A stretch of 64,000 nt of DNA from an uncultured Fodinibius sp. (GTDB lineage: Bacteria; Bacteroidota; Rhodothermia; Balneolales; Balneolaceae): assembly GCA_913056455.1 (NCBI GenBank), contig CAJXMJ010000002.1, positions 1 through 64,000 of the forward strand. The letters run 5' to 3'. Made by a program: the position numbers and the translations under genes. Each line of letters begins with the position of its first letter. The stretch's first letter is position 1. A model generated the notes under the pieces. The model had not been told where the DNA came from. It searched no databases and was given only the letters and a program-made list of their open reading frames with translations. Positions 1 to 64,000 of this stretch are shown here, one piece after another.

Positions 1-78
1 GAGCAGCCTGCCGAAGTTAACAGCCCTGACTTTGGGACCGAAGCCGGCATGGACCCTATCGTTGATCGACCTGAATAG
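1..78 (+). CDS. C-terminal end of an unidentified protein (partial)
   Basis: Reading from base 1 gives 25 open codons (EQPAEVNSPDFGT, then more, ending VDRPE) followed by TAG at 76-78. The gene starts upstream of the window. The tail is acidic and proline-containing, with no motif. It lies 96 bases before the TPR-CHAT gene on the same strand, so the two could be co-transcribed, but nothing in the tail identifies it. Confidence 0.55.
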   Translation, partial: EQPAEVNSPDFGTEAGMDPIVDRPE

Positions 79-174
79 TTATGTATTAATATCATTAATT
101 AATTATGGATTTACGACCAAAATATAATAGCTTCAACTATCCCTAAGTAAAAATATCAGCCCAAACTTGGTGAT

Positions 175-3100
175 ATGTTCCTAACATTGTTAATTGGCCT
201 TTTGCAATTAAACGTTGCAGCTACTGACAGTAACTTGGTCGAGCAATCAAAATCGCAGGCCAATTACTATATTAATAATATTGAAAAGCACCATAATGTT
301 GAGGAAAATATTTGGGCCTTAACAATACTTACTACAGACCATCCCAAAGTCCGGAAGACAGTAGAGAAAAAAATCAGAGAGAATAATTACAACAACGAGG
401 CACTATATTTATTCCAGGATATAGAGTCCAAATATGCTGATCAGCTTGAAAAGATAGTTTTAAAAACTGGATCTAAAAAATTACTGGTCGACTTATTATT
501 AGTAACAGAGAGTGACAAAAAGAAAATTTATCAGAAATTTATATCAAAATTTAATATCGGCGAACAAAATAATGCTATCGACTATCAAGCATTATTCCAA
601 GCACTTTTAAATGGGGAGAATATCTCTGATGAAGTTCTAATTAATAAGTCGTTTAACCTTCCCCACCTTTTCTTATTATACCGAACTCATAATCAACTTA
701 GTGATACTTATATAAATACTTTATCCAGTAATTGGAGTTCAAAAATTGGCTCAGAGCAAACTCTTCTTACATCTCTTTATCTCGCCAGTTATCTAAGACT
801 TTTATATCTACAGTACAATTATAACCAAACAGCTAAACTATTTGATCAAATAATTGTAGATAAGTGGTTCCCTAATTCCAACCTTAGGCTCAGACTTTTT
901 AAGTATTTAGAGTATTCCATGTATCGACTGGGGTATTATGACCGAAGCCTTAAGATTGTACGTCAACAAACCTTACCTTTGGCAACCTATCTGACGAAGG
1001 AGCAGGAACGAATCAGGATCAAACAACTGCAAGGAGTTTATCTTTATAGCATAGGAAAAATTAAAGCAGCTGAACAAATATATAGTGACATATTATCGGA
1101 GATAGAAAAAAATGAAATAAATATATCACGCTCCTCCTTATATAATAATATAGCTCTTGCTTACCATAAGCTGGGCAAGTATAACAACTATTTAGATTTT
1201 CAATTCAAAGCTCTTTCTATTGCCGAGAATAAAAATAATTATGATCACCAACTAAATATTTTAAGAAATCTATTTGTTTATTATAGAGAATCAAATAATC
1301 CAGATGAAGCTATTAATTATTTAAGTAAGGCGGAAAAATTAGCGACGAAGCAAAACAAAAATAATGATCTAGGAACTATATATACTCTTTATGGATCATT
1401 TTACAGAAAATTCAAAAGTAATTTTCAAAAAGCACATTCATTTTATTTAAAAGCCACGTCTGTACTAAATTCAGAAAATAATAAGCGCCAGTATTTAAAA
1501 CTGTTAAATGAGATAGCTTTAACTTTTGAGGAACAAAAAAAATATGCCCAATCGTTAAAAAAGCACAATGAAATAATCTCATTGACAAACCAGGAAAAAG
1601 GAATAAGCTATATTGATGCACTTATCAACAAGGCACAAATTTATTTAAAGAAAAAAAACATAACTCAAGCCCAAGCCCTAATTGAGAAATTCAAATCCTT
1701 TGATCTAAACCAACTTGATTTTAATCAAATTGTTAAAGCAAAAAAGGTTGAGGCTGAATATCTCTATAAGACTGGCCAAAAAAACAAAGCAATTGATATT
1801 CTCAAACCTACCTTAAATCAAATTGTTGTACGAGCCCAAAGCAGTGCCGATCTTAAATCCGGGTTTTGGCATGTAGAGGATGAATATCTCGATGCCTTTG
1901 AACTGGCAACATCTATTTATATGGATACGGGTCAACCCGGCAAGGCCATTGAAAAATTGGATCAGCTCAAAACCATTAATGATGCCTCACTCTATCAAAA
2001 TCCATTGGTTAAGTCGAGCTTGCTAAACGAATCGGAATTAACAGAATATAAGCAGATCACAAATCAGCTTGATGTCGTTCGCAAAAAACTTCTAACTGCA
2101 CCTGAGGACGAGAAGTTTGGGATCCGGCAGCAAATCAATCAGTTAAATACCAAAAAGCGAAAATATGATCGCAAGCTGAGTAAGAATATCGACCTGGACC
2201 CTACCTCCATTCGCCAAATTCAAAACAAACTGTCAGCCCGGGAGCTCTTGCTGCATATAACTGAACTAAAAGATACATACTACATCGCAAAAATATCTCG
2301 TACTGATATTGATCTTAAGACGATTAAACTGGATGAAAATATGAGAAATCTGTTTAGCACTGCTGCTCAACAGATTGCAACACACGAGACAAATCTCGAC
2401 TCTCTTTATACGATTTCCCAATTGCTCGAACTAAAAGAAATTCCCGATTACGTTAATAAAATCACGCTTGTTCCCGACAGCTATTTCTATCAGCTTCCAT
2501 TAGATATACTGCCCTTAAAGAAACCTGCTAAAAGCTATAGCTACGGGGAAGCCACGTATGCCATAGAAAAGTTCAAGACGCAATACTTAACTACCCTCGA
2601 AGAGTTCAAAACTCCTAATCCCCCCTCATCGACTTCTAAGGAGAAGATGAATTACGTTGGATACGGGGTATCCAATTTTGACAATTACTCCAACCAATCA
2701 TTGGTACCGTTACCTTATGCTCAATCCGAGGTCATCAAAATTGCAGAAAACCTTACTAATCTTTCGCGGGTTGAAACCTACACCAATGAGCAATCAACCA
2801 AATCCACCTTTAAGCAAACAGCTCCACACTCTCGAGTTATCCATTTAGCCACGCATAGTGAAGTCTCAGAACGTGACCCGATGTTTTCCACTGTCTATTT
2901 TAATAAAGCCACGACCGACAGCGACAGCACTTTTGACGATCGGTTTTTTGCTTATGAATTATTTGAGCTTGATCTCAGCAATGAAATGGTAATGCTTAAT
3001 TCATGCGAATCGGGATCGGGATCATACATTCAGGGGACCGGGGTAATGGGTATCAGCCGGGCATTACGATATGCCGGCGCCGAATCATTAATACTCAATT

Positions 3101-3396
3101 TATGGTCGGTAAATGATATGCTTGCCTCCGAATTTGCTGTTCAATTTTACTCAAACTTAAATAAAGGAAAATCAAAGGCTGAAGCGTTGAGAGCTGCAAA
3201 AAAACACTTCTTGAACACCAACAATGCGGATCCTCATTTCTGGGGACCCTATATGTTAATTGGGAATACGGATCCAATTGTTGAACCCCAACAAAATAAA
3301 AACATGGCAATGGCCGGAACATTTATATTCTATTTCTTGCTCATGGTTGGACTCTCCTATCTTAGCCAGCGAGGAATCATTTTTTCGAAACAATAA
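175..3396 (+). CDS. Exported TPR-CHAT protein (caspase-like peptidase domain)
   Basis: The protein has 1073 residues. A short hydrophobic start (MFLTLLIGLLQLNVAA) looks like a signal peptide. Residues about 200-610 are helical repeats of TPR type. The C-terminal third is a CHAT domain, related to caspases and separase. The candidate catalytic His is His894 in HLATH, and the candidate nucleophile is Cys944 in LNSCESGSG, followed by GTGVMGISRALRYAGA, a hallmark CHAT stretch. A hydrophobic segment at about 1044-1062, followed by basic residues, looks like a C-terminal membrane anchor. That topology would place TPR and CHAT outside the inner membrane. CHAT domains are proteases or protease-like domains; TPRs usually bind partners. 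The substrate is unknown. The convergent gene at 3552 also carries TPRs and a membrane segment, and such pairs recur near sigma factors in this group of bacteria. No sigma factor is visible here. Confidence 0.85.
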   Translation: MFLTLLIGLLQLNVAATDSNLVEQSKSQANYYINNIEKHHNVEENIWALTILTTDHPKVRKTVEKKIRENNYNNEALYLFQDIESKYADQLEKIVLKTGSKKLLVDLLLVTESDKKKIYQKFISKFNIGEQNNAIDYQALFQALLNGENISDEVLINKSFNLPHLFLLYRTHNQLSDTYINTLSSNWSSKIGSEQTLLTSLYLASYLRLLYLQYNYNQTAKLFDQIIVDKWFPNSNLRLRLFKYLEYSMYRLGYYDRSLKIVRQQTLPLATYLTKEQERIRIKQLQGVYLYSIGKIKAAEQIYSDILSEIEKNEINISRSSLYNNIALAYHKLGKYNNYLDFQFKALSIAENKNNYDHQLNILRNLFVYYRESNNPDEAINYLSKAEKLATKQNKNNDLGTIYTLYGSFYRKFKSNFQKAHSFYLKATSVLNSENNKRQYLKLLNEIALTFEEQKKYAQSLKKHNEIISLTNQEKGISYIDALINKAQIYLKKKNITQAQALIEKFKSFDLNQLDFNQIVKAKKVEAEYLYKTGQKNKAIDILKPTLNQIVVRAQSSADLKSGFWHVEDEYLDAFELATSIYMDTGQPGKAIEKLDQLKTINDASLYQNPLVKSSLLNESELTEYKQITNQLDVVRKKLLTAPEDEKFGIRQQINQLNTKKRKYDRKLSKNIDLDPTSIRQIQNKLSARELLLHITELKDTYYIAKISRTDIDLKTIKLDENMRNLFSTAAQQIATHETNLDSLYTISQLLELKEIPDYVNKITLVPDSYFYQLPLDILPLKKPAKSYSYGEATYAIEKFKTQYLTTLEEFKTPNPPSSTSKEKMNYVGYGVSNFDNYSNQSLVPLPYAQSEVIKIAENLTNLSRVETYTNEQSTKSTFKQTAPHSRVIHLATHSEVSERDPMFSTVYFNKATTDSDSTFDDRFFAYELFELDLSNEMVMLNSCESGSGSYIQGTGVMGISRALRYAGAESLILNLWSVNDMLASEFAVQFYSNLNKGKSKAEALRAAKKHFLNTNNADPHFWGPYMLIGNTDPIVEPQQNKNMAMAGTFIFYFLLMVGLSYLSQRGIIFSKQ

Positions 3397-3551
3397 TCAG
3401 GTTGCGTACAGGTAATAGTTTTTAAAAAAAAGACGGAAAAGCACTCTCTCAAGATAGAAAAGAAGTGGTCATTCACCCATAGATAGTAGTGATGAATAAC
3501 TATCTTATCCTTGTACATGTTCCTAATATTAAGCAGTACAGCGATTTCCGA

Positions 3552-4286
3552 TCAATCGGATAATGCATTTAGGTAACTTTGAGCAACTCGGCGATATGCT
3601 CCGTTTAGCTCATATGCCTTTTCAATATTCGTTCTGGCATCAACCAGTTGATCCAAATGGAAATAAGCATTACCAATATACCAATATGCCTTCTCTAACA
3701 TAAGTACATCGACACTGTCTTGGTGAGCTACAACTTCTTCGTAATGCTCAATAGCCTTATCATAATTCCCATTATTGTAGTAAAGAGAACCTAAATTAAG
3801 ACTTAGTTCGGCGACCCATGCCGGTTCTGTCGCATTCTCAAGCTCAGACTGCAACAATGATATCGCTTCATTTTCACGTCCGGTATTCGCAAGCTTAATC
3901 GCATTCCGTATCACCTCTTTATCAGAAGAAGTAGCAGAAACGGCCCCATCACCGGAACGATAATAATCAAGCTCTATACTTGATACAGGTTCCACCGAAG
4001 ATTGCTGTTGGGTGGAGATATTCATCACACCCACTACTGCAATAAGCAGTGCAATTGCCGCAGCTGCTGCATAATACCAGTACTGCTTCTTATCTGTACT
4101 TTTTTGCTCCTCTCTTTTCTGCTCAATGACGGCTTTGAGATTCGCTACACTTTTGAGATAATCCAAGTGATAACCATCCTGAATTAGCTCAGCCCATAAT
4201 TCATCAACTTCCTGAGCGGAAAGCTGACCATTTACATACTGGTCAATTTTCTCTTCCAGCTCTTTCTTGTTAAAACTCTCGATCAT
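3552..4286 (-). CDS. Single-pass membrane protein with periplasmic TPRs (anti-sigma-like layout)
   Basis: I chose the ATG at 4286 (MIESFNKKELEEKIDQYV), giving 244 residues. The open frame extends 10 codons further up to a GTG, but an AGGA stretch sits just before the ATG. Residues 1-75 are charged and helical and probably cytoplasmic. A hydrophobic segment (YYAAAAAIALLIAVVGVM) spans the membrane at about 72-90. The rest holds TPR-like helices, for example the stretch with SLNLGSLYYNNGNYDKAIEHYEEV. A short cytoplasmic helical domain, one membrane pass and periplasmic TPRs resemble anti-sigma-type proteins found with TPR-CHAT genes. Anti-sigma activity is inference only, because no cognate sigma factor is in view. 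It converges on the CHAT gene with about 150 bases between the stops. Confidence 0.7.
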   Translation of the reverse strand: MIESFNKKELEEKIDQYVNGQLSAQEVDELWAELIQDGYHLDYLKSVANLKAVIEQKREEQKSTDKKQYWYYAAAAAIALLIAVVGVMNISTQQQSSVEPVSSIELDYYRSGDGAVSATSSDKEVIRNAIKLANTGRENEAISLLQSELENATEPAWVAELSLNLGSLYYNNGNYDKAIEHYEEVVAHQDSVDVLMLEKAYWYIGNAYFHLDQLVDARTNIEKAYELNGAYRRVAQSYLNALSD

Positions 4287-4634
4287 AATTTTTTTCCTAA
4301 AAATTAACACGCACACTCAATGCATTTACGTGTATAATAATGTTAATAAACCTCATTCATTTATTTCTTTTTGTTCATAATACAAGAGTAACCTGATACC
4401 TATTTGTTACAAAGTTTTCACCCCGAATTACTCTATTCAAATAACGAGTTGCTATAAATAGCTTTAAACGTAATTATTGTGTACTTATCCTGCAAAGATT
4501 AAGAAAAACTAATACCCCAACCAGAATATATTCTCCTAGGATTAATACACTTTATCGAAAGGGTATCGCATTCCTTTTTTCAATAAAGTAAAGTACTATT
4601 AAACTTCTATCTTATTATTACTCACACTAAACCT
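4287..4634. other. Divergent intergenic region, no gene seen
   Basis: This is 348 bases of AT-rich DNA between the divergent starts of the membrane TPR protein and the GH3 enzyme. All frames are broken by frequent stops. It must hold the promoters of both genes, but I could not pick out a convincing sigma-type motif on either strand. Confidence 0.5.
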
Positions 4635-5777
4635 ATGCTATCAGATAAAATCACTGGTATGATTCGTATATTACTAATTACTCTTCTCCCCCTGCTAATC
4701 ATAAATACTTCCTACAGTCAATCTTCATCAACTGAAAAAAATATATCCCTGGATGAAAAAATCGGGCAGATGCTTTTAGTAGGATTCCGGGGAACAGCAC
4801 TATCTGACACCAATCATATTGTGCGTGATATAAAAAAGTATCACCTGGGGGGTGTTATCCTATTCGACTATGACGTTCCTTCAAAATCATCGGAACGCAA
4901 CATACAGTCACCCAATCAATTAAAAACGCTTATTAGGGATCTTAAGAGTTTATCTGACATCCCACTTATTGTTTCTATCGACCAAGAAGGCGGCAAGGTA
5001 GCCCGTCTAAAACCATCGATGGGGTTTCCCGATATCAAGTCGGCAGAATATCTTGGAAAAGTAGATAACGTTGACAGCACCAGGTTCTATGCGCAAAAAA
5101 TAGGACGGTCATTAGAAAATCTTGGAATAAACATGAATTTTGCTCCCGTTGTTGATCTTAATGCCAACCCCGATAATCCTGTGATTGGCACCTTGGAGCG
5201 CAGCTTTTCTTCCAATCCCCAAAAAGTGGCAAAACATGCTTCAATCTACATTAAAACACTCAATAAATATGGCGTCTGGTCGGTACTAAAGCATTTTCCC
5301 GGACACGGAAGCTCAAAAAAGGATTCTCATTTAGGCGTAGTCGACGTTACCGACACTTGGTCTAAGAGCGAGTTAATCCCCTATCGCAAGCTTATTACCA
5401 AAGATCTGGGAGATGCCATTATGACCGCACATATTTTTAATCGGAATATTGACCCCGATTATCCCGCCACCCTTTCCAAACCTACTATTACCGGGTTACT
5501 GAGAAATCAATTAAACTACCAGGGAGTAGTCATTTCTGATGATCTCATGATGGGAGCTATTCGCCAAGAATACGGTCTTAAAACTACCATCAACAAAGCT
5601 ATTAATGCAGGCGTGGATATCTTGGTATTTGCTAACAACTCTATTTATGATCCTGAAATTGTTCCTAAAGCCTATAAAATTATCCACGAGCTCATAGATC
5701 AGGGAAAAATCAATCGCAAACAGATCAACCAATCTTACGAGCGGATAATCAATTTAAAAAGCCCGAATGAAAAATAA
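4635..5777 (+). CDS. Glycoside hydrolase family 3 beta-N-acetylhexosaminidase (NagZ-type), exported
   Basis: The protein has 380 residues, the size of a single-domain NagZ-type GH3 enzyme. A signal peptide (IRILLITLLPLLIINTSYSQ) suggests export. The family motif KHFPGHG lies at 219-225, followed by Asp230-Ser-His232, the Asp/His general acid-base dyad of NagZ enzymes. The nucleophile aspartate is in SDD at 301-303 (Asp302 by alignment to the family). These enzymes remove terminal N-acetylglucosamine from muropeptides, so the likely role is peptidoglycan turnover outside the cytoplasm. Translation may start at Met1 or Met9; both leave a signal peptide. A DinB-fold gene follows after 5 bases, so the two are probably co-transcribed. 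Confidence 0.9.
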   Translation: MLSDKITGMIRILLITLLPLLIINTSYSQSSSTEKNISLDEKIGQMLLVGFRGTALSDTNHIVRDIKKYHLGGVILFDYDVPSKSSERNIQSPNQLKTLIRDLKSLSDIPLIVSIDQEGGKVARLKPSMGFPDIKSAEYLGKVDNVDSTRFYAQKIGRSLENLGINMNFAPVVDLNANPDNPVIGTLERSFSSNPQKVAKHASIYIKTLNKYGVWSVLKHFPGHGSSKKDSHLGVVDVTDTWSKSELIPYRKLITKDLGDAIMTAHIFNRNIDPDYPATLSKPTITGLLRNQLNYQGVVISDDLMMGAIRQEYGLKTTINKAINAGVDILVFANNSIYDPEIVPKAYKIIHELIDQGKINRKQINQSYERIINLKSPNEK

Positions 5778-5782
5778 CCATT

Positions 5783-6367
5783 ATGGAAAAGTACACCTAT
5801 CAATGGTTCATCCAACAGTTTCAGAGAACCAAGGATAATGCCGAAGATTTTATCCTATCAGTTGACGAAAGACTCTTTCTAAAAGCACCTACAGAAAAGC
5901 AGTGGAGCATTGCAGAATGTTACAGTCACCTGATAAATTACGGGGATCTATATTTTGATAATATTACTTCAGCCATATCGAAAAATGCTGATACAGCAGC
6001 TTCTCTCAACAGCCCTTTTCCACCCCGCTGGTTAGCTCAGAAAATTATCTCATTTTTTGAGCCGCCTTACAAAATGAAGTTGAAAACGATTAGCGCAATG
6101 AAACCTGTTGACACCTCGGAATATAATAGGATGGAACTACTCGATGAATACTTAAATTTGCAAGATCGTCTAATCGGGCAACTTGAAGATGCTCACCAAA
6201 ACAATGTTCACCTCGGCCAATCAAAAGTTACCCATCCCATTTTTTCAATAATCACAATGACGATGGCGGAATGCTTTCTCCTGCTTGAAGCACATCAGCG
6301 CCGGCATCAGTGGCAGGCAGAACAAACACTGCAAATACTAAAAGAGCATCAATCACAAGAAAGTTAA
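5783..6367 (+). CDS. DinB superfamily protein
   Basis: The protein has 194 residues, predicted to form a four-helix DinB/YfiT-like fold. Metal-ligand type histidines are present: one in the first helix pair (AECYSHLINYGDLYFD) and two near the C-terminus (EAHQRRHQWQAEQ), the spacing seen in DinB_2 proteins. Members of this superfamily include metal-dependent hydrolases and thiol transferases, but many have no known reaction, so no substrate is proposed. It starts 5 bases after the GH3 enzyme and is probably translated from the same message. Confidence 0.8.
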   Translation: MEKYTYQWFIQQFQRTKDNAEDFILSVDERLFLKAPTEKQWSIAECYSHLINYGDLYFDNITSAISKNADTAASLNSPFPPRWLAQKIISFFEPPYKMKLKTISAMKPVDTSEYNRMELLDEYLNLQDRLIGQLEDAHQNNVHLGQSKVTHPIFSIITMTMAECFLLLEAHQRRHQWQAEQTLQILKEHQSQES

Positions 6368-6520
6368 AACGTTATCCCTTTCATTTCTGCCCCCTCCTAA
6401 TTGGGCATAACACTACGTCCTCACTATCTATTAATAATATTTGTTCTCATAAATCGAAGAAACCTATATACACATAGATGTTGTTGAATTTATTAGTATA
6501 GAAAAGGAGACTGTAAATAG

Positions 6521-6909
6521 AAGAGTTTTGAGTCACTGATATCTATCCTGGATAATATAGATCACCAGCCCAAAAAACCTAATCGGTTTCCTAAAGAAAC
6601 GGGATTTTCATCACAAATAGGTGAACATTTTGTAAAACCTCTTTTGCTTGATCAATAAATCATAAACCGACCGGCCGCTACGTTCTTTATACGTATAAAG
6701 GTAATAAACTTTAATGATATTGGAATTTTTTCGGATGATATTCGCGTTATAGACCGGTCCATGAGATCAAGCACAAATCATATTATTGCTGTAGTACTGG
6801 AAGGCAAAATAACCCTCCGCAAACTAATTAAAGCTATAACTCTATTTATGTAGCAAGAGGTGACTGTTCAACGAACAATCAAAAATTACGAGTAACCCGG
6901 ATTTTTTAA
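6521..6909 (+). pseudogene. Decayed umuD/LexA-type (S24 peptidase) gene
   Basis: The frame running from 6521 to the stop at 6851-6853 reads like a UmuD protein. It has RFPKETGFSSQIGEHF (compare the GFPSPAADY region), RPAATFFIRI (compare HPSATYFVKA), then FSDDIRVIDRSM and AVVLEGKITLRKL (compare GEFTVKKL). It is interrupted by an in-frame TAA at 6656-6658. Where UmuD has GDSM with the catalytic serine, this frame reads VINF. The catalytic lysine position reads Arg (TLRKL). No ATG survives, though AAGGAGA remains just upstream at 6504-6510. After the stop at 6853 another frame (SIYVARGDCSTNNQKLRVTRIF, read in pieces, ending 6909) may be the frameshifted tail. There is no umuC beside it. UmuD proteins cleave themselves in the SOS response; this copy cannot. 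Confidence 0.7.
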
Positions 6910-6952
6910 TCTGGGACATAGTAACAGATGTCATCCATAAATATATTTGACC

Positions 6953-7657
6953 ATGAACACCTTTAATCCCGAAACATTTGAGACCAAATTTGCCATTTCT
7001 GATATCGCCACGGATCTATATATACAGGGTGATGGGCAGTTCTTAATCAAAGACATTGCCAAAAAGATAGATATTACCCCAGCCGAAGTTTTTAACTATT
7101 TCCCCAACAAAAAGTCGATTCTTGAATTTTATTATGCCTCGCTGATCATCCGGTATGAGATGATGATTGACGAAATCGATGACTTCGATTCTTATACCCT
7201 AAGCGAAAAGCTATCCAATTTTGCGTTTACCACTTTTGATATGCTCCAGGAAAAAGAAACCTTTGTAGAAGCAACACTCTCCGACAATATTCTCAACAGT
7301 TTTACCAAAACGGATTTTGAAAAAGAAATCGAGCGGCTTATCAAAAAGTTTCTCGAAAATGACGATCACATAGCAATCTCCTCTACTCTGGTATTGAACT
7401 CCTATTCGTACACTTTTCTGCGCAGACAATATCTTGAACTCCTCCGATTCTGGTTGAATGATTCCAGCGAGAATAAGGAACTTACTATGGAGCTCACCGA
7501 TAAGGCTACGGCCGTATTTCAAGAACTAATGTATAATCCTGTACTCGATAAAAGTTTTGATCTGGTTAAGTTTTTGAATGCCAACAGAAAAGCTTTTCTC
7601 AATAATATTCCCATTGTAAAACAGTTCTGTTCAAAAATAGAAAACGAAAATTTATGA
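6953..7657 (+). CDS. TetR-family transcriptional regulator
   Basis: The protein has 234 residues from the ATG at 6953; a TTG two codons earlier is less likely. The N-terminal 60 residues are a TetR-type helix-turn-helix, with IKDIAKKIDITPAEVFNYFP and then NKKSILEFYY, which is the recognition-helix pattern of this family. The remainder is an all-helical ligand-binding or dimer domain without recognisable signature. It overlaps the next gene by 4 bases (ATGA at 7654-7657), so it is translationally coupled to the ABC1 kinase-like gene and may control that operon. The ligand is unknown. The decayed umuD gene sits immediately upstream. Confidence 0.8.
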   Translation: MNTFNPETFETKFAISDIATDLYIQGDGQFLIKDIAKKIDITPAEVFNYFPNKKSILEFYYASLIIRYEMMIDEIDDFDSYTLSEKLSNFAFTTFDMLQEKETFVEATLSDNILNSFTKTDFEKEIERLIKKFLENDDHIAISSTLVLNSYSYTFLRRQYLELLRFWLNDSSENKELTMELTDKATAVFQELMYNPVLDKSFDLVKFLNANRKAFLNNIPIVKQFCSKIENENL

Positions 7658-8985
7658 GTAATGAATTTCCATCCTCCAAACTTGAGCGCGGTAAAATATT
7701 TGCAAAAACCGGACTCAAAGTTGGGACAAATTATGCCAAGCGATACCTCAAAAAGTCAGTCGGCAAAAAAGAATCCGAGCAAGAAGGCAAGCAATTTCAT
7801 ACCCAGAATGCTCGAGAGGTATTTAACGAATTTACAAAACTCCGCGGCACAGCACTAAAGATTGCCCAATCCCTTAGCATGGACGATGGAATGTTACCCG
7901 AAGAGTTTGCTGAAGTAATGAGCGAATCGCAGTATAGCGTTCCTCCCATCAACAAAGCCTTAGCCCGCTCAATCATCAAAAAGGAGCTTGGGGATTATCC
8001 CGAAAACCTATTTTCGGATTTTAATACTGATGCCATCGCTGCCGCATCCATTGGACAAGTGCACGAAGCCAGACTTAAAAATGGACAAAAAGTTGCGGTT
8101 AAGATTCAATATCCCAATGTGAAAAATACCATCCACTCGGATATGTCGATGGCAAAAACACTGATGAAGAGGATCGTTAGCGGCAACGGAAATTTTGATG
8201 AATATTTTGATGAAATTGAGGCTACGTTGATGGAAGAAACGGATTACCATCAGGAAGCAGAGTATCTCAAATATTTTAACAAGCGTTTTTCTCAGGGTGA
8301 TATTGTTACCCCAAAATATGTGCAAGAACTATCTACCGATAAAGTGCTAACAATGTCCTTTATTGAGGGTCAACATTTGAAAGAATTTTTAGCCTCAAAC
8401 CCCTCCCAGGAAGAGCGGAATCACTTTGGGCAATTGCTATGGGATTTCTTTCATAACCAAGTTGAGCAACGAAATTTCATCCATGCCGACACGCACCCGG
8501 GCAACTTTTTCTTTCGCGATGATGGGAAACTGGGCGTAATTGATTTTGGGTGTGTGAAAAAATTCTCTGAGGAGTTTACACACAACTACATGCAGCTATT
8601 GCCCAAGCATTTAAAGCAAAACGAAGAAGAAATTCGGGACCTTTATTTAAAGCTGGATATCATTAAAGAAAATCCCAAAAATCCCAAAGCTGAAGAAGAG
8701 TTTTTCCAATTCTGCAAGGCGTATGGAGATACTTTTGCCAAACCATACATGGGAGACGAATTCAATTTTGGTAATCCGGAATTTAAGGAAGAAATAAACC
8801 GCTATGCTCGCGAACTACCCATCCAAAACGAGCCTCGAGGCGATAAAAACTTTATCTATAGTACCAAAGTCCATATGGGGCTTTACAGTATGTTGATGAA
8901 ACTAAAAGCCCAAATTGATACCGAACGCAGCAAAAGGCTTACCCGCAATATGGTTGATACCATGAGTCAAGAGAAACTAAGTTAG
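7654..8985 (+). CDS. ABC1/ADCK/UbiB-family atypical kinase
   Basis: The protein has 443 residues with the family hallmarks in order: the KxAQ-type N-terminal motif (LKIAQSLS), the alanine-rich nucleotide loop (AAASIGQVHEA), the ATP-binding lysine (VAVKIQYP), the ExD-containing stretch (EETDYHQEAEYL), the catalytic loop (HADTHPGNFFF) and the metal-binding VIDFG. All key residues are present, so it should bind nucleotide. UbiB relatives act in isoprenoid-lipid biology and coenzyme Q synthesis, more often as ATPases than as protein kinases. Coupling to a TetR regulator by a 4-base overlap suggests that it is made in response to a small-molecule signal. The substrate cannot be read from sequence. 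Confidence 0.88.
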   Translation: MSNEFPSSKLERGKIFAKTGLKVGTNYAKRYLKKSVGKKESEQEGKQFHTQNAREVFNEFTKLRGTALKIAQSLSMDDGMLPEEFAEVMSESQYSVPPINKALARSIIKKELGDYPENLFSDFNTDAIAAASIGQVHEARLKNGQKVAVKIQYPNVKNTIHSDMSMAKTLMKRIVSGNGNFDEYFDEIEATLMEETDYHQEAEYLKYFNKRFSQGDIVTPKYVQELSTDKVLTMSFIEGQHLKEFLASNPSQEERNHFGQLLWDFFHNQVEQRNFIHADTHPGNFFFRDDGKLGVIDFGCVKKFSEEFTHNYMQLLPKHLKQNEEEIRDLYLKLDIIKENPKNPKAEEEFFQFCKAYGDTFAKPYMGDEFNFGNPEFKEEINRYARELPIQNEPRGDKNFIYSTKVHMGLYSMLMKLKAQIDTERSKRLTRNMVDTMSQEKLS

Positions 8986-9002
8986 ATGCCTCTCCGGAGA
9001 AT

Positions 9003-9031
9003 AAAAAAGCCTGCGGTTTAAACCGCAGGCT
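9003..9031 (-). terminator. Intrinsic terminator of the hflKC operon
   Basis: A perfect inverted repeat (AGCCTGCGG facing CCGCAGGCT, 9008-9031) is followed on the minus strand by a run of T. It lies about 30 bases past the hflC stop. The plus strand has no T run after it, so it serves the leftward operon best. Confidence 0.85.
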
Positions 9032-9059
9032 CATCTATTAAATGTAAGGAATGTTACTT

Positions 9060-10007
9060 CTATTCTTGTATATCATTCAAGAATCGAAAGAAATCACTTT
9101 CTGTTGAAAGAATAAGGGATGTTTTATCATCAAGTGCTTTGTTGTACGACTCCATCGTCCGGGTAAAGTCGTAAAGCTCTTGCGCTGCATTTGTTTGATT
9201 ATATGCTTCCGCATAAATAGCTGTTGCTCGAGCATCAGCCTCACCACGGATCTCTTCCGCCTCGCGAAATGCCTCTGATTCTATGGTCTGCAATTCGCGC
9301 TCTTTTTCACCATTGATTCGAGCCGCTTCTCCCTCACCTTCTGATCGGAATTTATCTGCGATACGATTACGCTCACTGATCATTCGATCATAAACCGTTT
9401 GGCGTACATCCTCAACATAGTTTATCCGTTTAAAGCGAAAGTCGAGCACCTTTAGACCCAGATCAGATGCACGTTCGTTGGCCAGCTGCTGAATCATTGT
9501 TTGGATAGAATCGCGACCGACCGAAATATCAGCCAAAGTATCTTCCACAATCTCTGTAATAGTGGCATCCGATTTGGGGTTACGATTGGACGTCCGCACT
9601 ACTTCTACCAGATCATGAGAAGCTACCGCATTCCGAGTTTCTCCATCCAAGATATCATCAAGACGAGATTGAGCACCTCGCTCATCACGTAATCGTTTAA
9701 AAAACTGCAGAGGATCAGTAATCTGCCAGCGGGCATAGGTATCCACAAAAATAAATTTTTTATCCTTTGTTGGAACCTGATTACGATCACCGTCCCATTC
9801 CAGATAACGCTCATCAAAGTAGTGAGCTCGCTGAATGAACGGAATTTTAAATTTCATTCCCGGATCAGTAACCGTATCACCCACAGGGTCACCAAACTGT
9901 GTGACGACAACCTGCTCGGTTTCGTCGACGATATAAAAGCCATCAAATGCTATCAGAAATAATACTCCTAAAACAACAAGTAGCGAAATGCTTTTCCAAT
10001 TCTTCAT
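9060..10007 (-). CDS. hflC: HflC, SPFH-domain protease modulator
   Basis: The protein has 315 residues: an N-terminal membrane anchor (SLLVVLGVLFLIAFDGFYIV), then an SPFH/band 7 domain opening with EQVVVTQFGDPV, and a long charged coiled coil (about 210-270) rich in Ala, Glu and Arg. In the known system HflK and HflC form a large membrane cage around the FtsH protease and adjust its access to membrane substrates. This gene follows hflK with a 2-base gap, so the pair is an operon. A terminator follows directly. Confidence 0.93.
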   Translation of the reverse strand: MKNWKSISLLVVLGVLFLIAFDGFYIVDETEQVVVTQFGDPVGDTVTDPGMKFKIPFIQRAHYFDERYLEWDGDRNQVPTKDKKFIFVDTYARWQITDPLQFFKRLRDERGAQSRLDDILDGETRNAVASHDLVEVVRTSNRNPKSDATITEIVEDTLADISVGRDSIQTMIQQLANERASDLGLKVLDFRFKRINYVEDVRQTVYDRMISERNRIADKFRSEGEGEAARINGEKERELQTIESEAFREAEEIRGEADARATAIYAEAYNQTNAAQELYDFTRTMESYNKALDDKTSLILSTESDFFRFLNDIQE

Positions 10008-10009
10008 AT

Positions 10010-11029
10010 CTAATTACCCTGACTATTTGAGTTAGCATTTGCCTTATTCACGTTTACGCCATCCATCTGCATCTGGAGTAACGGCAAAACGCTATTCCCA
10101 TTTTGGTCGGTTATGATTTTATTACCCAGTTTCGGGAGAATATCCTCCAGCGTTTCAAGATACAGACGCCGTTTCGTAACCTCCGGAGCTTTGACATATT
10201 CTTGATAAAGCTGGTTGAAGCGTGAAGCTTCACCCTCGGCACGATTTACGCGATTTACCGCATATCCCTCTGCTCGTTGAATCGTTTCCTGAGCTCGTCC
10301 CTTTGCACGGGGAATTACTTTGTTATACTCAGATTTCGCCTGATTAATGAGTGTTTCTTTTTGTTGCTGAGCTTCATTAACCGCGTTAAAAGATGGTTTT
10401 ACCGGGTCGGGAGGATTGATATCCTGTAGCACAATTTGCTCAATACGAATACCCGATTCATATTCATCACAGATTTTCTGGATCAAATCCTGCGCTTTCA
10501 TGGCAACTTCAGCACGCCCCACAGTAAGTACCTCATTTACCGTTCGATCTCCCACTATCTGGCGCATTGCAGATTCAGAGATATCGCGTAAGGTTTGCTC
10601 CGGATTACGAATTTTAAAAAGAAAATTATAGGGATCCGAAACACGATACTGAACAACCCATTCTACATCCGCAAGATTGAGATCTCCGGTAAGCATAAGT
10701 GATTCATCCCTGTATCCCTCTTTCTGATAATTTGATCGTACTCCAGCACTCGTTGTTCGGTATCCGAATTCATGCTTTAACTGACGTTGAATAGGTACAT
10801 ACCGAACTTCCTCTATAAAAGGTGCTTTAAAATTCAGGCCGGGATAAGCCGTTCGAGTAAATTCACCAAATCGAGTTACAACTCCCACTTCTTCGGGATT
10901 CACCGTAAAAAAGGAGGAAAAGGCCACCACCACAACGAAAACTCCCAAAATGATGTATTGGATATTACTGCCTAACTTCTTGAGTTGTGGCGGTATATCC
11001 ATGCCAGAAAAATTATTGTCTTGTGCCAT
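10010..11029 (-). CDS. hflK: HflK, SPFH-domain protease modulator
   Basis: The protein has 339 residues with a cytoplasmic N-terminus, one membrane segment (YIILGVFVVVVAFSSFFTV) and an SPFH/band 7 domain beginning EEVGVVTRFGEF. A coiled coil with repeated AEG/AKG units (about 245-290) and a polar C-terminal tail follow. Together with HflC it should form the FtsH-associated complex. It lacks the glycine-rich N-terminal extension of E. coli HflK, which is usual outside Proteobacteria. It is about 50 bases downstream of the SpoIIE phosphatase gene on the same strand, so it could share transcription with it. Confidence 0.92.
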   Translation of the reverse strand: MAQDNNFSGMDIPPQLKKLGSNIQYIILGVFVVVVAFSSFFTVNPEEVGVVTRFGEFTRTAYPGLNFKAPFIEEVRYVPIQRQLKHEFGYRTTSAGVRSNYQKEGYRDESLMLTGDLNLADVEWVVQYRVSDPYNFLFKIRNPEQTLRDISESAMRQIVGDRTVNEVLTVGRAEVAMKAQDLIQKICDEYESGIRIEQIVLQDINPPDPVKPSFNAVNEAQQQKETLINQAKSEYNKVIPRAKGRAQETIQRAEGYAVNRVNRAEGEASRFNQLYQEYVKAPEVTKRRLYLETLEDILPKLGNKIITDQNGNSVLPLLQMQMDGVNVNKANANSNSQGN

Positions 11030-11081
11030 ATAATATTGGTTTTCTTATTAGAAAATGTTTAAATCGTTGATTTACAAACCC

Positions 11082-13613
11082 CTATATCTTGAGGCATATG
11101 ATAGTGGTATCATCGACCAATTGATAGTCGCTAAACTTCTGAACTTTCCGTTTAATATCCATCGATACTTCATTGCTTGAAAGTTTATCCGTGTCCAGTG
11201 ACTCGACAAGCGATATCAAACTATCAAAACCGAAGCGTTCGCCCTGAGGATTTACGGCCTCCGGTAATCCATCAGAATAGAGTAAGAGAAAATCCCCCTT
11301 TTGTAACTGTACCTCATACGCCTGATAATCCACATTCGCCTGCAATCCTAAGGGATATTTGGGAGCCGGGGTATTGATAAATTCAGCATTTCCCTCCCGT
11401 TTTAGAATAGGCAAACAGTGTCCTGCATTTGCCAATTTCAGTATTCGGTTCTCAAGATGGTATTGGGCAATTATACAGGTTATAAATGTTTGGCGATCAG
11501 TACGGGTGTGCAGTGTGGGAGCAATTTCTCGCAGAATGGAATCCGGAGTATCTTTATGCAGACGTGAAAGTAATAAACCGCTGGTAAAAACGGCATGCAT
11601 AGCAGCCTTCATCGCTTTCCCGGAAACATCCGCAATAGTCATATTTAAGACCTGACTATCTGCCGTACCGTTACTACTGACAATGTAATCAAAATAATCT
11701 CCGCCCACCTCAAATGATGGCATAAAAAAACCGTACACGTCTATTCCCTCTGCTGAAGGAGGACGTAGTGGCATTAACTTAAACTGGCTTTCCCGGGCAA
11801 TCTCAATCTCTTTTTCAACACGCAGGTGATTCGCCATCCGTTCCTGATATTCCGGAATATATCCGCCCATCTCCGAAACAGAATTCCCGTACTTATATGC
11901 TATTAGTCCATAAACCAGGGGTAGACCCAGAATAAAGAATTGCGTCCATGCGATATAAGCTACATTCATACTTGCGGATCCCCAATACGGCATCACCAGT
12001 AAGACCGACATAAATACCCACCATCCTGTAGCAAAAGACAGGAGCCCAGACCACTGCATTGTATAAATGGCAACAGCACCTATTGCCGTAAAAACAATCA
12101 GATCATACCACTTAGGACCCAGTATTTGGAATAAAATCCCAGACCCCGAAAAAAGAACCCCAAGAAGTAACATACCAACTCCGTAATAGAGCCAATTATT
12201 TTTAATCTTAGATTGCAAAAACCCCGTTGTAACTCCCACATGTCCCAACGAAATCAGCCAGGCATTAATCCATACCGCCATATTGATAGTTAGAAGTTTG
12301 GGTTGCATGCTTGCCTCAGTAAAGCCATTTGAACTGTCGGCCTGATAATACTGAGTACCTAATAAGTATAGACTAACTCCAAGGACACCTAATAAGACCC
12401 CGGCCAATGCATATCCGCGCAGGAGTCCTTCTCCAGTTTCTCGAAAGAAAAAACGTTTTTGCCAAAATGCATCTAATAAATGTAACTGCTCCTCATCTTC
12501 AGAACGTGCCATAGCTTCCCACCCGATATAGGCCAATGCTGCATATAACCCTAAGATGGCTGCAAATATTAAGTTATTAAGTACAAAAAGAGCCTCGCTT
12601 GTTTGATTCCAAAACCCATTCATAGTGTTTATAAGGTAGAATACACGCCATCCCAGCACACCTAACGTAACACTGATCAAAATAAATAATGCGCGACGCC
12701 ACTCGACCTGTCCCTTGTTTATATACTTTATACCCAGAAAAACAATAAGAATAGCCAGAATTGCCAGTGACCCAAACCTTGTTGCAAGATCTGCATTACT
12801 AATACTTTGAGGGGGATCTATTTGTTCGGGCTCAAATTCATCCAATGCCTTAAATTTTTCAATAGAAACCCCATACTGAACACTAGCCATATTGGGGGTA
12901 TTCCTTTCACGAATAATGGGGCGAACCTCAAGAGATAGGCTTTCGGGACCTGACAAATCACTCTTTTTGTCCCATTGGAAAACCATATTATTTCCAACAC
13001 GGGAATCCGATAATTCTATCGAATGCTGACCAACCCCGGGTTCTGTTGTCAACAGGGTATCTCTAATATCAACGTAATCAAGCTGGTAATTCTGGAGGTT
13101 GTATCCCAATATATCCTGTACAATCCGATTGGCTATTGAAAACAAGGAATCACCGGAAACGAATGTTGGATTAGGATTATCAGCATATTTTGAAAGCCGA
13201 CGTACGTTTCCCTCTTGATCGTAGCGGATATCAAGACGTCCCAGCTCACTCATAAAATCACTTGCCTCATGGGAAAACCCATCATCTTTACCTTGGGCTA
13301 TGCCAATACTAACCTTCCACCCAGAAAGATGCAGCCCATTTTTATTGAGTTTTGCCGGAGAGGGAAGATTATCTCCAACCGAGTCCTTCAACGCTTTATA
13401 ATAATTCAGATGCTGAGTTCGCTCGGTCATAACTTGCAGGCTGTCTAAAGAAAAGCCAAGCCGCTGAGAAAGCTCAGCAGTTCTATGCTCAATTGTAGAT
13501 TTGCTCTGCTCAACAGGTGCTCCGGCGTTAAAGGCAATAAAAGAATGCAATACAAAAAATGCTGCAAATCCAATAACTCCCAGGAATGTCCAATATGTTA
13601 ACCGTTGCCCCAT
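11082..13613 (-). CDS. Multi-pass membrane SpoIIE-type PP2C phosphatase
   Basis: The protein has 843 residues: a membrane segment at about 10-28, an extracytoplasmic domain to about 285, a bundle of about eight or nine membrane segments to about 590, a short helical linker (LRVEKEIEIARESQFKLMP) and a C-terminal SpoIIE/RsbU-like phosphatase. The metal-binding aspartates of that fold are all visible: EVGGDYFDY, TIADVSGKAMKAA, LYSDGLPEA and VDDTTII. It should therefore be active against a phosphorylated STAS-type anti-sigma antagonist. A STAS protein is encoded at 51699 but is not adjacent. The exterior domain suggests control by an outside or membrane signal. It lies upstream of hflKC on the same strand. 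Confidence 0.88.
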   Translation of the reverse strand: MGQRLTYWTFLGVIGFAAFFVLHSFIAFNAGAPVEQSKSTIEHRTAELSQRLGFSLDSLQVMTERTQHLNYYKALKDSVGDNLPSPAKLNKNGLHLSGWKVSIGIAQGKDDGFSHEASDFMSELGRLDIRYDQEGNVRRLSKYADNPNPTFVSGDSLFSIANRIVQDILGYNLQNYQLDYVDIRDTLLTTEPGVGQHSIELSDSRVGNNMVFQWDKKSDLSGPESLSLEVRPIIRERNTPNMASVQYGVSIEKFKALDEFEPEQIDPPQSISNADLATRFGSLAILAILIVFLGIKYINKGQVEWRRALFILISVTLGVLGWRVFYLINTMNGFWNQTSEALFVLNNLIFAAILGLYAALAYIGWEAMARSEDEEQLHLLDAFWQKRFFFRETGEGLLRGYALAGVLLGVLGVSLYLLGTQYYQADSSNGFTEASMQPKLLTINMAVWINAWLISLGHVGVTTGFLQSKIKNNWLYYGVGMLLLGVLFSGSGILFQILGPKWYDLIVFTAIGAVAIYTMQWSGLLSFATGWWVFMSVLLVMPYWGSASMNVAYIAWTQFFILGLPLVYGLIAYKYGNSVSEMGGYIPEYQERMANHLRVEKEIEIARESQFKLMPLRPPSAEGIDVYGFFMPSFEVGGDYFDYIVSSNGTADSQVLNMTIADVSGKAMKAAMHAVFTSGLLLSRLHKDTPDSILREIAPTLHTRTDRQTFITCIIAQYHLENRILKLANAGHCLPILKREGNAEFINTPAPKYPLGLQANVDYQAYEVQLQKGDFLLLYSDGLPEAVNPQGERFGFDSLISLVESLDTDKLSSNEVSMDIKRKVQKFSDYQLVDDTTIICLKI

Positions 13614-13800
13614 ATACTAATGATTTTCATTTTCTCAATCTCTCTGATCATCCAATCTAAGGACTCACTATCATGAATAATTAAGTAGAATCCAATATAC
13701 AACCATCAACGAAAATACCCTACGAAATTCCACAGCTAATGTTTCCATCTTTTAATATTACAGATCCTAAGAAGGGATAACACTAAATCATTATAAAAAT

Positions 13801-13832
13801 AAAAAAGCCGATGGAAATAAACTCCACCGGCT
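13801..13832 (-). terminator. Intrinsic terminator after the bacilliredoxin gene
   Basis: The stem AGCCGATGG/CCACCGGCT contains one wobble pair and has a run of T on the minus strand. It lies 26 bases past the stop of the gene at 13858. Confidence 0.8.
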
Positions 13833-13857
13833 AAAAACTATAATATGACCTTAAGAT

Positions 13858-14319
13858 TCAGCTTTCTGCCTCTTCAGTTTCTTCCTCACCGTCAAAAGCT
13901 TTAAATACCATCTTCAGGTCATCAGCAATTTCTACTTTGGTACGCCCCTCAATACGATGGCGTGGTATCATTGCTTTAATTTCTCCATCTTTGAAATAAG
14001 CAAAAGCTGGAGAAGAAGGGGGATACTCACTAAAGTACTCCCGGGCTCGCTCTGTAGCCTCTTTATCCTGTCCGGCAAAAACCGTTACCATGTGATCAGG
14101 TTGAATATCCGATTCATCAAGCGCTATTTTTACGCCTGGACGTGCATTACCTGCAGCACATCCGCAAACGGAATTAATCACCATTAGCATCGTGCCATCA
14201 TTATATTCATCCATAGCACGATCTACATCGTCAACGGTTTTCAACTCCTCAATACCCAGATCGGTTAATTCTTCGCGCATCCATGAAACGTCAGGGCCTG
14301 CTCCAAGTCCAAATTGCAT
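13858..14319 (-). CDS. BrxA/BrxB-family bacilliredoxin
   Basis: The protein has 153 residues, slightly longer than the usual 145 because of an acidic C-terminal tail. The active-site CxC motif of this thioredoxin-fold family is Cys52-Gly-Cys54 in INSVCGCAAGNARPG. Bacilliredoxins remove bacillithiol from mixed disulfides on proteins after oxidative stress. Making that assignment assumes that the organism uses bacillithiol, which is common in this group but is not shown in this window. It lies next to a superoxide dismutase and a transhydrogenase-like flavoprotein, consistent with redox defence. Confidence 0.88.
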   Translation of the reverse strand: MQFGLGAGPDVSWMREELTDLGIEELKTVDDVDRAMDEYNDGTMLMVINSVCGCAAGNARPGVKIALDESDIQPDHMVTVFAGQDKEATERAREYFSEYPPSSPAFAYFKDGEIKAMIPRHRIEGRTKVEIADDLKMVFKAFDGEEETEEAES

Positions 14320-14391
14320 AACTAAATTTATTTATTTCGGCTTTATGTGTATTGTCAAATATAAGGCTCAAATATGAAGTATGTAAGAAGA

Positions 14392-14420
14392 AAAGCACTC
14401 CGCATTACACGGAGTGCTTT
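14392..14420 (-). terminator. Intrinsic terminator after the superoxide dismutase gene
   Basis: AAAGCACTCCG and CGGAGTGCTTT form a perfect 11-base-pair stem with a 7-base loop, followed by T-rich DNA on the minus strand. It is 24 bases past the stop. Confidence 0.88.
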
Positions 14421-14444
14421 CAACCTTCTAAGAACCTAAGCCCC

Positions 14445-15053
14445 TTATTGAGCGTCGTTGTAATATTCATTCACTTGATCCCAGTTGACCAAGTTCCAGA
14501 AATTGTTAACATATTTACCACGCTCGTTCTGATAATGCAGATAGTATGCGTGCTCCCATACATCTACACCCAGAATTGGTGTCAACCCATTCATATACGG
14601 GCTATTTTGATTAGCCGTTGAAAGTACTTCAAGGCTACCATCTTTATTTACGCACAACCATCCCCAGCCAGAACCAAACTGACCGGTTGCGGCATTATTA
14701 AACTCCTCTTTGAAATCCTCAAAGCTGCCAAACTCTTCCTCAATAGCAGTACCGATATCACCGGTAGGTTCTCCGCCGCCATTGGGAGAAAGAATCGTCC
14801 AGAACAATTTGTGGTTCGCATATCCACCACCATTGTTGATCACGGCTTGTCGAATATCTTCAGGTACTTCTGTAATACGCTGCAGAACTTCCTCAATAGA
14901 CAGATTGGCAAATTCAGAACCTTCTAAAGCAGCGTTTACTTTATTGGTATATCCCTGATGATGTTTGCCGTGATGAATTTTCATCGTGCGTTCATCAATA
15001 TGTGGTTCCAAGGCATCATAATCATAGGGTAGATCAGGTAGTTCGTAAGCCAT
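14445..15053 (-). CDS. sodA: Superoxide dismutase, Mn type (or cambialistic)
   Basis: The protein has 202 residues, the normal length for an iron/manganese SOD, with no signal peptide, so it is cytoplasmic. Metal ligands are His in MKIHHGKHH, His in [11 protein letters not shown], and Asp and His in [18 protein letters not shown] together with [11 protein letters not shown], which places Gln in the second half of the protein, follows the manganese pattern rather than the iron one. Metal choice by motif is only a guide. It is monocistronic with its own terminator, and diverges from the flavoprotein gene at 15293 across 240 bases. Confidence 0.92.
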
Positions 15054-15292
15054 AATAATAGGTTTTTGGGTTTAAATAGTTATTAATAATAAAAATTGAA
15101 ATAATGTTATCTCATTACGGTGCAATACCTTAAATTTAGCACCTTTAATGCATAGTACCAATCAAAAATAGATTTCAAATCGTTCCATCAAATGTCATTT
15201 GGCCGAACGTAAGAAATGGAGATTTCTTCCTCATTTTGTTCTATTTTTCATAGATATAAATTCAGTTTCACTTTTAGTTTTTAAATTCCATT

Positions 15293-16753
15293 ATGAGTCG
15301 AGATTACGATATCATTATTATCGGAACAGGGCCCGCAGGTTTCTCGGGTGCCATGCAAAGTTCCAAATTTGACAAAGATGTTTTAGTTGTTGAAGCCCAT
15401 AAGAAATATTTGGGCGGGACATGGATCAATACGGGAACCGTACCCAGCAAAGCCCTCCGCGAAGCCGCTAAAAATATCCTCGATTTCAATGAGCAATTTG
15501 GAGACCACGAACGTAAAAAGCCCTACGAACGCTTTCAGATGGGCGACCTACTGCAATACAAGCAGGAAATCCTGGAAAAAGAAAATCAGAAAGTCAAAAA
15601 TGACCTGATCAAAAATGAGGTAGATGTAGCTCGTGGCTTTGGTCGCCTAAAAGATAAGCACACGGTAGAAGTAGAAACACATATCGGATCTACGGAAACG
15701 TACACAGCAGACTTTATCTTAGTTGGTACAGGGAGTAGTCCCATTCCGCCCCAAAATTTTGAGGTTGATAACGATAAAGTGCTGGACTATAAATCCATTC
15801 TTGAAATCACTCATATTCCCCGTCGGCTGGTCGTTATTGGATCTGGCGTAAATGCTATAGAATATGCTACTATCTTCGCCGCTTTGGGAACACGTGTTAC
15901 CCTATTAAACAGCAAGAAAGACTATCTCACCTTTTTAGACCAAGAAATTAAAGAGCACCTCCGAGATTCGTTTCGTAAAAAAGGAATTACAATTAAAAAT
16001 AATGTGAGTGTTGAAGATGTTTCTTTCAGTGCTCTTCGAAATTATACCGAAGTAAAATTCAGATCTAAATCAGAGGATAAACGCCTGCAAGTCATCGAAA
16101 CCGAACACGTACTCTTTTTGGGCGGACGCAAATCAAATATCGATGGCCTCAACTTAGACGCCGTGGGTGTTAAAACCGATGACAGAAATTTTATTGTCAC
16201 TGATGATTCCTTTAAAACAAATATAGACAATATTTATGCCGCCGGCGATGTAATCGGCTTTCCGCGATTGGCTTCGGCTTCTTTCTCACAGGGTAGACTG
16301 GCTGCTTGCAATATGTTCGGTATCCCGACCCTCGAAGTACCCGACCAGATACCCTTCGGTATCTATGGTATTCCGGAGATCTCAAACATTGGTATTACGG
16401 AACAGGATGCTGAGGAAAAGGGCTTGGATATTGCCGTTGGACGAGCCTACTTCAAAAATATTGCCAAGGGAAATATGAGCAATAATTCCGAAGGTATGCT
16501 CAAGTTAGTTTTCGACAAGAACTCCCTCAAACTGCTTGGTGTACATATTTTAGGAGCTGATGCTGCAAACCTCATCCATTTGGGACAATCGGTTCTGTCA
16601 TACGGAGGCGATATCCGATACTTCATCAATCATGTAATGAATTACCCAACCCTAAGCGAAGCCTATCGTATAGCTGCTTTTAATGGAGTCAATCGTGTTT
16701 ATAAAGCAGGAGTTAAATACGAAAATATTCTTGAGGATAAAGACGGAAAATAG
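15293..16753 (+). CDS. sthA: Soluble pyridine nucleotide transhydrogenase-like flavoprotein
   Basis: The protein has 486 residues with the layout of the dihydrolipoamide dehydrogenase/SthA family: an FAD-binding GTGPAG near residue 11, a NAD-binding GSGVNAIE near 185, a second FAD motif (NIYAAGDVIGFP) near 315 and a C-terminal dimer domain. The usual disulfide region reads GGTWINTGTVPSK (41-53), so both redox cysteine positions are replaced, by Trp44 and Thr49. SthA enzymes transfer hydride between NADH and NADP without the disulfide, and E. coli SthA has already lost the second cysteine. Loss of both fits a transhydrogenase and argues against a disulfide reductase. The gene diverges from sod. 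Confidence 0.82.
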   Translation: MSRDYDIIIIGTGPAGFSGAMQSSKFDKDVLVVEAHKKYLGGTWINTGTVPSKALREAAKNILDFNEQFGDHERKKPYERFQMGDLLQYKQEILEKENQKVKNDLIKNEVDVARGFGRLKDKHTVEVETHIGSTETYTADFILVGTGSSPIPPQNFEVDNDKVLDYKSILEITHIPRRLVVIGSGVNAIEYATIFAALGTRVTLLNSKKDYLTFLDQEIKEHLRDSFRKKGITIKNNVSVEDVSFSALRNYTEVKFRSKSEDKRLQVIETEHVLFLGGRKSNIDGLNLDAVGVKTDDRNFIVTDDSFKTNIDNIYAAGDVIGFPRLASASFSQGRLAACNMFGIPTLEVPDQIPFGIYGIPEISNIGITEQDAEEKGLDIAVGRAYFKNIAKGNMSNNSEGMLKLVFDKNSLKLLGVHILGADAANLIHLGQSVLSYGGDIRYFINHVMNYPTLSEAYRIAAFNGVNRVYKAGVKYENILEDKDGK

Positions 16754-16785
16754 GTTCTCGTTATCCTCTATTGAGCTCCAAAATA

Positions 16786-17496
16786 CTATACGTAGTGAAT
16801 GGCCATAGGCAAGCCCGTAGAATCTGTAGGAGGATCTTCAGGCAAAGTTTTCATCTCTTTTTCCGTTGATTGAAGAGCAAACCAGGCCAGAGACATAGCA
16901 TCCACAATATCATCTTCATCCACCTGGTTACGACGATACTCTTCCTTAATATCACGGAAAAAATCATCAGCATATTTGCTTCGATCTTTTAACAGCTTCA
17001 AACGATGACGCAATCCCTTTTTGGTAGCTTTCTTTTGCAGGATCGAGTTGTTGCCATTTAAAATACGAAACAACAGCTCCGGATGACTTTCAAAAACCTT
17101 CCCCTGCAGCTCTTCATTGTTTTGCAAAAACTGATCTACCGTTTTGATATTCGGCGTAATATTCCAGGCTTGAGTGGAAATTTTTTTGCCCGTAATTTCG
17201 TAGCTGGTCATCGAAGCCTCGGCATAAGTCGGAGCATACAAGGCCGGGCGAATGGGCGGATTAAATACGCTGGTTTGATAACCCGGGCCTAAAACATCCC
17301 GAAGTTCATCATCACATTCTCGCACATACTCCTCTTCCGTTAAGCCAATCGGCACATCTATAAAAATCCGGTCAAATTTTTCAAAGTACTCTTTCAACTC
17401 TTGATCTGATTCTAACAGCCAATACCCGGCGTCTTCATCGTCTAAACTAATCGCAATCCAGCCCGCTCGACAACCGTCAACTCCTAATGTTTTCAA
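16786..17496 (-). CDS. DUF429 family protein (RNase H-like fold)
   Basis: The protein has 236 residues, read from a TTG at 17496 because an in-frame stop lies just upstream and no ATG precedes the conserved start LGVDGCRAGW. Family features are the acidic residue in GVDGCR, the RIFIDVPIGL stretch and a late acidic DDIVDAMSLA. These match the fold of RNase H-like nucleases, but no reaction is established for DUF429. It follows aspS by 27 bases on the same strand and is probably co-transcribed. A functional link to tRNA charging is not implied by anything in the protein. Confidence 0.78.
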   Translation of the reverse strand: MKTLGVDGCRAGWIAISLDDEDAGYWLLESDQELKEYFEKFDRIFIDVPIGLTEEEYVRECDDELRDVLGPGYQTSVFNPPIRPALYAPTYAEASMTSYEITGKKISTQAWNITPNIKTVDQFLQNNEELQGKVFESHPELLFRILNGNNSILQKKATKKGLRHRLKLLKDRSKYADDFFRDIKEEYRRNQVDEDDIVDAMSLAWFALQSTEKEMKTLPEDPPTDSTGLPMAIHYV

Positions 17497-17523
17497 ATCT
17501 ATAATAATTTAATTTTCTGATTC

Positions 17524-19314
17524 CTATTCCTGAGCTGCTTCCTTGGCATATTTTTTCAGCTCAATATGCAGATCGTCTAACTGATCCTCATCCACAAAAT
17601 CAGGACTATTATCCATTAGGCTCTGCGCCTTCTGATTTTTTGGGAACGCAATTACATCACGCAAACTGGTTCCTCCCGTCAAGATCATTATAATACGATC
17701 TACACCGAGAGCTATACCCCCGTGAGGTGGTGCTCCATATTTAAAAGCATCCAACAAAAACCCAAAACGCTTTTGCGCCTCATCCTCATCAATTCCTAAT
17801 AACTCAAACATGCGGGTTTGCAGTTCCCGATTGTGAATACGAATGGATCCACCGCCAATCTCATAGCCGTTAAGCACCAAGTCGTACGCTCGGGAACGAA
17901 CTTCTTCAGGATCCTCATCGAGCTTATCCAGATCTTCGGGTTTTGGTGCCGTAAAGGGATGATGCAATGCATGATATCGATGATCCTCTTTACTGTATTC
18001 CACCAACGGGAAATCGGTGACCCACAAAAAGTTGTAAGCATCTTCATTAATCAGGTTGTGTTCTTTACCCATCATTATGCGGAGCTGTCCCATCTGACTA
18101 TAAACTTCAGTCGACGGCCCTGCAAGAATAAGTACCAAGTCTCCCATATCAGCTTCGGCTCTTTCGACCATCGCTTCAACCGTATCATCCTTCAGAAACT
18201 TACCTACACTACATTTTACTCCGTCATCCTCATTCAGCTTGATATAGATCAATCCAGCTGCACCGGTCTCTTGTTGCACACGCTCAGTTAGCCGATCAAT
18301 AGCACCTCGACCCATATCTCCCTGGTCGGGGACCGTAATACCAAGCACCGCGCCTCCTTTATCAACTGTGTTGGAAAATATCTTAAATTCAGAATTGGCA
18401 ACGAGATCAGAAAAATCTGCAAACTCAAGGCCAAACCGTGTGTCCGGCTTATCCGTACCATAGGTCTTTATTGCCTGATCGTACGTCATTCTTTCGAATG
18501 AAGTCTCAATTTCTTCCTCAACCGTATCACTCATGATTTTTTTCATGAGTCCTTCCGTGGTTTCCATCACGTCTTCCTCATCCACAAAAGACATTTCTAC
18601 ATCTATCTGTGTGAACTCGGGCTGGCGATCTGCACGAAGATCTTCATCTCTGAAGCACTTCACAATTTGAAAATATCGATCAAAGCCAGATACCATTAAC
18701 AGCTGCTTATAGGTCTGTGGACTTTGCGGTAAGGCAAAAAACCGGCCCGGATTTACGCGACTGGGTACCAGATAGTCACGTGCCCCCTCGGGGGTACTTT
18801 TCATCAATACCGGTGTTTCGATTTCTAAAAAATCATTGTCATAGAAGAACGAACGCGTTGACTGGTAGAAATCAGAGCGTAAAATCAAATTATCCTGGAT
18901 CTCCGGACGTCGAAGGTCAAGATAACGATGCTTAAGTCGAAGCTCCTCACTTGTTTTTATACCGTCTTTAATTTCGAAAGGGGTTGTCTCAGCCTTGGAA
19001 TAAATCTCAAGGTCAGTAACGCGGATTTCGACGCCACCGGTCGTTAATTCCGGATTAATATTTTCCTCACCTCGTTCTTCGACAACGCCTTTTATTCCGA
19101 TCACGTATTCCGTTCGAAGCTCTTCGGCCTTTTCATGAAGCTTATCATCAGTTTCATAAAACACGATCTGTGTTATACCATAGCGGTCGCGCAAATCAAT
19201 AAATATCACACCGCCCAAATCACGTCGTGTTGCTACCCAGCCATTCAGCACTACCTCTTCGCCGGTATTTTCTAATGTTAATTCAGAACAGTGATGCGTT
19301 CTTTTCCAGCTCAT
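17524..19314 (-). CDS. aspS: Aspartyl-tRNA synthetase
   Basis: The protein has 596 residues, the size of bacterial AspRS. It has an N-terminal OB-fold anticodon domain (GWVATRRDLGGVIFIDLRDR), a class II catalytic core with motif 2 (CFRDEDLRADRQPEFTQID), the bacterial GAD insertion in the middle, and motif 3 (GGIALGVDRIIM). It attaches aspartate to tRNA-Asp in the cytoplasm. Whether it also charges tRNA-Asn, as some bacterial AspRS do, cannot be decided by eye. DUF429 follows on the same strand, and a response regulator diverges from its 5' side. Confidence 0.95.
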   Translation of the reverse strand: MSWKRTHHCSELTLENTGEEVVLNGWVATRRDLGGVIFIDLRDRYGITQIVFYETDDKLHEKAEELRTEYVIGIKGVVEERGEENINPELTTGGVEIRVTDLEIYSKAETTPFEIKDGIKTSEELRLKHRYLDLRRPEIQDNLILRSDFYQSTRSFFYDNDFLEIETPVLMKSTPEGARDYLVPSRVNPGRFFALPQSPQTYKQLLMVSGFDRYFQIVKCFRDEDLRADRQPEFTQIDVEMSFVDEEDVMETTEGLMKKIMSDTVEEEIETSFERMTYDQAIKTYGTDKPDTRFGLEFADFSDLVANSEFKIFSNTVDKGGAVLGITVPDQGDMGRGAIDRLTERVQQETGAAGLIYIKLNEDDGVKCSVGKFLKDDTVEAMVERAEADMGDLVLILAGPSTEVYSQMGQLRIMMGKEHNLINEDAYNFLWVTDFPLVEYSKEDHRYHALHHPFTAPKPEDLDKLDEDPEEVRSRAYDLVLNGYEIGGGSIRIHNRELQTRMFELLGIDEDEAQKRFGFLLDAFKYGAPPHGGIALGVDRIIMILTGGTSLRDVIAFPKNQKAQSLMDNSPDFVDEDQLDDLHIELKKYAKEAAQE

Positions 19315-19514
19315 AAATGTTACTACTTTCTAAGAATTTAAAATCGTTTTTCAGAAGCTTTGAAAATAAGTAATATGACAACCAATCGCTTATTCTTATT
19401 TCCCTTTCATCAGACATTTCTGAATTTCAACTGCTTTGATTACTTTATGTTTATAAATAGATCTATCAGACAATTAATATCATTGACTGGTGATGGTATA
19501 AACAAAGCTTACCC

Positions 19515-20168
19515 ATGGCTAAAATCTCTGTTCTTATAGCAGATGATCATGAAATCGTACGATTTGGCATCAGTACGTATTTATCCTCATCTAAGGATAT
19601 CGAAATTGTAGGCGAAGCCTCAACGGGAGATGAATGTATCCAGCTATTCCAAGAAACACATCCCGATATCTGTATTCTCGATATTGATATGCCCGACAAG
19701 AGCGGAATTGAAACGGCAAAGGAGATTCGGGAATTTGAAGAAGAAACTAAAATTCTCATCCTCTCTATGCACATTAATGAAAACATTTTGCGGGATGCCC
19801 TTGAAGCCAACATCAATGGATATCTTTTGAAAAATACTGAAAAAGCGGATTTACTGCATGGAATCCGGGCTATCATAAAGGGTCAGCAGGTTTTTAGTGA
19901 CCCAATTTCTGATTTAATGAAGGAGTCATTTCTAAGCAAGGGTAATCAGCCCAGCAGCCACGACCACTATAATATTACAGACCGAGAACAAGAAATTTTA
20001 CAACTTATTGTTGATGGCCTGACCAGCAAGCAAATTGCTGAAGAATTATATATCAGCCCTCGCACCGTTGATACCCACCGAGCGAACCTGATGAAAAAAC
20101 TTGAGCTCAACAACATTGCCGACTTAGTTCGATATGCCATTCAAAACAAGTTGGTTTCAGCAGATTGA
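19515..20168 (+). CDS. NarL/FixJ-family response regulator
   Basis: The protein has 217 residues. The receiver domain (1-125) has its acidic pocket (IADDHE), phosphoacceptor Asp56 in CILDIDMPD and a conserved lysine in YLLKNTEKADL. The C-terminal LuxR-type helix-turn-helix begins at about 155 (ITDREQEILQLIVDGLTSKQ, then the recognition helix SPRTVDTHRANL). It should bind DNA when phosphorylated. No histidine kinase is adjacent, so it is an orphan regulator here. A strong terminator at 20282 makes it monocistronic. Confidence 0.9.
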   Translation: MAKISVLIADDHEIVRFGISTYLSSSKDIEIVGEASTGDECIQLFQETHPDICILDIDMPDKSGIETAKEIREFEEETKILILSMHINENILRDALEANINGYLLKNTEKADLLHGIRAIIKGQQVFSDPISDLMKESFLSKGNQPSSHDHYNITDREQEILQLIVDGLTSKQIAEELYISPRTVDTHRANLMKKLELNNIADLVRYAIQNKLVSAD

Positions 20169-20281
20169 ACCAAATACGTACTTTTACGTAGACAAAATAC
20201 CAACTTATAGCTATTGATGCTGGAGTCAATGTGAAGTACATTATAAATGCAAATGGGGTAATAGCCGTCTGTAGATGATAT

Positions 20282-20320
20282 TTAGCAGTTATCTGTGACA
20301 GGATAACTGCTAATTTTTTT
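20282..20320 (+). terminator. Intrinsic terminator after the response regulator
   Basis: TTAGCAGTTATC and GATAACTGCTAA form a perfect 12-base-pair stem with an 8-base loop, followed by seven T on the plus strand. It lies about 110 bases past the stop. The DNA between 20169 and 20463 shows no gene. Confidence 0.9.
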
Positions 20321-20463
20321 GGTACCTATCCTGCCTGATCAAAGATAATTATTCTAATAGCCCTTCTTCTAACGATCTCTTTTCAAATAGGTCGGTTGAA
20401 ACACTTCTCAATAAGCTTCGTACCCTTCTTCTCATCATAACTGAAATACATATTCTTTTTGTT

Positions 20464-21108
20464 ATGCAAATAATAAAAATGGATAAAAAATATACCGGTC
20501 TCTTACCCCTCCTTTTACTCTTTTTAATAAGCGCTCTTTTTACAAACAAAGCCAATGCCCAAAAAGGATTAGAAGTCAAAAATGACACGTTAACCGAATC
20601 TGTATTAATTCACCCGGTAATAAAAACTAAAGAAGATGAATCATTATTCACCAGAGAGCATACTTATCGCAAGCAACTAAGGTTAGGGGATCAACTTGCC
20701 CGCGATTTTGTGGTATCCAACATTGCCGAAGATGGCAGACCCATTATCTATAAAAATGAGGGTGAGAAAAATAGTGATTACTTCAGCTGGAAAAGAGAGG
20801 TTCTTGCTCCGTTTGATGCTAAAGTCAAACGTATAAATGACCCTGGATCAACTAATAAACCGGGCAATATGGACCGAAACGAAAGACCCGGACTTATCTT
20901 TTTTGAAAAAGAAAATGGACTTAAACTGATATATGCACATGTTCAAAATATTATGGTCGAAAAAGGGGACCATGTGGAGGCAGGTGAAGTCGTCGCGAAA
21001 GTAGGAAATAATGGCAATTCACGTGCTCCTCACGTGCATGTGGGCGCCTGGAAAAATAAAACACCCCTACAAATCCAAGTAGATTTATATGCCGTTCAAC
21101 GAGAGTAA
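20464..21108 (+). CDS. Exported M23/LytM-like protein, first zinc motif not evident
   Basis: The protein has 214 residues with a signal peptide (LLPLLLLFLISALFTNKANA). The second half matches the LytM/M23 peptidase core: LIYAHVQNIMVEKGDHVEAG, then VGNNGNSRAPHVHVG, which supplies the late His and the HxH ligand pair. The early HxxxD ligand motif normally found before the APFDAKV-like strand is not visible; the matching place reads EKNSDYFSW. It may therefore be a non-catalytic LytM domain of the kind that activates amidases, or a divergent enzyme. Translation can begin at Met1 or at Met6. Confidence 0.72.
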   Translation: MQIIKMDKKYTGLLPLLLLFLISALFTNKANAQKGLEVKNDTLTESVLIHPVIKTKEDESLFTREHTYRKQLRLGDQLARDFVVSNIAEDGRPIIYKNEGEKNSDYFSWKREVLAPFDAKVKRINDPGSTNKPGNMDRNERPGLIFFEKENGLKLIYAHVQNIMVEKGDHVEAGEVVAKVGNNGNSRAPHVHVGAWKNKTPLQIQVDLYAVQRE

Positions 21109-21158
21109 GAAGAGCAGAAAATTGATCTCAACTAACTGATTTTATCTTTACAAATAAC

Positions 21159-21190
21159 AAAACCCGAAGTCTTTACAACTTCGGGTTTTT
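21159..21190. terminator. Bidirectional terminator between the M23-like gene and tRNA-Met
   Basis: AACCCGAAGT and ACTTCGGGTT flank a short loop, with T runs on both strands. It can end the M23-like transcript from the left and the tRNA-Met transcript from the right. Confidence 0.85.
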
Positions 21191-21194
21191 GCTG

Positions 21195-21268
21195 TACCGT
21201 GGGGCGGATTCGAACCGCCGACCTCCGGGTTATGAATCCGACGCTCTCACCAACTGAGCTACCACGGC
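21195..21268 (-). tRNA. tRNA-Met (CAT anticodon), elongator type
   Basis: On the minus strand this 74-base sequence folds as a cloverleaf: acceptor GCCGTGG/CCACGGT, D-arm GCTC/GAGC, anticodon loop TTCATAA and T-arm GGCGG/CCGCC around TTCGAAT. The anticodon stem ends in an A-C mismatch beside the loop (GGATTCATAACCC), which is common in elongator tRNA-Met. A lysidine-modified tRNA-Ile with CAT is the alternative, but the anticodon arm favours Met. Confidence 0.92.
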
Positions 21269-21453
21269 ATGCTGATCAAATCAAGAGTTGCCAAATATAA
21301 AGCAATTCTTATTAAATATTAAGTGCTGCCTCTAACTTTTTTCAATCCGTCCAACGGAAAACCGACATCTTTTTTTGAGGCTCATCGAATTCGCCTTATT
21401 TTCCAGCTTACAAATTCAAAATACATTCTAAGCACTGAATTCCGTTATTTCTC

Positions 21454-22920
21454 ATGGCAAAGAAAATTACCAAAAGAACCGAAGATTTTTCACAATGGTA
21501 TCAAGATGTAATTCGCGAAGGTAAACTGGCCGACCACTCTCCTGTGCGTGGCTGCATGGTCATTCGTCCCAACGGCTATGCCCTCTGGGAAAACATGCAG
21601 GACTCGCTGGATCAGATGTTTAAAGATACCGGTCATGAGAATGCATACTTCCCGCTCTTTATTCCAAAATCATTTTTGTCGAAAGAAGCCCAGCACGTCG
21701 AAGGCTTTGCCAAGGAATGTGCGGTTGTTACTCACAGTCGTTTGCAAAGCACCGATGATGGTGTAGAGGTGGATCCCGATTCTAAACTTGGAGAAGAATT
21801 GATTGTTCGTCCCACTTCTGAAACGATTATCTGGGATTCTTATCGTGACTGGATTCAATCCTACCGCGACCTCCCTATCTTAATTAATCAATGGGCCAAT
21901 GTGGTTCGTTGGGAAATGCGAACGCGCCTTTTTCTTCGTACCATGGAATTTCTGTGGCAAGAAGGCCATACCGCACACTCCACGAAAGAAGAAGCCGTGG
22001 AAGAAACCCGGCAGATGCTGGAGGTCTATCGCACCTTCGCCGAGGAATATATGGCTATGCCCGTAAAAACGGGAGTTAAAACAGAATCAGAACGGTTTGC
22101 CGGAGCGGTAGATACGTATTGTATTGAAACACTGTTACAGGACAACAAAGCATTGCAAGCGGGAACTTCTCACTTCTTAGGACAAAATTTTGCCAAGGCA
22201 TTTGATGTAAAATTCCAAAGTGCAGAAGGAGAACACGAATATGTATGGGCCACCAGCTGGGGCGTTTCTACCCGACTCATTGGCGGATTGATCATGACGC
22301 ACTCCGACGACCAGGGCCTTGTACTGCCTCCAAAACTGGCGCCAAACCAAGTGGTTATTGTCCCTATCTGGAAAAGTGATGAACAACAAGAACAAGTGCT
22401 CGATTACTGTCAGGAAATTATTGATGAGCTCGACGCTCTTAACATCCGCATAAAACTGGATGACCGAGAAAATATGAGTCCCGGCTGGAAGTTTAACGAA
22501 CATGAAGCAGCGGGCATCCCCTTGCGCTTGACGATTGGCCCGCGGGATATCGAAAACAACAATGTCGAACTGGCTCGTCGCGACACACTGGACAAAAATA
22601 TCGTCAGTCGCGAGGGTATTGCCCAAAAAGTTGATGAACTGCTCGACACCATCCAGGATGATCTTTATGAGTCGGCTCAAAACCGCATTCAGGAAAATAC
22701 GCACTCTGTTGATTCATATGACGAGTTCAAAGATGTGATCGAAAATGAAGGCGGCTTTATCTATGCTCACTGGGATGGAACAGCCGAAACCGAAGAGAAA
22801 ATTAAGGACGAAACAAAGGCTACGATTCGCTGCATCCCGCTTGAAGATGGCGAAGAAGGGGAATGTATGGTAACGGGCGAACCTTCTAAACAAAAAGTTC
22901 TTTTCGCTCGCGCCTACTAA
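21454..22920 (+). CDS. proS: Prolyl-tRNA synthetase, short (eukaryote/archaea-like) type
   Basis: The protein has 488 residues, too short for the bacterial form with an editing insertion. Class II motifs are present: motif 1 region ([17 protein letters not shown]), RPTSETII, motif 2 ([18 protein letters not shown]) and a late catalytic segment ([13 protein letters not shown]). The anticodon domain follows at about 285-385, then the C-terminal extension typical of this subtype. It charges tRNA-Pro. It heads a tight run of genes: the next start is 9 bases past its stop. Confidence 0.94.
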
Positions 22921-22929
22921 ACAATACCT

Positions 22930-23607
22930 ATGGAGCAGTCGCCCGTAGACAGTACACTCAATGTTTTTGACCGCTTTGCCGAGGAAGGGATAGCACGTCT
23001 GATTTCTGACCTCGGCAATCCATTATTGATGCCACCGGCTGTATTTCTGGGCGCCTCTATTCTTTTAGGCCAGCCACTGTTTGCAATATTACAAGTTACC
23101 GGTATCGCTGTAATCTGCTACAGCATACTACCATTTCTGCTCACACTTTTCATGTTTCGGCGTGGTATCATCCATTCTCTGGATTTGCCACTTCGAAAAA
23201 CGCGCACCTTGCTGTATGCCTTTTCTATTCTGAGTGCAACGATCGCCTCTTTAATCATTTATCAACTCACTCCTACCCTCCATTTCTTTATTTTTATTCT
23301 TTCACTTGTTTTCTTAACCAATTTAACGATCTCCTTCCTTCTTAACCTAAAATGGAAAGTAAGTATACATTCGGCATCAGTATCGGTAGCAGGTACTATT
23401 TATTATGTTATTTTTCTCTGGGGATATACCGAACTTCATACTATCACATTAATTTTATCCTTAATTCACCTTTTACTACTTTTACCTTTGATGATGTGGG
23501 CACGGTACCATCTTAGTGTTCACTCATTGACAGAATTATTTGGCGGAGCTATCGCCGGAGTTCTGCTTACAATCATTGAGCTAATCATATTTACAACTAT
23601 ATGGTAA
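22930..23607 (+). CDS. PAP2-like integral membrane protein
   Basis: The protein has 225 residues with five or six membrane segments. Two stretches recall the PAP2 phosphatase motifs: VSIHSASVSVAG, in place of the PSGH motif, and WARYHLSVHSLTELFGG, matching the SRxxxxxH-type motif with its histidine. The first motif (KxxxxxxRP) is not clear. It may be a lipid phosphatase acting on isoprenoid or phospholipid phosphates, or an inactive relative. It overlaps the following nnr gene by 7 bases and follows proS by 9 bases. Confidence 0.6.
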   Translation: MEQSPVDSTLNVFDRFAEEGIARLISDLGNPLLMPPAVFLGASILLGQPLFAILQVTGIAVICYSILPFLLTLFMFRRGIIHSLDLPLRKTRTLLYAFSILSATIASLIIYQLTPTLHFFIFILSLVFLTNLTISFLLNLKWKVSIHSASVSVAGTIYYVIFLWGYTELHTITLILSLIHLLLLLPLMMWARYHLSVHSLTELFGGAIAGVLLTIIELIIFTTIW

Positions 23608-25124
23608 AAGAGACCCTCGACGCGCCCTACTCTCACTATCTGTTTGATACAGAACTGAGTCAAAACATTGACCGGCGTACCATTGAAGAAATGGGAATCG
23701 ACGGTTTCACACTGATGGAGATTGCCGGATCTACAGCCGCGAAGATACTACTTCAGGAAAAAGAATTAACGCACGGTGTCTACCTCTGCGGGAAAGGAAA
23801 TAACGCCGGTGATGCTCTTGTGGTAGCACGATACCTCCTTCAGCATAATGTGGAAACAACTATCGTGTTTTTAAGTGGATCAAAAGATCTTTCTCCCGAT
23901 ACCCAAAAGAACTTGAAGCTTCTCAAGAAGTTCAATTCTGACGACAAGCTAACATTTTTTGATAGTTGGGAACAATTCACCCTACCAGATGAATTCGACT
24001 TTATCGTTGATGGCATGCTCGGTACCGGGTTGACCAGCAATGTCCGCGGCGATTATACTCAAGCAGTGGAGTGGGCGAACCGACAACAACAGCCCATTTT
24101 CGCTATGGATATCCCAACCGGCTTGCATGCTGATTCCGGTAAAACGATGGGATGTGCAATTGAGTCCGATACCACATTCACCTTTGGAGGACGTAAATTG
24201 GGTTTATACCTCAAGGATGGCCCCAAAAAAGCCGGCTCAATCCGTTACTGTGAGCTTCCATTCCCCAACGAGTTTAAAGAAGATTGTAATACCTACCTGC
24301 TTGATGAGAGCTGGGTTCAGATGAAAACACCTACTCCCGGTCAGCACAAATATAATTCAGGCGTACTTTATATTATAGCTGGATCCGAGGGATTGACGGG
24401 GGCCGCCATTATGGCAGCTAAAAGTGCTTGGGCAGAAGGATTGGGAGCCATAATCCTAATTTGTCCACGGGGAGTGCTTTCTGTCTATGAACAAGCACTG
24501 CCATCTATTATTAAGAAACCTGTGGGACATCGTGATGACTACCACTTCAAGGCCGACCACGCAAACAGTGTCTTAAAAATACTGTCCGAAAAAGAAGGAG
24601 CCCTGCTACTTGGTCCCGGTTTAGGCAGAGAAGAATCAACTGTTCGCTTTGTTAATGAGATCCTCTCACAAAACAACAAGCCCACGGTTATTGATGCTGA
24701 TGGGTTATGGTGTCTTGCACAAGTTGAGATTGAGAATTTTTCCAAAACTGATCAATCAAAATGGGTTTTAACCCCACATCCCGGAGAGTTACATCGTTTG
24801 GTATCCGACACTGGATTGCAAGAAGATTCCCGTTTACAAACAGTACGAAAATATGCACAAACCGTTGGCGTTACCATACTTGCAAAGGGGATGCCCGGAA
24901 TAGTTGGAACACCAGAGGGCAAATCTTATCTAACAAACTACAACACTCGGTACTTTTCCAGAGCCGGCAGCGGTGATGTGTTAGCCGGGAAGATAAGTGC
25001 TCATTTGGCTTTTGGCCAGCGGCCTACAGTTAGCTGTGCCTATGGATTATTGAATGGTAAACAGAAACTCGAACATTATTTAAAACATCATCAGGATTTA
25101 CCTGAACCACGCGATTTTATATGA
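23601..25124 (+). CDS. nnr: Bifunctional NAD(P)H-hydrate repair enzyme
   Basis: The protein has 507 residues. The N-terminal half (about 15-220) is a YjeF_N epimerase domain with GKGNNAGDALVVARYL and MDIPTGLHADSG. The C-terminal half is a ribokinase-like dehydratase domain with LTPHPGELHRL and the catalytic-loop motif RAGSGDVLAGK. The two activities epimerise R-NAD(P)HX and dehydrate S-NAD(P)HX back to NAD(P)H. It overlaps the genes on both sides (7 bases upstream, 4 bases downstream), so translation is coupled. Confidence 0.93.
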   Translation: MVKETLDAPYSHYLFDTELSQNIDRRTIEEMGIDGFTLMEIAGSTAAKILLQEKELTHGVYLCGKGNNAGDALVVARYLLQHNVETTIVFLSGSKDLSPDTQKNLKLLKKFNSDDKLTFFDSWEQFTLPDEFDFIVDGMLGTGLTSNVRGDYTQAVEWANRQQQPIFAMDIPTGLHADSGKTMGCAIESDTTFTFGGRKLGLYLKDGPKKAGSIRYCELPFPNEFKEDCNTYLLDESWVQMKTPTPGQHKYNSGVLYIIAGSEGLTGAAIMAAKSAWAEGLGAIILICPRGVLSVYEQALPSIIKKPVGHRDDYHFKADHANSVLKILSEKEGALLLGPGLGREESTVRFVNEILSQNNKPTVIDADGLWCLAQVEIENFSKTDQSKWVLTPHPGELHRLVSDTGLQEDSRLQTVRKYAQTVGVTILAKGMPGIVGTPEGKSYLTNYNTRYFSRAGSGDVLAGKISAHLAFGQRPTVSCAYGLLNGKQKLEHYLKHHQDLPEPRDFI

Positions 25125-25525
25125 AAATCTCTTCCACTATTTATTCTTTCTTATCGAATCACAGCTATTTATTACCCGCTGGGGTAATCACACTAACACT
25201 GGGTATGCTGTTGTTAACGTTATTACCCGCTGACACTATGGGCGAAAACCAGCTTTGGGAATACGACAAATTAGGACATGCCATACTTTTTGGCAGTTGG
25301 TCGTTATCGGTTGGACTTTACTACCAAATTCATAAATCAAAAGCAGTAAAACTCTGGATTATATTTGTAAGCGGCACCGCTTTTGGATTACTAATTGAGG
25401 TCTTACAACATGTACTGCCCGTTAATCGGCAAGGGGATCCTGTCGATTTTTTATTTGATGTACTGGGATGCCTCGTAGCCATTTGGCTTTTAAAAACAAT
25501 ATTGCCAGAAGAAACTGAGAAATAA
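25121..25525 (+). CDS. VanZ-family membrane protein
   Basis: The protein has 134 residues with about four membrane segments. The pattern WEYDKLGHAILFGSWSLSVG, then GLLIEVLQHVLPVNRQGDPVD, is the VanZ-like signature, with conserved His, Glu and Asp in the membrane region. VanZ-like proteins are linked to glycopeptide tolerance or polysaccharide export in some hosts, but most chromosomal copies have no known role. It overlaps nnr by 4 bases (ATGA). Confidence 0.8.
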   Translation: MKISSTIYSFLSNHSYLLPAGVITLTLGMLLLTLLPADTMGENQLWEYDKLGHAILFGSWSLSVGLYYQIHKSKAVKLWIIFVSGTAFGLLIEVLQHVLPVNRQGDPVDFLFDVLGCLVAIWLLKTILPEETEK

Positions 25526-25698
25526 TGTGTCGATCAGAAGAATATAAGGGCATTTTTTGGTAAATAATCACAATTTGAAAAAATAATGGAATAATTTGCC
25601 CTCTTTTCCTGTTATTTAAGTGGAGATTAAGTAGAATAATTTGTTTACTTACAATTCCTAATAAATTTATTTCAATTTAACGCGGAGATTTAAGCATT

Positions 25699-26349
25699 AT
25701 GGGTTCTGAAAGAAAAAAGCCACAGGCTGATCTTAGAAATTACTACACAATCTTTTTGCAGCTGGGCATGGTTGTCGTCCTACTAATTTTCATTACCGCA
25801 ATGAAAGTGCAGTTCGTAGCAGAACAGCAGGATGTTGACCTTACCCAAGAGCAGGAAGTCGTTGAAATGGAGGAGGTAACACAAACAAAACAGGAAGAAA
25901 AGCCACCACCCCCTCCACGTCCACAGGTACCTGTTGAAGTACCAAATGATGAAATTATCGAGGATCAAGATATTAATATCGATGCCGAGATTAATATGGA
26001 CGAACCTCTTCCCGAGCCGGAAGAACCTCAAGAGGAAGAGGAGGAAGACTTCTTTGTTGCTGTAGAGAACATGCCTGAACTAAAAGGCGGTTTGGGTGCA
26101 CTACAACAAAAGATTAATTATCCTGATATGGCTCGAAAAGCGGGTATTGAAGGAAGAGTTATTATCCAGTTTATCGTAAATGAGCAGGGACAAGTTGAAA
26201 ATCCCAGAGTTATTCGAGGAATTGGCGGTGGCTGTGATAAAGAAGCATTGCGTGTTGTAAAACAGGCTGAGTTCGAACCGGGTCGTCAACGTGGTAATCC
26301 CGTTCGCGTTCAATACAGCCTGCCTATTACATTCAAGCTGCAGAATTAA
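25699..26349 (+). CDS. tonB: TonB-family energy transducer
   Basis: The protein has 216 residues: one N-terminal membrane segment (FLQLGMVVVLLIFITAMKV), an acidic and proline-rich periplasmic spacer (EEKPPPPPRPQVPVEVP and repeated Glu/Pro), and a C-terminal TonB domain (INYPDMARKAGIEGRVIIQF to PVRVQYSLPITFKL). It should pass proton-motive energy to TonB-dependent outer-membrane receptors. No exbB or exbD lies nearby. GGAG sits upstream of the start. A terminator follows, and the 173-base gap before it probably carries its own promoter. Confidence 0.92.
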   Translation: MGSERKKPQADLRNYYTIFLQLGMVVVLLIFITAMKVQFVAEQQDVDLTQEQEVVEMEEVTQTKQEEKPPPPPRPQVPVEVPNDEIIEDQDINIDAEINMDEPLPEPEEPQEEEEEDFFVAVENMPELKGGLGALQQKINYPDMARKAGIEGRVIIQFIVNEQGQVENPRVIRGIGGGCDKEALRVVKQAEFEPGRQRGNPVRVQYSLPITFKLQN

Positions 26350-26374
26350 GAATTTCTCTTAACATCTAATTAGT

Positions 26375-26408
26375 AAAAAAGGCCTGCTTTTTAGCAGGCC
26401 TTTTTTTA
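26375..26408. terminator. Bidirectional terminator between tonB and the Nudix gene
   Basis: AAAAGGCCTGCT and AGCAGGCCTTTT form a strong stem with A run before and T run after, so it works for both convergent genes. Confidence 0.92.
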
Positions 26409-26454
26409 TTGAAAACTATCTAAGAAGCTTAGCAAACGGCTATTGACCCATCCT

Positions 26455-26898
26455 TCATGAAATGAACTGCCGGTATTGTTCTTCAAAAGCTTTCAGCACT
26501 TTTACCAGATTCTCATATCCCACTAAAGTTTGAGCTTTTCTACATGGTATCCAGCTCACCTTTTGGATGTCTTCTTCGCTTTGAGGTTCAAACACAAGGT
26601 CCGAATCATCCGGAAATTGCATCCCAAACCAATGTGTGGTTTTCCCATAGTGTATCCCGTCCTGTTCGTATTCGTGATAGGTTTCCGGGAGTTGGAAAAC
26701 AATTTCAGGCAAAACTGATACTCCAACCTCTTCGCCTACTTCACGAACAGAACACTCTCTAATGGTTTCCTCTTCTAATTTCCCTTTGGGTAGGTCCCAC
26801 ACACCACGGCGAAATATTAGCAGGACAGATGGATCGGTATTTTTCTCCCTTTTAAAAACAACACCTCCTGCCGCTGTAACGGGTTCAACAATATCCAT
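26455..26898 (-). CDS. Nudix hydrolase
   Basis: The protein has 147 residues. The Nudix box is complete: GKLEEETIRECSVREVGEEVGV, given here in two parts as GKLEEETIRECS and VREVGEEVGV, with the GX5EX7REUXEEXGU pattern. The preceding VWDLPKGKLE segment is typical of enzymes acting on dinucleoside polyphosphates or damaged nucleotides. The substrate is not predictable by eye. Its ATG overlaps the stop of the DUF1844 gene by one base (TAATG), so the two are coupled. Confidence 0.88.
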   Translation of the reverse strand: MDIVEPVTAAGGVVFKREKNTDPSVLLIFRRGVWDLPKGKLEEETIRECSVREVGEEVGVSVLPEIVFQLPETYHEYEQDGIHYGKTTHWFGMQFPDDSDLVFEPQSEEDIQKVSWIPCRKAQTLVGYENLVKVLKAFEEQYRQFIS

Positions 26899-27221
26899 TA
26901 CTCCTCTTGATCTCCTGACTCTTCACTGTCTTTATCTTTCTCATCAGCGTAATTCATACGCAAATTATTCAATGTTTCAGTCAAATAACTTTTTAATTGA
27001 TCAGGAAGATTCCCCTCTGTGAATTCTTCGAGCATAAGCAAGGTATCAATAGCAAATTTAGCTGATTTCAGATCCCTTTCTGTGCTTCCCGTCTGGGGGT
27101 TTTCCAATTTGCCCATCCCCATCATAGCAATCTGCTGATGCTGTTGCACCAACATCATAAAAAGCAATTGCTGCTGTTCGTCTTCAGATAAATTATCTCC
27201 ATTGTAATTTGTCTTATCCAT
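26898..27221 (-). CDS. DUF1844 family protein
   Basis: The protein has 107 residues, mostly helical, with a methionine- and glutamine-rich start (LLFMMLVQQHQQIAMMGMG) and an acidic charged tail. The pattern LENPQTGSTERDLKSAKFAIDTLLMLEE is characteristic of DUF1844, a small cytoplasmic family of unknown function. It is the first gene of a two-gene operon with the Nudix hydrolase, overlapping it by one base. Confidence 0.78.
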   Translation of the reverse strand: MDKTNYNGDNLSEDEQQQLLFMMLVQQHQQIAMMGMGKLENPQTGSTERDLKSAKFAIDTLLMLEEFTEGNLPDQLKSYLTETLNNLRMNYADEKDKDSEESGDQEE

Positions 27222-27369
27222 ACCAAAATAATTTTTTATTCTAAATTGATCTTAAAATAAGCTCTTTAACGTAAAGAATTAATTTTTACCTGCAATCCTT
27301 TTTCTTAAAAAACTCTTTAAATATTGTCAGCAACCAAGTACTTTAGAGGACTCCATCACAAAATAATTA

Positions 27370-28596
27370 ATGAATATAATCCATTGCATGGCTGTTCTGA
27401 AACCATTTAAAGCTTGGCACCCTGAACCAAAAAACGTAGAACAAATTGCTTGTGTTCCTTATGATGTTGTAAACGTCAAAGAAGCACGTTCACTTGCTGA
27501 AGGTAATCCCCAAAGTTTCCTCCATGTTGTGCGACCCGAAATTGATTTGCCGGAAGGAACCGATCCGCATGATGACGAAGTGTACGACAAAGGGGCAGAA
27601 AATTTGCACAAATTTTTGACGAATGGCACGCTGCAGCAGGAAGATGAACCGCAAATCTATGTGTACCAACTAATACGAAACGGACGACCTCAAACAGGTA
27701 TTTTTGCCTGCGTATCAGTGGAAGACTATGACAATGAAGTAATACTCAAACATGAACTTACACGACCCGCAAAAGAGGACGACCGTACGCGCCATATCCT
27801 CACGCAGCAGGCTCACGCAGAACCGGTGATGCTGACGTATAAAGATGATGAGGAGACTGAAAACCTTATTAGTCAAACCACCCAGAAAAAACCTCTTTTT
27901 GAATTTAAAGCTTCTGATAACGTCATCCATAAATTATGGCGAGCAGACAAAACGAAAGCATTTGTTGAGGCATTTGAATCAATCTCTAACCTGTATATAG
28001 CCGATGGTCATCATCGGTGCAAAAGCGCATCCCGCGCAGCGGAACAGAAAAAAAGGAATAACCCGGATCATACTGGTGATGAGGAGTATAACTTCTTCCC
28101 GGCCGTTATTTTTCCTATGTCTAACATGAATATTCTTCCTTACAACCGTGTGGTCCATAGAATCCCCGATAATTTTTTAAGTACGCTACAGGAGGAGTTT
28201 AACCTTACCCCCAATGGGTATGCTAAGCCATCCGAAAAAGGAACAATAAGTATTTATATAGATGGGTCCTGGTACGGTATGGAACTTCCATTGGATCAAA
28301 ATCCCAACAGCGTCCAAAAACTTGATGTACATCGACTCCAAGAGTTTGTACTTTCTCCTCTATTGGATATTTCTGATCCCCGACGAGATGAAAACATTTC
28401 ATTTGTCGGCGGCATACGAGGTACCAAAGAATTAGAAAATCTTGTGGATAACGGAACGGCTGACCTAGCTATCAGCATGTTCGCTACAAGCATAGAAGAA
28501 CTGGTTCAAGTATCTGACGAAGGCCGACTTATGCCACCTAAATCAACATGGTTTGAACCCAAGCTACGATCGGGACTACTCGTTCATACTTTTTAA
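27370..28596 (+). CDS. DUF1015 family protein
   Basis: The protein has 408 residues from the ATG at 27370. A second ATG at 27388 (MAVLKPFKAWHP) matches the conserved family start better; neither has a clear ribosome site. Conserved parts are the CVPYDVVNVKEA region and IADGHHRCKSA. DUF1015 has no proven reaction, but in many genomes it sits beside serine biosynthesis genes. Here serC begins 25 bases downstream on the same strand, which repeats that association. Confidence 0.85.
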   Translation: MNIIHCMAVLKPFKAWHPEPKNVEQIACVPYDVVNVKEARSLAEGNPQSFLHVVRPEIDLPEGTDPHDDEVYDKGAENLHKFLTNGTLQQEDEPQIYVYQLIRNGRPQTGIFACVSVEDYDNEVILKHELTRPAKEDDRTRHILTQQAHAEPVMLTYKDDEETENLISQTTQKKPLFEFKASDNVIHKLWRADKTKAFVEAFESISNLYIADGHHRCKSASRAAEQKKRNNPDHTGDEEYNFFPAVIFPMSNMNILPYNRVVHRIPDNFLSTLQEEFNLTPNGYAKPSEKGTISIYIDGSWYGMELPLDQNPNSVQKLDVHRLQEFVLSPLLDISDPRRDENISFVGGIRGTKELENLVDNGTADLAISMFATSIEELVQVSDEGRLMPPKSTWFEPKLRSGLLVHTF

Positions 28597-28621
28597 TTGC
28601 TAACATTCTATCAATCCACCT

Positions 28622-29701
28622 ATGAAACGTGTTCACAACTTTAGTGCAGGACCTGCGACACTACCACTCGAAGTATTAGAAAAAGCCCAAGAAGAACTTA
28701 CCAACTTTCAAGATATGGGACGATCGGTGATGGAGATCAGCCACCGAAGCGCCCAATACACTGAGATCGACCGGCAGGCAAAAGCTCGTCTCCGAGACCT
28801 TCTCAATCTCGGTGATAATTTTGAAATCATGTTTCTTCAAGGCGGTGCCAGTTCACAATTCATGATGGTTCCCTTTAACTTTCTGGATGAGAATCAGACA
28901 GCTGATTACATCGACACCGGACGATGGTCAAACAAGGCGATCAAAGAGGCAGAAGTTTTTGGCAATGTTCATCGCCCTTACAGCAGTAGTGAAAGCGGGT
29001 ATGATCGCGTTCCATCCAACGATGAACTAAATTTTAGTGATAACCCAGCTTATGTCCACTTTACCTCAAATAATACTGTTGCAGGTACCCAGTTTCCCAA
29101 GGAACCCGAAACCAATGGCATTCCACTGGTTTGCGATGCTTCATCGGACTTTTTATCCAAGCCCATAGACGCATCTCGTTACGGGATAATTTATGCCGGG
29201 GCTCAGAAAAATATTGGACCCGCCGGGGTAACGGTTGTCATCATTCGCAAAAATTTCCTGCAAAAAGCAGATCCCGAGGGTGTTCCGACTATTTTACAAT
29301 ATCAAACACATGCAGAAAAAATATTTAACACTCCTCCTACCTTTAATGTCTATATGGTTAATTTGGTATTAGAATGGATTCAGGACAAGGGGGGCTTGGA
29401 ATACTTCAAATCCTTTAATGAAGAAAAAGCCGGACTACTTTACAGTGAGATTGATCGTGATGATTTTTATCGCGGTGCCGTCGAAAAAGATTTTCGCTCA
29501 CTCATGAACGCCACTTTTCGACTTCCATCCGAAGAGCTCGAAGCCAAGTTCTTAACAGATGCGGAAGAACACGATCTCTATACCTTAAAGGGTCATCGAA
29601 GCGTAGGGGGTATCCGAGCCAGCATGTATAATGCTTGCCCAATGGAAAGCGTGGAAGCACTGGTTGATTTTATGAAGACGTTTAGAAAGAAAAACGGATA
29701 A
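28622..29701 (+). CDS. serC: Phosphoserine aminotransferase
   Basis: The protein has 359 residues. It begins with the family signature FSAGPATLPLEVLEKAQEEL and has the PLP-lysine region in YGIIYAGAQKNIGPAGVTVV. It converts 3-phosphohydroxypyruvate and glutamate to phosphoserine, the second step of serine synthesis, and also acts in vitamin B6 synthesis in some bacteria. The first-step gene serA is in this window at 45110. It follows DUF1015 as a likely operon. Confidence 0.95.
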   Translation: MKRVHNFSAGPATLPLEVLEKAQEELTNFQDMGRSVMEISHRSAQYTEIDRQAKARLRDLLNLGDNFEIMFLQGGASSQFMMVPFNFLDENQTADYIDTGRWSNKAIKEAEVFGNVHRPYSSSESGYDRVPSNDELNFSDNPAYVHFTSNNTVAGTQFPKEPETNGIPLVCDASSDFLSKPIDASRYGIIYAGAQKNIGPAGVTVVIIRKNFLQKADPEGVPTILQYQTHAEKIFNTPPTFNVYMVNLVLEWIQDKGGLEYFKSFNEEKAGLLYSEIDRDDFYRGAVEKDFRSLMNATFRLPSEELEAKFLTDAEEHDLYTLKGHRSVGGIRASMYNACPMESVEALVDFMKTFRKKNG

Positions 29702-29716
29702 ACCGCTTCTATAAAG

Positions 29717-30334
29717 TTACATCAAGCCAAATACGGTTAAAAAATGATCAATCATATTTGGTACAAAAATCAACAAATAAAAAATACCCCAAAGAGCTCC
29801 TGCAAGATGAGCTTCGTGATTTATCTTGCCGCGCTCTTGTTTACTGGCGTACATACTGTAGATTAAATAGAGGATCGCAAAAACAAATGCCGGGATGGGA
29901 ATGGGTATCAACATCAAATAAATTTTTTCCATCGGGAATAGAAATATAAAGGCGAAAAGAACTGAGCCTACTGCACCCGACGCTCCCAACGTAGCATAGT
30001 TGGGATCATCCTTAAATTTTATGACTGATGGTATCCCGGCCACAATAAGCCCCGTCAAATACAAGCCCGAAAAGTAACCGGCACCTAATATCCGTTCCAT
30101 TATGGGACCAAAAAAGTAGAGAGTAAACATATTCACAAAAAGATGGCCCAAATTAGCGTGAAGAAATCCTGAAGTAATAAGCTCGTACCACCTATTTTCC
30201 CTAACGGTGCGATAAGGTTTTAGATATCCCCTTTCAATAAAGTTGGGATACAGATATAAGGCTCCCAGCGATACAATTACGTTGGCAACAACTATATAAA
30301 ATGTCGCAGGATAACTTGCTATATAATCTTCCAT
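29717..30334 (-). CDS. Rhomboid-family intramembrane serine protease
   Basis: The protein has 205 residues with about six membrane segments. The catalytic serine is Ser119 in LGASGAVGSV, and the catalytic histidine is His176 in HEAHLAGALWG. The early HANLGHLFVNMFTLYFFG segment provides the conserved oxyanion-side residues. All parts of the active rhomboid core are present. Substrates are membrane proteins that cannot be named from sequence. It converges on serC with 15 bases between stops. Confidence 0.9.
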   Translation of the reverse strand: MEDYIASYPATFYIVVANVIVSLGALYLYPNFIERGYLKPYRTVRENRWYELITSGFLHANLGHLFVNMFTLYFFGPIMERILGAGYFSGLYLTGLIVAGIPSVIKFKDDPNYATLGASGAVGSVLFAFIFLFPMEKIYLMLIPIPIPAFVFAILYLIYSMYASKQERGKINHEAHLAGALWGIFYLLIFVPNMIDHFLTVFGLM

Positions 30335-30446
30335 ATACGGTTATTTTTGATCATCGAAGATAGACAAGAGTCCATTCGATCTCCAATTTATTTTTCTTAG
30401 ACTTGCTATCAAAGCATCATAGTAGTTATATTTGACACTTCTTAAA

Positions 30447-30518
30447 GCCGATGTAGCTCAGGGGTAGAGCGATTCTCTCGTAAAGAATAGGTCGCTGGTT
30501 CGAATCCAGTCATCGGCT
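30447..30518 (+). tRNA. tRNA-Thr (CGT anticodon)
   Basis: This 72-base cloverleaf has acceptor GCCGATG/CATCGGC, D-arm GCTC/GAGC, anticodon arm ATTCT-CTCGTAA-AGAAT and T-arm GCTGG/CCAGT around TTCGAAT. The anticodon is CGT, decoding ACG. CCA is not encoded. Confidence 0.95.
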
Positions 30519-30677
30519 CAAAACCTCTCTTCTTTTTTAGATATATTTTTGCTGTACGAAACAAAATCAACTGTATCCAGTTGCAAAAAATTAACTTGGT
30601 TTTAGTATAAGCGCTGTGGATTTTTATATCCTGTAAAAATATATTACTGCATCCTTTAACCCTGAGGTATTATTACT

Positions 30678-31340
30678 TTGCGACTTCTTCTCCTATTTAT
30701 CTTGGCGATCAGTTTCTTCATAAGTTCTTGTGGTACAACCTCTCGGTTTGGTAAAGCTGATGATGCGCCTAAACCCAGCAAAACTGGCGAAAAAATCGAG
30801 GAAGGAGTAGCCAGCTGGTATGGCCCCAATTTTGATGGCAAATTGACAGCCAATGGAGAAATCTATGATATGTATGGTCTGACGGCCGCTCACCGGACGC
30901 TTCCCTTCAATACCGTTGTCAAAGTTCGAAATATGGACAATGGGAAATCGGTTACAGTTCGCATTAATGATCGCGGACCCTATGCTAAAAATCGTATCAT
31001 TGATCTATCCAAAAAAGCAGCTGACGAAATCGACATGTTGGGATCTGGAACAGCACCTGTTGAGCTTATCTTATTGGAAGGAGACTTAGAAAACTCTCGG
31101 ATAACCGATATAAAAGTACCCACGTACACGGTACAACTTGCCTCCTTTAACCATGAGCATCAAGCACAATCCCACGCCAAAAAAATACGCGGTGCCCACG
31201 TTGAAAAGATAAATATGGGTAACAAAACGGTTTATCGTGTATATCATGGCGTCTATACCGATAAAAATAACGCTCGTAAAAAACAGCGACAGCTCAAGCG
31301 ACAGGGATTCAGTGGCTACGTTAAGCAGATCGAAAATTAG
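30678..31340 (+). CDS. rlpA: RlpA-family septal ring lytic transglycosylase lipoprotein with SPOR domain
   Basis: The protein has 220 residues and starts at TTG. The TTG is required because the lipoprotein signal (LLFILAISFFISSC, lipidated Cys18) lies directly after it and no ATG is available. GAGG lies about 10 bases upstream. The double-psi beta-barrel domain (about 40-130) has GVASWYGPNFDGKLTANGE, LTAAHRTLPF and VRINDRGPY with its catalytic-type aspartate. A C-terminal SPOR domain (about 145-220) should bind denuded peptidoglycan at the septum. RlpA cleaves glycan strands lacking stem peptides. Confidence 0.9.
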   Translation: MRLLLLFILAISFFISSCGTTSRFGKADDAPKPSKTGEKIEEGVASWYGPNFDGKLTANGEIYDMYGLTAAHRTLPFNTVVKVRNMDNGKSVTVRINDRGPYAKNRIIDLSKKAADEIDMLGSGTAPVELILLEGDLENSRITDIKVPTYTVQLASFNHEHQAQSHAKKIRGAHVEKINMGNKTVYRVYHGVYTDKNNARKKQRQLKRQGFSGYVKQIEN

Positions 31341-31426
31341 AGTTTTAAAAAGTTGCCCATTCTTGGAATGTAATCTACCCATATTGTGGTTGTAGCACCT
31401 GAATTAACCATACATATTATATACAG

Positions 31427-32911
31427 ATGAAGAAAAAAATCATTGTCATTGGTAGCGGCTTTGGTGGGCTTGCTACCGCATCTCGACTATTATCACAGGG
31501 ATATGACGTCGAAATATTTGAAAAACGGGACAAACCCGGCGGCCGCGCTTACGTTTATAAAATGGACGGCTTTAAGTTTGACGGCGGGCCAACAGTCATA
31601 ACAGCACCCTTTTTATTTGATGAAATTTTTGAAGCCGCCGGTAAGAAACGGGAGGATTATTTCGAGCTTGTGCCCTGCGATCCTTTTTACCGGATATTCA
31701 ATTCTGAAGGACAAAAATTTGATTATAACGGAGATCACGACTTTGTACTAAATGAAATTGAACAATGGAATCCAGCCGATAAAGAAGGGTATACCAAATT
31801 TCTTAAAACAACCAAAGCAATTTTCAACAAGGGGTTTGTTGAACTGGCCGATCAGCCGTTTTTGAACCTGTGGGACATGATTAAGGTAGTGCCTGATCTC
31901 ATCCGCCTACAATCCCATAAGACGGTCTACAAGTACATCGCACAATATATAGAAAATGATTTCCTGCGCAAGGTTTTCTCGTTTCACCCCCTATTGGTGG
32001 GTGGAAACCCCTTTGATACAACTTCCATCTACGCAATGATACACTACCTGGAACGCGAATGGGGAGTACACTACGCTATGGGGGGGACCGGATCTATTGT
32101 AAATGCTCTGGTTCAGTTAATTGAAGAACAAGGGGGTGAATTCCATTATAACGCCGAGGTAGATGAAATAACAATCACCAATGGCAAAGCAACGGGTATT
32201 CGGCTAAACGATGGAAGTGAACATACTGCAGATCAAGTAGTATCAAATGCAGATGTAGCGTTCACCTATCGCAATATGATCCCAGAAAGTGAACGAACAA
32301 CGTGGACAAATCGTAAGATTGAGCGGACGAAGTACAGCATGTCACTTTTTGTCATTTATTTTGGAACCAAAAAGCGATATCTGGATTCTGAACTCGACCA
32401 TCATAATATCATTTTAGGTGAGCGTTATGAAGAACTGCTCTCCGATATATTCCATGATAAAAAGTTGGCTGAGGATTTTTCACTGTATCTGCATATGCCC
32501 ACAAAGACCGATCCCTCTCTTGCACCGGAAGGCTGCGAAGGATTTTATGTGCTTTCCCCGGTACCTCATTTAGACAGTGACACCGACTGGGATCAAAAAG
32601 CAAAGCCATATCGCGATGCCATCATTTCGTTTTTGGAAGAAAACTACCTGCCCGATCTCGAAGAAAATATAGTAGTTGAACACCATATAGATCCCCTGCA
32701 TTTCCAAAAGACCCTCAACAGCTACAAAGGATCCGCCTTTTCGGTAGAGCCTATTCTTACCCAATCAGCATGGTTTCGACCCCACAACAAATCCGAAGAT
32801 ATAGATGACCTATATTTTGTAGGTGCCGGTACTCATCCTGGTGCGGGACTCCCGGGTGTACTCTCATCTGCAAAAATTGCTGAAGATTTGATCTGTAACG
32901 AGAATGGATAA
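31427..32911 (+). CDS. crtI: Phytoene desaturase-family carotenoid oxidoreductase
   Basis: The protein has 494 residues. The N-terminal FAD-binding motif is [17 protein letters not shown], followed by [13 protein letters not shown] and [10 protein letters not shown]. The C-terminal segment [20 protein letters not shown] is typical of CrtI desaturases. It introduces double bases into phytoene on the way to lycopene-type carotenoids. No crtB or other carotenoid gene is adjacent. A related desaturase such as CrtN or CrtD cannot be excluded by eye. Confidence 0.88.
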
Positions 32912-32924
32912 TTTCGAATTTCAA

Positions 32925-32963
32925 TAAAAAAGTCCCGGACACTTTTAAAGTGCACGGGACTTC
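32925..32963 (-). terminator. Terminator between crtI and the carboxylase gene
   Basis: AGTCCCG and CGGGACT pair around an inner CACTTTTAAAGTG palindrome (32931-32961). The minus strand ends in six T, so it best serves the carboxylase operon; it may also stop crtI transcripts. Confidence 0.82.
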
Positions 32964-32987
32964 ATTCATTTCAAACTTTATGTCTTA

Positions 32988-34538
32988 TTATAAAGGCAGG
33001 TTATCATGCTTTTTCTGAGGCACTTGATCTACCTTATTCTCAGAAACCTCCAGCGCACGAATTAACTTTTCCCGTGTTTCGCTGGGCAGGATTACGTTAT
33101 CAATGAATCCACGTTCCGCAGCTTTGTACGGATGCGCAAACTCTTCTTTATAATAATCAATAAGCTCCTGCTCTTTGGCTTCAGGATCATCCGCAGCCTC
33201 AATCTCTTTGCGGAAGATAATTTCAACTGCCCCTTTTGGCCCCATAACAGCAATTTCAGCCGTTGGCCACGCTACGTTATAATCCGCGCGGATATGCTTG
33301 GAATTCATCACGTCATACGCTCCGCCGTACGCCTTACGGGTAATGACTGTCATCTTTGGTACCGTGGCCTCGCAAAATGCATATAACAGCTTAGCACCGT
33401 GTTTAATGATTCCACCCCACTCCTGATCCGTGCCAGGTAAAAAGCCTGGAACGTCTTCAAATGTTATCAATGGGATATTAAATGCATCACAAAAACGAAC
33501 AAAGCGAGCACCCTTCAGCGAAGCATCGATATCCAGTACTCCGGCCAGCGAAAGTGGCTGGTTAGCAACTACGCCTACACTTCGTCCGTCGATTCGAGCA
33601 AAGCCCACTACAATATTGGTAGCATAATGTTCGTGAACTTCCATGAACGAGTCTTTGTCTACAATACCCTCAATTACTTCCTTTATATCATAGGGTTTGT
33701 TGGGATTATCAGGGACAATATCATCCAGCTTTTTAGCCTTGGCAGAATCCGGCGCTTTTGATTCTTCTCGCGGAGGTTTCTCCTCACAATTCTGTGGCAC
33801 ATATGTTAAAAGCTTGCGAAGCTCCTGCAGGCAAATAGCATCATTTTCTTCCGTAAAATGGGCAACGCCCGATTTCGATCCGTGAGCACTGGCACCGCCC
33901 AATTCTTCGGAGGTCACCTCTTCATGCGTCACGGTCTTCACCACATTCGGCCCGGTAACAAACATATAACTGGTATTCTTGACCATAAACACAAAGTCGG
34001 TCAGCGCCGGACTATAAACCGCCCCACCGGCGCATGGTCCCATTACCGCCGAAAACTGGGGCACTACGCCCGAGGCCATACTATTCCGCCAGAAGACTTC
34101 GGCATAGCCGCCCAGCGATGAGACACCTTCCTGAATCCGTGCGCCGCCCGAATCATTAAGACCAATAATGGGTACGCCATTTTTCATCGCCATATCCATA
34201 ACTTTGCAGATCTTTTCGGCATGGGTCTCCGACAAAGATCCTCCAAAGACGGTAAAATCCTGACTAAATACGTAAATCGGTCGCCCGTGAATCTTTCCAA
34301 AGCCGGTAACAACGCCATCGCCGTCAATTCTTTTATCTTCGAGACCAAATTTATGACTACGATGTTTTACAAAAGGGTCAATCTCTTCAAAAGATCCCTT
34401 ATCCAGTAAAATATCAAGGCGTTCGCGCGCCGTCAGCTTTCCCTTGTCATGCTGCTTTTGAATTCGCTCTTCGCCTCCGCCCTTTTGCGCATCTTTACGT
34501 TTTTGTTTTAGTCGCTCTACCTTTTTATCCGAAGCCAT
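32988..34538 (-). CDS. pccB: Acyl-CoA (propionyl-CoA type) carboxylase beta chain
   Basis: The protein has 516 residues, a full-length carboxyltransferase. It shows [19 protein letters not shown] near the N-terminus, the oxyanion-type glycine pairs in [10 protein letters not shown] and [15 protein letters not shown], and the C-terminal repeat of the fold with [14 protein letters not shown] and [13 protein letters not shown]. It moves carboxyl from biotin to propionyl-CoA or a similar acyl-CoA. The biotin-carrying alpha subunit is not in the window. Methylmalonyl-CoA epimerase at 44640 would act next in the pathway. Its ATG directly follows the stop of the acidic protein, so the two are coupled. 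Confidence 0.92.
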
Positions 34539-36113
34539 CTAATTTTCTTGTTTATTGCGATTTTGTTTTTCCAAAAAATAACTCTGCAGGCGATCAGTAA
34601 AATCCACTGCTTCCTCAGAGTACATATCAACTAAATTTCGTTTGAAAATATCTTTCTCAATATACTTACTAACATCCTGCCAGCTATCATAGGCGGCAAT
34701 ATCCTCAATTGCCTGATCAAAAGCACGGTCAGATCCGCGGAAGATCTCCTCTATAAACAGCTCTTCATCGTCCGCTAACATATTACGGAGATTTTCGATC
34801 TCCTCATCCGAAGCATTTTCCTTTGTCAAATCAATAATAGGTTCATCAATAAAACCATCCTCATCGACCTCCTCGTCTTCTTCAGCTCCGAGCTCTTCTT
34901 TATATTCCTCGATCTCATCCTCACTCATGTAGCGCATCCACATAGGTGTCTCTTCAGAGCTATCTGTAATCTCAGTGTCCTTGTCAGGTTCTTCTTGTTC
35001 TTCTGTGGGTGAAGCGCTTTTTTCTGATAACGAATCTTTTCGTGTTTCTTCTTCTATCTCATCGGAGATATCTTGTTTCTCTCTCTCTTCCTCTTTCTCC
35101 TTGTCTTCGTTCTCCTCACTTTCCGATGTTACTTCGTTCTCCTCATCCTCTTCAGCTTCTTCTTTAAAAACGGCATTTAGCGAATCATCCTCTTCATCTT
35201 CTTTTGGCTCATCTGACTTCACCTGCTGATCCTTCCCTTCCAACTCCTGTTGCTCACTATCCTCAGCTTCTTCTCCTGACTCATCCTTTTCTTTTGATAC
35301 TGAGGCAGAGGGCTTTTTATCATTTTCTTCGTTCTTCGAAGGCGGCTGATCCTCAAAAAGTGAGGATTGATCATCTTCATATCCATCAAAATCCAGCAAC
35401 TCCGGTGATGAAAGTACTTCGATAAATTCAGCTCGACTAAGAACAGTATTCATCAGATCAAACTTCCGGGCAATCCGAGGCATCTTTTTATCCTCGAAAA
35501 ATAGTCTCAGCAAATTGGTGTCAATACCGTCATCCTGCAGCTGAAAAAGAGGTTCCAGCATTTGAGCCCAATTTAAAGGAGAATATCCCGAAGTTAACTT
35601 TTGATCAGCCTGAGTAATAATAGTTGAGCAGCGCTCTTTGCTCAACGTTTCTAAATCCTTCTTCTGAACATATCGAGAAAGCACAACAGCAAAATGTCGA
35701 TATACGACAACAGCCTCTAATCGCTGGTGCAACTGTTCGGCCGAAAGCTCATCTTTAGCTCCAAAAATAACGTCCGGAACATTCTTACGCGGCTGCACAA
35801 GTATCTCCAAAACATCAGAAACGGCCGTTTCAATTACTGCCTGTGCATAACTGGCCGGCAGACGGGCTTCATCTTGAATAGCATCAATAAACTGTTGCCA
35901 GGCATCGAGCACCGCATCCACACCGGTATTTGCCCAATCTGTTTTGGGGATATTCATCGAATCGGAAAGATTACGCTTTAGCTCTACGCTAATACGGCGA
36001 ACAATAAAAGATGGGAACTCCCAAGAGCGAAGTTCTTCAATACGATAATACTGATCGTTTTCGGGCAAACGATCTATTAACTTCTGCGTTATTTTCTGAA
36101 TGCTTTGTCTCAT
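34539..36113 (-). CDS. Highly acidic protein of unknown function, coupled to pccB
   Basis: The protein has 524 residues. Residues 1-250 form a helical, mixed-charge domain with no motif I recognise (RIEELRSWEFPSFIVRRISV). Residues about 255-455 are low complexity, dominated by Glu, Asp and Ser, and probably disordered. The last 80 residues are again helical (FIEEIFRGSDRAFDQAIEDI). There is no signal peptide or membrane segment, so it should be cytoplasmic. Its stop codon is followed at once by the pccB start, which suggests joint translation. I cannot name a function; an assembly or scaffold role for the carboxylase is only a guess from position. Confidence 0.8.
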   Translation of the reverse strand: MRQSIQKITQKLIDRLPENDQYYRIEELRSWEFPSFIVRRISVELKRNLSDSMNIPKTDWANTGVDAVLDAWQQFIDAIQDEARLPASYAQAVIETAVSDVLEILVQPRKNVPDVIFGAKDELSAEQLHQRLEAVVVYRHFAVVLSRYVQKKDLETLSKERCSTIITQADQKLTSGYSPLNWAQMLEPLFQLQDDGIDTNLLRLFFEDKKMPRIARKFDLMNTVLSRAEFIEVLSSPELLDFDGYEDDQSSLFEDQPPSKNEENDKKPSASVSKEKDESGEEAEDSEQQELEGKDQQVKSDEPKEDEEDDSLNAVFKEEAEEDEENEVTSESEENEDKEKEEEREKQDISDEIEEETRKDSLSEKSASPTEEQEEPDKDTEITDSSEETPMWMRYMSEDEIEEYKEELGAEEDEEVDEDGFIDEPIIDLTKENASDEEIENLRNMLADDEELFIEEIFRGSDRAFDQAIEDIAAYDSWQDVSKYIEKDIFKRNLVDMYSEEAVDFTDRLQSYFLEKQNRNKQEN

Positions 36114-36287
36114 AATTTTTGGGAAATATATTGTCTAACGAAAGGCAATACAACCTAAGAACGGCTCAATATGTTAAATCCTGAGAATCTTTTGAAATAT
36201 CCTTTCTATTTTGGCCGACAAATTTATAAACGCTGTGTCACCAAAGTTTTCATTTAGGATTTGATGATCCCTTATTACCTTTGGCCT

Positions 36288-36920
36288 ATGGTTACGCTAT
36301 CCGTCAAACAGTTAAAAAAATCTTTTGGTCCGAATATCATCTTTTCGGATGTCTCCTTTGATCATCAAGCCAGTGCCCTTGGTATTGCCGGGCCTAATGG
36401 CTCAGGAAAATCAACATTTCTTAAATGCCTTGGCGGACTTTTGCCTCCAACTTCGGGAGATATTGCGTGGAAAGATAATGGAACTGCACTCAATAAAACA
36501 GCTCTTAAAAACAAATTGGGATATGCCGCTCCCTACATCAATCTTTATAATGAGCTGAGCTGCAGGGAAAATCTGGAGTTCATTTCAAAGATGCGACACC
36601 AGTCGGATTTCATTAAAACGATTGATTTGTGGATCTCCAAGGTGGGTCTACGGCATGCTATCAATCAACCGTTTGGAAAACTATCAACGGGACAGCAGCA
36701 ACGAATGCGGCTGGCTTCGGCACTTTTTTATAATCCTGACATTTTACTTTTGGATGAGCCGGGATCTAATTTGGATGAAGCGGGCCGAGCGCTGATTACA
36801 GAAATAGTTACAGCTTTTGATGCCCCTGAAAAACTGATCATTATAGCATCAAACAATCCCGATGAGCTTGATCTCTGCGAGCGGGTCTTTTCTATTCAAG
36901 AAGAAACTTTTGTAAAATAG
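36288..36920 (+). CDS. ABC transporter ATP-binding protein, CcmA-like
   Basis: The protein has 210 residues from the ATG at 36288. A TTG start at 36261 would add nine residues, but the domain itself begins VTLSVKQLKKSFG. Walker A is GPNGSGKSTF, the signature is LSTGQQQRM, and Walker B is ILLLDEPGSN. It is a single nucleotide-binding domain of the small type used by CcmA (haem export) and related transporters. No permease gene is adjacent on either side, so its partner must be encoded elsewhere. It diverges from the acidic protein gene. Confidence 0.85.
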   Translation: MVTLSVKQLKKSFGPNIIFSDVSFDHQASALGIAGPNGSGKSTFLKCLGGLLPPTSGDIAWKDNGTALNKTALKNKLGYAAPYINLYNELSCRENLEFISKMRHQSDFIKTIDLWISKVGLRHAINQPFGKLSTGQQQRMRLASALFYNPDILLLDEPGSNLDEAGRALITEIVTAFDAPEKLIIIASNNPDELDLCERVFSIQEETFVK

Positions 36921-36922
36921 GA

Positions 36923-37093
36923 TCAATCCATCTGACAGGTTTCACCTTGGCAGCACTCCTGTACATTGATTCCACAACTAGCACACTGGCCGTGGCCATG
37001 CACCCAAACCAACGGTGCTTTGGCCCCGCAATAGGTACACCGGCGTTTTTTTTCCGAATCTTCCGAAGCAGTTGAAATCGTTTGATTTGCCAT
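36923..37093 (-). CDS. Small zinc-ribbon-like protein (56 residues)
   Basis: This gene was found by reading the minus strand. It runs from ATG at 37093 to TGA at 36923. It has a polar start (MANQTISTASEDSEKKRR), then CTYCGAKAPLVW, VHGHGQCASCG and a tail with CC and a final Cys. Two CxxC pairs with histidines between them look like a small zinc-binding ribbon. It starts 2 bases after the stop of the metallo-beta-lactamase-fold gene, so it is probably expressed with it. No function is known to me. Its tail-to-tail neighbour, the CcmA-like ATPase, ends 2 bases away. Confidence 0.72.
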   Translation of the reverse strand: MANQTISTASEDSEKKRRCTYCGAKAPLVWVHGHGQCASCGINVQECCQGETCQMD

Positions 37094-37095
37094 AA

Positions 37096-37992
37096 TTACG
37101 ATTGTGTTAATTCCTCATATGCTACGCCAAGATTATCCGAGAGAGTCCAAAAATCGGCATAGAGAAAATGATCGAATTCTTCGAGTGTTTCTTTATTGGT
37201 TATCTCCTGCTTGCTCAGCCCCTGTTCAATCCCTTTCTGGGCATAATTCAATACTGCTGAAAGATAGTTCTCCATCACCCCCAGATCATCCTTGTTACCT
37301 GTTACTCCATACTCTGGTTTGGCATGACCAAAAATATAAATAGCATCAGAAGGATACTCATCCGCAACAGCTGATAAAATTTTGATCCAGCTTCGCATGG
37401 AAGCGCCCGACGGCCGATCGGTATAGGGATTCATCCTATTAAATACTAAGTCGCCCATATGCACAACATTAGCCTGCTCAAAATAGACCACTGAATCTCC
37501 ACTCGTGTGCCCGGGTCCATAGTATTTGGCATGAATGGTTTCATCTCCCAAGTCCATTTCCCAGCTCTCGGAATAGGTAGTATCAGGAAACGCTGTATTC
37601 CCTTCACCTTCACTCTCCTTATTTGCTTTCTGCATCAGTTTCGGCACATTATCATGGGCAATCATCTTTTCAGCTACACCTTTAAATATCGGATTCCCAC
37701 CGGTATGATCACCATGATGATGCGTATTGATAAGCAGATTTAATGGCTGATCCGTCTTATCTCGCAGTCCGTTTAGGCAATTTTTTGCAGTTTTGGGGTA
37801 TTGAGAGTCAATAACCGCCATTGCATCCGGTGATGCCAGCCAACCAATGGTACCACCCCGTTCTGTAAAATATCCGACATTGCGGCGAAGTGTTTTGAAA
37901 CGGCCTTGGTTATTGGCAAAAAGAGATTTAAACGGAAGGGCAGCTCCAGCTGCCAACATGGAAGAATGAAATAGAAATTGACGTCGGTCCAT
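37096..37992 (-). CDS. Tat-exported metallo-beta-lactamase-fold hydrolase
   Basis: The protein has 298 residues. The N-terminus (MDRRQFLFHSSMLAAGAALP) is a twin-arginine signal, so it is exported folded, which fits a metalloenzyme. The zinc-site motif is THHHGDHTGG, with a further ligand histidine in YGPGHTSGDSVV and a late one in FGHAKPEYG, so a dinuclear site is complete. The family covers hydrolases of many esters, thioesters and quinoprotein-linked intermediates, and the substrate is unknown. The small zinc-ribbon gene follows after 2 bases. Confidence 0.87.
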   Translation of the reverse strand: MDRRQFLFHSSMLAAGAALPFKSLFANNQGRFKTLRRNVGYFTERGGTIGWLASPDAMAVIDSQYPKTAKNCLNGLRDKTDQPLNLLINTHHHGDHTGGNPIFKGVAEKMIAHDNVPKLMQKANKESEGEGNTAFPDTTYSESWEMDLGDETIHAKYYGPGHTSGDSVVYFEQANVVHMGDLVFNRMNPYTDRPSGASMRSWIKILSAVADEYPSDAIYIFGHAKPEYGVTGNKDDLGVMENYLSAVLNYAQKGIEQGLSKQEITNKETLEEFDHFLYADFWTLSDNLGVAYEELTQS

Positions 37993-38109
37993 AGGAGCAA
38001 AATTTGATTGTTGTTATTCTTTCCGGAATTAATTCACATTAACGAAGTCTATTCAGTGGTTCAACCTCTTTATAATCATCACCATTCCGGACGATATTAA
38101 CAATGGTTT

Positions 38110-38481
38110 CTACAGGGCCAGATCTTCACGTATTAACAAAAGAATTGCAGCGTGCGGACAGATAAGATACTTCTCATTCTCGAATTCGATTTCATGGGCT
38201 TTATCCTTCAAAAAGATCGCTAAGTCCCCCTCTTCAGCCTGCATCCCAATATACTGTGTTTGGCTTGTTTCTTTCCAGGCTTCATCTACCTCATTAGAAG
38301 GGATTGGATAACCAGGTCCCGTCTTAACCACATATCCACTGTGGATATCTGCTTTTTCCTTAACTGTTGCAGGCAGTACGAGTCCGCTTTTAGTCGTTGT
38401 TTCCATGTCCCGCGGCTTAATAAGCACACGATCGCCAACAACAATAAAATTTTCTACTGAATTTAAATATTCTTGAATCAT
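38110..38481 (-). CDS. GroES-like (Cpn10 fold) protein, solitary
   Basis: The protein has 123 residues from the ATG at 38481; a GTG one codon earlier is less likely. GroES features are VVGDRVLIKPRD, the mobile-loop-like KSGLVLPATV, and GYVVKTGPGYPIP. It is about 25 residues longer than GroES because of an extra stretch (SNEVDEAWKETSQTQYIGMQ) before the final strands EGDLAIFLKDKAHEIEF and YLICPHAAILLLIRED. No groEL is adjacent. It may be a second co-chaperonin or a GroES-fold protein with another role. The retained hydrophobic loop leaves chaperonin binding possible. Confidence 0.78.
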   Translation of the reverse strand: MIQEYLNSVENFIVVGDRVLIKPRDMETTTKSGLVLPATVKEKADIHSGYVVKTGPGYPIPSNEVDEAWKETSQTQYIGMQAEEGDLAIFLKDKAHEIEFENEKYLICPHAAILLLIREDLAL

Positions 38482-38584
38482 CACAATTATTTACTTTAAA
38501 AAATCTGCGATTGTATAAACGCCCAAAGTTAACGTGTTTGTATAACAATCTGAACTAAAGATTCTCTCCATATCCACTAAAATT

Positions 38585-39436
38585 ATGGACTTAACAAATA
38601 AGCTATGCATTGTTACGGGAGCTAATTCCGGAATCGGCAAAGAAACCGCCCGTAGCTTTGCTGCCGGTGGTGCCTACGTAATTATGATCTGTCGTAATGA
38701 GGAACGTGCCAAAACTGCTCGACAGGATATTATAGATGATACAGGTAATACCGGCATCAAGATTATTCTTGCTGATCTGGCCGTACAACATGATGTGCGT
38801 TCTGCAGCGCAACAGATCAATCAGGAGTTCGATGAAATTGATGTACTCGTTAATAATGCCGGGCTCATTGCTAATGAGCGGGAAGAAACCATCGACGGCA
38901 TTGAAAAAACGCTGGCCGTAAATCACCTGGCTCCCTTTCTGCTAACCAATTTACTTTGGGATGGTCTTGAGCAATCACAGGGTGTACGAATAATCAATGT
39001 ATCATCTGAAATGCACAAAATTGGCGCTAAAGTATTTGACTTGAACAATCTTCAGCTTACCGATAATTATTCTGCCATGAATGCTTACGGCGTTTCCAAG
39101 CTTTGCAATATTATGTTTACTCATGAACTGGCTAAGCGAGCAAAAAATAACACTATCACTGCTTATAGCCTGCATCCGGGGGTAGTTGGAACGCAATTAG
39201 CCGAAGAAGCAGGATGGCTGACGAAACTTTTTTATTGGGTGGGAAAACCGTTTATGCGATCGCCAAAGTTGGGGGCCGAGACAACTATTTACCTGGCAAC
39301 ATCTGAGGAAGTCACTTCTGCAAGTGGCCAATATTTTAAGGATAAGGAAGTAGTTAAACCCGCTGCCATCGCCTATAATGATGATATCACTTCACGGCTA
39401 TGGGAGAAAAGTGCCCAATTGACGGGATTATCCTAA
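38585..39436 (+). CDS. Short-chain dehydrogenase/reductase
   Basis: The protein has 283 residues of Rossmann fold. The nucleotide motif is TGANSGIG, NNAG follows near residue 90, the serine is in IINVSSEMHKIG, and the catalytic Tyr and Lys are in AYGVSKLCN. CRNEERAKTA after the second strand, with Arg, suggests NADP(H). It resembles the retinol dehydrogenase-like branch of SDRs, but the substrate cannot be set by eye. Its last 9 bases overlap the convergent gene at 39428. Confidence 0.88.
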   Translation: MDLTNKLCIVTGANSGIGKETARSFAAGGAYVIMICRNEERAKTARQDIIDDTGNTGIKIILADLAVQHDVRSAAQQINQEFDEIDVLVNNAGLIANEREETIDGIEKTLAVNHLAPFLLTNLLWDGLEQSQGVRIINVSSEMHKIGAKVFDLNNLQLTDNYSAMNAYGVSKLCNIMFTHELAKRAKNNTITAYSLHPGVVGTQLAEEAGWLTKLFYWVGKPFMRSPKLGAETTIYLATSEEVTSASGQYFKDKEVVKPAAIAYNDDITSRLWEKSAQLTGLS

Positions 39437-39934
39437 TACAAAAAATCGCTTCACGCGAATCTTTCGGGATCGCCAGATTAAATTACCGACTTTATCTTCG
39501 GTGATTTTATTCTCTTGCGTATCACTATCAGAAACCTCTTCCGGCATTTTTTCTTTAGCCTCATCCAAATGAAGATTATCCAAGAAAAGCTTTAGCTGGT
39601 TGCGATCGAAATGGGAGTAGCGATTTTCTAACGCTTTAATAACATCGGGCCAAATTTCGGGTCGCGCCGACCATTCAATACCCAAACCTATAGCATTCTC
39701 AGGAGCATCTTCACCCAAACATATATTCAACCGTTCATTAATATCGGTGGGTACTGGTTCATGACGCAATAATTTGGGGCCCAATTCATCACCGTTGGAA
39801 CGCGGGAAAAAACTTTTCCACATCTGATTTGTGTAAGGATGATGGTAGTAAACCTCATACCGTTTACTATCCTTACGTAATTGTTTCATCTCATTTATAA
39901 GGGCAACCTGTTTGTCGTGATCAATAATATACAT
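39428..39934 (-). CDS. Hypothetical protein
   Basis: The protein has 168 residues, cytoplasmic by lack of signal or membrane segment. It has a charged helical start (DKQVALINEMKQLRKDSKR), a region with aromatic residues (YEVYYHHPYTNQMWKSFFP), a helical region near ALENRYSHFDRNQLKLFLDN and a basic C-terminus (WRSRKIRVKRFFVLG). I do not recognise a family. It converges on the SDR gene and overlaps its 3' end by 9 bases. Confidence 0.6.
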   Translation of the reverse strand: MYIIDHDKQVALINEMKQLRKDSKRYEVYYHHPYTNQMWKSFFPRSNGDELGPKLLRHEPVPTDINERLNICLGEDAPENAIGLGIEWSARPEIWPDVIKALENRYSHFDRNQLKLFLDNLHLDEAKEKMPEEVSDSDTQENKITEDKVGNLIWRSRKIRVKRFFVLG

Positions 39935-40146
39935 GGCATCATGTTCTTTTAGATTCAGGGTTTTATCCCCGAGCCAACATCAATATCAGTAGCAACTCCA
40001 TCTATATGTACAAAACATTCTAACATTTGTTCCTTTAATACATTTATTTTCTTTAATCCTTCGATTGCATTCGGTTAAAGAATATCTCATACTTCCTTTT
40101 GTGATGTTATTTAAACGCCCAGCACCTTCAATTAAGTCAACTATTG

Positions 40147-40965
40147 ATGGCTATCAGAACCTACCGGAATCCCCCATCGCTAAAACCTATATGCACCATT
40201 ATTTTATGGGGATTCTTTTTGGCAGTGCCTATTGCTGATTCTATGGGACAATCCACTTTTGACCGTGGCAAAAGATACTATCACCAGAGAGATGCCAATG
40301 CTGATTCCTTTAAAGCAGATCCTACCAATATTAACCGAGCTATTGATCTATTCAAAGCAGCCTTAGATCAGAGTATTAAGCCCGAAGAGTCAGCCACATA
40401 TCTCCTGCGGTCTTACTATTTCAAGGGGATGTTTACCGGGATTAGTGAAGACCAGCAAAAGGAGGTATATGACAAAGGACGCGATTTGGGAGAGAGGATG
40501 ATGGAACGCTATCCCGATTCAGTCCCCATTAAATTCTGGTATGCTGCCAATATCGGGCGCTGGGCAGATGTACACGGTTTTGTAAAGGCTGCAACCAACG
40601 GCATCTCCAAAAAATTGAGACGAGTCTGTGAGGAGATTATTAAAGAAAACCCCCGGTACCAAGACGGAGGAGGATATCGTATTTTAGCACAGGTCCACTT
40701 TTATTCCCCCCATATCCCGATTGTTATGGGCTGGCCCTCAAAAGACAAGGCATTCGAACTTGTTCAGAAAGCTTTGGAGATCGCACCAGACAATCCCACA
40801 AATAAAATATTGTATGCTAATATATTACTCGAATTTGATCAGGATGAGGAAGCAAAAGAACAACTCCACCAAATCAAACGCATGAGACCCCGAGCCTCTC
40901 ACACCGTTGAAGATCGGTACGTTCAATATCGCAGCCAAAAGCTATTCGAGGAACATTTCCATTAA
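40147..40965 (+). CDS. Exported TPR protein, TatT-like
   Basis: The protein has 272 residues from the ATG at 40147. A signal peptide (IILWGFFLAVPIADSMG) ends near residue 35. The rest is helical and repeat-rich, with INRAIDLFKAALDQSI, a central aromatic stretch (PIKFWYAANIGRWADVHGF) and a clear TPR near the end (ALEIAPDNPTNKILYANILL). The pattern matches the TatT component family of TPR proteins, some of which work beside TRAP-type binding proteins. No TRAP genes are nearby, so that role is not supported here. It overlaps the convergent gene at 40962 by 4 bases. Confidence 0.7.
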   Translation: MAIRTYRNPPSLKPICTIILWGFFLAVPIADSMGQSTFDRGKRYYHQRDANADSFKADPTNINRAIDLFKAALDQSIKPEESATYLLRSYYFKGMFTGISEDQQKEVYDKGRDLGERMMERYPDSVPIKFWYAANIGRWADVHGFVKAATNGISKKLRRVCEEIIKENPRYQDGGGYRILAQVHFYSPHIPIVMGWPSKDKAFELVQKALEIAPDNPTNKILYANILLEFDQDEEAKEQLHQIKRMRPRASHTVEDRYVQYRSQKLFEEHFH

Positions 40966-41309
40966 CGCAACAGGTTTAAAACAAATCCAATGACATCTCT
41001 GCTAAGCTGATCCTCTTTAATCCGCCCGTTAACCTGCTGATTAGAAACCGTTACCTCCCCATGGAATGAAAAACTAACTTCTTTATCTTTACTGTTGGGG
41101 GCCTTCAATGTGATCCTGAGATTAGGCTGACTCCCATCCCATTCAATTGGCTGTTCCAACGGAATAGAAAAATCGAGCATGGGATCTTTAAATCCACCGC
41201 CGGTATCGATCGCAGAAAATTCCAGGTCGATGTTATGAGATTCATTGAGATCAATATCTTGCCCATCCCATGTTAATGACGTTATTTCAGCAGAAGTCTG
41301 TATTTTCAT
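40962..41309 (-). CDS. Hypothetical protein, beta-rich
   Basis: The protein has 115 residues with no signal peptide, membrane segment or cysteine. The pattern of alternating polar and hydrophobic residues (IDLEFSAIDTGGG, LRITLKAPNSKDKEVSFSFHG) suggests a beta-sandwich. I know no family for it. It converges on the TPR gene with a 4-base overlap of coding ends. Confidence 0.55.
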   Translation of the reverse strand: MKIQTSAEITSLTWDGQDIDLNESHNIDLEFSAIDTGGGFKDPMLDFSIPLEQPIEWDGSQPNLRITLKAPNSKDKEVSFSFHGEVTVSNQQVNGRIKEDQLSRDVIGFVLNLLR

Positions 41310-41378
41310 TTGGGTACTATCTTGTATTCCTTAATTTCAGTCCAATAATAGGCAAGCTGATGATCTTTTAGAAATGCT

Positions 41379-41537
41379 ATGGATAAGAAAGAATGTCCCG
41401 GTTGTGCAGTAGAAGTGGATGCCGATGCAGAGATCTGTCCCATTTGTGGATATGAGTTCCCAAGTCAGCCGATACATTATCAAATCGCAGCGTGGATTAT
41501 GATTTTGTTGCTGTTATTATACTGGGTGGTTTTTTAG
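41379..41537 (+). CDS. Small zinc-ribbon membrane protein (52 residues)
   Basis: This gene was found by reading; it runs from ATG at 41379 to TAG at 41535-41537. The start MDKKECPGCAVEVDADAEIC leads into PICGYEF, giving two CxxC pairs as in double-cysteine zinc ribbons. It then has a linker (PSQPIHYQ) and a membrane helix (AAWIMILLLLLYWVVF) that ends the protein. A cytoplasmic zinc ribbon attached to a C-terminal membrane helix is a recurring small-protein design. It lies in a poorly coding stretch that also holds the hairpin run at 41662. Confidence 0.75.
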   Translation: MDKKECPGCAVEVDADAEICPICGYEFPSQPIHYQIAAWIMILLLLLYWVVF

Positions 41538-41661
41538 AATCATTTCGCTATTCAAAAATTACTATGAACTTACTCTTTGAATTTATACCCGTAGATGATG
41601 TCCCAAAATTACTTGGTCGTACTCTGACCAATAATCCGATATATTAAGTTCTATGACTGGG

Positions 41662-41845
41662 CCTATTATAGGTAACTCCAAGGAGTTATAGCTATACATT
41701 TCTGAACTGGTTCAATAACGTATAGAGTTACAATGCTTGAAGCATGCAGAGGTTGTATCTACTATCTTCAAGTGTAACTCAGCGCAAGGCCGATTTTATT
41801 ACCAGGAAAGAATCCCCGTTATATTTCAAACGGGGATTCTTTTTC
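41662..41845 (+). ncRNA. Candidate structured RNA ending in an intrinsic terminator
   Basis: No protein-coding frame explains this stretch, yet it holds consecutive inverted repeats. They are CCTATTATAGG (41662-41672); TAACTCC/GGAGTTA (41673-41688); CTATAC/GTATAG (41692-41725) enclosing TGAAC/GTTCA; GAGTTACA (41725-41732) with TGTAACTC (41773-41780), stacked on CTTGAAG (41736-41742) with CTTCAAG (41766-41772), a 15-base-pair stem with a 3-base bulge; and then a terminator. GTAACTC and GAGTTA each occur twice, so alternative pairings compete. A small RNA or a leader with switching structure are both possible. A small transposon-derived inverted repeat is the other explanation. The assignment is by eye. 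Confidence 0.4.
41808..41845 (+). terminator. Strong intrinsic terminator without an upstream protein gene
   Basis: AAGAATCCCCGTT and AACGGGGATTCTT form a 13-base-pair stem with an 8-base loop (or shorter with breathing), followed by TTTTC on the plus strand. The nearest plus-strand gene ends 270 bases upstream, so it probably ends an RNA made from the stretch before it. Confidence 0.88.
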
Positions 41846-42116
41846 TTAGGACTAAATTCTCTTGAAGGTTAATGATCTCTACTCTGATGTTACTAGTCCC
41901 AAAACTGGCTTTTAACTCAATTAGCTTCTCTTTTGATGGCGCTGAAGTATTGCGTTACCTGATGGTTATATTTCTGCTGTATGATCAGCCTTGACTGTTT
42001 AGTAATTAATAATGAAATAGTTTTATTACCTTTCGTCGCTCATATGATACAGGATAGTTTATTAGATAGGAAGAAAATTCATGAACCAGTTCAGAACCAT
42101 ATAGAAATTGTTAGAA
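41846..42116. other. Intergenic region before the kelch/winged-helix gene
   Basis: These 271 bases have stops in every frame and no strong hairpin, apart from a weak GGACTA/TAGTCC pair near 41850-41900. The region presumably holds the promoter of the gene at 42117. I see no clear motif. Confidence 0.4.
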
Positions 42117-44291
42117 ATGATTTTGTGTAGGTGTAAGAATAGATTGGGTTTTAGAAGAGGTGCCAGAACTTTTTCAAGCATCTTGACCATAACCATTATG
42201 CTTTTGCTAGCGCTAATGCCTTTGGTCAAATCAGAAGCTGTTGCTTCCCAAAACAATAACATTAGTATTATAGCGGACTTGCTGGTAGATAGGAACAATG
42301 ACGCCCGTCCCGATCGGCTGGGTAAGAAGGTCACTGTAAGAGGTCGGGCTACGGTAGGAACCAACGTTCTTAATAACCAATACCTGCTTCTTTACGTGCA
42401 AGACCACACAGCTGGTATTATGGTCTTTTCCGATACACTGGAAGTCTCCGTATCGAAAGGTGACAGCCTGCTGGTAACCGGTACGCTCAAGCTCCATGCC
42501 AGCAAGCCTGAGATTGTGGTTGACGATCTAGAGGTATTACACTCAGAAACCCGTAGTCCTAAACCAAAACCACTGAGCCAGGCTTTTACGGATCCTGAAG
42601 GACACCGTGGATTGCTAGTAAGCGGGGAGGCTATCGTAAAAGACAGAAACCCTTCGAAAAATATTAAGATGCTTCGAATCTCACCCACTAACGGAGGTGC
42701 CGACTCACTTCACATCTTCGTATCTCGGGCTAATATTCATTATGAGAACTTTAACTTTGATGCCCTTGAAGTGGGAGACCGGATCCACATACGTGGCATT
42801 CTTATCCGATATATCTCTGACTTCACTGGTAAAACGCTCTATCAGGTCTTGCCTCGTAGGCCAGACGATCTCACTATGAATAACTTACAGCCAATGGTAA
42901 GCGAGGGATCATTTATCTATGCAGATACTGACACCACATCAGGGATTATTTACATGTTACTCGAAAGTGGTCTGTGGGGATATAACTTGTCCAACAAAAG
43001 CTGGCGTTTCTTAGATGCCCTTGAGGATTTTGAAGAATCGTTTAAAACCTATGAATTCGGCTTCAATGAAAAAACCAATGTGATCCAATTATGGTCACGG
43101 GGGATGGGAAAGCTTTTTAGTATTAACCCCGAAACATATGATATTGAAAGAGAAGACCATTCTGCTGAACACCAGAACCAGTTTGGACATTTTCCCTTTT
43201 TCCGAGACAGTACGCTTTATGCTTTCGGGGGATTCGGCTACTGGAATTACCACAACATGATAATTCACTTTAACCATTCACAAACTCAGTGGGGGATACA
43301 GTCTGTTGGTCCTAGTTCACCGTATCCCAATCGCCGGATTCCCACAACAGGTATGTATGATCGCCAAAAGGATCAGCTATATATTTTCGGGGGACGTGGC
43401 ACTGAATCAGGATATGCTGGAGACCGAAATGCAGTTGCCCAAGATTATCGAGATATCTGGAGCTTTTCGTTTGATAGCCAACAGTGGAACAAGATCATGA
43501 CTCTTGAACAACCCGAAAATGGGGCGGGTGGAATCATCCATCCATCAAAAATAGGAAAAACCAACAAGGGATCCTCCTCATTATATCTTCCGGAGAAGCA
43601 GCTATGGTTTATTCCCACTGTTGAACCTAACCCATTACATGACACCTTTTACTTCAGGACAGTAAACTTATCAACGCAGAATACAAGAGGAATCACATCA
43701 CCGGATTTTGATCGTTCTAATAACTTTATCCCAACAAATTATTTTTATAATCCTGAGGCTGATGAAGTGGTTTTTGTAGGAATCGAAAATCTCGCAAACG
43801 CTAAGAGCTATCCCGTACGTATTCACCGAATACCCGCTGATTCCCTGGTGGGAAAGATCAGTGATCCACCTTTTTATCTCTCCGCTAACCTATACTACTA
43901 TCTGATCGGACTATTCGTAATCGGAGGATTTCTGTATTGGTTCAACAAAAATATGAGGAATGGTAAAAAGGCAGAAGAACAAGAGAGTGAATCCCTATCC
44001 TATCACTCACTTCTTCAGGCCAGCTGGTATAATGGCCAAGAGAAAAAATTGTTAGAGTATATGCATGGGCAGGATCGATTTCTGAATTCACAGGAGATCG
44101 AAGAGCTACTGTGGAATGATATAGAATCTTACGACTATCGCCGGAGACTTCGGAACGACATTCTCAAAGAAATAAACAGGAAGTTTAAAAAGCACTTTCC
44201 CGAACTCGAGCGTTTAATTCTTCGAAAAAAAGATCCCAATGATAACCGTCGCTATCTATATGGGCTTAATAAACAGCTCATCGAGGATTAG
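42117..44291 (+). CDS. Transmembrane OB-fold/kelch sensor with winged-helix-like cytoplasmic tail
   Basis: The protein has 724 residues from the ATG at 42117; a TTG three codons earlier is possible. A long signal peptide (ILTITIMLLLALMPLVKSEAVA) ends near residue 42. Residues about 45-265 form OB-type domains (RLGKKVTVRGRATVG, LLLYVQDHTAGIMVF). Residues about 275-580 carry kelch-type beta-propeller blades (LYAFGGFGYWNY, LYIFGGRGTESG). One membrane helix (LIGLFVIGGFLYWF) lies at about 592-606. The last 95 residues are basic and helical (FLNSQEIEELLWNDIESYDY, RRRLRNDILKEINRKFKKHF, then NDNRRYLYGL), recalling a winged helix. A periplasmic sensor joined to a DNA-binding-like domain would be a one-component membrane regulator. 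That function is inference. Confidence 0.72.
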   Translation: MILCRCKNRLGFRRGARTFSSILTITIMLLLALMPLVKSEAVASQNNNISIIADLLVDRNNDARPDRLGKKVTVRGRATVGTNVLNNQYLLLYVQDHTAGIMVFSDTLEVSVSKGDSLLVTGTLKLHASKPEIVVDDLEVLHSETRSPKPKPLSQAFTDPEGHRGLLVSGEAIVKDRNPSKNIKMLRISPTNGGADSLHIFVSRANIHYENFNFDALEVGDRIHIRGILIRYISDFTGKTLYQVLPRRPDDLTMNNLQPMVSEGSFIYADTDTTSGIIYMLLESGLWGYNLSNKSWRFLDALEDFEESFKTYEFGFNEKTNVIQLWSRGMGKLFSINPETYDIEREDHSAEHQNQFGHFPFFRDSTLYAFGGFGYWNYHNMIIHFNHSQTQWGIQSVGPSSPYPNRRIPTTGMYDRQKDQLYIFGGRGTESGYAGDRNAVAQDYRDIWSFSFDSQQWNKIMTLEQPENGAGGIIHPSKIGKTNKGSSSLYLPEKQLWFIPTVEPNPLHDTFYFRTVNLSTQNTRGITSPDFDRSNNFIPTNYFYNPEADEVVFVGIENLANAKSYPVRIHRIPADSLVGKISDPPFYLSANLYYYLIGLFVIGGFLYWFNKNMRNGKKAEEQESESLSYHSLLQASWYNGQEKKLLEYMHGQDRFLNSQEIEELLWNDIESYDYRRRLRNDILKEINRKFKKHFPELERLILRKKDPNDNRRYLYGLNKQLIED

Positions 44292-44430
44292 AATCCCCAA
44301 AAGAACTTGTTAAAACAATTAAGGCATATTTGCCCTCCTTTTGGGGTTGAAGAGTATTCTCGGTAACAATGCGATAACAACTGCTGTGTGTATAGCCACT
44401 TAGCAAACAGAAAGGTACTTTTCAGCAACA

Positions 44431-44472
44431 AAAAAGGCCCTTCAATAGCTATAATCTACTATTAAAGAGCCC
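44431..44472 (-). terminator. Terminator after tRNA-Pro
   Basis: On the minus strand, GGGCTCTTTAATAG pairs imperfectly with CTATTGAAGGGCC, followed by TTTTTTG. It lies 6 bases past the tRNA 3' end. The stem has two mismatches. Confidence 0.6.
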
Positions 44473-44478
44473 TAAAAG

Positions 44479-44552
44479 TCGGGACGACTGGATTTGAACC
44501 AGCGACCCCACGACCCCCAGTCGTGTGCTCTACCTGACTGAGCCACGTCCCG
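44479..44552 (-). tRNA. tRNA-Pro (GGG anticodon)
   Basis: This minus-strand 74-base cloverleaf has acceptor CGGGACG/CGTCCCG, D-arm GCTC/GAGC, anticodon arm CACGA-CTGGGGG-TCGTG and T-arm GCTGG/CCAGT around TTCAAAT. The anticodon is GGG. Confidence 0.95.
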
Positions 44553-44639
44553 ATTGCTAAATTTCAATATTTAAAAAACTAAAATCACTTCCTGTGATTA
44601 GCGTTGCTAAAGATAGGGCTGTCGGTTGCAAAACTCAAC

Positions 44640-45041
44640 CTATTCTTCAATAGATTGGCACAGCTCAACAAGTACGCCATGATTATCTTTTGGGTGTACA
44701 AATGCCACCAATTTGCTGTCAGCTCCAAGGCTGGGTTCATCGCTCAGCACCGTAAAACCTTCATCTCGCAAGCGATTAAGCTCGGCATGGATATCATCCA
44801 CTTCGAAAGCTACGTGATGCATGCCTTCGCCTTTTTTGGCTACATATTTAGCAATCACTGAATCCGGATCTGTAGCACCCAACAGTTCCACCTTAGACTG
44901 CCCTGTTTCAAAGAACGCCGTTTCCACTTTTTGCTCTTCTACGACTTCGCGCTTATAGCATTCTCCGTTCAAGAGCTTTTCGTAGGTGTCTACCGCTTCC
45001 TCCAAATCATCAACCGCTATACCGATATGATCAATATGCAT
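44640..45041 (-). CDS. mce: Methylmalonyl-CoA epimerase
   Basis: The protein has 133 residues, the usual size of this glyoxalase/VOC-fold enzyme. Metal-ligand positions are visible in MHIDHIGIAVDDLEEAV, EGMHHVAFEVDDI and the C-terminal HGVLVELCQ. It interconverts the R and S forms of methylmalonyl-CoA between propionyl-CoA carboxylase and the B12-dependent mutase. The carboxylase beta chain is in the window at 32988; the mutase is not seen. The spacing to serA upstream (68 bases, same strand) allows co-transcription. Confidence 0.9.
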   Translation of the reverse strand: MHIDHIGIAVDDLEEAVDTYEKLLNGECYKREVVEEQKVETAFFETGQSKVELLGATDPDSVIAKYVAKKGEGMHHVAFEVDDIHAELNRLRDEGFTVLSDEPSLGADSKLVAFVHPKDNHGVLVELCQSIEE

Positions 45042-45109
45042 AATAATAGGATTCAGAATATTGTAATTCCGTATTCAGCAGTTTCCTACTCAATACTTGT
45101 TATTCATAA

Positions 45110-46705
45110 CTAATTAACCGATAAACTCACATACTGTAGCGCACGAACTCCATCAAGATTGAGAATGGGTTGTAACTCCTCATCCGACATACTTTTGTCT
45201 ACCGAAACAGCTGTAATGGCATTCTCTCCTTTCTTTGTACGGCCCAAACTCAAATTTGCGATATTAATGTCTTGATTTGCCAATGCACTACTGACCGAGG
45301 CCAACATTCCGGGCTTATCTACATTTTGATACATGATGATATCACCCTCCAGGCGTAACTCAATGCCAAAGCCGTCAATCTCAACAATACGGTAATCCTC
45401 TTCACCAAACACCGTGGCAGAAATCTTCTTGTAATCTGCTCCTTCATCCAGTTTGATGGTAATCAGATCATTAAACGTTTTTGTCTGACTGGCAGTGGTT
45501 TCACGGATGTTAAGACCACGTTCCTCGGCATAATGACGGGCATTGATAAGGTTAACGGATTCACTCACGTGATGTGAAAGTATTCCCTTCAGGATAGAAT
45601 CTGTTAACACATCCGCAAACTTGGTACAAGTTCCGCTGTATTCAAATGAAAACTCATTGGCATGCTCGGGAGCCAGCTGAATCGCTACGCTGCCCAGCTT
45701 TTCAGCCAGTTTTAAATATGGTTGTACCTCTTTATTGGTGATCAGCGATATCGATTTTCCGTTCAGGCTTCCCTTAAAACTTTTTTGTTCCAGAGCATCG
45801 GCCATCTGATGGGCAATCTGCTCAGCCACTTTTTCCTGTGCCTCCTCAGTAGAAGCACCAAGGTGTGGCGTAGTGATTATCTGAGGATGTTTTAATAATT
45901 CGTAAAGTTCTTCGGTAGGAGGCTCACTGGAATAAACATCCAGTGCAATACCTTCAACGTATCCCTCTTCAATAAGGGTATTCAGATCCTCTTCTTTGTA
46001 AATGCCGCCCCGAGCACAGTTCACCAAATACATTCCTTTTTTGAGCTGGTCCGCATTATCCATCGAAATCATATTTCGAGTCTTCTCAGTCAGCGGAGTA
46101 TGGACGGTCAGAAAATCAGCCTTACCAAGCAACTCATCCAATTCAAGCAATTCCACACCCAAGCTTTCAGCTTTCTCCACCGATGCGAAAGGATCATAGG
46201 CTTTAATTGTCATTCCGAATTTTTTCATACGCTCGGCAACTTCACTGCCGATCTTGCCCAGTCCCACAATACCAAGCGTTTTGTTATGCACCTCGGTACC
46301 CATGTACTTTTTTCGATCCCATCCGCCACTTTTAACCTTATTGACGGACTGAGGAATATTCCGAGCCAGCGCTAAAATCATCCCACAGGTATGCTCGGCC
46401 GTTGAAATCGTATTCCCGTCGGGGGTATTCATTACCAGCACCCCTCTTGCCGTAGCTGCGTCAATATCAATATTATCAACTCCTACTCCGGCTCGACCTA
46501 CCACTTTTAAATTCTCTGCCGCTTTCAATACCTCCGGAGTTACATCCGTAGAGCTCCGCACTACAATACCGTCATACGACTTTATTTCGTCAAGCAACTC
46601 CTGTCCACTTAAATTGTGGTTTCGAACAACCTCTATTCCGCGTTCTTCAAAAACTTTCTCACAAAGTTCATCAACATTATCTAACAATAATACTTTATAT
46701 GACAT
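45110..46705 (-). CDS. serA: D-3-phosphoglycerate dehydrogenase, long form
   Basis: The protein has 531 residues: a substrate domain, an NAD-binding domain (GIVGLGKIGSEVAERM), the catalytic Arg, Glu and His of the 2-hydroxyacid dehydrogenase family (NCARGGIYKEEDL, HLGASTEEAQEKVA), then an intervening domain and a C-terminal ACT domain (NVDKPGMLASVSSALANQDI). The length and domains match the Mycobacterium/Bacillus-type long SerA, in which ACT and intervening domains give serine feedback. It makes 3-phosphohydroxypyruvate, the substrate of SerC encoded at 28622. Confidence 0.95.
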   Translation of the reverse strand: MSYKVLLLDNVDELCEKVFEERGIEVVRNHNLSGQELLDEIKSYDGIVVRSSTDVTPEVLKAAENLKVVGRAGVGVDNIDIDAATARGVLVMNTPDGNTISTAEHTCGMILALARNIPQSVNKVKSGGWDRKKYMGTEVHNKTLGIVGLGKIGSEVAERMKKFGMTIKAYDPFASVEKAESLGVELLELDELLGKADFLTVHTPLTEKTRNMISMDNADQLKKGMYLVNCARGGIYKEEDLNTLIEEGYVEGIALDVYSSEPPTEELYELLKHPQIITTPHLGASTEEAQEKVAEQIAHQMADALEQKSFKGSLNGKSISLITNKEVQPYLKLAEKLGSVAIQLAPEHANEFSFEYSGTCTKFADVLTDSILKGILSHHVSESVNLINARHYAEERGLNIRETTASQTKTFNDLITIKLDEGADYKKISATVFGEEDYRIVEIDGFGIELRLEGDIIMYQNVDKPGMLASVSSALANQDINIANLSLGRTKKGENAITAVSVDKSMSDEELQPILNLDGVRALQYVSLSVN

Positions 46706-46728
46706 GGATATGTGGAATTATGATTGAT

Positions 46729-47319
46729 TTAAAATTCAGCAAATTCAGTTATCAATTGTTTGACTTCCCCTATTCCTTTTTTGTCTTTTGTTGAACTGAC
46801 AACAATAGGCACTTCAATATTCATTTCATCTAAAATTCGTTGTAATCGAAATTTAGATTGCTGCTGCTTATTGTATGAAAGTTTATCAGCCTTCGACAAC
46901 ACCACAGCAAACGGCAGTCGATTCGTCCCCAGCCAGTAGAAAAACTCCTCATCAAGATCGCTGGGTTCATGCCGAATATCCACTAAATGAAGAACTAAGC
47001 GAAGTGTCGATCGCTCCAACAGATAATCTCGAATATCCCGTCCCCAGCGCTCACGTTCTTCTTTGGATACCTGTGCATAGCCAAAACCCGGCAGGTCAAC
47101 CAAAAATAACTTGTCATTCACCTGGTAATAATTCATCTGCTGCGTTTTGCCCGGCACATTACTGGTACGCGCCAATCCCTTATGATCGACCAAGGCATTA
47201 ATCAGGGAGGACTTCCCTACATTCGAGCGACCTGCAAAACAGATCTCAGGAAAATAAGGATCCGGACAAACATCCAGTGAAGGAGCACTCGTGACGAAAT
47301 CAGCTTTTTTGAAAGGCAT
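46729..47319 (-). CDS. engB: Ribosome biogenesis GTPase YsxC/EngB
   Basis: The protein has 196 residues with GTPase motifs in order: G1 GRSNVGKSSLINAL, G3 DLPGFGYAQV, and G4 SKADKL. FAGRSNVGKSS near residue 30 and the small size define the EngB/YsxC family, which assists assembly of the large ribosomal subunit. Its ATG overlaps the purF stop by one base (TAATG), so it is translationally coupled to purF. Confidence 0.94.
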   Translation of the reverse strand: MPFKKADFVTSAPSLDVCPDPYFPEICFAGRSNVGKSSLINALVDHKGLARTSNVPGKTQQMNYYQVNDKLFLVDLPGFGYAQVSKEERERWGRDIRDYLLERSTLRLVLHLVDIRHEPSDLDEEFFYWLGTNRLPFAVVLSKADKLSYNKQQQSKFRLQRILDEMNIEVPIVVSSTKDKKGIGEVKQLITEFAEF

Positions 47320-48821
47320 TATATAATTTCGTTTTCCTCTTTTTCGATGCCAAAGTTAACAGGAACGGGATACTCTTCCGTAAAGCAGGCAGTGCAATAT
47401 CCTTTGGGGGATACATTGGCCTCTTTTACGGCGTCAACCAATCCATCAGGCGATAAATACCGGAGACTATCCACACCGATCTCTTTGGCCATTGCCTCAA
47501 TATCCTGATCAAAACGGTTGGCCATTAGTTCCTCAGGGGTTGGAAAATCCATTCCATAATAACATGGACTAATAATAGGCGGAGAACTCACCAAAAAGTG
47601 AACCTCAGCCGGGTTATCCTGCCTGATCATGTTAACCAGATAGCGTGAAGTCGTTCCACGCACAATAGAATCATCTACAATAATTACAGAACGACCTTCG
47701 ATGACGCCCTGTACTGTATTAAACTTAGTACGCACTTTTTGATTTCGGGATTCTTGTCCTGGTGATATAAAAGTGCGCCCCACATAGTGATTTCGAATCA
47801 ACCCGATCTCAAATTTGCACTCATGTCCTAATTTCTGATTTTCATGCACATATCCCAGTGCAGCAGTATTACTTGAGTCCGGCACCGAAATTACAATGGG
47901 CTTTTTATCACCGGGTGCATTTCTAATCACCTCATCAAGCGGATGTTCTTTGGCCAGATACTTCCCCAAATTACGGCGGACCTTATCCACATTTTCACCA
48001 AATATCTTACTGTCGGGACGTGAGAAATATACATACTCAAAAATACACTGGCTCGTGTCAGTCCCGTACTCTGCATCCAGATGGTACGATTCCGGCTCGG
48101 AGTCGGCTGTTGCATCCAGATCCATAACCAACACTTCCCCGGGCTCAATGTCGCGAATAAATTCGGCATCAATAATATCAAATGCGCACGTTTCACTAGC
48201 CACACAATAGGAGCCGTCTACTTTACCCAACGCTAACGGTCGAAACCCATTGGGATCACGAACTGCAATCAATTTATCGTCAGTTAACATCACCAAGCTG
48301 TAAGCTCCCTCAACCTGCTCAAGTGCGTCTAACACCTGGCCCAGCTGGGTTTCTTCTTTACTATGAGATATAAGATGAAGGATGAGTTCAGTATCTGACG
48401 TGCTCTGAAAAAGGACTCCTTCTTCCCTGAACCGATCGCGAAGCTGCTTGGCATTTGCCAAGTTTCCGTTATGCCCTATCGCAATATTACCGCTGCGATA
48501 TTGAACACGAAACGGCTGTATATTCGCCGGATTTTTTGAGGCACCCGTCGTTGAATATCGATTATGGCCAATAGCTGCCGTTCCTTTCAATTCCTTTTCA
48601 AAAATCTTTTGATCATCAAACACATTGAGCACCAACCCAAAATCTCGGTGAGCGGGCATTATCCAACGGTTTTGATCTTCATCATAATAGGAGGTCACAA
48701 TTCCCGCTGACTCCTGCCCTCGGTGTTGTAATGCGTGCAATCCGTAGTAGGTGAGAAAGGCTGCGTCGGGATGGTTTTGCATCCCAAAAATGCCGCAATA
48801 ATCGCGTGGCTTGTCGATCAT
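47319..48821 (-). CDS. purF: Amidophosphoribosyltransferase
   Basis: The protein has 500 residues. A short propeptide precedes Cys9 (MIDKPRDYCGIFG), which becomes the N-terminal glutaminase nucleophile after cleavage. The PRPP-binding motif is VIIVDDSIVRGTT. Cysteines in QCIFEYVYF, CYYGMDFP and GYCTACFTEEYP match the iron-sulfur ligands of the Bacillus-type enzyme, so a 4Fe-4S cluster is likely. It catalyses the first step of purine synthesis. EngB follows with a one-base overlap. Confidence 0.95.
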   Translation of the reverse strand: MIDKPRDYCGIFGMQNHPDAAFLTYYGLHALQHRGQESAGIVTSYYDEDQNRWIMPAHRDFGLVLNVFDDQKIFEKELKGTAAIGHNRYSTTGASKNPANIQPFRVQYRSGNIAIGHNGNLANAKQLRDRFREEGVLFQSTSDTELILHLISHSKEETQLGQVLDALEQVEGAYSLVMLTDDKLIAVRDPNGFRPLALGKVDGSYCVASETCAFDIIDAEFIRDIEPGEVLVMDLDATADSEPESYHLDAEYGTDTSQCIFEYVYFSRPDSKIFGENVDKVRRNLGKYLAKEHPLDEVIRNAPGDKKPIVISVPDSSNTAALGYVHENQKLGHECKFEIGLIRNHYVGRTFISPGQESRNQKVRTKFNTVQGVIEGRSVIIVDDSIVRGTTSRYLVNMIRQDNPAEVHFLVSSPPIISPCYYGMDFPTPEELMANRFDQDIEAMAKEIGVDSLRYLSPDGLVDAVKEANVSPKGYCTACFTEEYPVPVNFGIEKEENEII

Positions 48822-48900
48822 TAGCTAATTGATAAGAATTGGTTTCCAGTGACTGGGAAGTTAATAAAAATAGCGCAGTATGTGGAACCAAATGATTAAT

Positions 48901-49779
48901 TTATTTTGGTGGTTTGGAAGTATTATCCAGCCTTACATTTACTTCGCTCATATCTACGGCAGTAGAAACCTCAGAACTGAACGTGAAACAATTTTTGACT
49001 AAGGCCGTGCGTGCTTGATCCATCAGCTCTGATTTTACATTGGCCAGAAAAATCTCCTGCTTGGAAACATCCACCTTAATCCAGAAAAAACCGGTTAATT
49101 CTACAAAGTTTGGCGTAAAGCCGGTAGTTTGAACCATGGGGTCCGGATTTCCAACTACGTTCTCATTATCTTTTATAACTTCCAACAGAATACGACACGC
49201 CTTTTCGGCATCATCACGGTAATCAATTCCAATTGTAAAAGAACCTCGGCGCAACCCGTCTCTAGTATAATTATACAGCGGCTTGGCAAGTAACTGTGAA
49301 CTTGGAATAAAAACGTCACATCCATTGGCCATTCTAATGTGAGTATGGCGTAGTTCAATATTCTGCACCCGACCGATAACACCTTCGGTCTCTATAAGAT
49401 CACCGCTAGTAAAGGGACGACTAAAGGCCATAAAAAATCCCGCCAGAAAATTTTCGCCAATATCCTTGAACGCAAATCCCAAGATTATAGCAGTGATACC
49501 CCCGCTTGCCAAGATACTGGTTGCGATACCGGATAACCCCAAAATATTGAGCGCTACAAGAATACCAATAAGAAAAATGAGAGCATAAATTAACTTCCCG
49601 AAGAAATTCACATTCGATGATGTCAGCGGAGTCTTGTCTAATACATTTTTATAAATCTTACGACCGCCTTTTGCGAGAAAGTGAAACAAAATGAGGATTA
49701 TTACGGCAAAAAGAAGTTCGGGAAGTTTTTCCAAAAATTGTTCAAAAAGCTCTTCAAAACGACGGTATAAAATTTCCAT
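48901..49779 (-). CDS. Small-conductance mechanosensitive channel (MscS family)
   Basis: The protein has 292 residues, close to E. coli MscS. Three membrane helices lie in the first 115 residues. The pore helix has the small-residue pattern ILASGGITAIILGFAFKDIG, followed by NFLAGFFMAFSRPFTSGD at the start of the beta domain. The C-terminal cytoplasmic cage follows. It should open on membrane tension to release solutes on hypo-osmotic shock. Confidence 0.92.
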   Translation of the reverse strand: MEILYRRFEELFEQFLEKLPELLFAVIILILFHFLAKGGRKIYKNVLDKTPLTSSNVNFFGKLIYALIFLIGILVALNILGLSGIATSILASGGITAIILGFAFKDIGENFLAGFFMAFSRPFTSGDLIETEGVIGRVQNIELRHTHIRMANGCDVFIPSSQLLAKPLYNYTRDGLRRGSFTIGIDYRDDAEKACRILLEVIKDNENVVGNPDPMVQTTGFTPNFVELTGFFWIKVDVSKQEIFLANVKSELMDQARTALVKNCFTFSSEVSTAVDMSEVNVRLDNTSKPPK

Positions 49780-50092
49780 AATCCCTTTACTTTTTCTTGA
49801 ATGATATTCAAAAAAACAATTGCAAACTCTCTAAACCTCAAATCGTCATCTCGACCCAGACTACACCTAAAGCTTCGTCAGGCAGACGGTAGGGAGAGAT
49901 ATTATTTTTGAGTGTTTAATGGTAAAATATTTTTAACCGGATATTTATCATCCCAGTATAGAGGATGCGAAATGGCATCAGGTTTTACCTGTCCTCCTCT
50001 AAGAAAGAGAAAAAGTATTAGTTAGGAAACTTATTTTTGAGCGGAAGCAAAAGAAAATAGTCACACCTCTCTCCATAAGTGATTCACAAATA
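49780..50092. other. Intergenic region with a REP-like hairpin, otherwise no clear gene
   Basis: This stretch between mscS and the tRNA-Gly terminator holds the hairpin repeat at 49843-49900. On the minus strand, 49902 to about 50020 is an open run of about 39 codons (including GGQVKPDAISHPLYWDDKYP) without a start codon, which could be the tail of a lost gene. No other structure was seen. Confidence 0.4.
49843..49900. repeat. REP-like palindromic element
   Basis: The element begins TCGTCATCTCGACCC and ends GGGAGAGAT, so its ends are imperfect inverted repeats (ATCTCGACCC against ATCTCTCCCT read backwards). A small inner hairpin is CGTC/GACG around 41-type spacing at 49877-49887. Sequences with this CATCTCGACC...GGAGAGAT form are scattered in intergenic DNA of many Bacteroidota-like genomes; that comparison is from general knowledge. 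Only one copy was seen in the window. Confidence 0.5.
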
Positions 50093-50126
50093 AAAAAAGC
50101 TCTTACAGATATCTGCAAGAGCTTTT
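50093..50126 (-). terminator. Terminator after tRNA-Gly
   Basis: AAAAGCTCTT and AAGAGCTTTT pair, with an inner CAGATATCTG palindrome, giving a nearly continuous stem. The minus strand ends in seven T. It lies 9 bases past the tRNA. Confidence 0.88.
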
Positions 50127-50134
50127 ACTGAGAG

Positions 50135-50206
50135 AGCGGGAGACCGGAGTCGAACCGGCGACCTTCTCGTTGGCAACGAGATGCTCTACCGCTGAGCTAC
50201 TCCCGC
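50135..50206 (-). tRNA. tRNA-Gly (GCC anticodon)
   Basis: This minus-strand 72-base cloverleaf has acceptor GCGGGAG/CTCCCGC, D-arm GCTC/GAGC, anticodon arm TCTCG-TTGCCAA-CGAGA and T-arm GCCGG/CCGGT around TTCGACT. The anticodon is GCC. Confidence 0.96.
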
Positions 50207-50357
50207 TAATACGTCAAATCCTTCAAAAAAGAGGTTCTAGGCTACTTGACTGCCAAAGGATTCCCTCTTTTCAAAGAGTCCCAAATATAAGGCATTCACC
50301 TTATATATATCAAGAATAATTAGCGTTTTTCTACAAAACTTTTTAGGCTAAAAAGGC

Positions 50358-51679
<1,322 letters not shown>

Positions 51680-51698
51680 AAATTAAATTTAAAATATA

Positions 51699-52055
51699 TT
51701 ACTCTTCCTCTTTTGAATTGCCGTATGATTGAACCGCTTCTTCGAGCGACTTAAAGTGCTTAAAAACGGTAATCAACTTAGTCACAACCAACAGGCTTTC
51801 GATCTTATCAGTGGCATTTGCGATACGCAAATCACCGCCTGCTTTACGCATCGTTGTAAGACCGCCAATAAGCATTCCCAAGCCCGAAGAATTCATAAAC
51901 TTAACTTTGCCTAAATCGGCTACAACATTCGTTCGATCCTTTTCGATCAGCTCGTGAAGCTTTTCGTTTAGCTTAACAGCATCAGGGCCACCCATCACAT
52001 TGCCCTTAAACTCAATTACTACACAATTATATCGTTCTGATACATTAAAATTCAT
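51699..52055 (-). CDS. STAS-domain anti-sigma factor antagonist
   Basis: The protein has 118 residues, a single STAS domain. The conserved phosphorylatable serine lies in FMNSSGLGMLIGGL, near residue 57, with the preceding strand VVADLGKVK. In partner-switching circuits such proteins bind an anti-sigma kinase when unphosphorylated, and a SpoIIE-type phosphatase restores that form. A membrane SpoIIE phosphatase is encoded at 11082 but 38 kb away; a partner kinase is not in the window. It lies just downstream of secDF, 43 bases after the secF stop. Confidence 0.9.
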   Translation of the reverse strand: MNFNVSERYNCVVIEFKGNVMGGPDAVKLNEKLHELIEKDRTNVVADLGKVKFMNSSGLGMLIGGLTTMRKAGGDLRIANATDKIESLLVVTKLITVFKHFKSLEEAVQSYGNSKEEE

Positions 52056-52098
52056 TTGGTTGCTCCCCGCTGGTTAATATTAGGAGTTAATTTAATAG

Positions 52099-53010
52099 TT
52101 AAGCTTTTTCTTTGTATCGCTGAATTTCTACAACCGCTGAACTTGCTACAAACAACGAACTGTAGGTACCAATAATAACACCAAGCATCAATGCAAAGGA
52201 AAAGCCTTTAAGCACTTCACCGCCAAATATAAATAGAATGGTTACCACAAAAAAGGTAGTCACAGAGGTAATTACAGTACGACTCAAGGTATCGTTCAAA
52301 CTCCTGTTAACCATCTTATCGTGATCCATCGTTTTATACAACAGGCTGTTTTCCCGGATACGGTCGAACACTACCACCGTATCGTTAAGCGAGTAACCTA
52401 CAATAGTCAAGAAGGCGGCAATAATCGACTGGTCCATCTGCAAGCTAAACGGCACAATATCTGCGAGGAAGGTAAAAACTCCAACAACAATTAATACATC
52501 GTGAAACAATGCTGCCACCGCGCCAGCAGAATACGTCCAGTCTTTAAACCGAATGAGGATGTAAATAAAGATCACGATCAATGCAAATATAATAGCATTC
52601 AACGCCCCCCGTTTGAGATCTTCGGCAAAACGTGCTCCAACAATATCTGTCTTAATAACAGAGGCCGGGTTATCCGGATACACCTCCGACATGGTATTGG
52701 TAATGAGCGATTGTACCGTAGAAATATTCTTGGGGTTATCTGTACGGATTAAGACTTCTTCCGGTGAACCAAAAAGTTTGACAACCGGCGTCCCATCCAG
52801 CGGCTCCGAGAGTTCAGAGCGAATATCAATAACATCAACAGGCTGCTCGAACTCAAGAACAAATTCTTTACCGCCCTTGAAGTCAATGCCGTACTGCAAT
52901 CCTTTTGTCAGGATTCCAAAGATAGAAGCCACAAGCAGAATGCCGGAAACGTAATAGGCAATCTTATGACCTTTCAGAAAGTTAAAATCAGGATTTTCAA
53001 ACCATCTCAT
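52099..53010 (-). CDS. secF: Protein translocase subunit SecF
   Basis: The protein has 303 residues with six membrane helices and one periplasmic domain after the first. Family motifs are GIDFKGGKEFVLEF near the start and the late SLNDTVVVFDRIREN stretch. With SecD it uses the proton or sodium gradient to pull exported proteins through SecYEG. It follows secD by 40 bases as an operon. SecD and SecF are separate here, not fused. Confidence 0.95.
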   Translation of the reverse strand: MRWFENPDFNFLKGHKIAYYVSGILLVASIFGILTKGLQYGIDFKGGKEFVLEFEQPVDVIDIRSELSEPLDGTPVVKLFGSPEEVLIRTDNPKNISTVQSLITNTMSEVYPDNPASVIKTDIVGARFAEDLKRGALNAIIFALIVIFIYILIRFKDWTYSAGAVAALFHDVLIVVGVFTFLADIVPFSLQMDQSIIAAFLTIVGYSLNDTVVVFDRIRENSLLYKTMDHDKMVNRSLNDTLSRTVITSVTTFFVVTILFIFGGEVLKGFSFALMLGVIIGTYSSLFVASSAVVEIQRYKEKA

Positions 53011-53050
53011 AATTAAAGTCCCTTATTATAAATGTTAAATTTCTTTGTTA

Positions 53051-54868
53051 TTAACCGAAGCTAATCTCGGCAGATTTATCGCGTGTCAGGTAATCTACAA
53101 TAACGCGTGTAATCACAATTGCACTAAACAATGATGCCACAATACCTGCCATCAGGGTAACGGCAAAGCCTTTAATAGGTCCAACACCAAAACTATAGAG
53201 AATAATACCTACAAAGAACGTGGTGATGTTGGCATCCATAATCGCACTCATGGCGTTGGAGTAGCCGCCCTCAATGGCAGCGCGAATCGTTTTACCGGCT
53301 CGCTGTTCCTCCCTGATTCTGTCAAATATCAGTACGTTGGCATCCACGGCCATACCGATAGTAAGAACAATACCCGCAATACCGGGTAACGTGAGTGTTG
53401 CCTTAAAAGCTGCTAAAATACCCAGTATAAATATGATGTTGAGCATCAGTGCGAGGTCGGCAATAGCCCCACCGGTTCGGTAATAGACCATCATAAAGAT
53501 CGCTACAATAATTAGTCCGATGATAGTCGAATAAAAGCCGGCCTGAATTGATTCCTCACCAAGGGTAGCACCAACCGTGCGCTCCTCGACAATATCAAGG
53601 GGAGCAGGAAGAGCACCCGAAAGTAATATGTTAACGAGGTCTTCGGCTTCGGTAACACTTCCCAGACCGGAAATAGAAGAGCGACCGTTAGAAATTTTTG
53701 TCTCTACATTGGGATAAGAGTACACATATCCATCAAGGACAATTGCAATCGGCTTGCCAATATTTGCCCCGGTGATACGTGCCCAGCGTCGAGCACCCTC
53801 TGCATTCATATTCATTGATACTCGGGGCTGATTGGTAGCCTGATCAAAATTAACGCTGGCTTCGGAAATAACATCTCCGGTCAGCTCCACTTCTGATCGC
53901 ACACCAATAAGCTCAAATAACTCTTGGCCCTGCTCAGTCTCCGTAAATGGCGTTGCGCCCCACATCAGCTCAATATTTCGGGGCATCAGCTCCTGCACTT
54001 CAGGTCGCTGCAGCAATTCATTTACGCGAGCAGTATCTCTACCGGTGGTATATCCAAAGGTATAAGGATTCTGACCTCGAGGATTTAGCACTTCAAGCAG
54101 TGGATTTTGAGCAGCTCCCTGCTCAACGGTATCGGTAGTATCTGCCGACACCTGATCGTAATAACTTACTATGCGATCTTTCGCATTGCTGATTTGGTCC
54201 GGTTCGCCTACTAATCTAAATTCGAGGCGGGCCGTACCCTTCAACAGGTCACGAATACGCTGTTTATTAGCCACTCCGGGAAGCTCAACCACAACACGGT
54301 TATTTCCCTGCTTAAAAATCGCAGGTTCGGTTACTCCATAGCGGTCAACGCGCGATCGGATAATCTCCATCGCCCTGTCCACTGCTGATTCCCGCTGTTT
54401 TACTAAATACTGCTGTATTTCTTCGTTTGTTGATCGTCGCGTGATATTTTCGGTATCAGAGCGATAGTAACGACTTAATCGACCATCGGGATTACGCTCT
54501 TCAAACAACTGAACCATCTCCTCAATAAAATCAGTATTATTTTCGAGCGCACGCTGCTTGGCATCATCAACTACATTGATAAGTGTTGAGTCCGCATTTT
54601 CGCCCGCTAATTCTTTTAGAAATTGTGCTGTACCAACCTCTAATGTTACGTGCATGCCGCCTTGCAGGTCAAGACCCAGCGACAAAGAGTTCTGACGCAA
54701 TTCTTGCAGACGTTGCGCATTTTCTTCCACATATTCAGCACGCTCGGCTTCCGGCAAATCATCAATATAATTTTGCTCCAACGTATGAACCACTGTCGGC
54801 CACAAATAATAAATAGTAAGTGCCAGAAAGGCGATAATAGAACCTATTTTAAATCCATTACCTTTCAT
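53051..54868 (-). CDS. secD: Protein translocase subunit SecD
   Basis: The protein has 605 residues. It has the N-terminal membrane helix, the motif LGLDLQGGMHVTLEV, a large periplasmic region with VVVELPGVANKQRIRDLL, then five helices with GIVLTIGMAVDANVLIFDRI. It is the larger half of the SecDF motor. The order secD-secF-STAS is continuous on this strand. Confidence 0.95.
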   Translation of the reverse strand: MKGNGFKIGSIIAFLALTIYYLWPTVVHTLEQNYIDDLPEAERAEYVEENAQRLQELRQNSLSLGLDLQGGMHVTLEVGTAQFLKELAGENADSTLINVVDDAKQRALENNTDFIEEMVQLFEERNPDGRLSRYYRSDTENITRRSTNEEIQQYLVKQRESAVDRAMEIIRSRVDRYGVTEPAIFKQGNNRVVVELPGVANKQRIRDLLKGTARLEFRLVGEPDQISNAKDRIVSYYDQVSADTTDTVEQGAAQNPLLEVLNPRGQNPYTFGYTTGRDTARVNELLQRPEVQELMPRNIELMWGATPFTETEQGQELFELIGVRSEVELTGDVISEASVNFDQATNQPRVSMNMNAEGARRWARITGANIGKPIAIVLDGYVYSYPNVETKISNGRSSISGLGSVTEAEDLVNILLSGALPAPLDIVEERTVGATLGEESIQAGFYSTIIGLIIVAIFMMVYYRTGGAIADLALMLNIIFILGILAAFKATLTLPGIAGIVLTIGMAVDANVLIFDRIREEQRAGKTIRAAIEGGYSNAMSAIMDANITTFFVGIILYSFGVGPIKGFAVTLMAGIVASLFSAIVITRVIVDYLTRDKSAEISFG

Positions 54869-54963
54869 AATAAATCGTTTTAAAAATTAAGAATAGAATT
54901 TCGTTAACTGTACAATACCCGCTTCTGCGAGATATAATTAAAGAATAGAAGATCTCTGTTCAA

Positions 54964-55512
54964 CTACGGAGCACCAATAGCAATCCCGTCTGTCATCGGT
55001 TGCATTGCCGTAGCGAAATAATCATCAGCATCAGTTGTGTAAGCATCGATATCCCAAATAAATTCGGGGATCAGTGATGCAGCAGTAGCTGATCCTATTG
55101 CTCCGTTCTGATCCAGTACAATAGAAACGAAAGCTTTTGTAACGGAGGGAATAGGTATACCGGCCATAGCGTTACCGGTTTGAAATTGACTCCACTCAAT
55201 TAACAACAGCTGATAGAAGTGCATTGAGGCTGTTGATTCCGCAAACGAAAAATCAAAGTTCGCGTTATTACTTCGTACAAACTGAGATGCTTCTTTTATA
55301 AATTCATTCAAATTACCGGCTGATTTACGAAGATCATCCAGTTCCTTTTGCAACCCAATGCCATAAGAAGCCTTGACCTTGGTATCCAACCAATCTGCAA
55401 AGTCCTGTGAGGAACGGTTAACTTGAACTTGCTGAACCATATACAAGCCAAAGCCTGTACAAATCACAGCAATTACAGAAAGACGAATTATATATGTGCG
55501 GAGTCGATTCAT
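54964..55512 (-). CDS. Hypothetical membrane-anchored protein
   Basis: The protein has 182 residues. A basic start and one membrane helix (IIRLSVIAVICTGFGLYMV) precede an extracytoplasmic domain with helical stretches (LQKELDDLRKSAGNLNEFI) and a proline/glycine-rich C-terminal part (SLIPEFIWDIDAYTTDADDY). I recognise no family. It stands about 95 bases upstream of secD on the same strand and could share a transcript with it. Confidence 0.6.
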   Translation of the reverse strand: MNRLRTYIIRLSVIAVICTGFGLYMVQQVQVNRSSQDFADWLDTKVKASYGIGLQKELDDLRKSAGNLNEFIKEASQFVRSNNANFDFSFAESTASMHFYQLLLIEWSQFQTGNAMAGIPIPSVTKAFVSIVLDQNGAIGSATAASLIPEFIWDIDAYTTDADDYFATAMQPMTDGIAIGAP

Positions 55513-55616
55513 CAGTGGCAGAAAATAGGGAGAATGTAAGAACGGGACAAACCTTTTTCTGCTTTCCTAACATACCGTCTCCAAAAGCTCCTATGAGAGT
55601 CGTAAACTCATACTTA

Positions 55617-55820
55617 TTATTCTTCCAACCCCGGCTGATGCTTTTGAAAAAACATATCGTCAAGCCAGCCATAAAATATGGTAATCATCAACCCGGCAAA
55701 CGAAGCAAACAAAATATTACTCGAAAGGGGCATCTGTGAATACAACACAGTTTCGAACAACACTGTTATCAAAACAGTGAGCAATACACATACCAACAAA
55801 CATTTTGCGAAAAAACTCAT
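55617..55820 (-). CDS. Small two-helix membrane protein
   Basis: The protein has 67 residues. Two hydrophobic segments (FFAKCLLVCVLLTVLITVLF and ILFASFAGLMITIFYGWL) flank a short polar loop, and a charged tail (QKHQPGLEE) follows. A strong ribosome site (GGAGG) sits 8 bases before the ATG at 55820, which supports a real gene. Its family is unknown. It lies between uvrA and the hypothetical protein at 54964, all on the same strand. Confidence 0.6.
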   Translation of the reverse strand: MSFFAKCLLVCVLLTVLITVLFETVLYSQMPLSSNILFASFAGLMITIFYGWLDDMFFQKHQPGLEE

Positions 55821-55926
55821 ATAAGCCTCCGGTTTTTGTTAGAAGGATATATGCAATAATGTCGAAAGTACTTCAACCTGCCAAATTTTGGCGGATAAAA
55901 ATCTAAAACCTTTCTTCGACACACCT

Positions 55927-58785
55927 TTAAGAGGCCGTAACCGCCTGTTTATCCTCTCGATCAAACTCCTCTTTCAGATATTGCCCCGTATAACTTTCAT
56001 CCATCTTGGCGACCTCCTCTGGAGTTCCTTCGGCAATAATCTCACCACCACCAATCCCACCTTCGGGTCCCAGGTCGATGATCCAATCTGCTGCTTTAAT
56101 GAGATCGAGATTGTGCTCTATCACAATCACGGTATTTCCTTTGTCCACCAGCTGCTGCACCACATCAACAAGCATGCGAACATCCTGGAAGTGCAATCCG
56201 GTTGTGGGTTCATCCAAAATATATAGCGTATCACCTGTACCCACTTTGGCAAGCTCTCGAGCAAGTTTAATACGCTGCGCTTCACCGCCACTCAGCGTGG
56301 TACTGGGCTGACCCAATCGCAGATAGCCGAGACCAACATCAACAAGCGTACCCAAAATACGATTGATAGCGGGCACTGAATCAAAGAAGTCATGAGCTTC
56401 ATTCACCGACATATTTAATACATCAGATATATTTTTACCCTTATAATAAATTTCAAGGGTCTCCCGGTTATAGCGTTTGCCATTGCAAGTTTCGCAATCT
56501 ACGTACACATCCGGCAGAAAGTTCATCTCAATTTTTCGAACGCCGTCTCCATTACAAGCTTCGCAGCGACCGCCCTTTACATTAAATGAAAATCGCCCTT
56601 GGTCGTAACCGCGTATTTTGGATTCCGGGAGCTCCGCAAAAAGCTTGCGAATATGATCAAAAACCTTGGTATAGGTGCCGGGATTTGAGCGGGGGGTTCG
56701 TCCGATCGGACTCTGATCCACCGAAATAATCTTATCCAAATTATCAATGCCGTGCACTTCATCAAACGGCAGTGGCACTGATTTCGAGTTATAAAACTCC
56801 GACGAAAGAATGGGCTCCAGCGTCTGGTTGATCAGGGAACTCTTTCCGCTGCCACTTACACCCGTTACGCAAATAAATTTACCAAGCGGGATATCAACAT
56901 CTATATCCTTGAGATTATGTCCACGTACTCCTTCCAGCCGAACCGACTTACCATTACCATCACGCCGTTCATCTGGATAAGGAACAACCTCCTCATCTTT
57001 TAAAAACTTGGCTGTCATTGAATCCGGATCGAGATCTTCGGGCTGTCCTTCGGTAACAATTTCTCCACCATATTCACCGGCCCCGGGTCCCATATCGATT
57101 ACGTAATCCGCAGACTCAATGGTTTCGCGGTCATGTTCTACCACGATCACACTATTTCCCAGATCACGAAGCGTCTCAAGCGAATTGATCAGTTTGATAT
57201 TATCTCGCTGATGAAGGCCAATACTGGGCTCATCCAAAATATAGAGCACGCCTACCAGCTGCGTACCAATCTGGGTAGCTAAACGGATGCGCTGTGCTTC
57301 GCCCCCACTAAGCGACTGCGCTTCACGATCCAGCGTCAAATAATTCAGGCCAACATTAAGTAGAAAGTCCACGCGATCCCGCACTTCTTTTAATACCTGA
57401 CTGCCTATCTTTTGCTGCCGTTCGGTGAGATCAAGATTATTAATTGTATTCCGAAGTGTAGTAATATCCATTTGCACCAGCTCATCGATCGTATATCCAT
57501 CAATACGATATGAAAGTGCCTCTTTATTGAGCCGACCACCACCGCATTCGGGGCAGTCAATCTTGCTCATAAAGGCCTTCGCCTTGTCACGCTGTTTGTT
57601 AGAATTGCTCTCCTCGTACTTTTCGTAAATCATATTACGCAATCCCTTAAAGGAGTGCTTATAGGTGACGTTATCATCACGGAAATCATAACTGACGTCA
57701 TACTTAGTATCTCCTCCCCCCTCAAAAAGCAGATCCAACTGCTCCTCGGTAAACTCTTTGATCGGCGTTTCAAAATCGAGTCCCACCGAATCGAGCACCG
57801 CTTTTATCTGTTTAAAGGCAAAAATATCGCGGGGTTCTCCAAGATACCGAATGGCTCCCTCCTCAATGGTCTGTTCTTTATTGGGAATCACCAAATCGCG
57901 ATTTACATCATAGGTATAGCCCAAGCCGTCGCAATGCTGGCAGGCTCCATAGGGAGAGTTAAAGGAAAACATATTAGGAGCAGGATCCTCGTATGCCAAT
58001 CCACTTTCGGGATCAAAAAGATTCTGTGAATACAGATGATCCTTGAATTCCACCTCTCCATCCTCTTCCTGAGGCACAGCCAAAATCACATTCCCCTCGG
58101 CCATCTCCAGCGCCAGCCGTACGCTTTCAGCGATGCGCTTTTCACTTTTTTCGTTGATCACAAACCGGTCGACCACTACTTCAATATCGTGCTTCTCATA
58201 GCGTTCCACCTTCATATCCTCTTCCAGGTCCATAAATTCTCCATCCACTCGAACCTGTACAAATCCCTGCTTCATCGTCTGCTCAAATAACTCCCGATAG
58301 TGGCCTTTTCGTCCTCTTACCACGGGTGCCAAGCAATAAGCTTTCGTACCTTCAGGCATATCCATAATCGTAGACACCACCTGATCCGCCGTCTGCTTTT
58401 CCATCTTGTTTCCCGATTTCCACGAATACGGTACCCCAACGCGGGCATAGAGCAAACGCAGGAAATCGTATATCTCGGTAACAGTGCCTACTGTTGACCG
58501 CGGATTTCGGTTAGTCGTTTTCTGATCAATAGAGATTACGGGGGAAAGTCCGTCTATAAAATCGACCTCAGGCCGTTCCATCATCCCCAAAAATTGTCGG
58601 GCATAAGCGGAAAGCGATTCCAAAAATCGACGCTGACCTTCCGCATAAATGGTATCAAAAGCCAGCGATGATTTCCCCGAACCGGAAATACCGGTAATAA
58701 CGACAAGCTCTTCGCGGGGTATATTAACATCTAAGTTTTGCAGATTGTGTTCGCGCGCGCCACGGATAACTATATTTTCTCGCAA
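55927..58785 (-). CDS. uvrA: Excinuclease ABC subunit A
   Basis: The protein has 952 residues, full length. Translation must begin at the TTG at 58785, because the conserved start ([14 protein letters not shown]) follows it and an in-frame stop lies eight codons upstream. Two ATPase halves are present, with Walker A motifs [13 protein letters not shown] and [13 protein letters not shown] and signatures [12 protein letters not shown] and [12 protein letters not shown]. Zinc-finger cysteines are in [25 protein letters not shown] and CETCNGKRY. It recognises bulky DNA lesions and loads UvrB for nucleotide-excision repair. No classic ribosome site precedes the TTG. Confidence 0.96.
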
Positions 58786-58926
58786 AGGTAATCCAGATTT
58801 TATGATTCAATAAAACTTTAAAAGATAAGGATAAATCGTATCTTTTGAAGCCTATATTTAAAACTGATTTTCGGTCTTGAAAACCAGTGTAGATAACGGG
58901 AAACACCGTCATTTCATTCAATAACC

Positions 58927-59580
58927 ATGGAGCAACTTTCTATCGATTTAGCATCTCTTTTTAAATTCTGTTTTCAGCAGTACAAATCGTATGCATCTTT
59001 TATTATTGGGGCAGCCCTTACATTTATTGTTTTAGCCGTAATTCCACAGGTCTATTTTATGATGCGCGCTCCCGAGACCCCCACCGTAGAAACGCAATTT
59101 ATTTCCTTTTTATTAACCGCAGTGCAAATCTTCTTAAGTCTCGGCTTTACCAAGCTAATGCTTCTGCTCGTGCAGGATGCCCCTGTTAGCGTTGCCGATA
59201 TGTTTAACAACTTCCGTATCTTTTTCAGCTATTTTGTTGCCAGTTTTATTTACGGCCTGGCGGTTTCTGTGGGATTACTTCTGCTCGTACTTCCAGGCAT
59301 CTGGATCGCTATCCGATTTCAGTTTTTTCCCTATTTTATCATCGAGAATGGCGACTCATCATTTACTGCCCTCCAGAAAAGTTTTAATTTGTCACAAGAC
59401 CTTCTCCTAGAACTCTTTGTATTCGGAGTTGCAGTGGTATTTCTAAATCTTATCGGGGCCCTGCTGTTTGGAATAGGTATCATTTTCACCTATCCCCTGA
59501 CAACCATGGCTACTGCTGTCATCTATAGGAGCTTAATCGAAGAATCAGAGACTATCCCTGCCAACTCCTACCAACCCTGA
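58927..59580 (+). CDS. Multi-pass membrane protein of unknown function
   Basis: The protein has 217 residues with about five membrane segments. The layout resembles DUF975/GlpM-type domains often found in poorly characterised membrane proteins: a loop with NFRIFFSYFVASFIYG, a central LLLVLPGIWIAIRFQFFPYFIIENG and a helix ALQKSFNLSQDLLLELF. The segment GIWIAIRFQFFPYFIIE recurs in such families. No reaction is known. It diverges from uvrA across 141 bases. Confidence 0.65.
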   Translation: MEQLSIDLASLFKFCFQQYKSYASFIIGAALTFIVLAVIPQVYFMMRAPETPTVETQFISFLLTAVQIFLSLGFTKLMLLLVQDAPVSVADMFNNFRIFFSYFVASFIYGLAVSVGLLLLVLPGIWIAIRFQFFPYFIIENGDSSFTALQKSFNLSQDLLLELFVFGVAVVFLNLIGALLFGIGIIFTYPLTTMATAVIYRSLIEESETIPANSYQP

Positions 59581-59671
59581 TCAGGGATCTTACTGCAAAG
59601 GAACATAGATTAGCATTCAGGGTTAAAGTATGTCACACAATTTAATCCCAAAAGAGCAGTAACGTTTTACT

Positions 59672-60721
59672 ATGCCAAAGATCGTCTGGAAGGCCATCAT
59701 TATAATAGGTATTGCCACACTTTTAGCCTCATGTAAAACATCAGAACCTGCAGAATCGACCAAAGACTATTTATTTCCCTATTTGGAAAATCAGCAAGTA
59801 GGTTTTTTGGATACTACTCTTAATAAAAAAATTGATCCCCAATTTAAATTTGTCGACAACAAAACTTGGCCCTATACCTTCTCTGAGGGATTAGCAGCCG
59901 TCAATTTTATGGGAACGATCGGCTATATCGACCGCCAAGGAAATATCGCAATTGAACCAAAATTTGATCATGCCCAAAATTTCAAAAATGGCACTGCTTT
60001 AGTCCGTAATAATGGACAGTACGGATTTATCGACCGAGATGGCGAATATATTATTGAGCCCAAATTCAAAAATGCGGGAATATTCAACAATGGTCTGGCC
60101 CCTGTACAGACACAGAAGAAAGGCAGCTGGGGATATGTCGATCACGATGGAAATTTTCAAATCCGGCCACAGTTCGAAAAGGCCACCCCGTTCACTGAAG
60201 GGCTGGCTCGTGTTCGAACATCAGAACACAAAGAGTGGGGATATATCAATCCCTCAGGTGAAATGGTAATACCTGCAAAATACCAGCGGGCTAAATCATT
60301 CTCAGAAGGATTAGCTCCTGTACAACTGGGATATAAACAGTGGGGATACATTAATAAAAACGGTGCCGTTATCATCGATTCAAAATTTTTGAAAGCCGAA
60401 CCCTTTTCTGAGGGAAAAGCAGTCATCGCTATGCCTGTTGATAACCAGAACCTGGAACAGAAAAAATACGGTTATATTAATAGACAAGGAGAAATCATTA
60501 TTGAGCCCACCTATGAAAAGGCTTTTTCATTTCAAGAAGGACGAGCAAAAATTAAAATTAACGGCAAGTTTGGATTTATTAATAAACGCGGCCAACTAAT
60601 TGCAGATCCCATCTACGATAACGCCTGGGACTTCAAGGGCGGTTTTGCCATGGTTAAACTTGGAGGGAAATACGGTTATATCAATAAAAACGGTGTTTTT
60701 GCACTGGAACCAATCAGCTAA
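59672..60721 (+). CDS. WG-repeat lipoprotein
   Basis: The protein has 349 residues. The lipoprotein signal (IIIIGIATLLASC) gives lipidated Cys21. From about residue 35 to the end it is built of about 8-10 WG/KWG repeats, each with a pattern like WGYINKNGAVIIDSKFLKAE followed by FSEGLAPV, joined by short variations such as YGFIDRDGEYIIEPKF. Such repeats form a beta-propeller-like or elongated surface. Function is unknown, most probably binding. It should sit on the outer surface or in the periplasm. Confidence 0.85.
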   Translation: MPKIVWKAIIIIGIATLLASCKTSEPAESTKDYLFPYLENQQVGFLDTTLNKKIDPQFKFVDNKTWPYTFSEGLAAVNFMGTIGYIDRQGNIAIEPKFDHAQNFKNGTALVRNNGQYGFIDRDGEYIIEPKFKNAGIFNNGLAPVQTQKKGSWGYVDHDGNFQIRPQFEKATPFTEGLARVRTSEHKEWGYINPSGEMVIPAKYQRAKSFSEGLAPVQLGYKQWGYINKNGAVIIDSKFLKAEPFSEGKAVIAMPVDNQNLEQKKYGYINRQGEIIIEPTYEKAFSFQEGRAKIKINGKFGFINKRGQLIADPIYDNAWDFKGGFAMVKLGGKYGYINKNGVFALEPIS

Positions 60722-60843
60722 AACTTTGGTTTATTCGTGTCACAACTTTTAACACCCTATTACTTCTGATAATTGCTCCTATCCGTAATTTTCGGTAATC
60801 TTAGAGGTTTTATCAGAAAGGACAAAAAATCGCTCAAGCTTTA

Positions 60844-62226
60844 ATGTATTCCAAAAAATCAGTGGCTTCTGAAGTAGCAAATCCCAAAGACTGGTCTCCC
60901 CAATCCTGGAAGCAATTTCCAGTTAAACAGCTTCCAACATATCCGGATCAAGCAGCACTGGAGCAAGCCTATAATGAATTACAAAACAACCCTCCCCTGA
61001 TTACCTCTTGGGAGGTTGAAGCACTGAAGAAAAAGCTGGCTGATGTAAGTGCCGGAAATAGCTTCTTACTGCAGGGCGGCGACTGTGCCGAAAGTTTTGC
61101 GGACTGTAAGTCCCCAAAAATTGTAAACCTGCTCAAGGTTTTATTGCAGATGAGCTTCATTCTGATTCATGAAATGGAGACCTCCGTCATCCGGGTAGGA
61201 CGTATTGCAGGGCAATATGCGAAACCGCGATCGCGAGATTACGAAATCGTTGACGGAGAAAAAATCCATAACTACCGCGGTGATCTGATCAACAGTATTA
61301 CCCCAACCGAAGAAGCACGTAAGCCCGATCCCAAACGATTAATTGAAGGATACAATAAGGCGGCACTTACGCTTAATTTCTTGCGAGCACTATCGGATGA
61401 AGGATTTGCTGACTTGCATCACCCCGAATATTGGGAGCTCGACTTCATGAAAGAAAACGAGTACTACAAAGAGTACGAGGCGATGGTAAACTCCATACAG
61501 AAAGCAGTTAATTTTATGGAGACCATTACCCCCAATGAATTTAGTACGACTCAAAAAATTAATATTTACACCTCGCATGAGGGATTGAATTTATATTACG
61601 ATTCGGCTCAAACACAACAGGTTCCTCGTCGTGAGGGTTGGTATAACCTGAGTGCCCATATGGTTTGGCTTGGAAACAGAACACGCGATCTGGGGGGTGC
61701 CCATGTAGAATACCTGCGCGGCATTCGCAATCCAATTGGCATAAAAGTTGGTCCAAACTATGATCTGGATCATACCATGAAATTGATCGAACGGCTGAAT
61801 CCGATCCACGAGCAGGGAAAAATTGTACTCATTACCCGCTTTGGAAAAGACGAGGTGGAAAACGGGCTTCCCGATCTTATCAAGAACATTAAACATGAGG
61901 GTATGCCGGTCGTTTGGAGCTGTGACCCTATGCACGGTAATACATTCAAGACAGATGAAGACGTCAAAACTCGTAATTTTGATGCCATTGTTTCTGAGAT
62001 CCGCAAGACCTTTGCCATCCATCGCGATTTGGGCAGCTATCTCGGAGGGGTTCACCTCGAACTTACCGGTGATAATGTTACCGAATGTGTGGGCGGCGCT
62101 AATGGTCTGCACGAGGGACAGCTTCACAAAAATTACGAGACTTACTGCGATCCGCGCCTTAATTATCAGCAGAGTTTAGAGATAGCATTCCTTATCGCCA
62201 AGGAGTGGAATCAGAGCTACGGATAG
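60844..62226 (+). CDS. DAHP synthase, class II
   Basis: The protein has 460 residues. It begins with WSPQSWKQFPVKQLPTYPD, a class II hallmark, and carries FLLQGGDCAESFADC (metal-ligand Cys), RVGRIAGQYAKPRS and late HLELTGDNVTEC. It condenses phosphoenolpyruvate with erythrose 4-phosphate, the first step of the shikimate pathway. This form is the plant/Mycobacterium-like one and is unrelated in sequence to AroG/AroF/AroH. It appears to stand alone. Confidence 0.94.
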   Translation: MYSKKSVASEVANPKDWSPQSWKQFPVKQLPTYPDQAALEQAYNELQNNPPLITSWEVEALKKKLADVSAGNSFLLQGGDCAESFADCKSPKIVNLLKVLLQMSFILIHEMETSVIRVGRIAGQYAKPRSRDYEIVDGEKIHNYRGDLINSITPTEEARKPDPKRLIEGYNKAALTLNFLRALSDEGFADLHHPEYWELDFMKENEYYKEYEAMVNSIQKAVNFMETITPNEFSTTQKINIYTSHEGLNLYYDSAQTQQVPRREGWYNLSAHMVWLGNRTRDLGGAHVEYLRGIRNPIGIKVGPNYDLDHTMKLIERLNPIHEQGKIVLITRFGKDEVENGLPDLIKNIKHEGMPVVWSCDPMHGNTFKTDEDVKTRNFDAIVSEIRKTFAIHRDLGSYLGGVHLELTGDNVTECVGGANGLHEGQLHKNYETYCDPRLNYQQSLEIAFLIAKEWNQSYG

Positions 62227-62500
62227 GCTCTTACTATGAATAAATAGTTATTCCGATTTATTCATAGAAAGAATATCCAAAAGCATTCTGCCACAAATAC
62301 AGCGGAGCTGACGGTTTGACCAACCATGCAGTGACATTTTTTTCTTACCTGCTGACACCTCTGAAATTTTCGCGCCCTATCTATGGCTGAATGACAGGCT
62401 TTTGCTTTTTAAAGGCCATTGGTACAGCTCTTGCAGCCATAAAAGTGAGTTTGAACAAAACAAATATTCCCAATATAAATTCACTTACGAGGTGTTTATT
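62227..62500. other. Upstream region of the Hsp20 gene
   Basis: These 274 bases hold no clear gene. The frame entering Hsp20 is open back to 62402, but the protein start at 62501 has a proper ribosome site and conserved sequence. A possible -35/-10 pair (CTGACA at 62352 and a T/A-rich box 17 bases later) is too weak to claim. Confidence 0.35.
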
Positions 62501-62929
62501 ATGACTTTAATGAGATATTCCAAACCCGGTAAAAATGCATTAGACAAAAACTTTTCAGACATCATGGATGAATTTTTCAATGATGTCGTAAATGATCGGC
62601 GCGGTAATTTTATCCCCAGCATTGATATTTCTGAAACTGACAATCAGTTTCAAATATCTGCTGAACTTCCAGGTATGAATAAAGAAGATATTGATATCAG
62701 CCTGGAAAACGGACGACTTGCCATTAGCGGTAAGCGTAGTTTCGAAAATGAAGAGAAGGGCAAAACATTTCATCGCGTCGAAACAAAATATGGCTCTTTC
62801 GAGCGCTCTTTCCAATTGCCGGACAATGTTGATGAGGAAAGTATTTCAGCAACTTATGAAAACGGATTGTTGAACATCAGCATTGACAAGAGCGAAGACA
62901 AAGTGAAGAAACAAATTGAAATTAGCTAA
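62501..62929 (+). CDS. Small heat-shock protein (Hsp20/alpha-crystallin)
   Basis: The protein has 142 residues from the ATG at 62501, chosen because GAGG lies 9 bases upstream and the sequence before it is not conserved-looking. The alpha-crystallin domain is complete: IPSIDISETDNQFQISAELP, GMNKEDIDISLENGRLAISG, VETKYGSFERSFQLPDNVD and ENGLLNISI. It should form oligomers and hold unfolded proteins during heat stress. An HtrA-type protease gene follows, separated by a terminator. Confidence 0.93.
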   Translation: MTLMRYSKPGKNALDKNFSDIMDEFFNDVVNDRRGNFIPSIDISETDNQFQISAELPGMNKEDIDISLENGRLAISGKRSFENEEKGKTFHRVETKYGSFERSFQLPDNVDEESISATYENGLLNISIDKSEDKVKKQIEIS

Positions 62930-62955
62930 CCTCAGCTAATAAATGATTCCCAATC

Positions 62956-62998
62956 CGCGGGAGTTGCCATGAACCGCAGCTCCCGCTTCTTTTTTTTA
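62956..62998 (+). terminator. Terminator after the Hsp20 gene
   Basis: GCGGGAGTTGC and GCAGCTCCCGC form a stem with one mismatch, followed by TTCTTTTTTTT. It lies about 27 bases past the stop. Confidence 0.85.
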
Positions 62999-63087
62999 AT
63001 CAATAGCACAATAATTTCCTACTCTCGGATGTTTATTGAACTGTCAGAAATTCAAAATTATTAATCTCGATCTAAACTGAGTTCATT

Positions 63088-64000
63088 ATGGAAAAAATTC
63101 GTTCCTCTAATTTGCTATGGGCTTTTGCAGCTGTATTGATTGTCGGTTTTTATACCGTTGATATGCCGACAAACAATGCATCGGTGCTTTCGTTGCCTGA
63201 TTTTTCCTCCGATAAAAAAGTAACCCAATCGGAGAAAGCTCCATCAAGAACCATTGGCGAGCTGAATGATGCTATTGTTGAAATCGCTGATAAATCAAAG
63301 CAAGCGGTAGTAACAGTCAAAGTAACGCAAAAGGTTGAAGCGCGACCAAGTCCATTAAGCCAATTTTTCGGTAATCCGCGTCAAGAACCCCGGGAGTATC
63401 AGCGGCGCGGGCACGGCTCCGGCGTTATTGTTTCTAAAGATGGATATATTCTAACGAATAACCATGTTGTAGAAAACGCCAGTGAAATTGAAGTAACACT
63501 TTTTAATGACAAGAGTGCTGATGCCGAAATTATCGGCACTGATCCATTAACGGATATTGCTGTAATAAAAATTGACAAATCCGATCTAAATGTCATTAAG
63601 CTTGGCAGCAGTAAAGATCTGCGAGTAGGCGAAATGGTACTTGCTATCGGTAGTCCATTAGAAGCAAACCTTGCCCACTCCGTTTCGATGGGAATCGTTT
63701 CTGCCAAAGGTCGTTCTATTGGCATATTGCAACAGAGCGGCGGGTATGAAAACTTTATTCAGACTGACGCCGCCATTAATCCCGGCAACTCCGGCGGTCC
63801 TCTTGTGAACATGGATGGTGAATTGGTTGGTGTAAATTCTGCTATTGCATCACGATCAGGCGGAAGTGACGGCATCGGCTTTGCCGTACCAGCAGATATC
63901 GCCAAGCGTGTTATGAAATCCATCATCGAAAATGGACGTGTGGTCCGTGGTTTTCTTGGCATAACCTCAGGTGGAGAAGTAGATGCCACCATGGCACGGG
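63088..64000 (+). CDS. HtrA/DegP-type periplasmic serine protease (partial, runs off the window)
   Basis: The protein opens at ATG 63088 with a signal anchor (NLLWAFAAVLIVGFYTVD) and is open to the window end (304 codons). The trypsin-like domain has all three catalytic residues: His126 in LTNNHVVEN, Asp156 in DPLTDIAVIKID and Ser235 in INPGNSGGPLVNM. The PDZ domains lie beyond the window. It should degrade or refold damaged envelope proteins. Its position after Hsp20 fits stress protein quality control, though a terminator separates them. Confidence 0.93.
   Translation, partial: MEKIRSSNLLWAFAAVLIVGFYTVDMPTNNASVLSLPDFSSDKKVTQSEKAPSRTIGELNDAIVEIADKSKQAVVTVKVTQKVEARPSPLSQFFGNPRQEPREYQRRGHGSGVIVSKDGYILTNNHVVENASEIEVTLFNDKSADAEIIGTDPLTDIAVIKIDKSDLNVIKLGSSKDLRVGEMVLAIGSPLEANLAHSVSMGIVSAKGRSIGILQQSGGYENFIQTDAAINPGNSGGPLVNMDGELVGVNSAIASRSGGSDGIGFAVPADIAKRVMKSIIENGRVVRGFLGITSGGEVDATMAR

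Follow-up and report, generated by a model that had tools for sequence, protein, structure and literature searches.

A putative one-component transmembrane regulator with a kelch sensor and a predicted winged-helix tail in an uncultured Fodinibius sp.

SusR-like regulators are described as unique to their phylum and as having a periplasmic sensor and a C-terminal DNA-binding domain (PMC3878776). In the same account the DNA-binding domain of SusR has no significant similarity to others and direct-repeat sites were predicted; SusR binds maltose, and three of the five B. thetaiotaomicron members adjoin susC/susD-like genes (PMC3878776). The hybrid two-component systems (HTCS) of Bacteroidetes, as outlined there, also carry an N-terminal periplasmic sensor and a C-terminal DNA-binding output on one chain (PMC3878776). 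The transmembrane transcription regulators (TTRs) are a broader class in which a membrane helix and a DNA-binding domain occur in one protein. In the published census the DNA-binding domains were found by Pfam profiles and single-pass members were the commonest (about 56%), and neither "kelch" nor "propeller" occurs in its main text (PMC10269533).

The gene described here lies in a stretch of 64,000 nucleotides (the window) from an uncultured Fodinibius sp. (GenBank assembly GCA_913056455.1, contig CAJXMJ010000002.1, positions 1 to 64,000). Its product would be a variant of a known regulator class and not a new principle; judged by published descriptions, SusR would be the nearest working analogue and the TTRs the broader class. 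Like the SusR-like proteins, the product is predicted to have an N-terminal periplasmic sensor and a C-terminal domain of DNA-binding type, a likeness drawn from description on their side and from predicted topology on the other. Genes of the susC/susD or glycan kind were absent from the ten neighbours between 36261 and 48821, an association that is not universal in the SusR-like family as described. The HTCS are alike at the sensor and output ends; their output is of the AraC type, whereas the window protein has a predicted winged helix and is without a kinase or receiver match in Pfam. The features of the locus are as follows.

42117..44291, + strand: coding sequence of the proposed one-component transmembrane regulator, 724 aa (homologue alignment, coding constraint)
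42117..42245, + strand: signal peptide or N-terminal hydrophobic segment, residues 1 to about 43, cleavage site placed by eye
42252..42554, + strand: OB-type module 1, residues ~46-146 (sub-threshold Pfam tRNA_anti-codon match, hhalign)
42555..42884, + strand: module 2, putatively OB-like, residues ~147-256, conserved with kinase paralogues
42885..43856, + strand: kelch beta-propeller, residues ~257-580 (Pfam kelch, model, VIA)
43878..43952, + strand: single predicted transmembrane helix, residues ~588-612, with K/R on its C-terminal side (model, hydrophobicity)
44001..44288, + strand: predicted winged-helix domain, residues 629-724, consisting of a helix, a short strand, a helix, a long recognition-type helix and a beta-hairpin wing
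41915..42098, + strand: upstream block conserved at 83% identity with A. salipaludis; candidate promoter or leader
42081..42098, + strand: ATGAACCAGTTCAGAACC, a GAACnnGTTCnGAAC element in the putative former start-codon region, reading M-N-Q-F-R-T-I-stop; candidate operator
41699..41713, - strand: another near-copy of the element, reversed in orientation and differing from the 15-base form by 1 mismatch

The frame has two possible starts, 42108 (TTG) and 42117 (ATG), and the ATG is the start aligned with the nearest homologue. Orthologues were identified in Aliifodinibius salipaludis (L042, 70%) and Fodinibius sediminis (L043, 54%), both genomes being listed in the same genus as that of the window. 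Non-synonymous change was lower than synonymous change in each domain against both orthologues. Against A. salipaludis the mature parts gave dN values of 0.077-0.212 with synonymous p of 0.53-0.62; against F. sediminis three of the six parts had saturated synonymous sites, and the picture is less clear for the membrane part (pN 0.30, pS 0.42). The frame is not a chance one; it is a real coding gene. When the whole protein was screened against Pfam, the kelch part scored above cut-off, the OB part below threshold and the tail gave no match. No match was returned by NCBIfam, PHROG or the plasmid search, and no significant match by PDB sequence searches using the protein, the tail or the OB part. 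The order proposed in the initial annotation (signal peptide, OB-type domains, kelch blades, one membrane helix and a C-terminal domain) was recovered with Pfam, AlphaFold2 and hydrophobicity.

Pfam Kelch_6 and Kelch_4 were matched above their curated cut-offs. A full-length AlphaFold2 model was built on a 22-row alignment and contained a propeller spanning residues ~257-580, which, by strand count, probably has six blades; its pLDDT was mostly 70-95 but fell near 470-500. Among the 50 VIA matches listed for the propeller, Z ranged from 16.2 to 21.2 and the best folds were kelch domains (muskelin, Z 21.2; KLHDC2, about 20; YjhT, 17.1), while Foldseek placed it with LZTR1 (E 5.7e-11). The kelch blades claimed earlier for the middle of the protein thus agree with both the predicted fold and the structure searches, and kelch repeats forming a propeller, which define the superfamily, were found by Pfam and VIA.

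The N-terminal segment has its KD peak (2.33) at residues 19-37, with six K/R before it. Only one further hydrophobic peak was found (KD 1.59 at residues 588-606; the next reaches 0.89). It coincides with a helix at residues 587-616 of the AlphaFold2 model, in keeping with the single membrane helix first proposed, and is followed by K-N-M-R-N-G-K-K. An N-out, C-in topology fits this protein because a hydrophobic N terminus with six K/R is followed by a single further peak and then a K/R-rich stretch. Apart from the signal, a membrane segment scoring above threshold was seen in 19 of 22 aligned proteins; within 15 residues, K/R were more numerous after than before it in 16 of these 19 and equal in three. 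The remaining three were the window protein and its F. sediminis orthologue, both just under threshold, and L051, which has its frame cut short by the contig end.

Some match to the protein was present in 30 of 58 genomes, its own included. The complete form (OB, kelch, membrane helix and tail) was confined among these 58 to one genus (Fodinibius/Aliifodinibius), in three genomes (G000, G001 and G003) of the 12 of that genus. A scan of named genomes yielded 31 loci, two of them the fused orthologues. In 18 of the 31 the kelch part was joined to the same tail with no OB module; this OB-less form of kelch, membrane helix and tail is scattered across Bacteroidota and was located in Balneolaceae, Crocinitomicaceae, Flavobacteriales, contigs labelled Chitinophaga, Chryseobacterium and others. 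Six loci had a kelch part with a different tail (judged by eye) and four were incomplete. In Chryseolinea serpens (L060) the C terminus was longer and, by eye, SARP-like, with a sub-threshold Trans_reg_C match (0.11). Loci with other or incomplete tails, and the double frame L054, were left out of alignments A2 and A3, except that L051 and L057 were kept in A2. The tail alignment, used as a query, found matches in 20 of 92 family genomes and in 18 of 395 phylum genomes. Of the 20 phylum matches, 19 shared a frame with a loose kelch-kind GGxG motif; the other, L082, is part of a double frame of 1,223 aa, in which the kelch part was matched separately. In the 395-genome sample the tail was not met without a kelch-like sensor.

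The initial annotation had suggested looking for conserved neighbours. Window proteins were compared with eight loci (L042-L047, L031 and L032), the stretches of the fused orthologues being about 14 kb each, and no conserved gene was found. The two fused orthologues shared no neighbour with the window, L044 gave just paralogue-level matches (an ABC ATPase and a dehydrogenase) and L046 one weak match. A regulon drawn from synteny was rejected, targets being unreadable where neighbours differ.

OB module 1 of the window protein matched Pfam tRNA_anti-codon at E 1.2e-5 (25.6 bits, cut-off 27). Of the 13 alignment members, 12, among them the window protein, matched this family at E up to 0.5 (best 3.8e-8). 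Weaker OB matches fell, among others, on the OB parts of secreted proteins judged by eye to be of the endonuclease/exonuclease type; for one such nuclease-type protein, hhalign aligned module 1 with its OB part at E 1.4e-8 (unrelated control 0.32). The AlphaFold2 model of the OB region was poor (pLDDT mostly 27-48) because its alignment held only three OB-bearing rows. The initial annotation spoke of OB-type domains; profiles support this for module 1, while for module 2, weakly supported, an OB-like fold is inferred. Our guess for the OB ligand would be something nucleic-acid-related. The OB module was also weakly matched inside frames of ~3,570 aa (G228:C6, G423:C2 and G299:C3), possibly large secreted proteins.

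In 92 family genomes the OB alignment found 35 places below 1e-50. Three were the window protein and its orthologues and 32 were kinase-size frames of 486-535 aa, one with an internal stop. Two of the OB paralogues are in the window's own genome and contain HisKA_2 (E 6.1e-25 and 3.3e-25), and an HHRVKN-type H-box was seen in 24 distinct frames from the OB loci, a twenty-fifth frame with it being that of a neighbouring kinase. These Balneolaceae proteins (OB, membrane helix and HisKA_2) have a homologous, presumably exported OB part, 26-41% identical to that of the window protein, and differ in having a kinase output and no kelch. As kinases are its other main carriers, two of them in the same genome, the OB module appears to be an exchangeable input. 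Trees were built from 27 OB rows and from 12 kelch-tail rows; in each, the three fused genes grouped together (100/100 and 99/100, respectively), which is compatible with a single fusion; one such event may lie behind all three.

Ahead of the gene, 185 bp of sequence are 83% identical to A. salipaludis despite differing flanking genes, in contrast to the synonymous sites, which differ at 53-62% by domain. Elsewhere in the same genome the block was matched just in stretches of 16-22 bp, and a sigma-70 scan was not above shuffles. The block ends in ATGAACCAGTTCAGAACC. Eleven regulator 5' regions were checked for GAACnnGTTCnGAAC, out of 28 family tail matches plus others. It was exact in six, had 2 mismatches in G354, and had 3 mismatches or no match in the fused F. 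sediminis gene (3 mismatches), G014, L046 and L047; with up to 2 mismatches allowed, the mean over 200 single-base shuffles was 0.03-0.07 per region. In four OB-less genes (L044, L045, L038 and L036) the element lies on the start codon and forms the first six codons (MNxFRT), while in the fused genes of the window and A. salipaludis it is exact but upstream and non-coding. The window copy translates as MNQFRTI-stop and stands 36 nt before the start, in the same frame; the A. salipaludis copy gives MNQFGT-stop, 245 nt upstream of the aligned ATG and 203 nt upstream of the start of the longest frame; and the F. sediminis copy gives MNRLGI-stop, 157 nt before the start. In the fused genes we take the element for an apparent fossil of the start used before the fusion and, less confidently, for a candidate autoregulatory operator. 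Its half-sites are spaced 11 bp apart and make up GTTCnGAAC palindromes, an arrangement that would suit a dimeric DNA-binding protein. An RNA hairpin at the start codon was set aside by reasoning, as the palindromes leave no loop.

The element could also be an N-terminal coding motif (MNxFRT) that became a start-codon fossil and never served as an operator. This is quite possible, and it is compatible with the protein being a regulator. It accounts well for the position on the first six codons of the four OB-less genes and for the decayed F. sediminis copy. Two outcomes of the genome searches also lean its way, namely that none of the inspected places elsewhere starts a gene and that, once a mismatch is allowed, the element is as rare as its control. 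ATGAACnnGTTCnGAACY was exact nine times in the 92 family genomes, six times at regulator genes and three times inside unrelated frames, two of these a helicase by eye. At up to 1 mismatch 60 of the 92 genomes match, so only the nine exact matches are informative, and in the 12 genus genomes the one-mismatch element was no commoner than its reversed control (14 matches and 12). At up to 3 mismatches, four regulator genomes gave 49 matches, the regulators accounting for four, while the control gave 23, about a two-fold excess; of the 45 non-regulator matches 11 were inspected, and every one fell within an open frame at least 80 aa long. The window alone, at up to 3 mismatches, contained four matches (3.86 in shuffles). 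No second gene start with the element was found among the places inspected and no neighbour is conserved, and therefore no regulon is visible; a regulon by element search was rejected, one-mismatch matches being no commoner than the control and the inspected others lying in frames. Against a purely coding motif, the element is exact in two fused genes although its frame there ends after 6-7 codons, and the window has another near-copy further upstream. The four OB-less genes also share synonymous choices (AAC, TTC and AGA, each in four of four), although AGA makes up 4, 25, 15 and 26% of their Arg codons, a comparison to be read with the biased codon use near starts in mind.

The tail was modelled alone on a 20-row alignment and was predicted as a winged helix with a mean pLDDT of 90.1 (own numbering: helices 18-30, 36-43 and 50-71; strands 79-83 and 91-95). 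Among the VIA folds listed as closest most were DNA-binding regulators of the OmpR/CadC/ToxR type: CovR (Z 9.9), CadC (9.5), AfsR (8.9), a chain of the ToxR/TcpP complex (8.8) and ToxR (8.4); Z 8 was reached by 76 of 998 chains. In Foldseek the 50 matches listed were mostly MarR-type regulators, MepR being first at 0.0098, and none was at E 0.001 or better. Pfam, run on 20 tails at E up to 1, gave stray matches alone (best for any family 0.0054; Trans_reg_C 0.049 in one). With hhalign the tail matched one OmpR-type response regulator at E 0.34 (unrelated control 0.31) and the SARP-like tail weakly (E 8.6e-4, probability 23%). The winged-helix assignment comes from structure prediction because sequence profiles are silent; on that footing the tail is predicted to be a winged helix of DNA-binding type. 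The initial annotation had called it winged-helix-like, a view that the confident model upholds; neither the tail nor the propeller was predicted to be disordered, and DNA-binding domains are among the closest folds of the tail. The tail, called basic in the initial annotation, is hardly so overall (19 K+R, 17 D+E), but its long recognition-type helix is basic (9 against 3) and conserved. ToxR and CadC have one membrane helix, an N-terminal winged helix and a C-terminal periplasmic part. This order is the reverse of that in the window protein, whose predicted winged helix is C-terminal.

Some winged helices also bind protein or RNA, and here the domain could bind a cytoplasmic partner protein instead of DNA, making the protein a membrane signal transducer or scaffold. 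The silence of DNA-binding profiles and the near-neutral charge of the whole tail would suit this. We consider it improbable given the predominance of DNA-binding regulators among the closest VIA folds listed, the basic, conserved long helix and the repeat element that marks the 5' end of the gene itself. That the protein is a helix-anchored kelch/OB binding protein of the cell envelope, its tail without a regulatory role, is very unlikely: binding proteins commonly contain kelch and OB domains and the OB module is related to secreted nuclease-type proteins, but the tail is kept in Bacteroidota relatives and is the best conserved part in the comparison with A. salipaludis (85% identity, dN 0.077, synonymous p 0.53), if no better than OB module 1 in that with F. 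sediminis (63.5 and 63.4%).

The protein is, in our judgement, quite probably a one-component transmembrane transcription regulator with a SusR-like topology. The exported OB module(s) and kelch propeller would bind a signal in the periplasm, dimerisation or a change of conformation would be passed through the single membrane helix, and the cytoplasmic winged helix would bind DNA while anchored to the membrane. An OB input of the HisKA_2-kinase kind would have been inserted behind the first codons of an older gene encoding kelch, membrane helix and winged helix, and the fused protein may therefore read two inputs; the element at the old start codon would most likely be its own operator. More tentatively, and with some doubt, we propose an unnamed, Bacteroidota-wide family of membrane-anchored regulators in which a kelch propeller would always be paired with a profile-invisible winged helix, at least one branch of which may control itself through GAACnnGTTCnGAAC on the start codon, the Fodinibius member having captured a kinase sensor and left the old start and operator as a leader.

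Compared with the TTRs as set out in the census, the protein has a predicted transmembrane region and a predicted DNA-binding fold, and its tail has no Pfam-recognised DNA-binding domain; because Pfam is blind to the tail, a profile-based census would probably miss this regulator class, whose kelch sensor is absent from the census main text (PMC10269533). In full-text literature searches, the titles and abstract openings among the results listed held nothing on kelch-type membrane regulators. One genome carries a similar OB input on kinases and on a presumed direct DNA-binding output, so the signal could be sought by comparing both, and the conserved element at the gene's own start offers a ready DNA target for a binding test.

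Several related arrangements were noted in passing. In Bacteroidetes bacterium HLUCCA01 (L054, 5773-9435, and L020) two kelch, membrane helix and winged-helix units lie head to tail in one 1,220-aa frame, apparently a fused tandem pair. Adjacent kelch-winged-helix genes occur at L164 (G025:C99, 122-1570 and 1567-3060, overlapping) and L092 (G157:C6, 385-1776 and 2073 onwards, close), which suggests tandem duplication or heteromeric pairs. Six Bacteroidota loci (L061, L063, L064, L066, L069 and L070) combine an FGGYGFW kelch sensor and a membrane helix with another tail of ~100 aa (KRSQ/KRST, by eye), which may be a different output domain. In the window itself, a 52-aa frame at 41379-41537 (+) has two CPxC motifs and a C-terminal hydrophobic segment, by eye, and is a possible zinc-ribbon membrane peptide.
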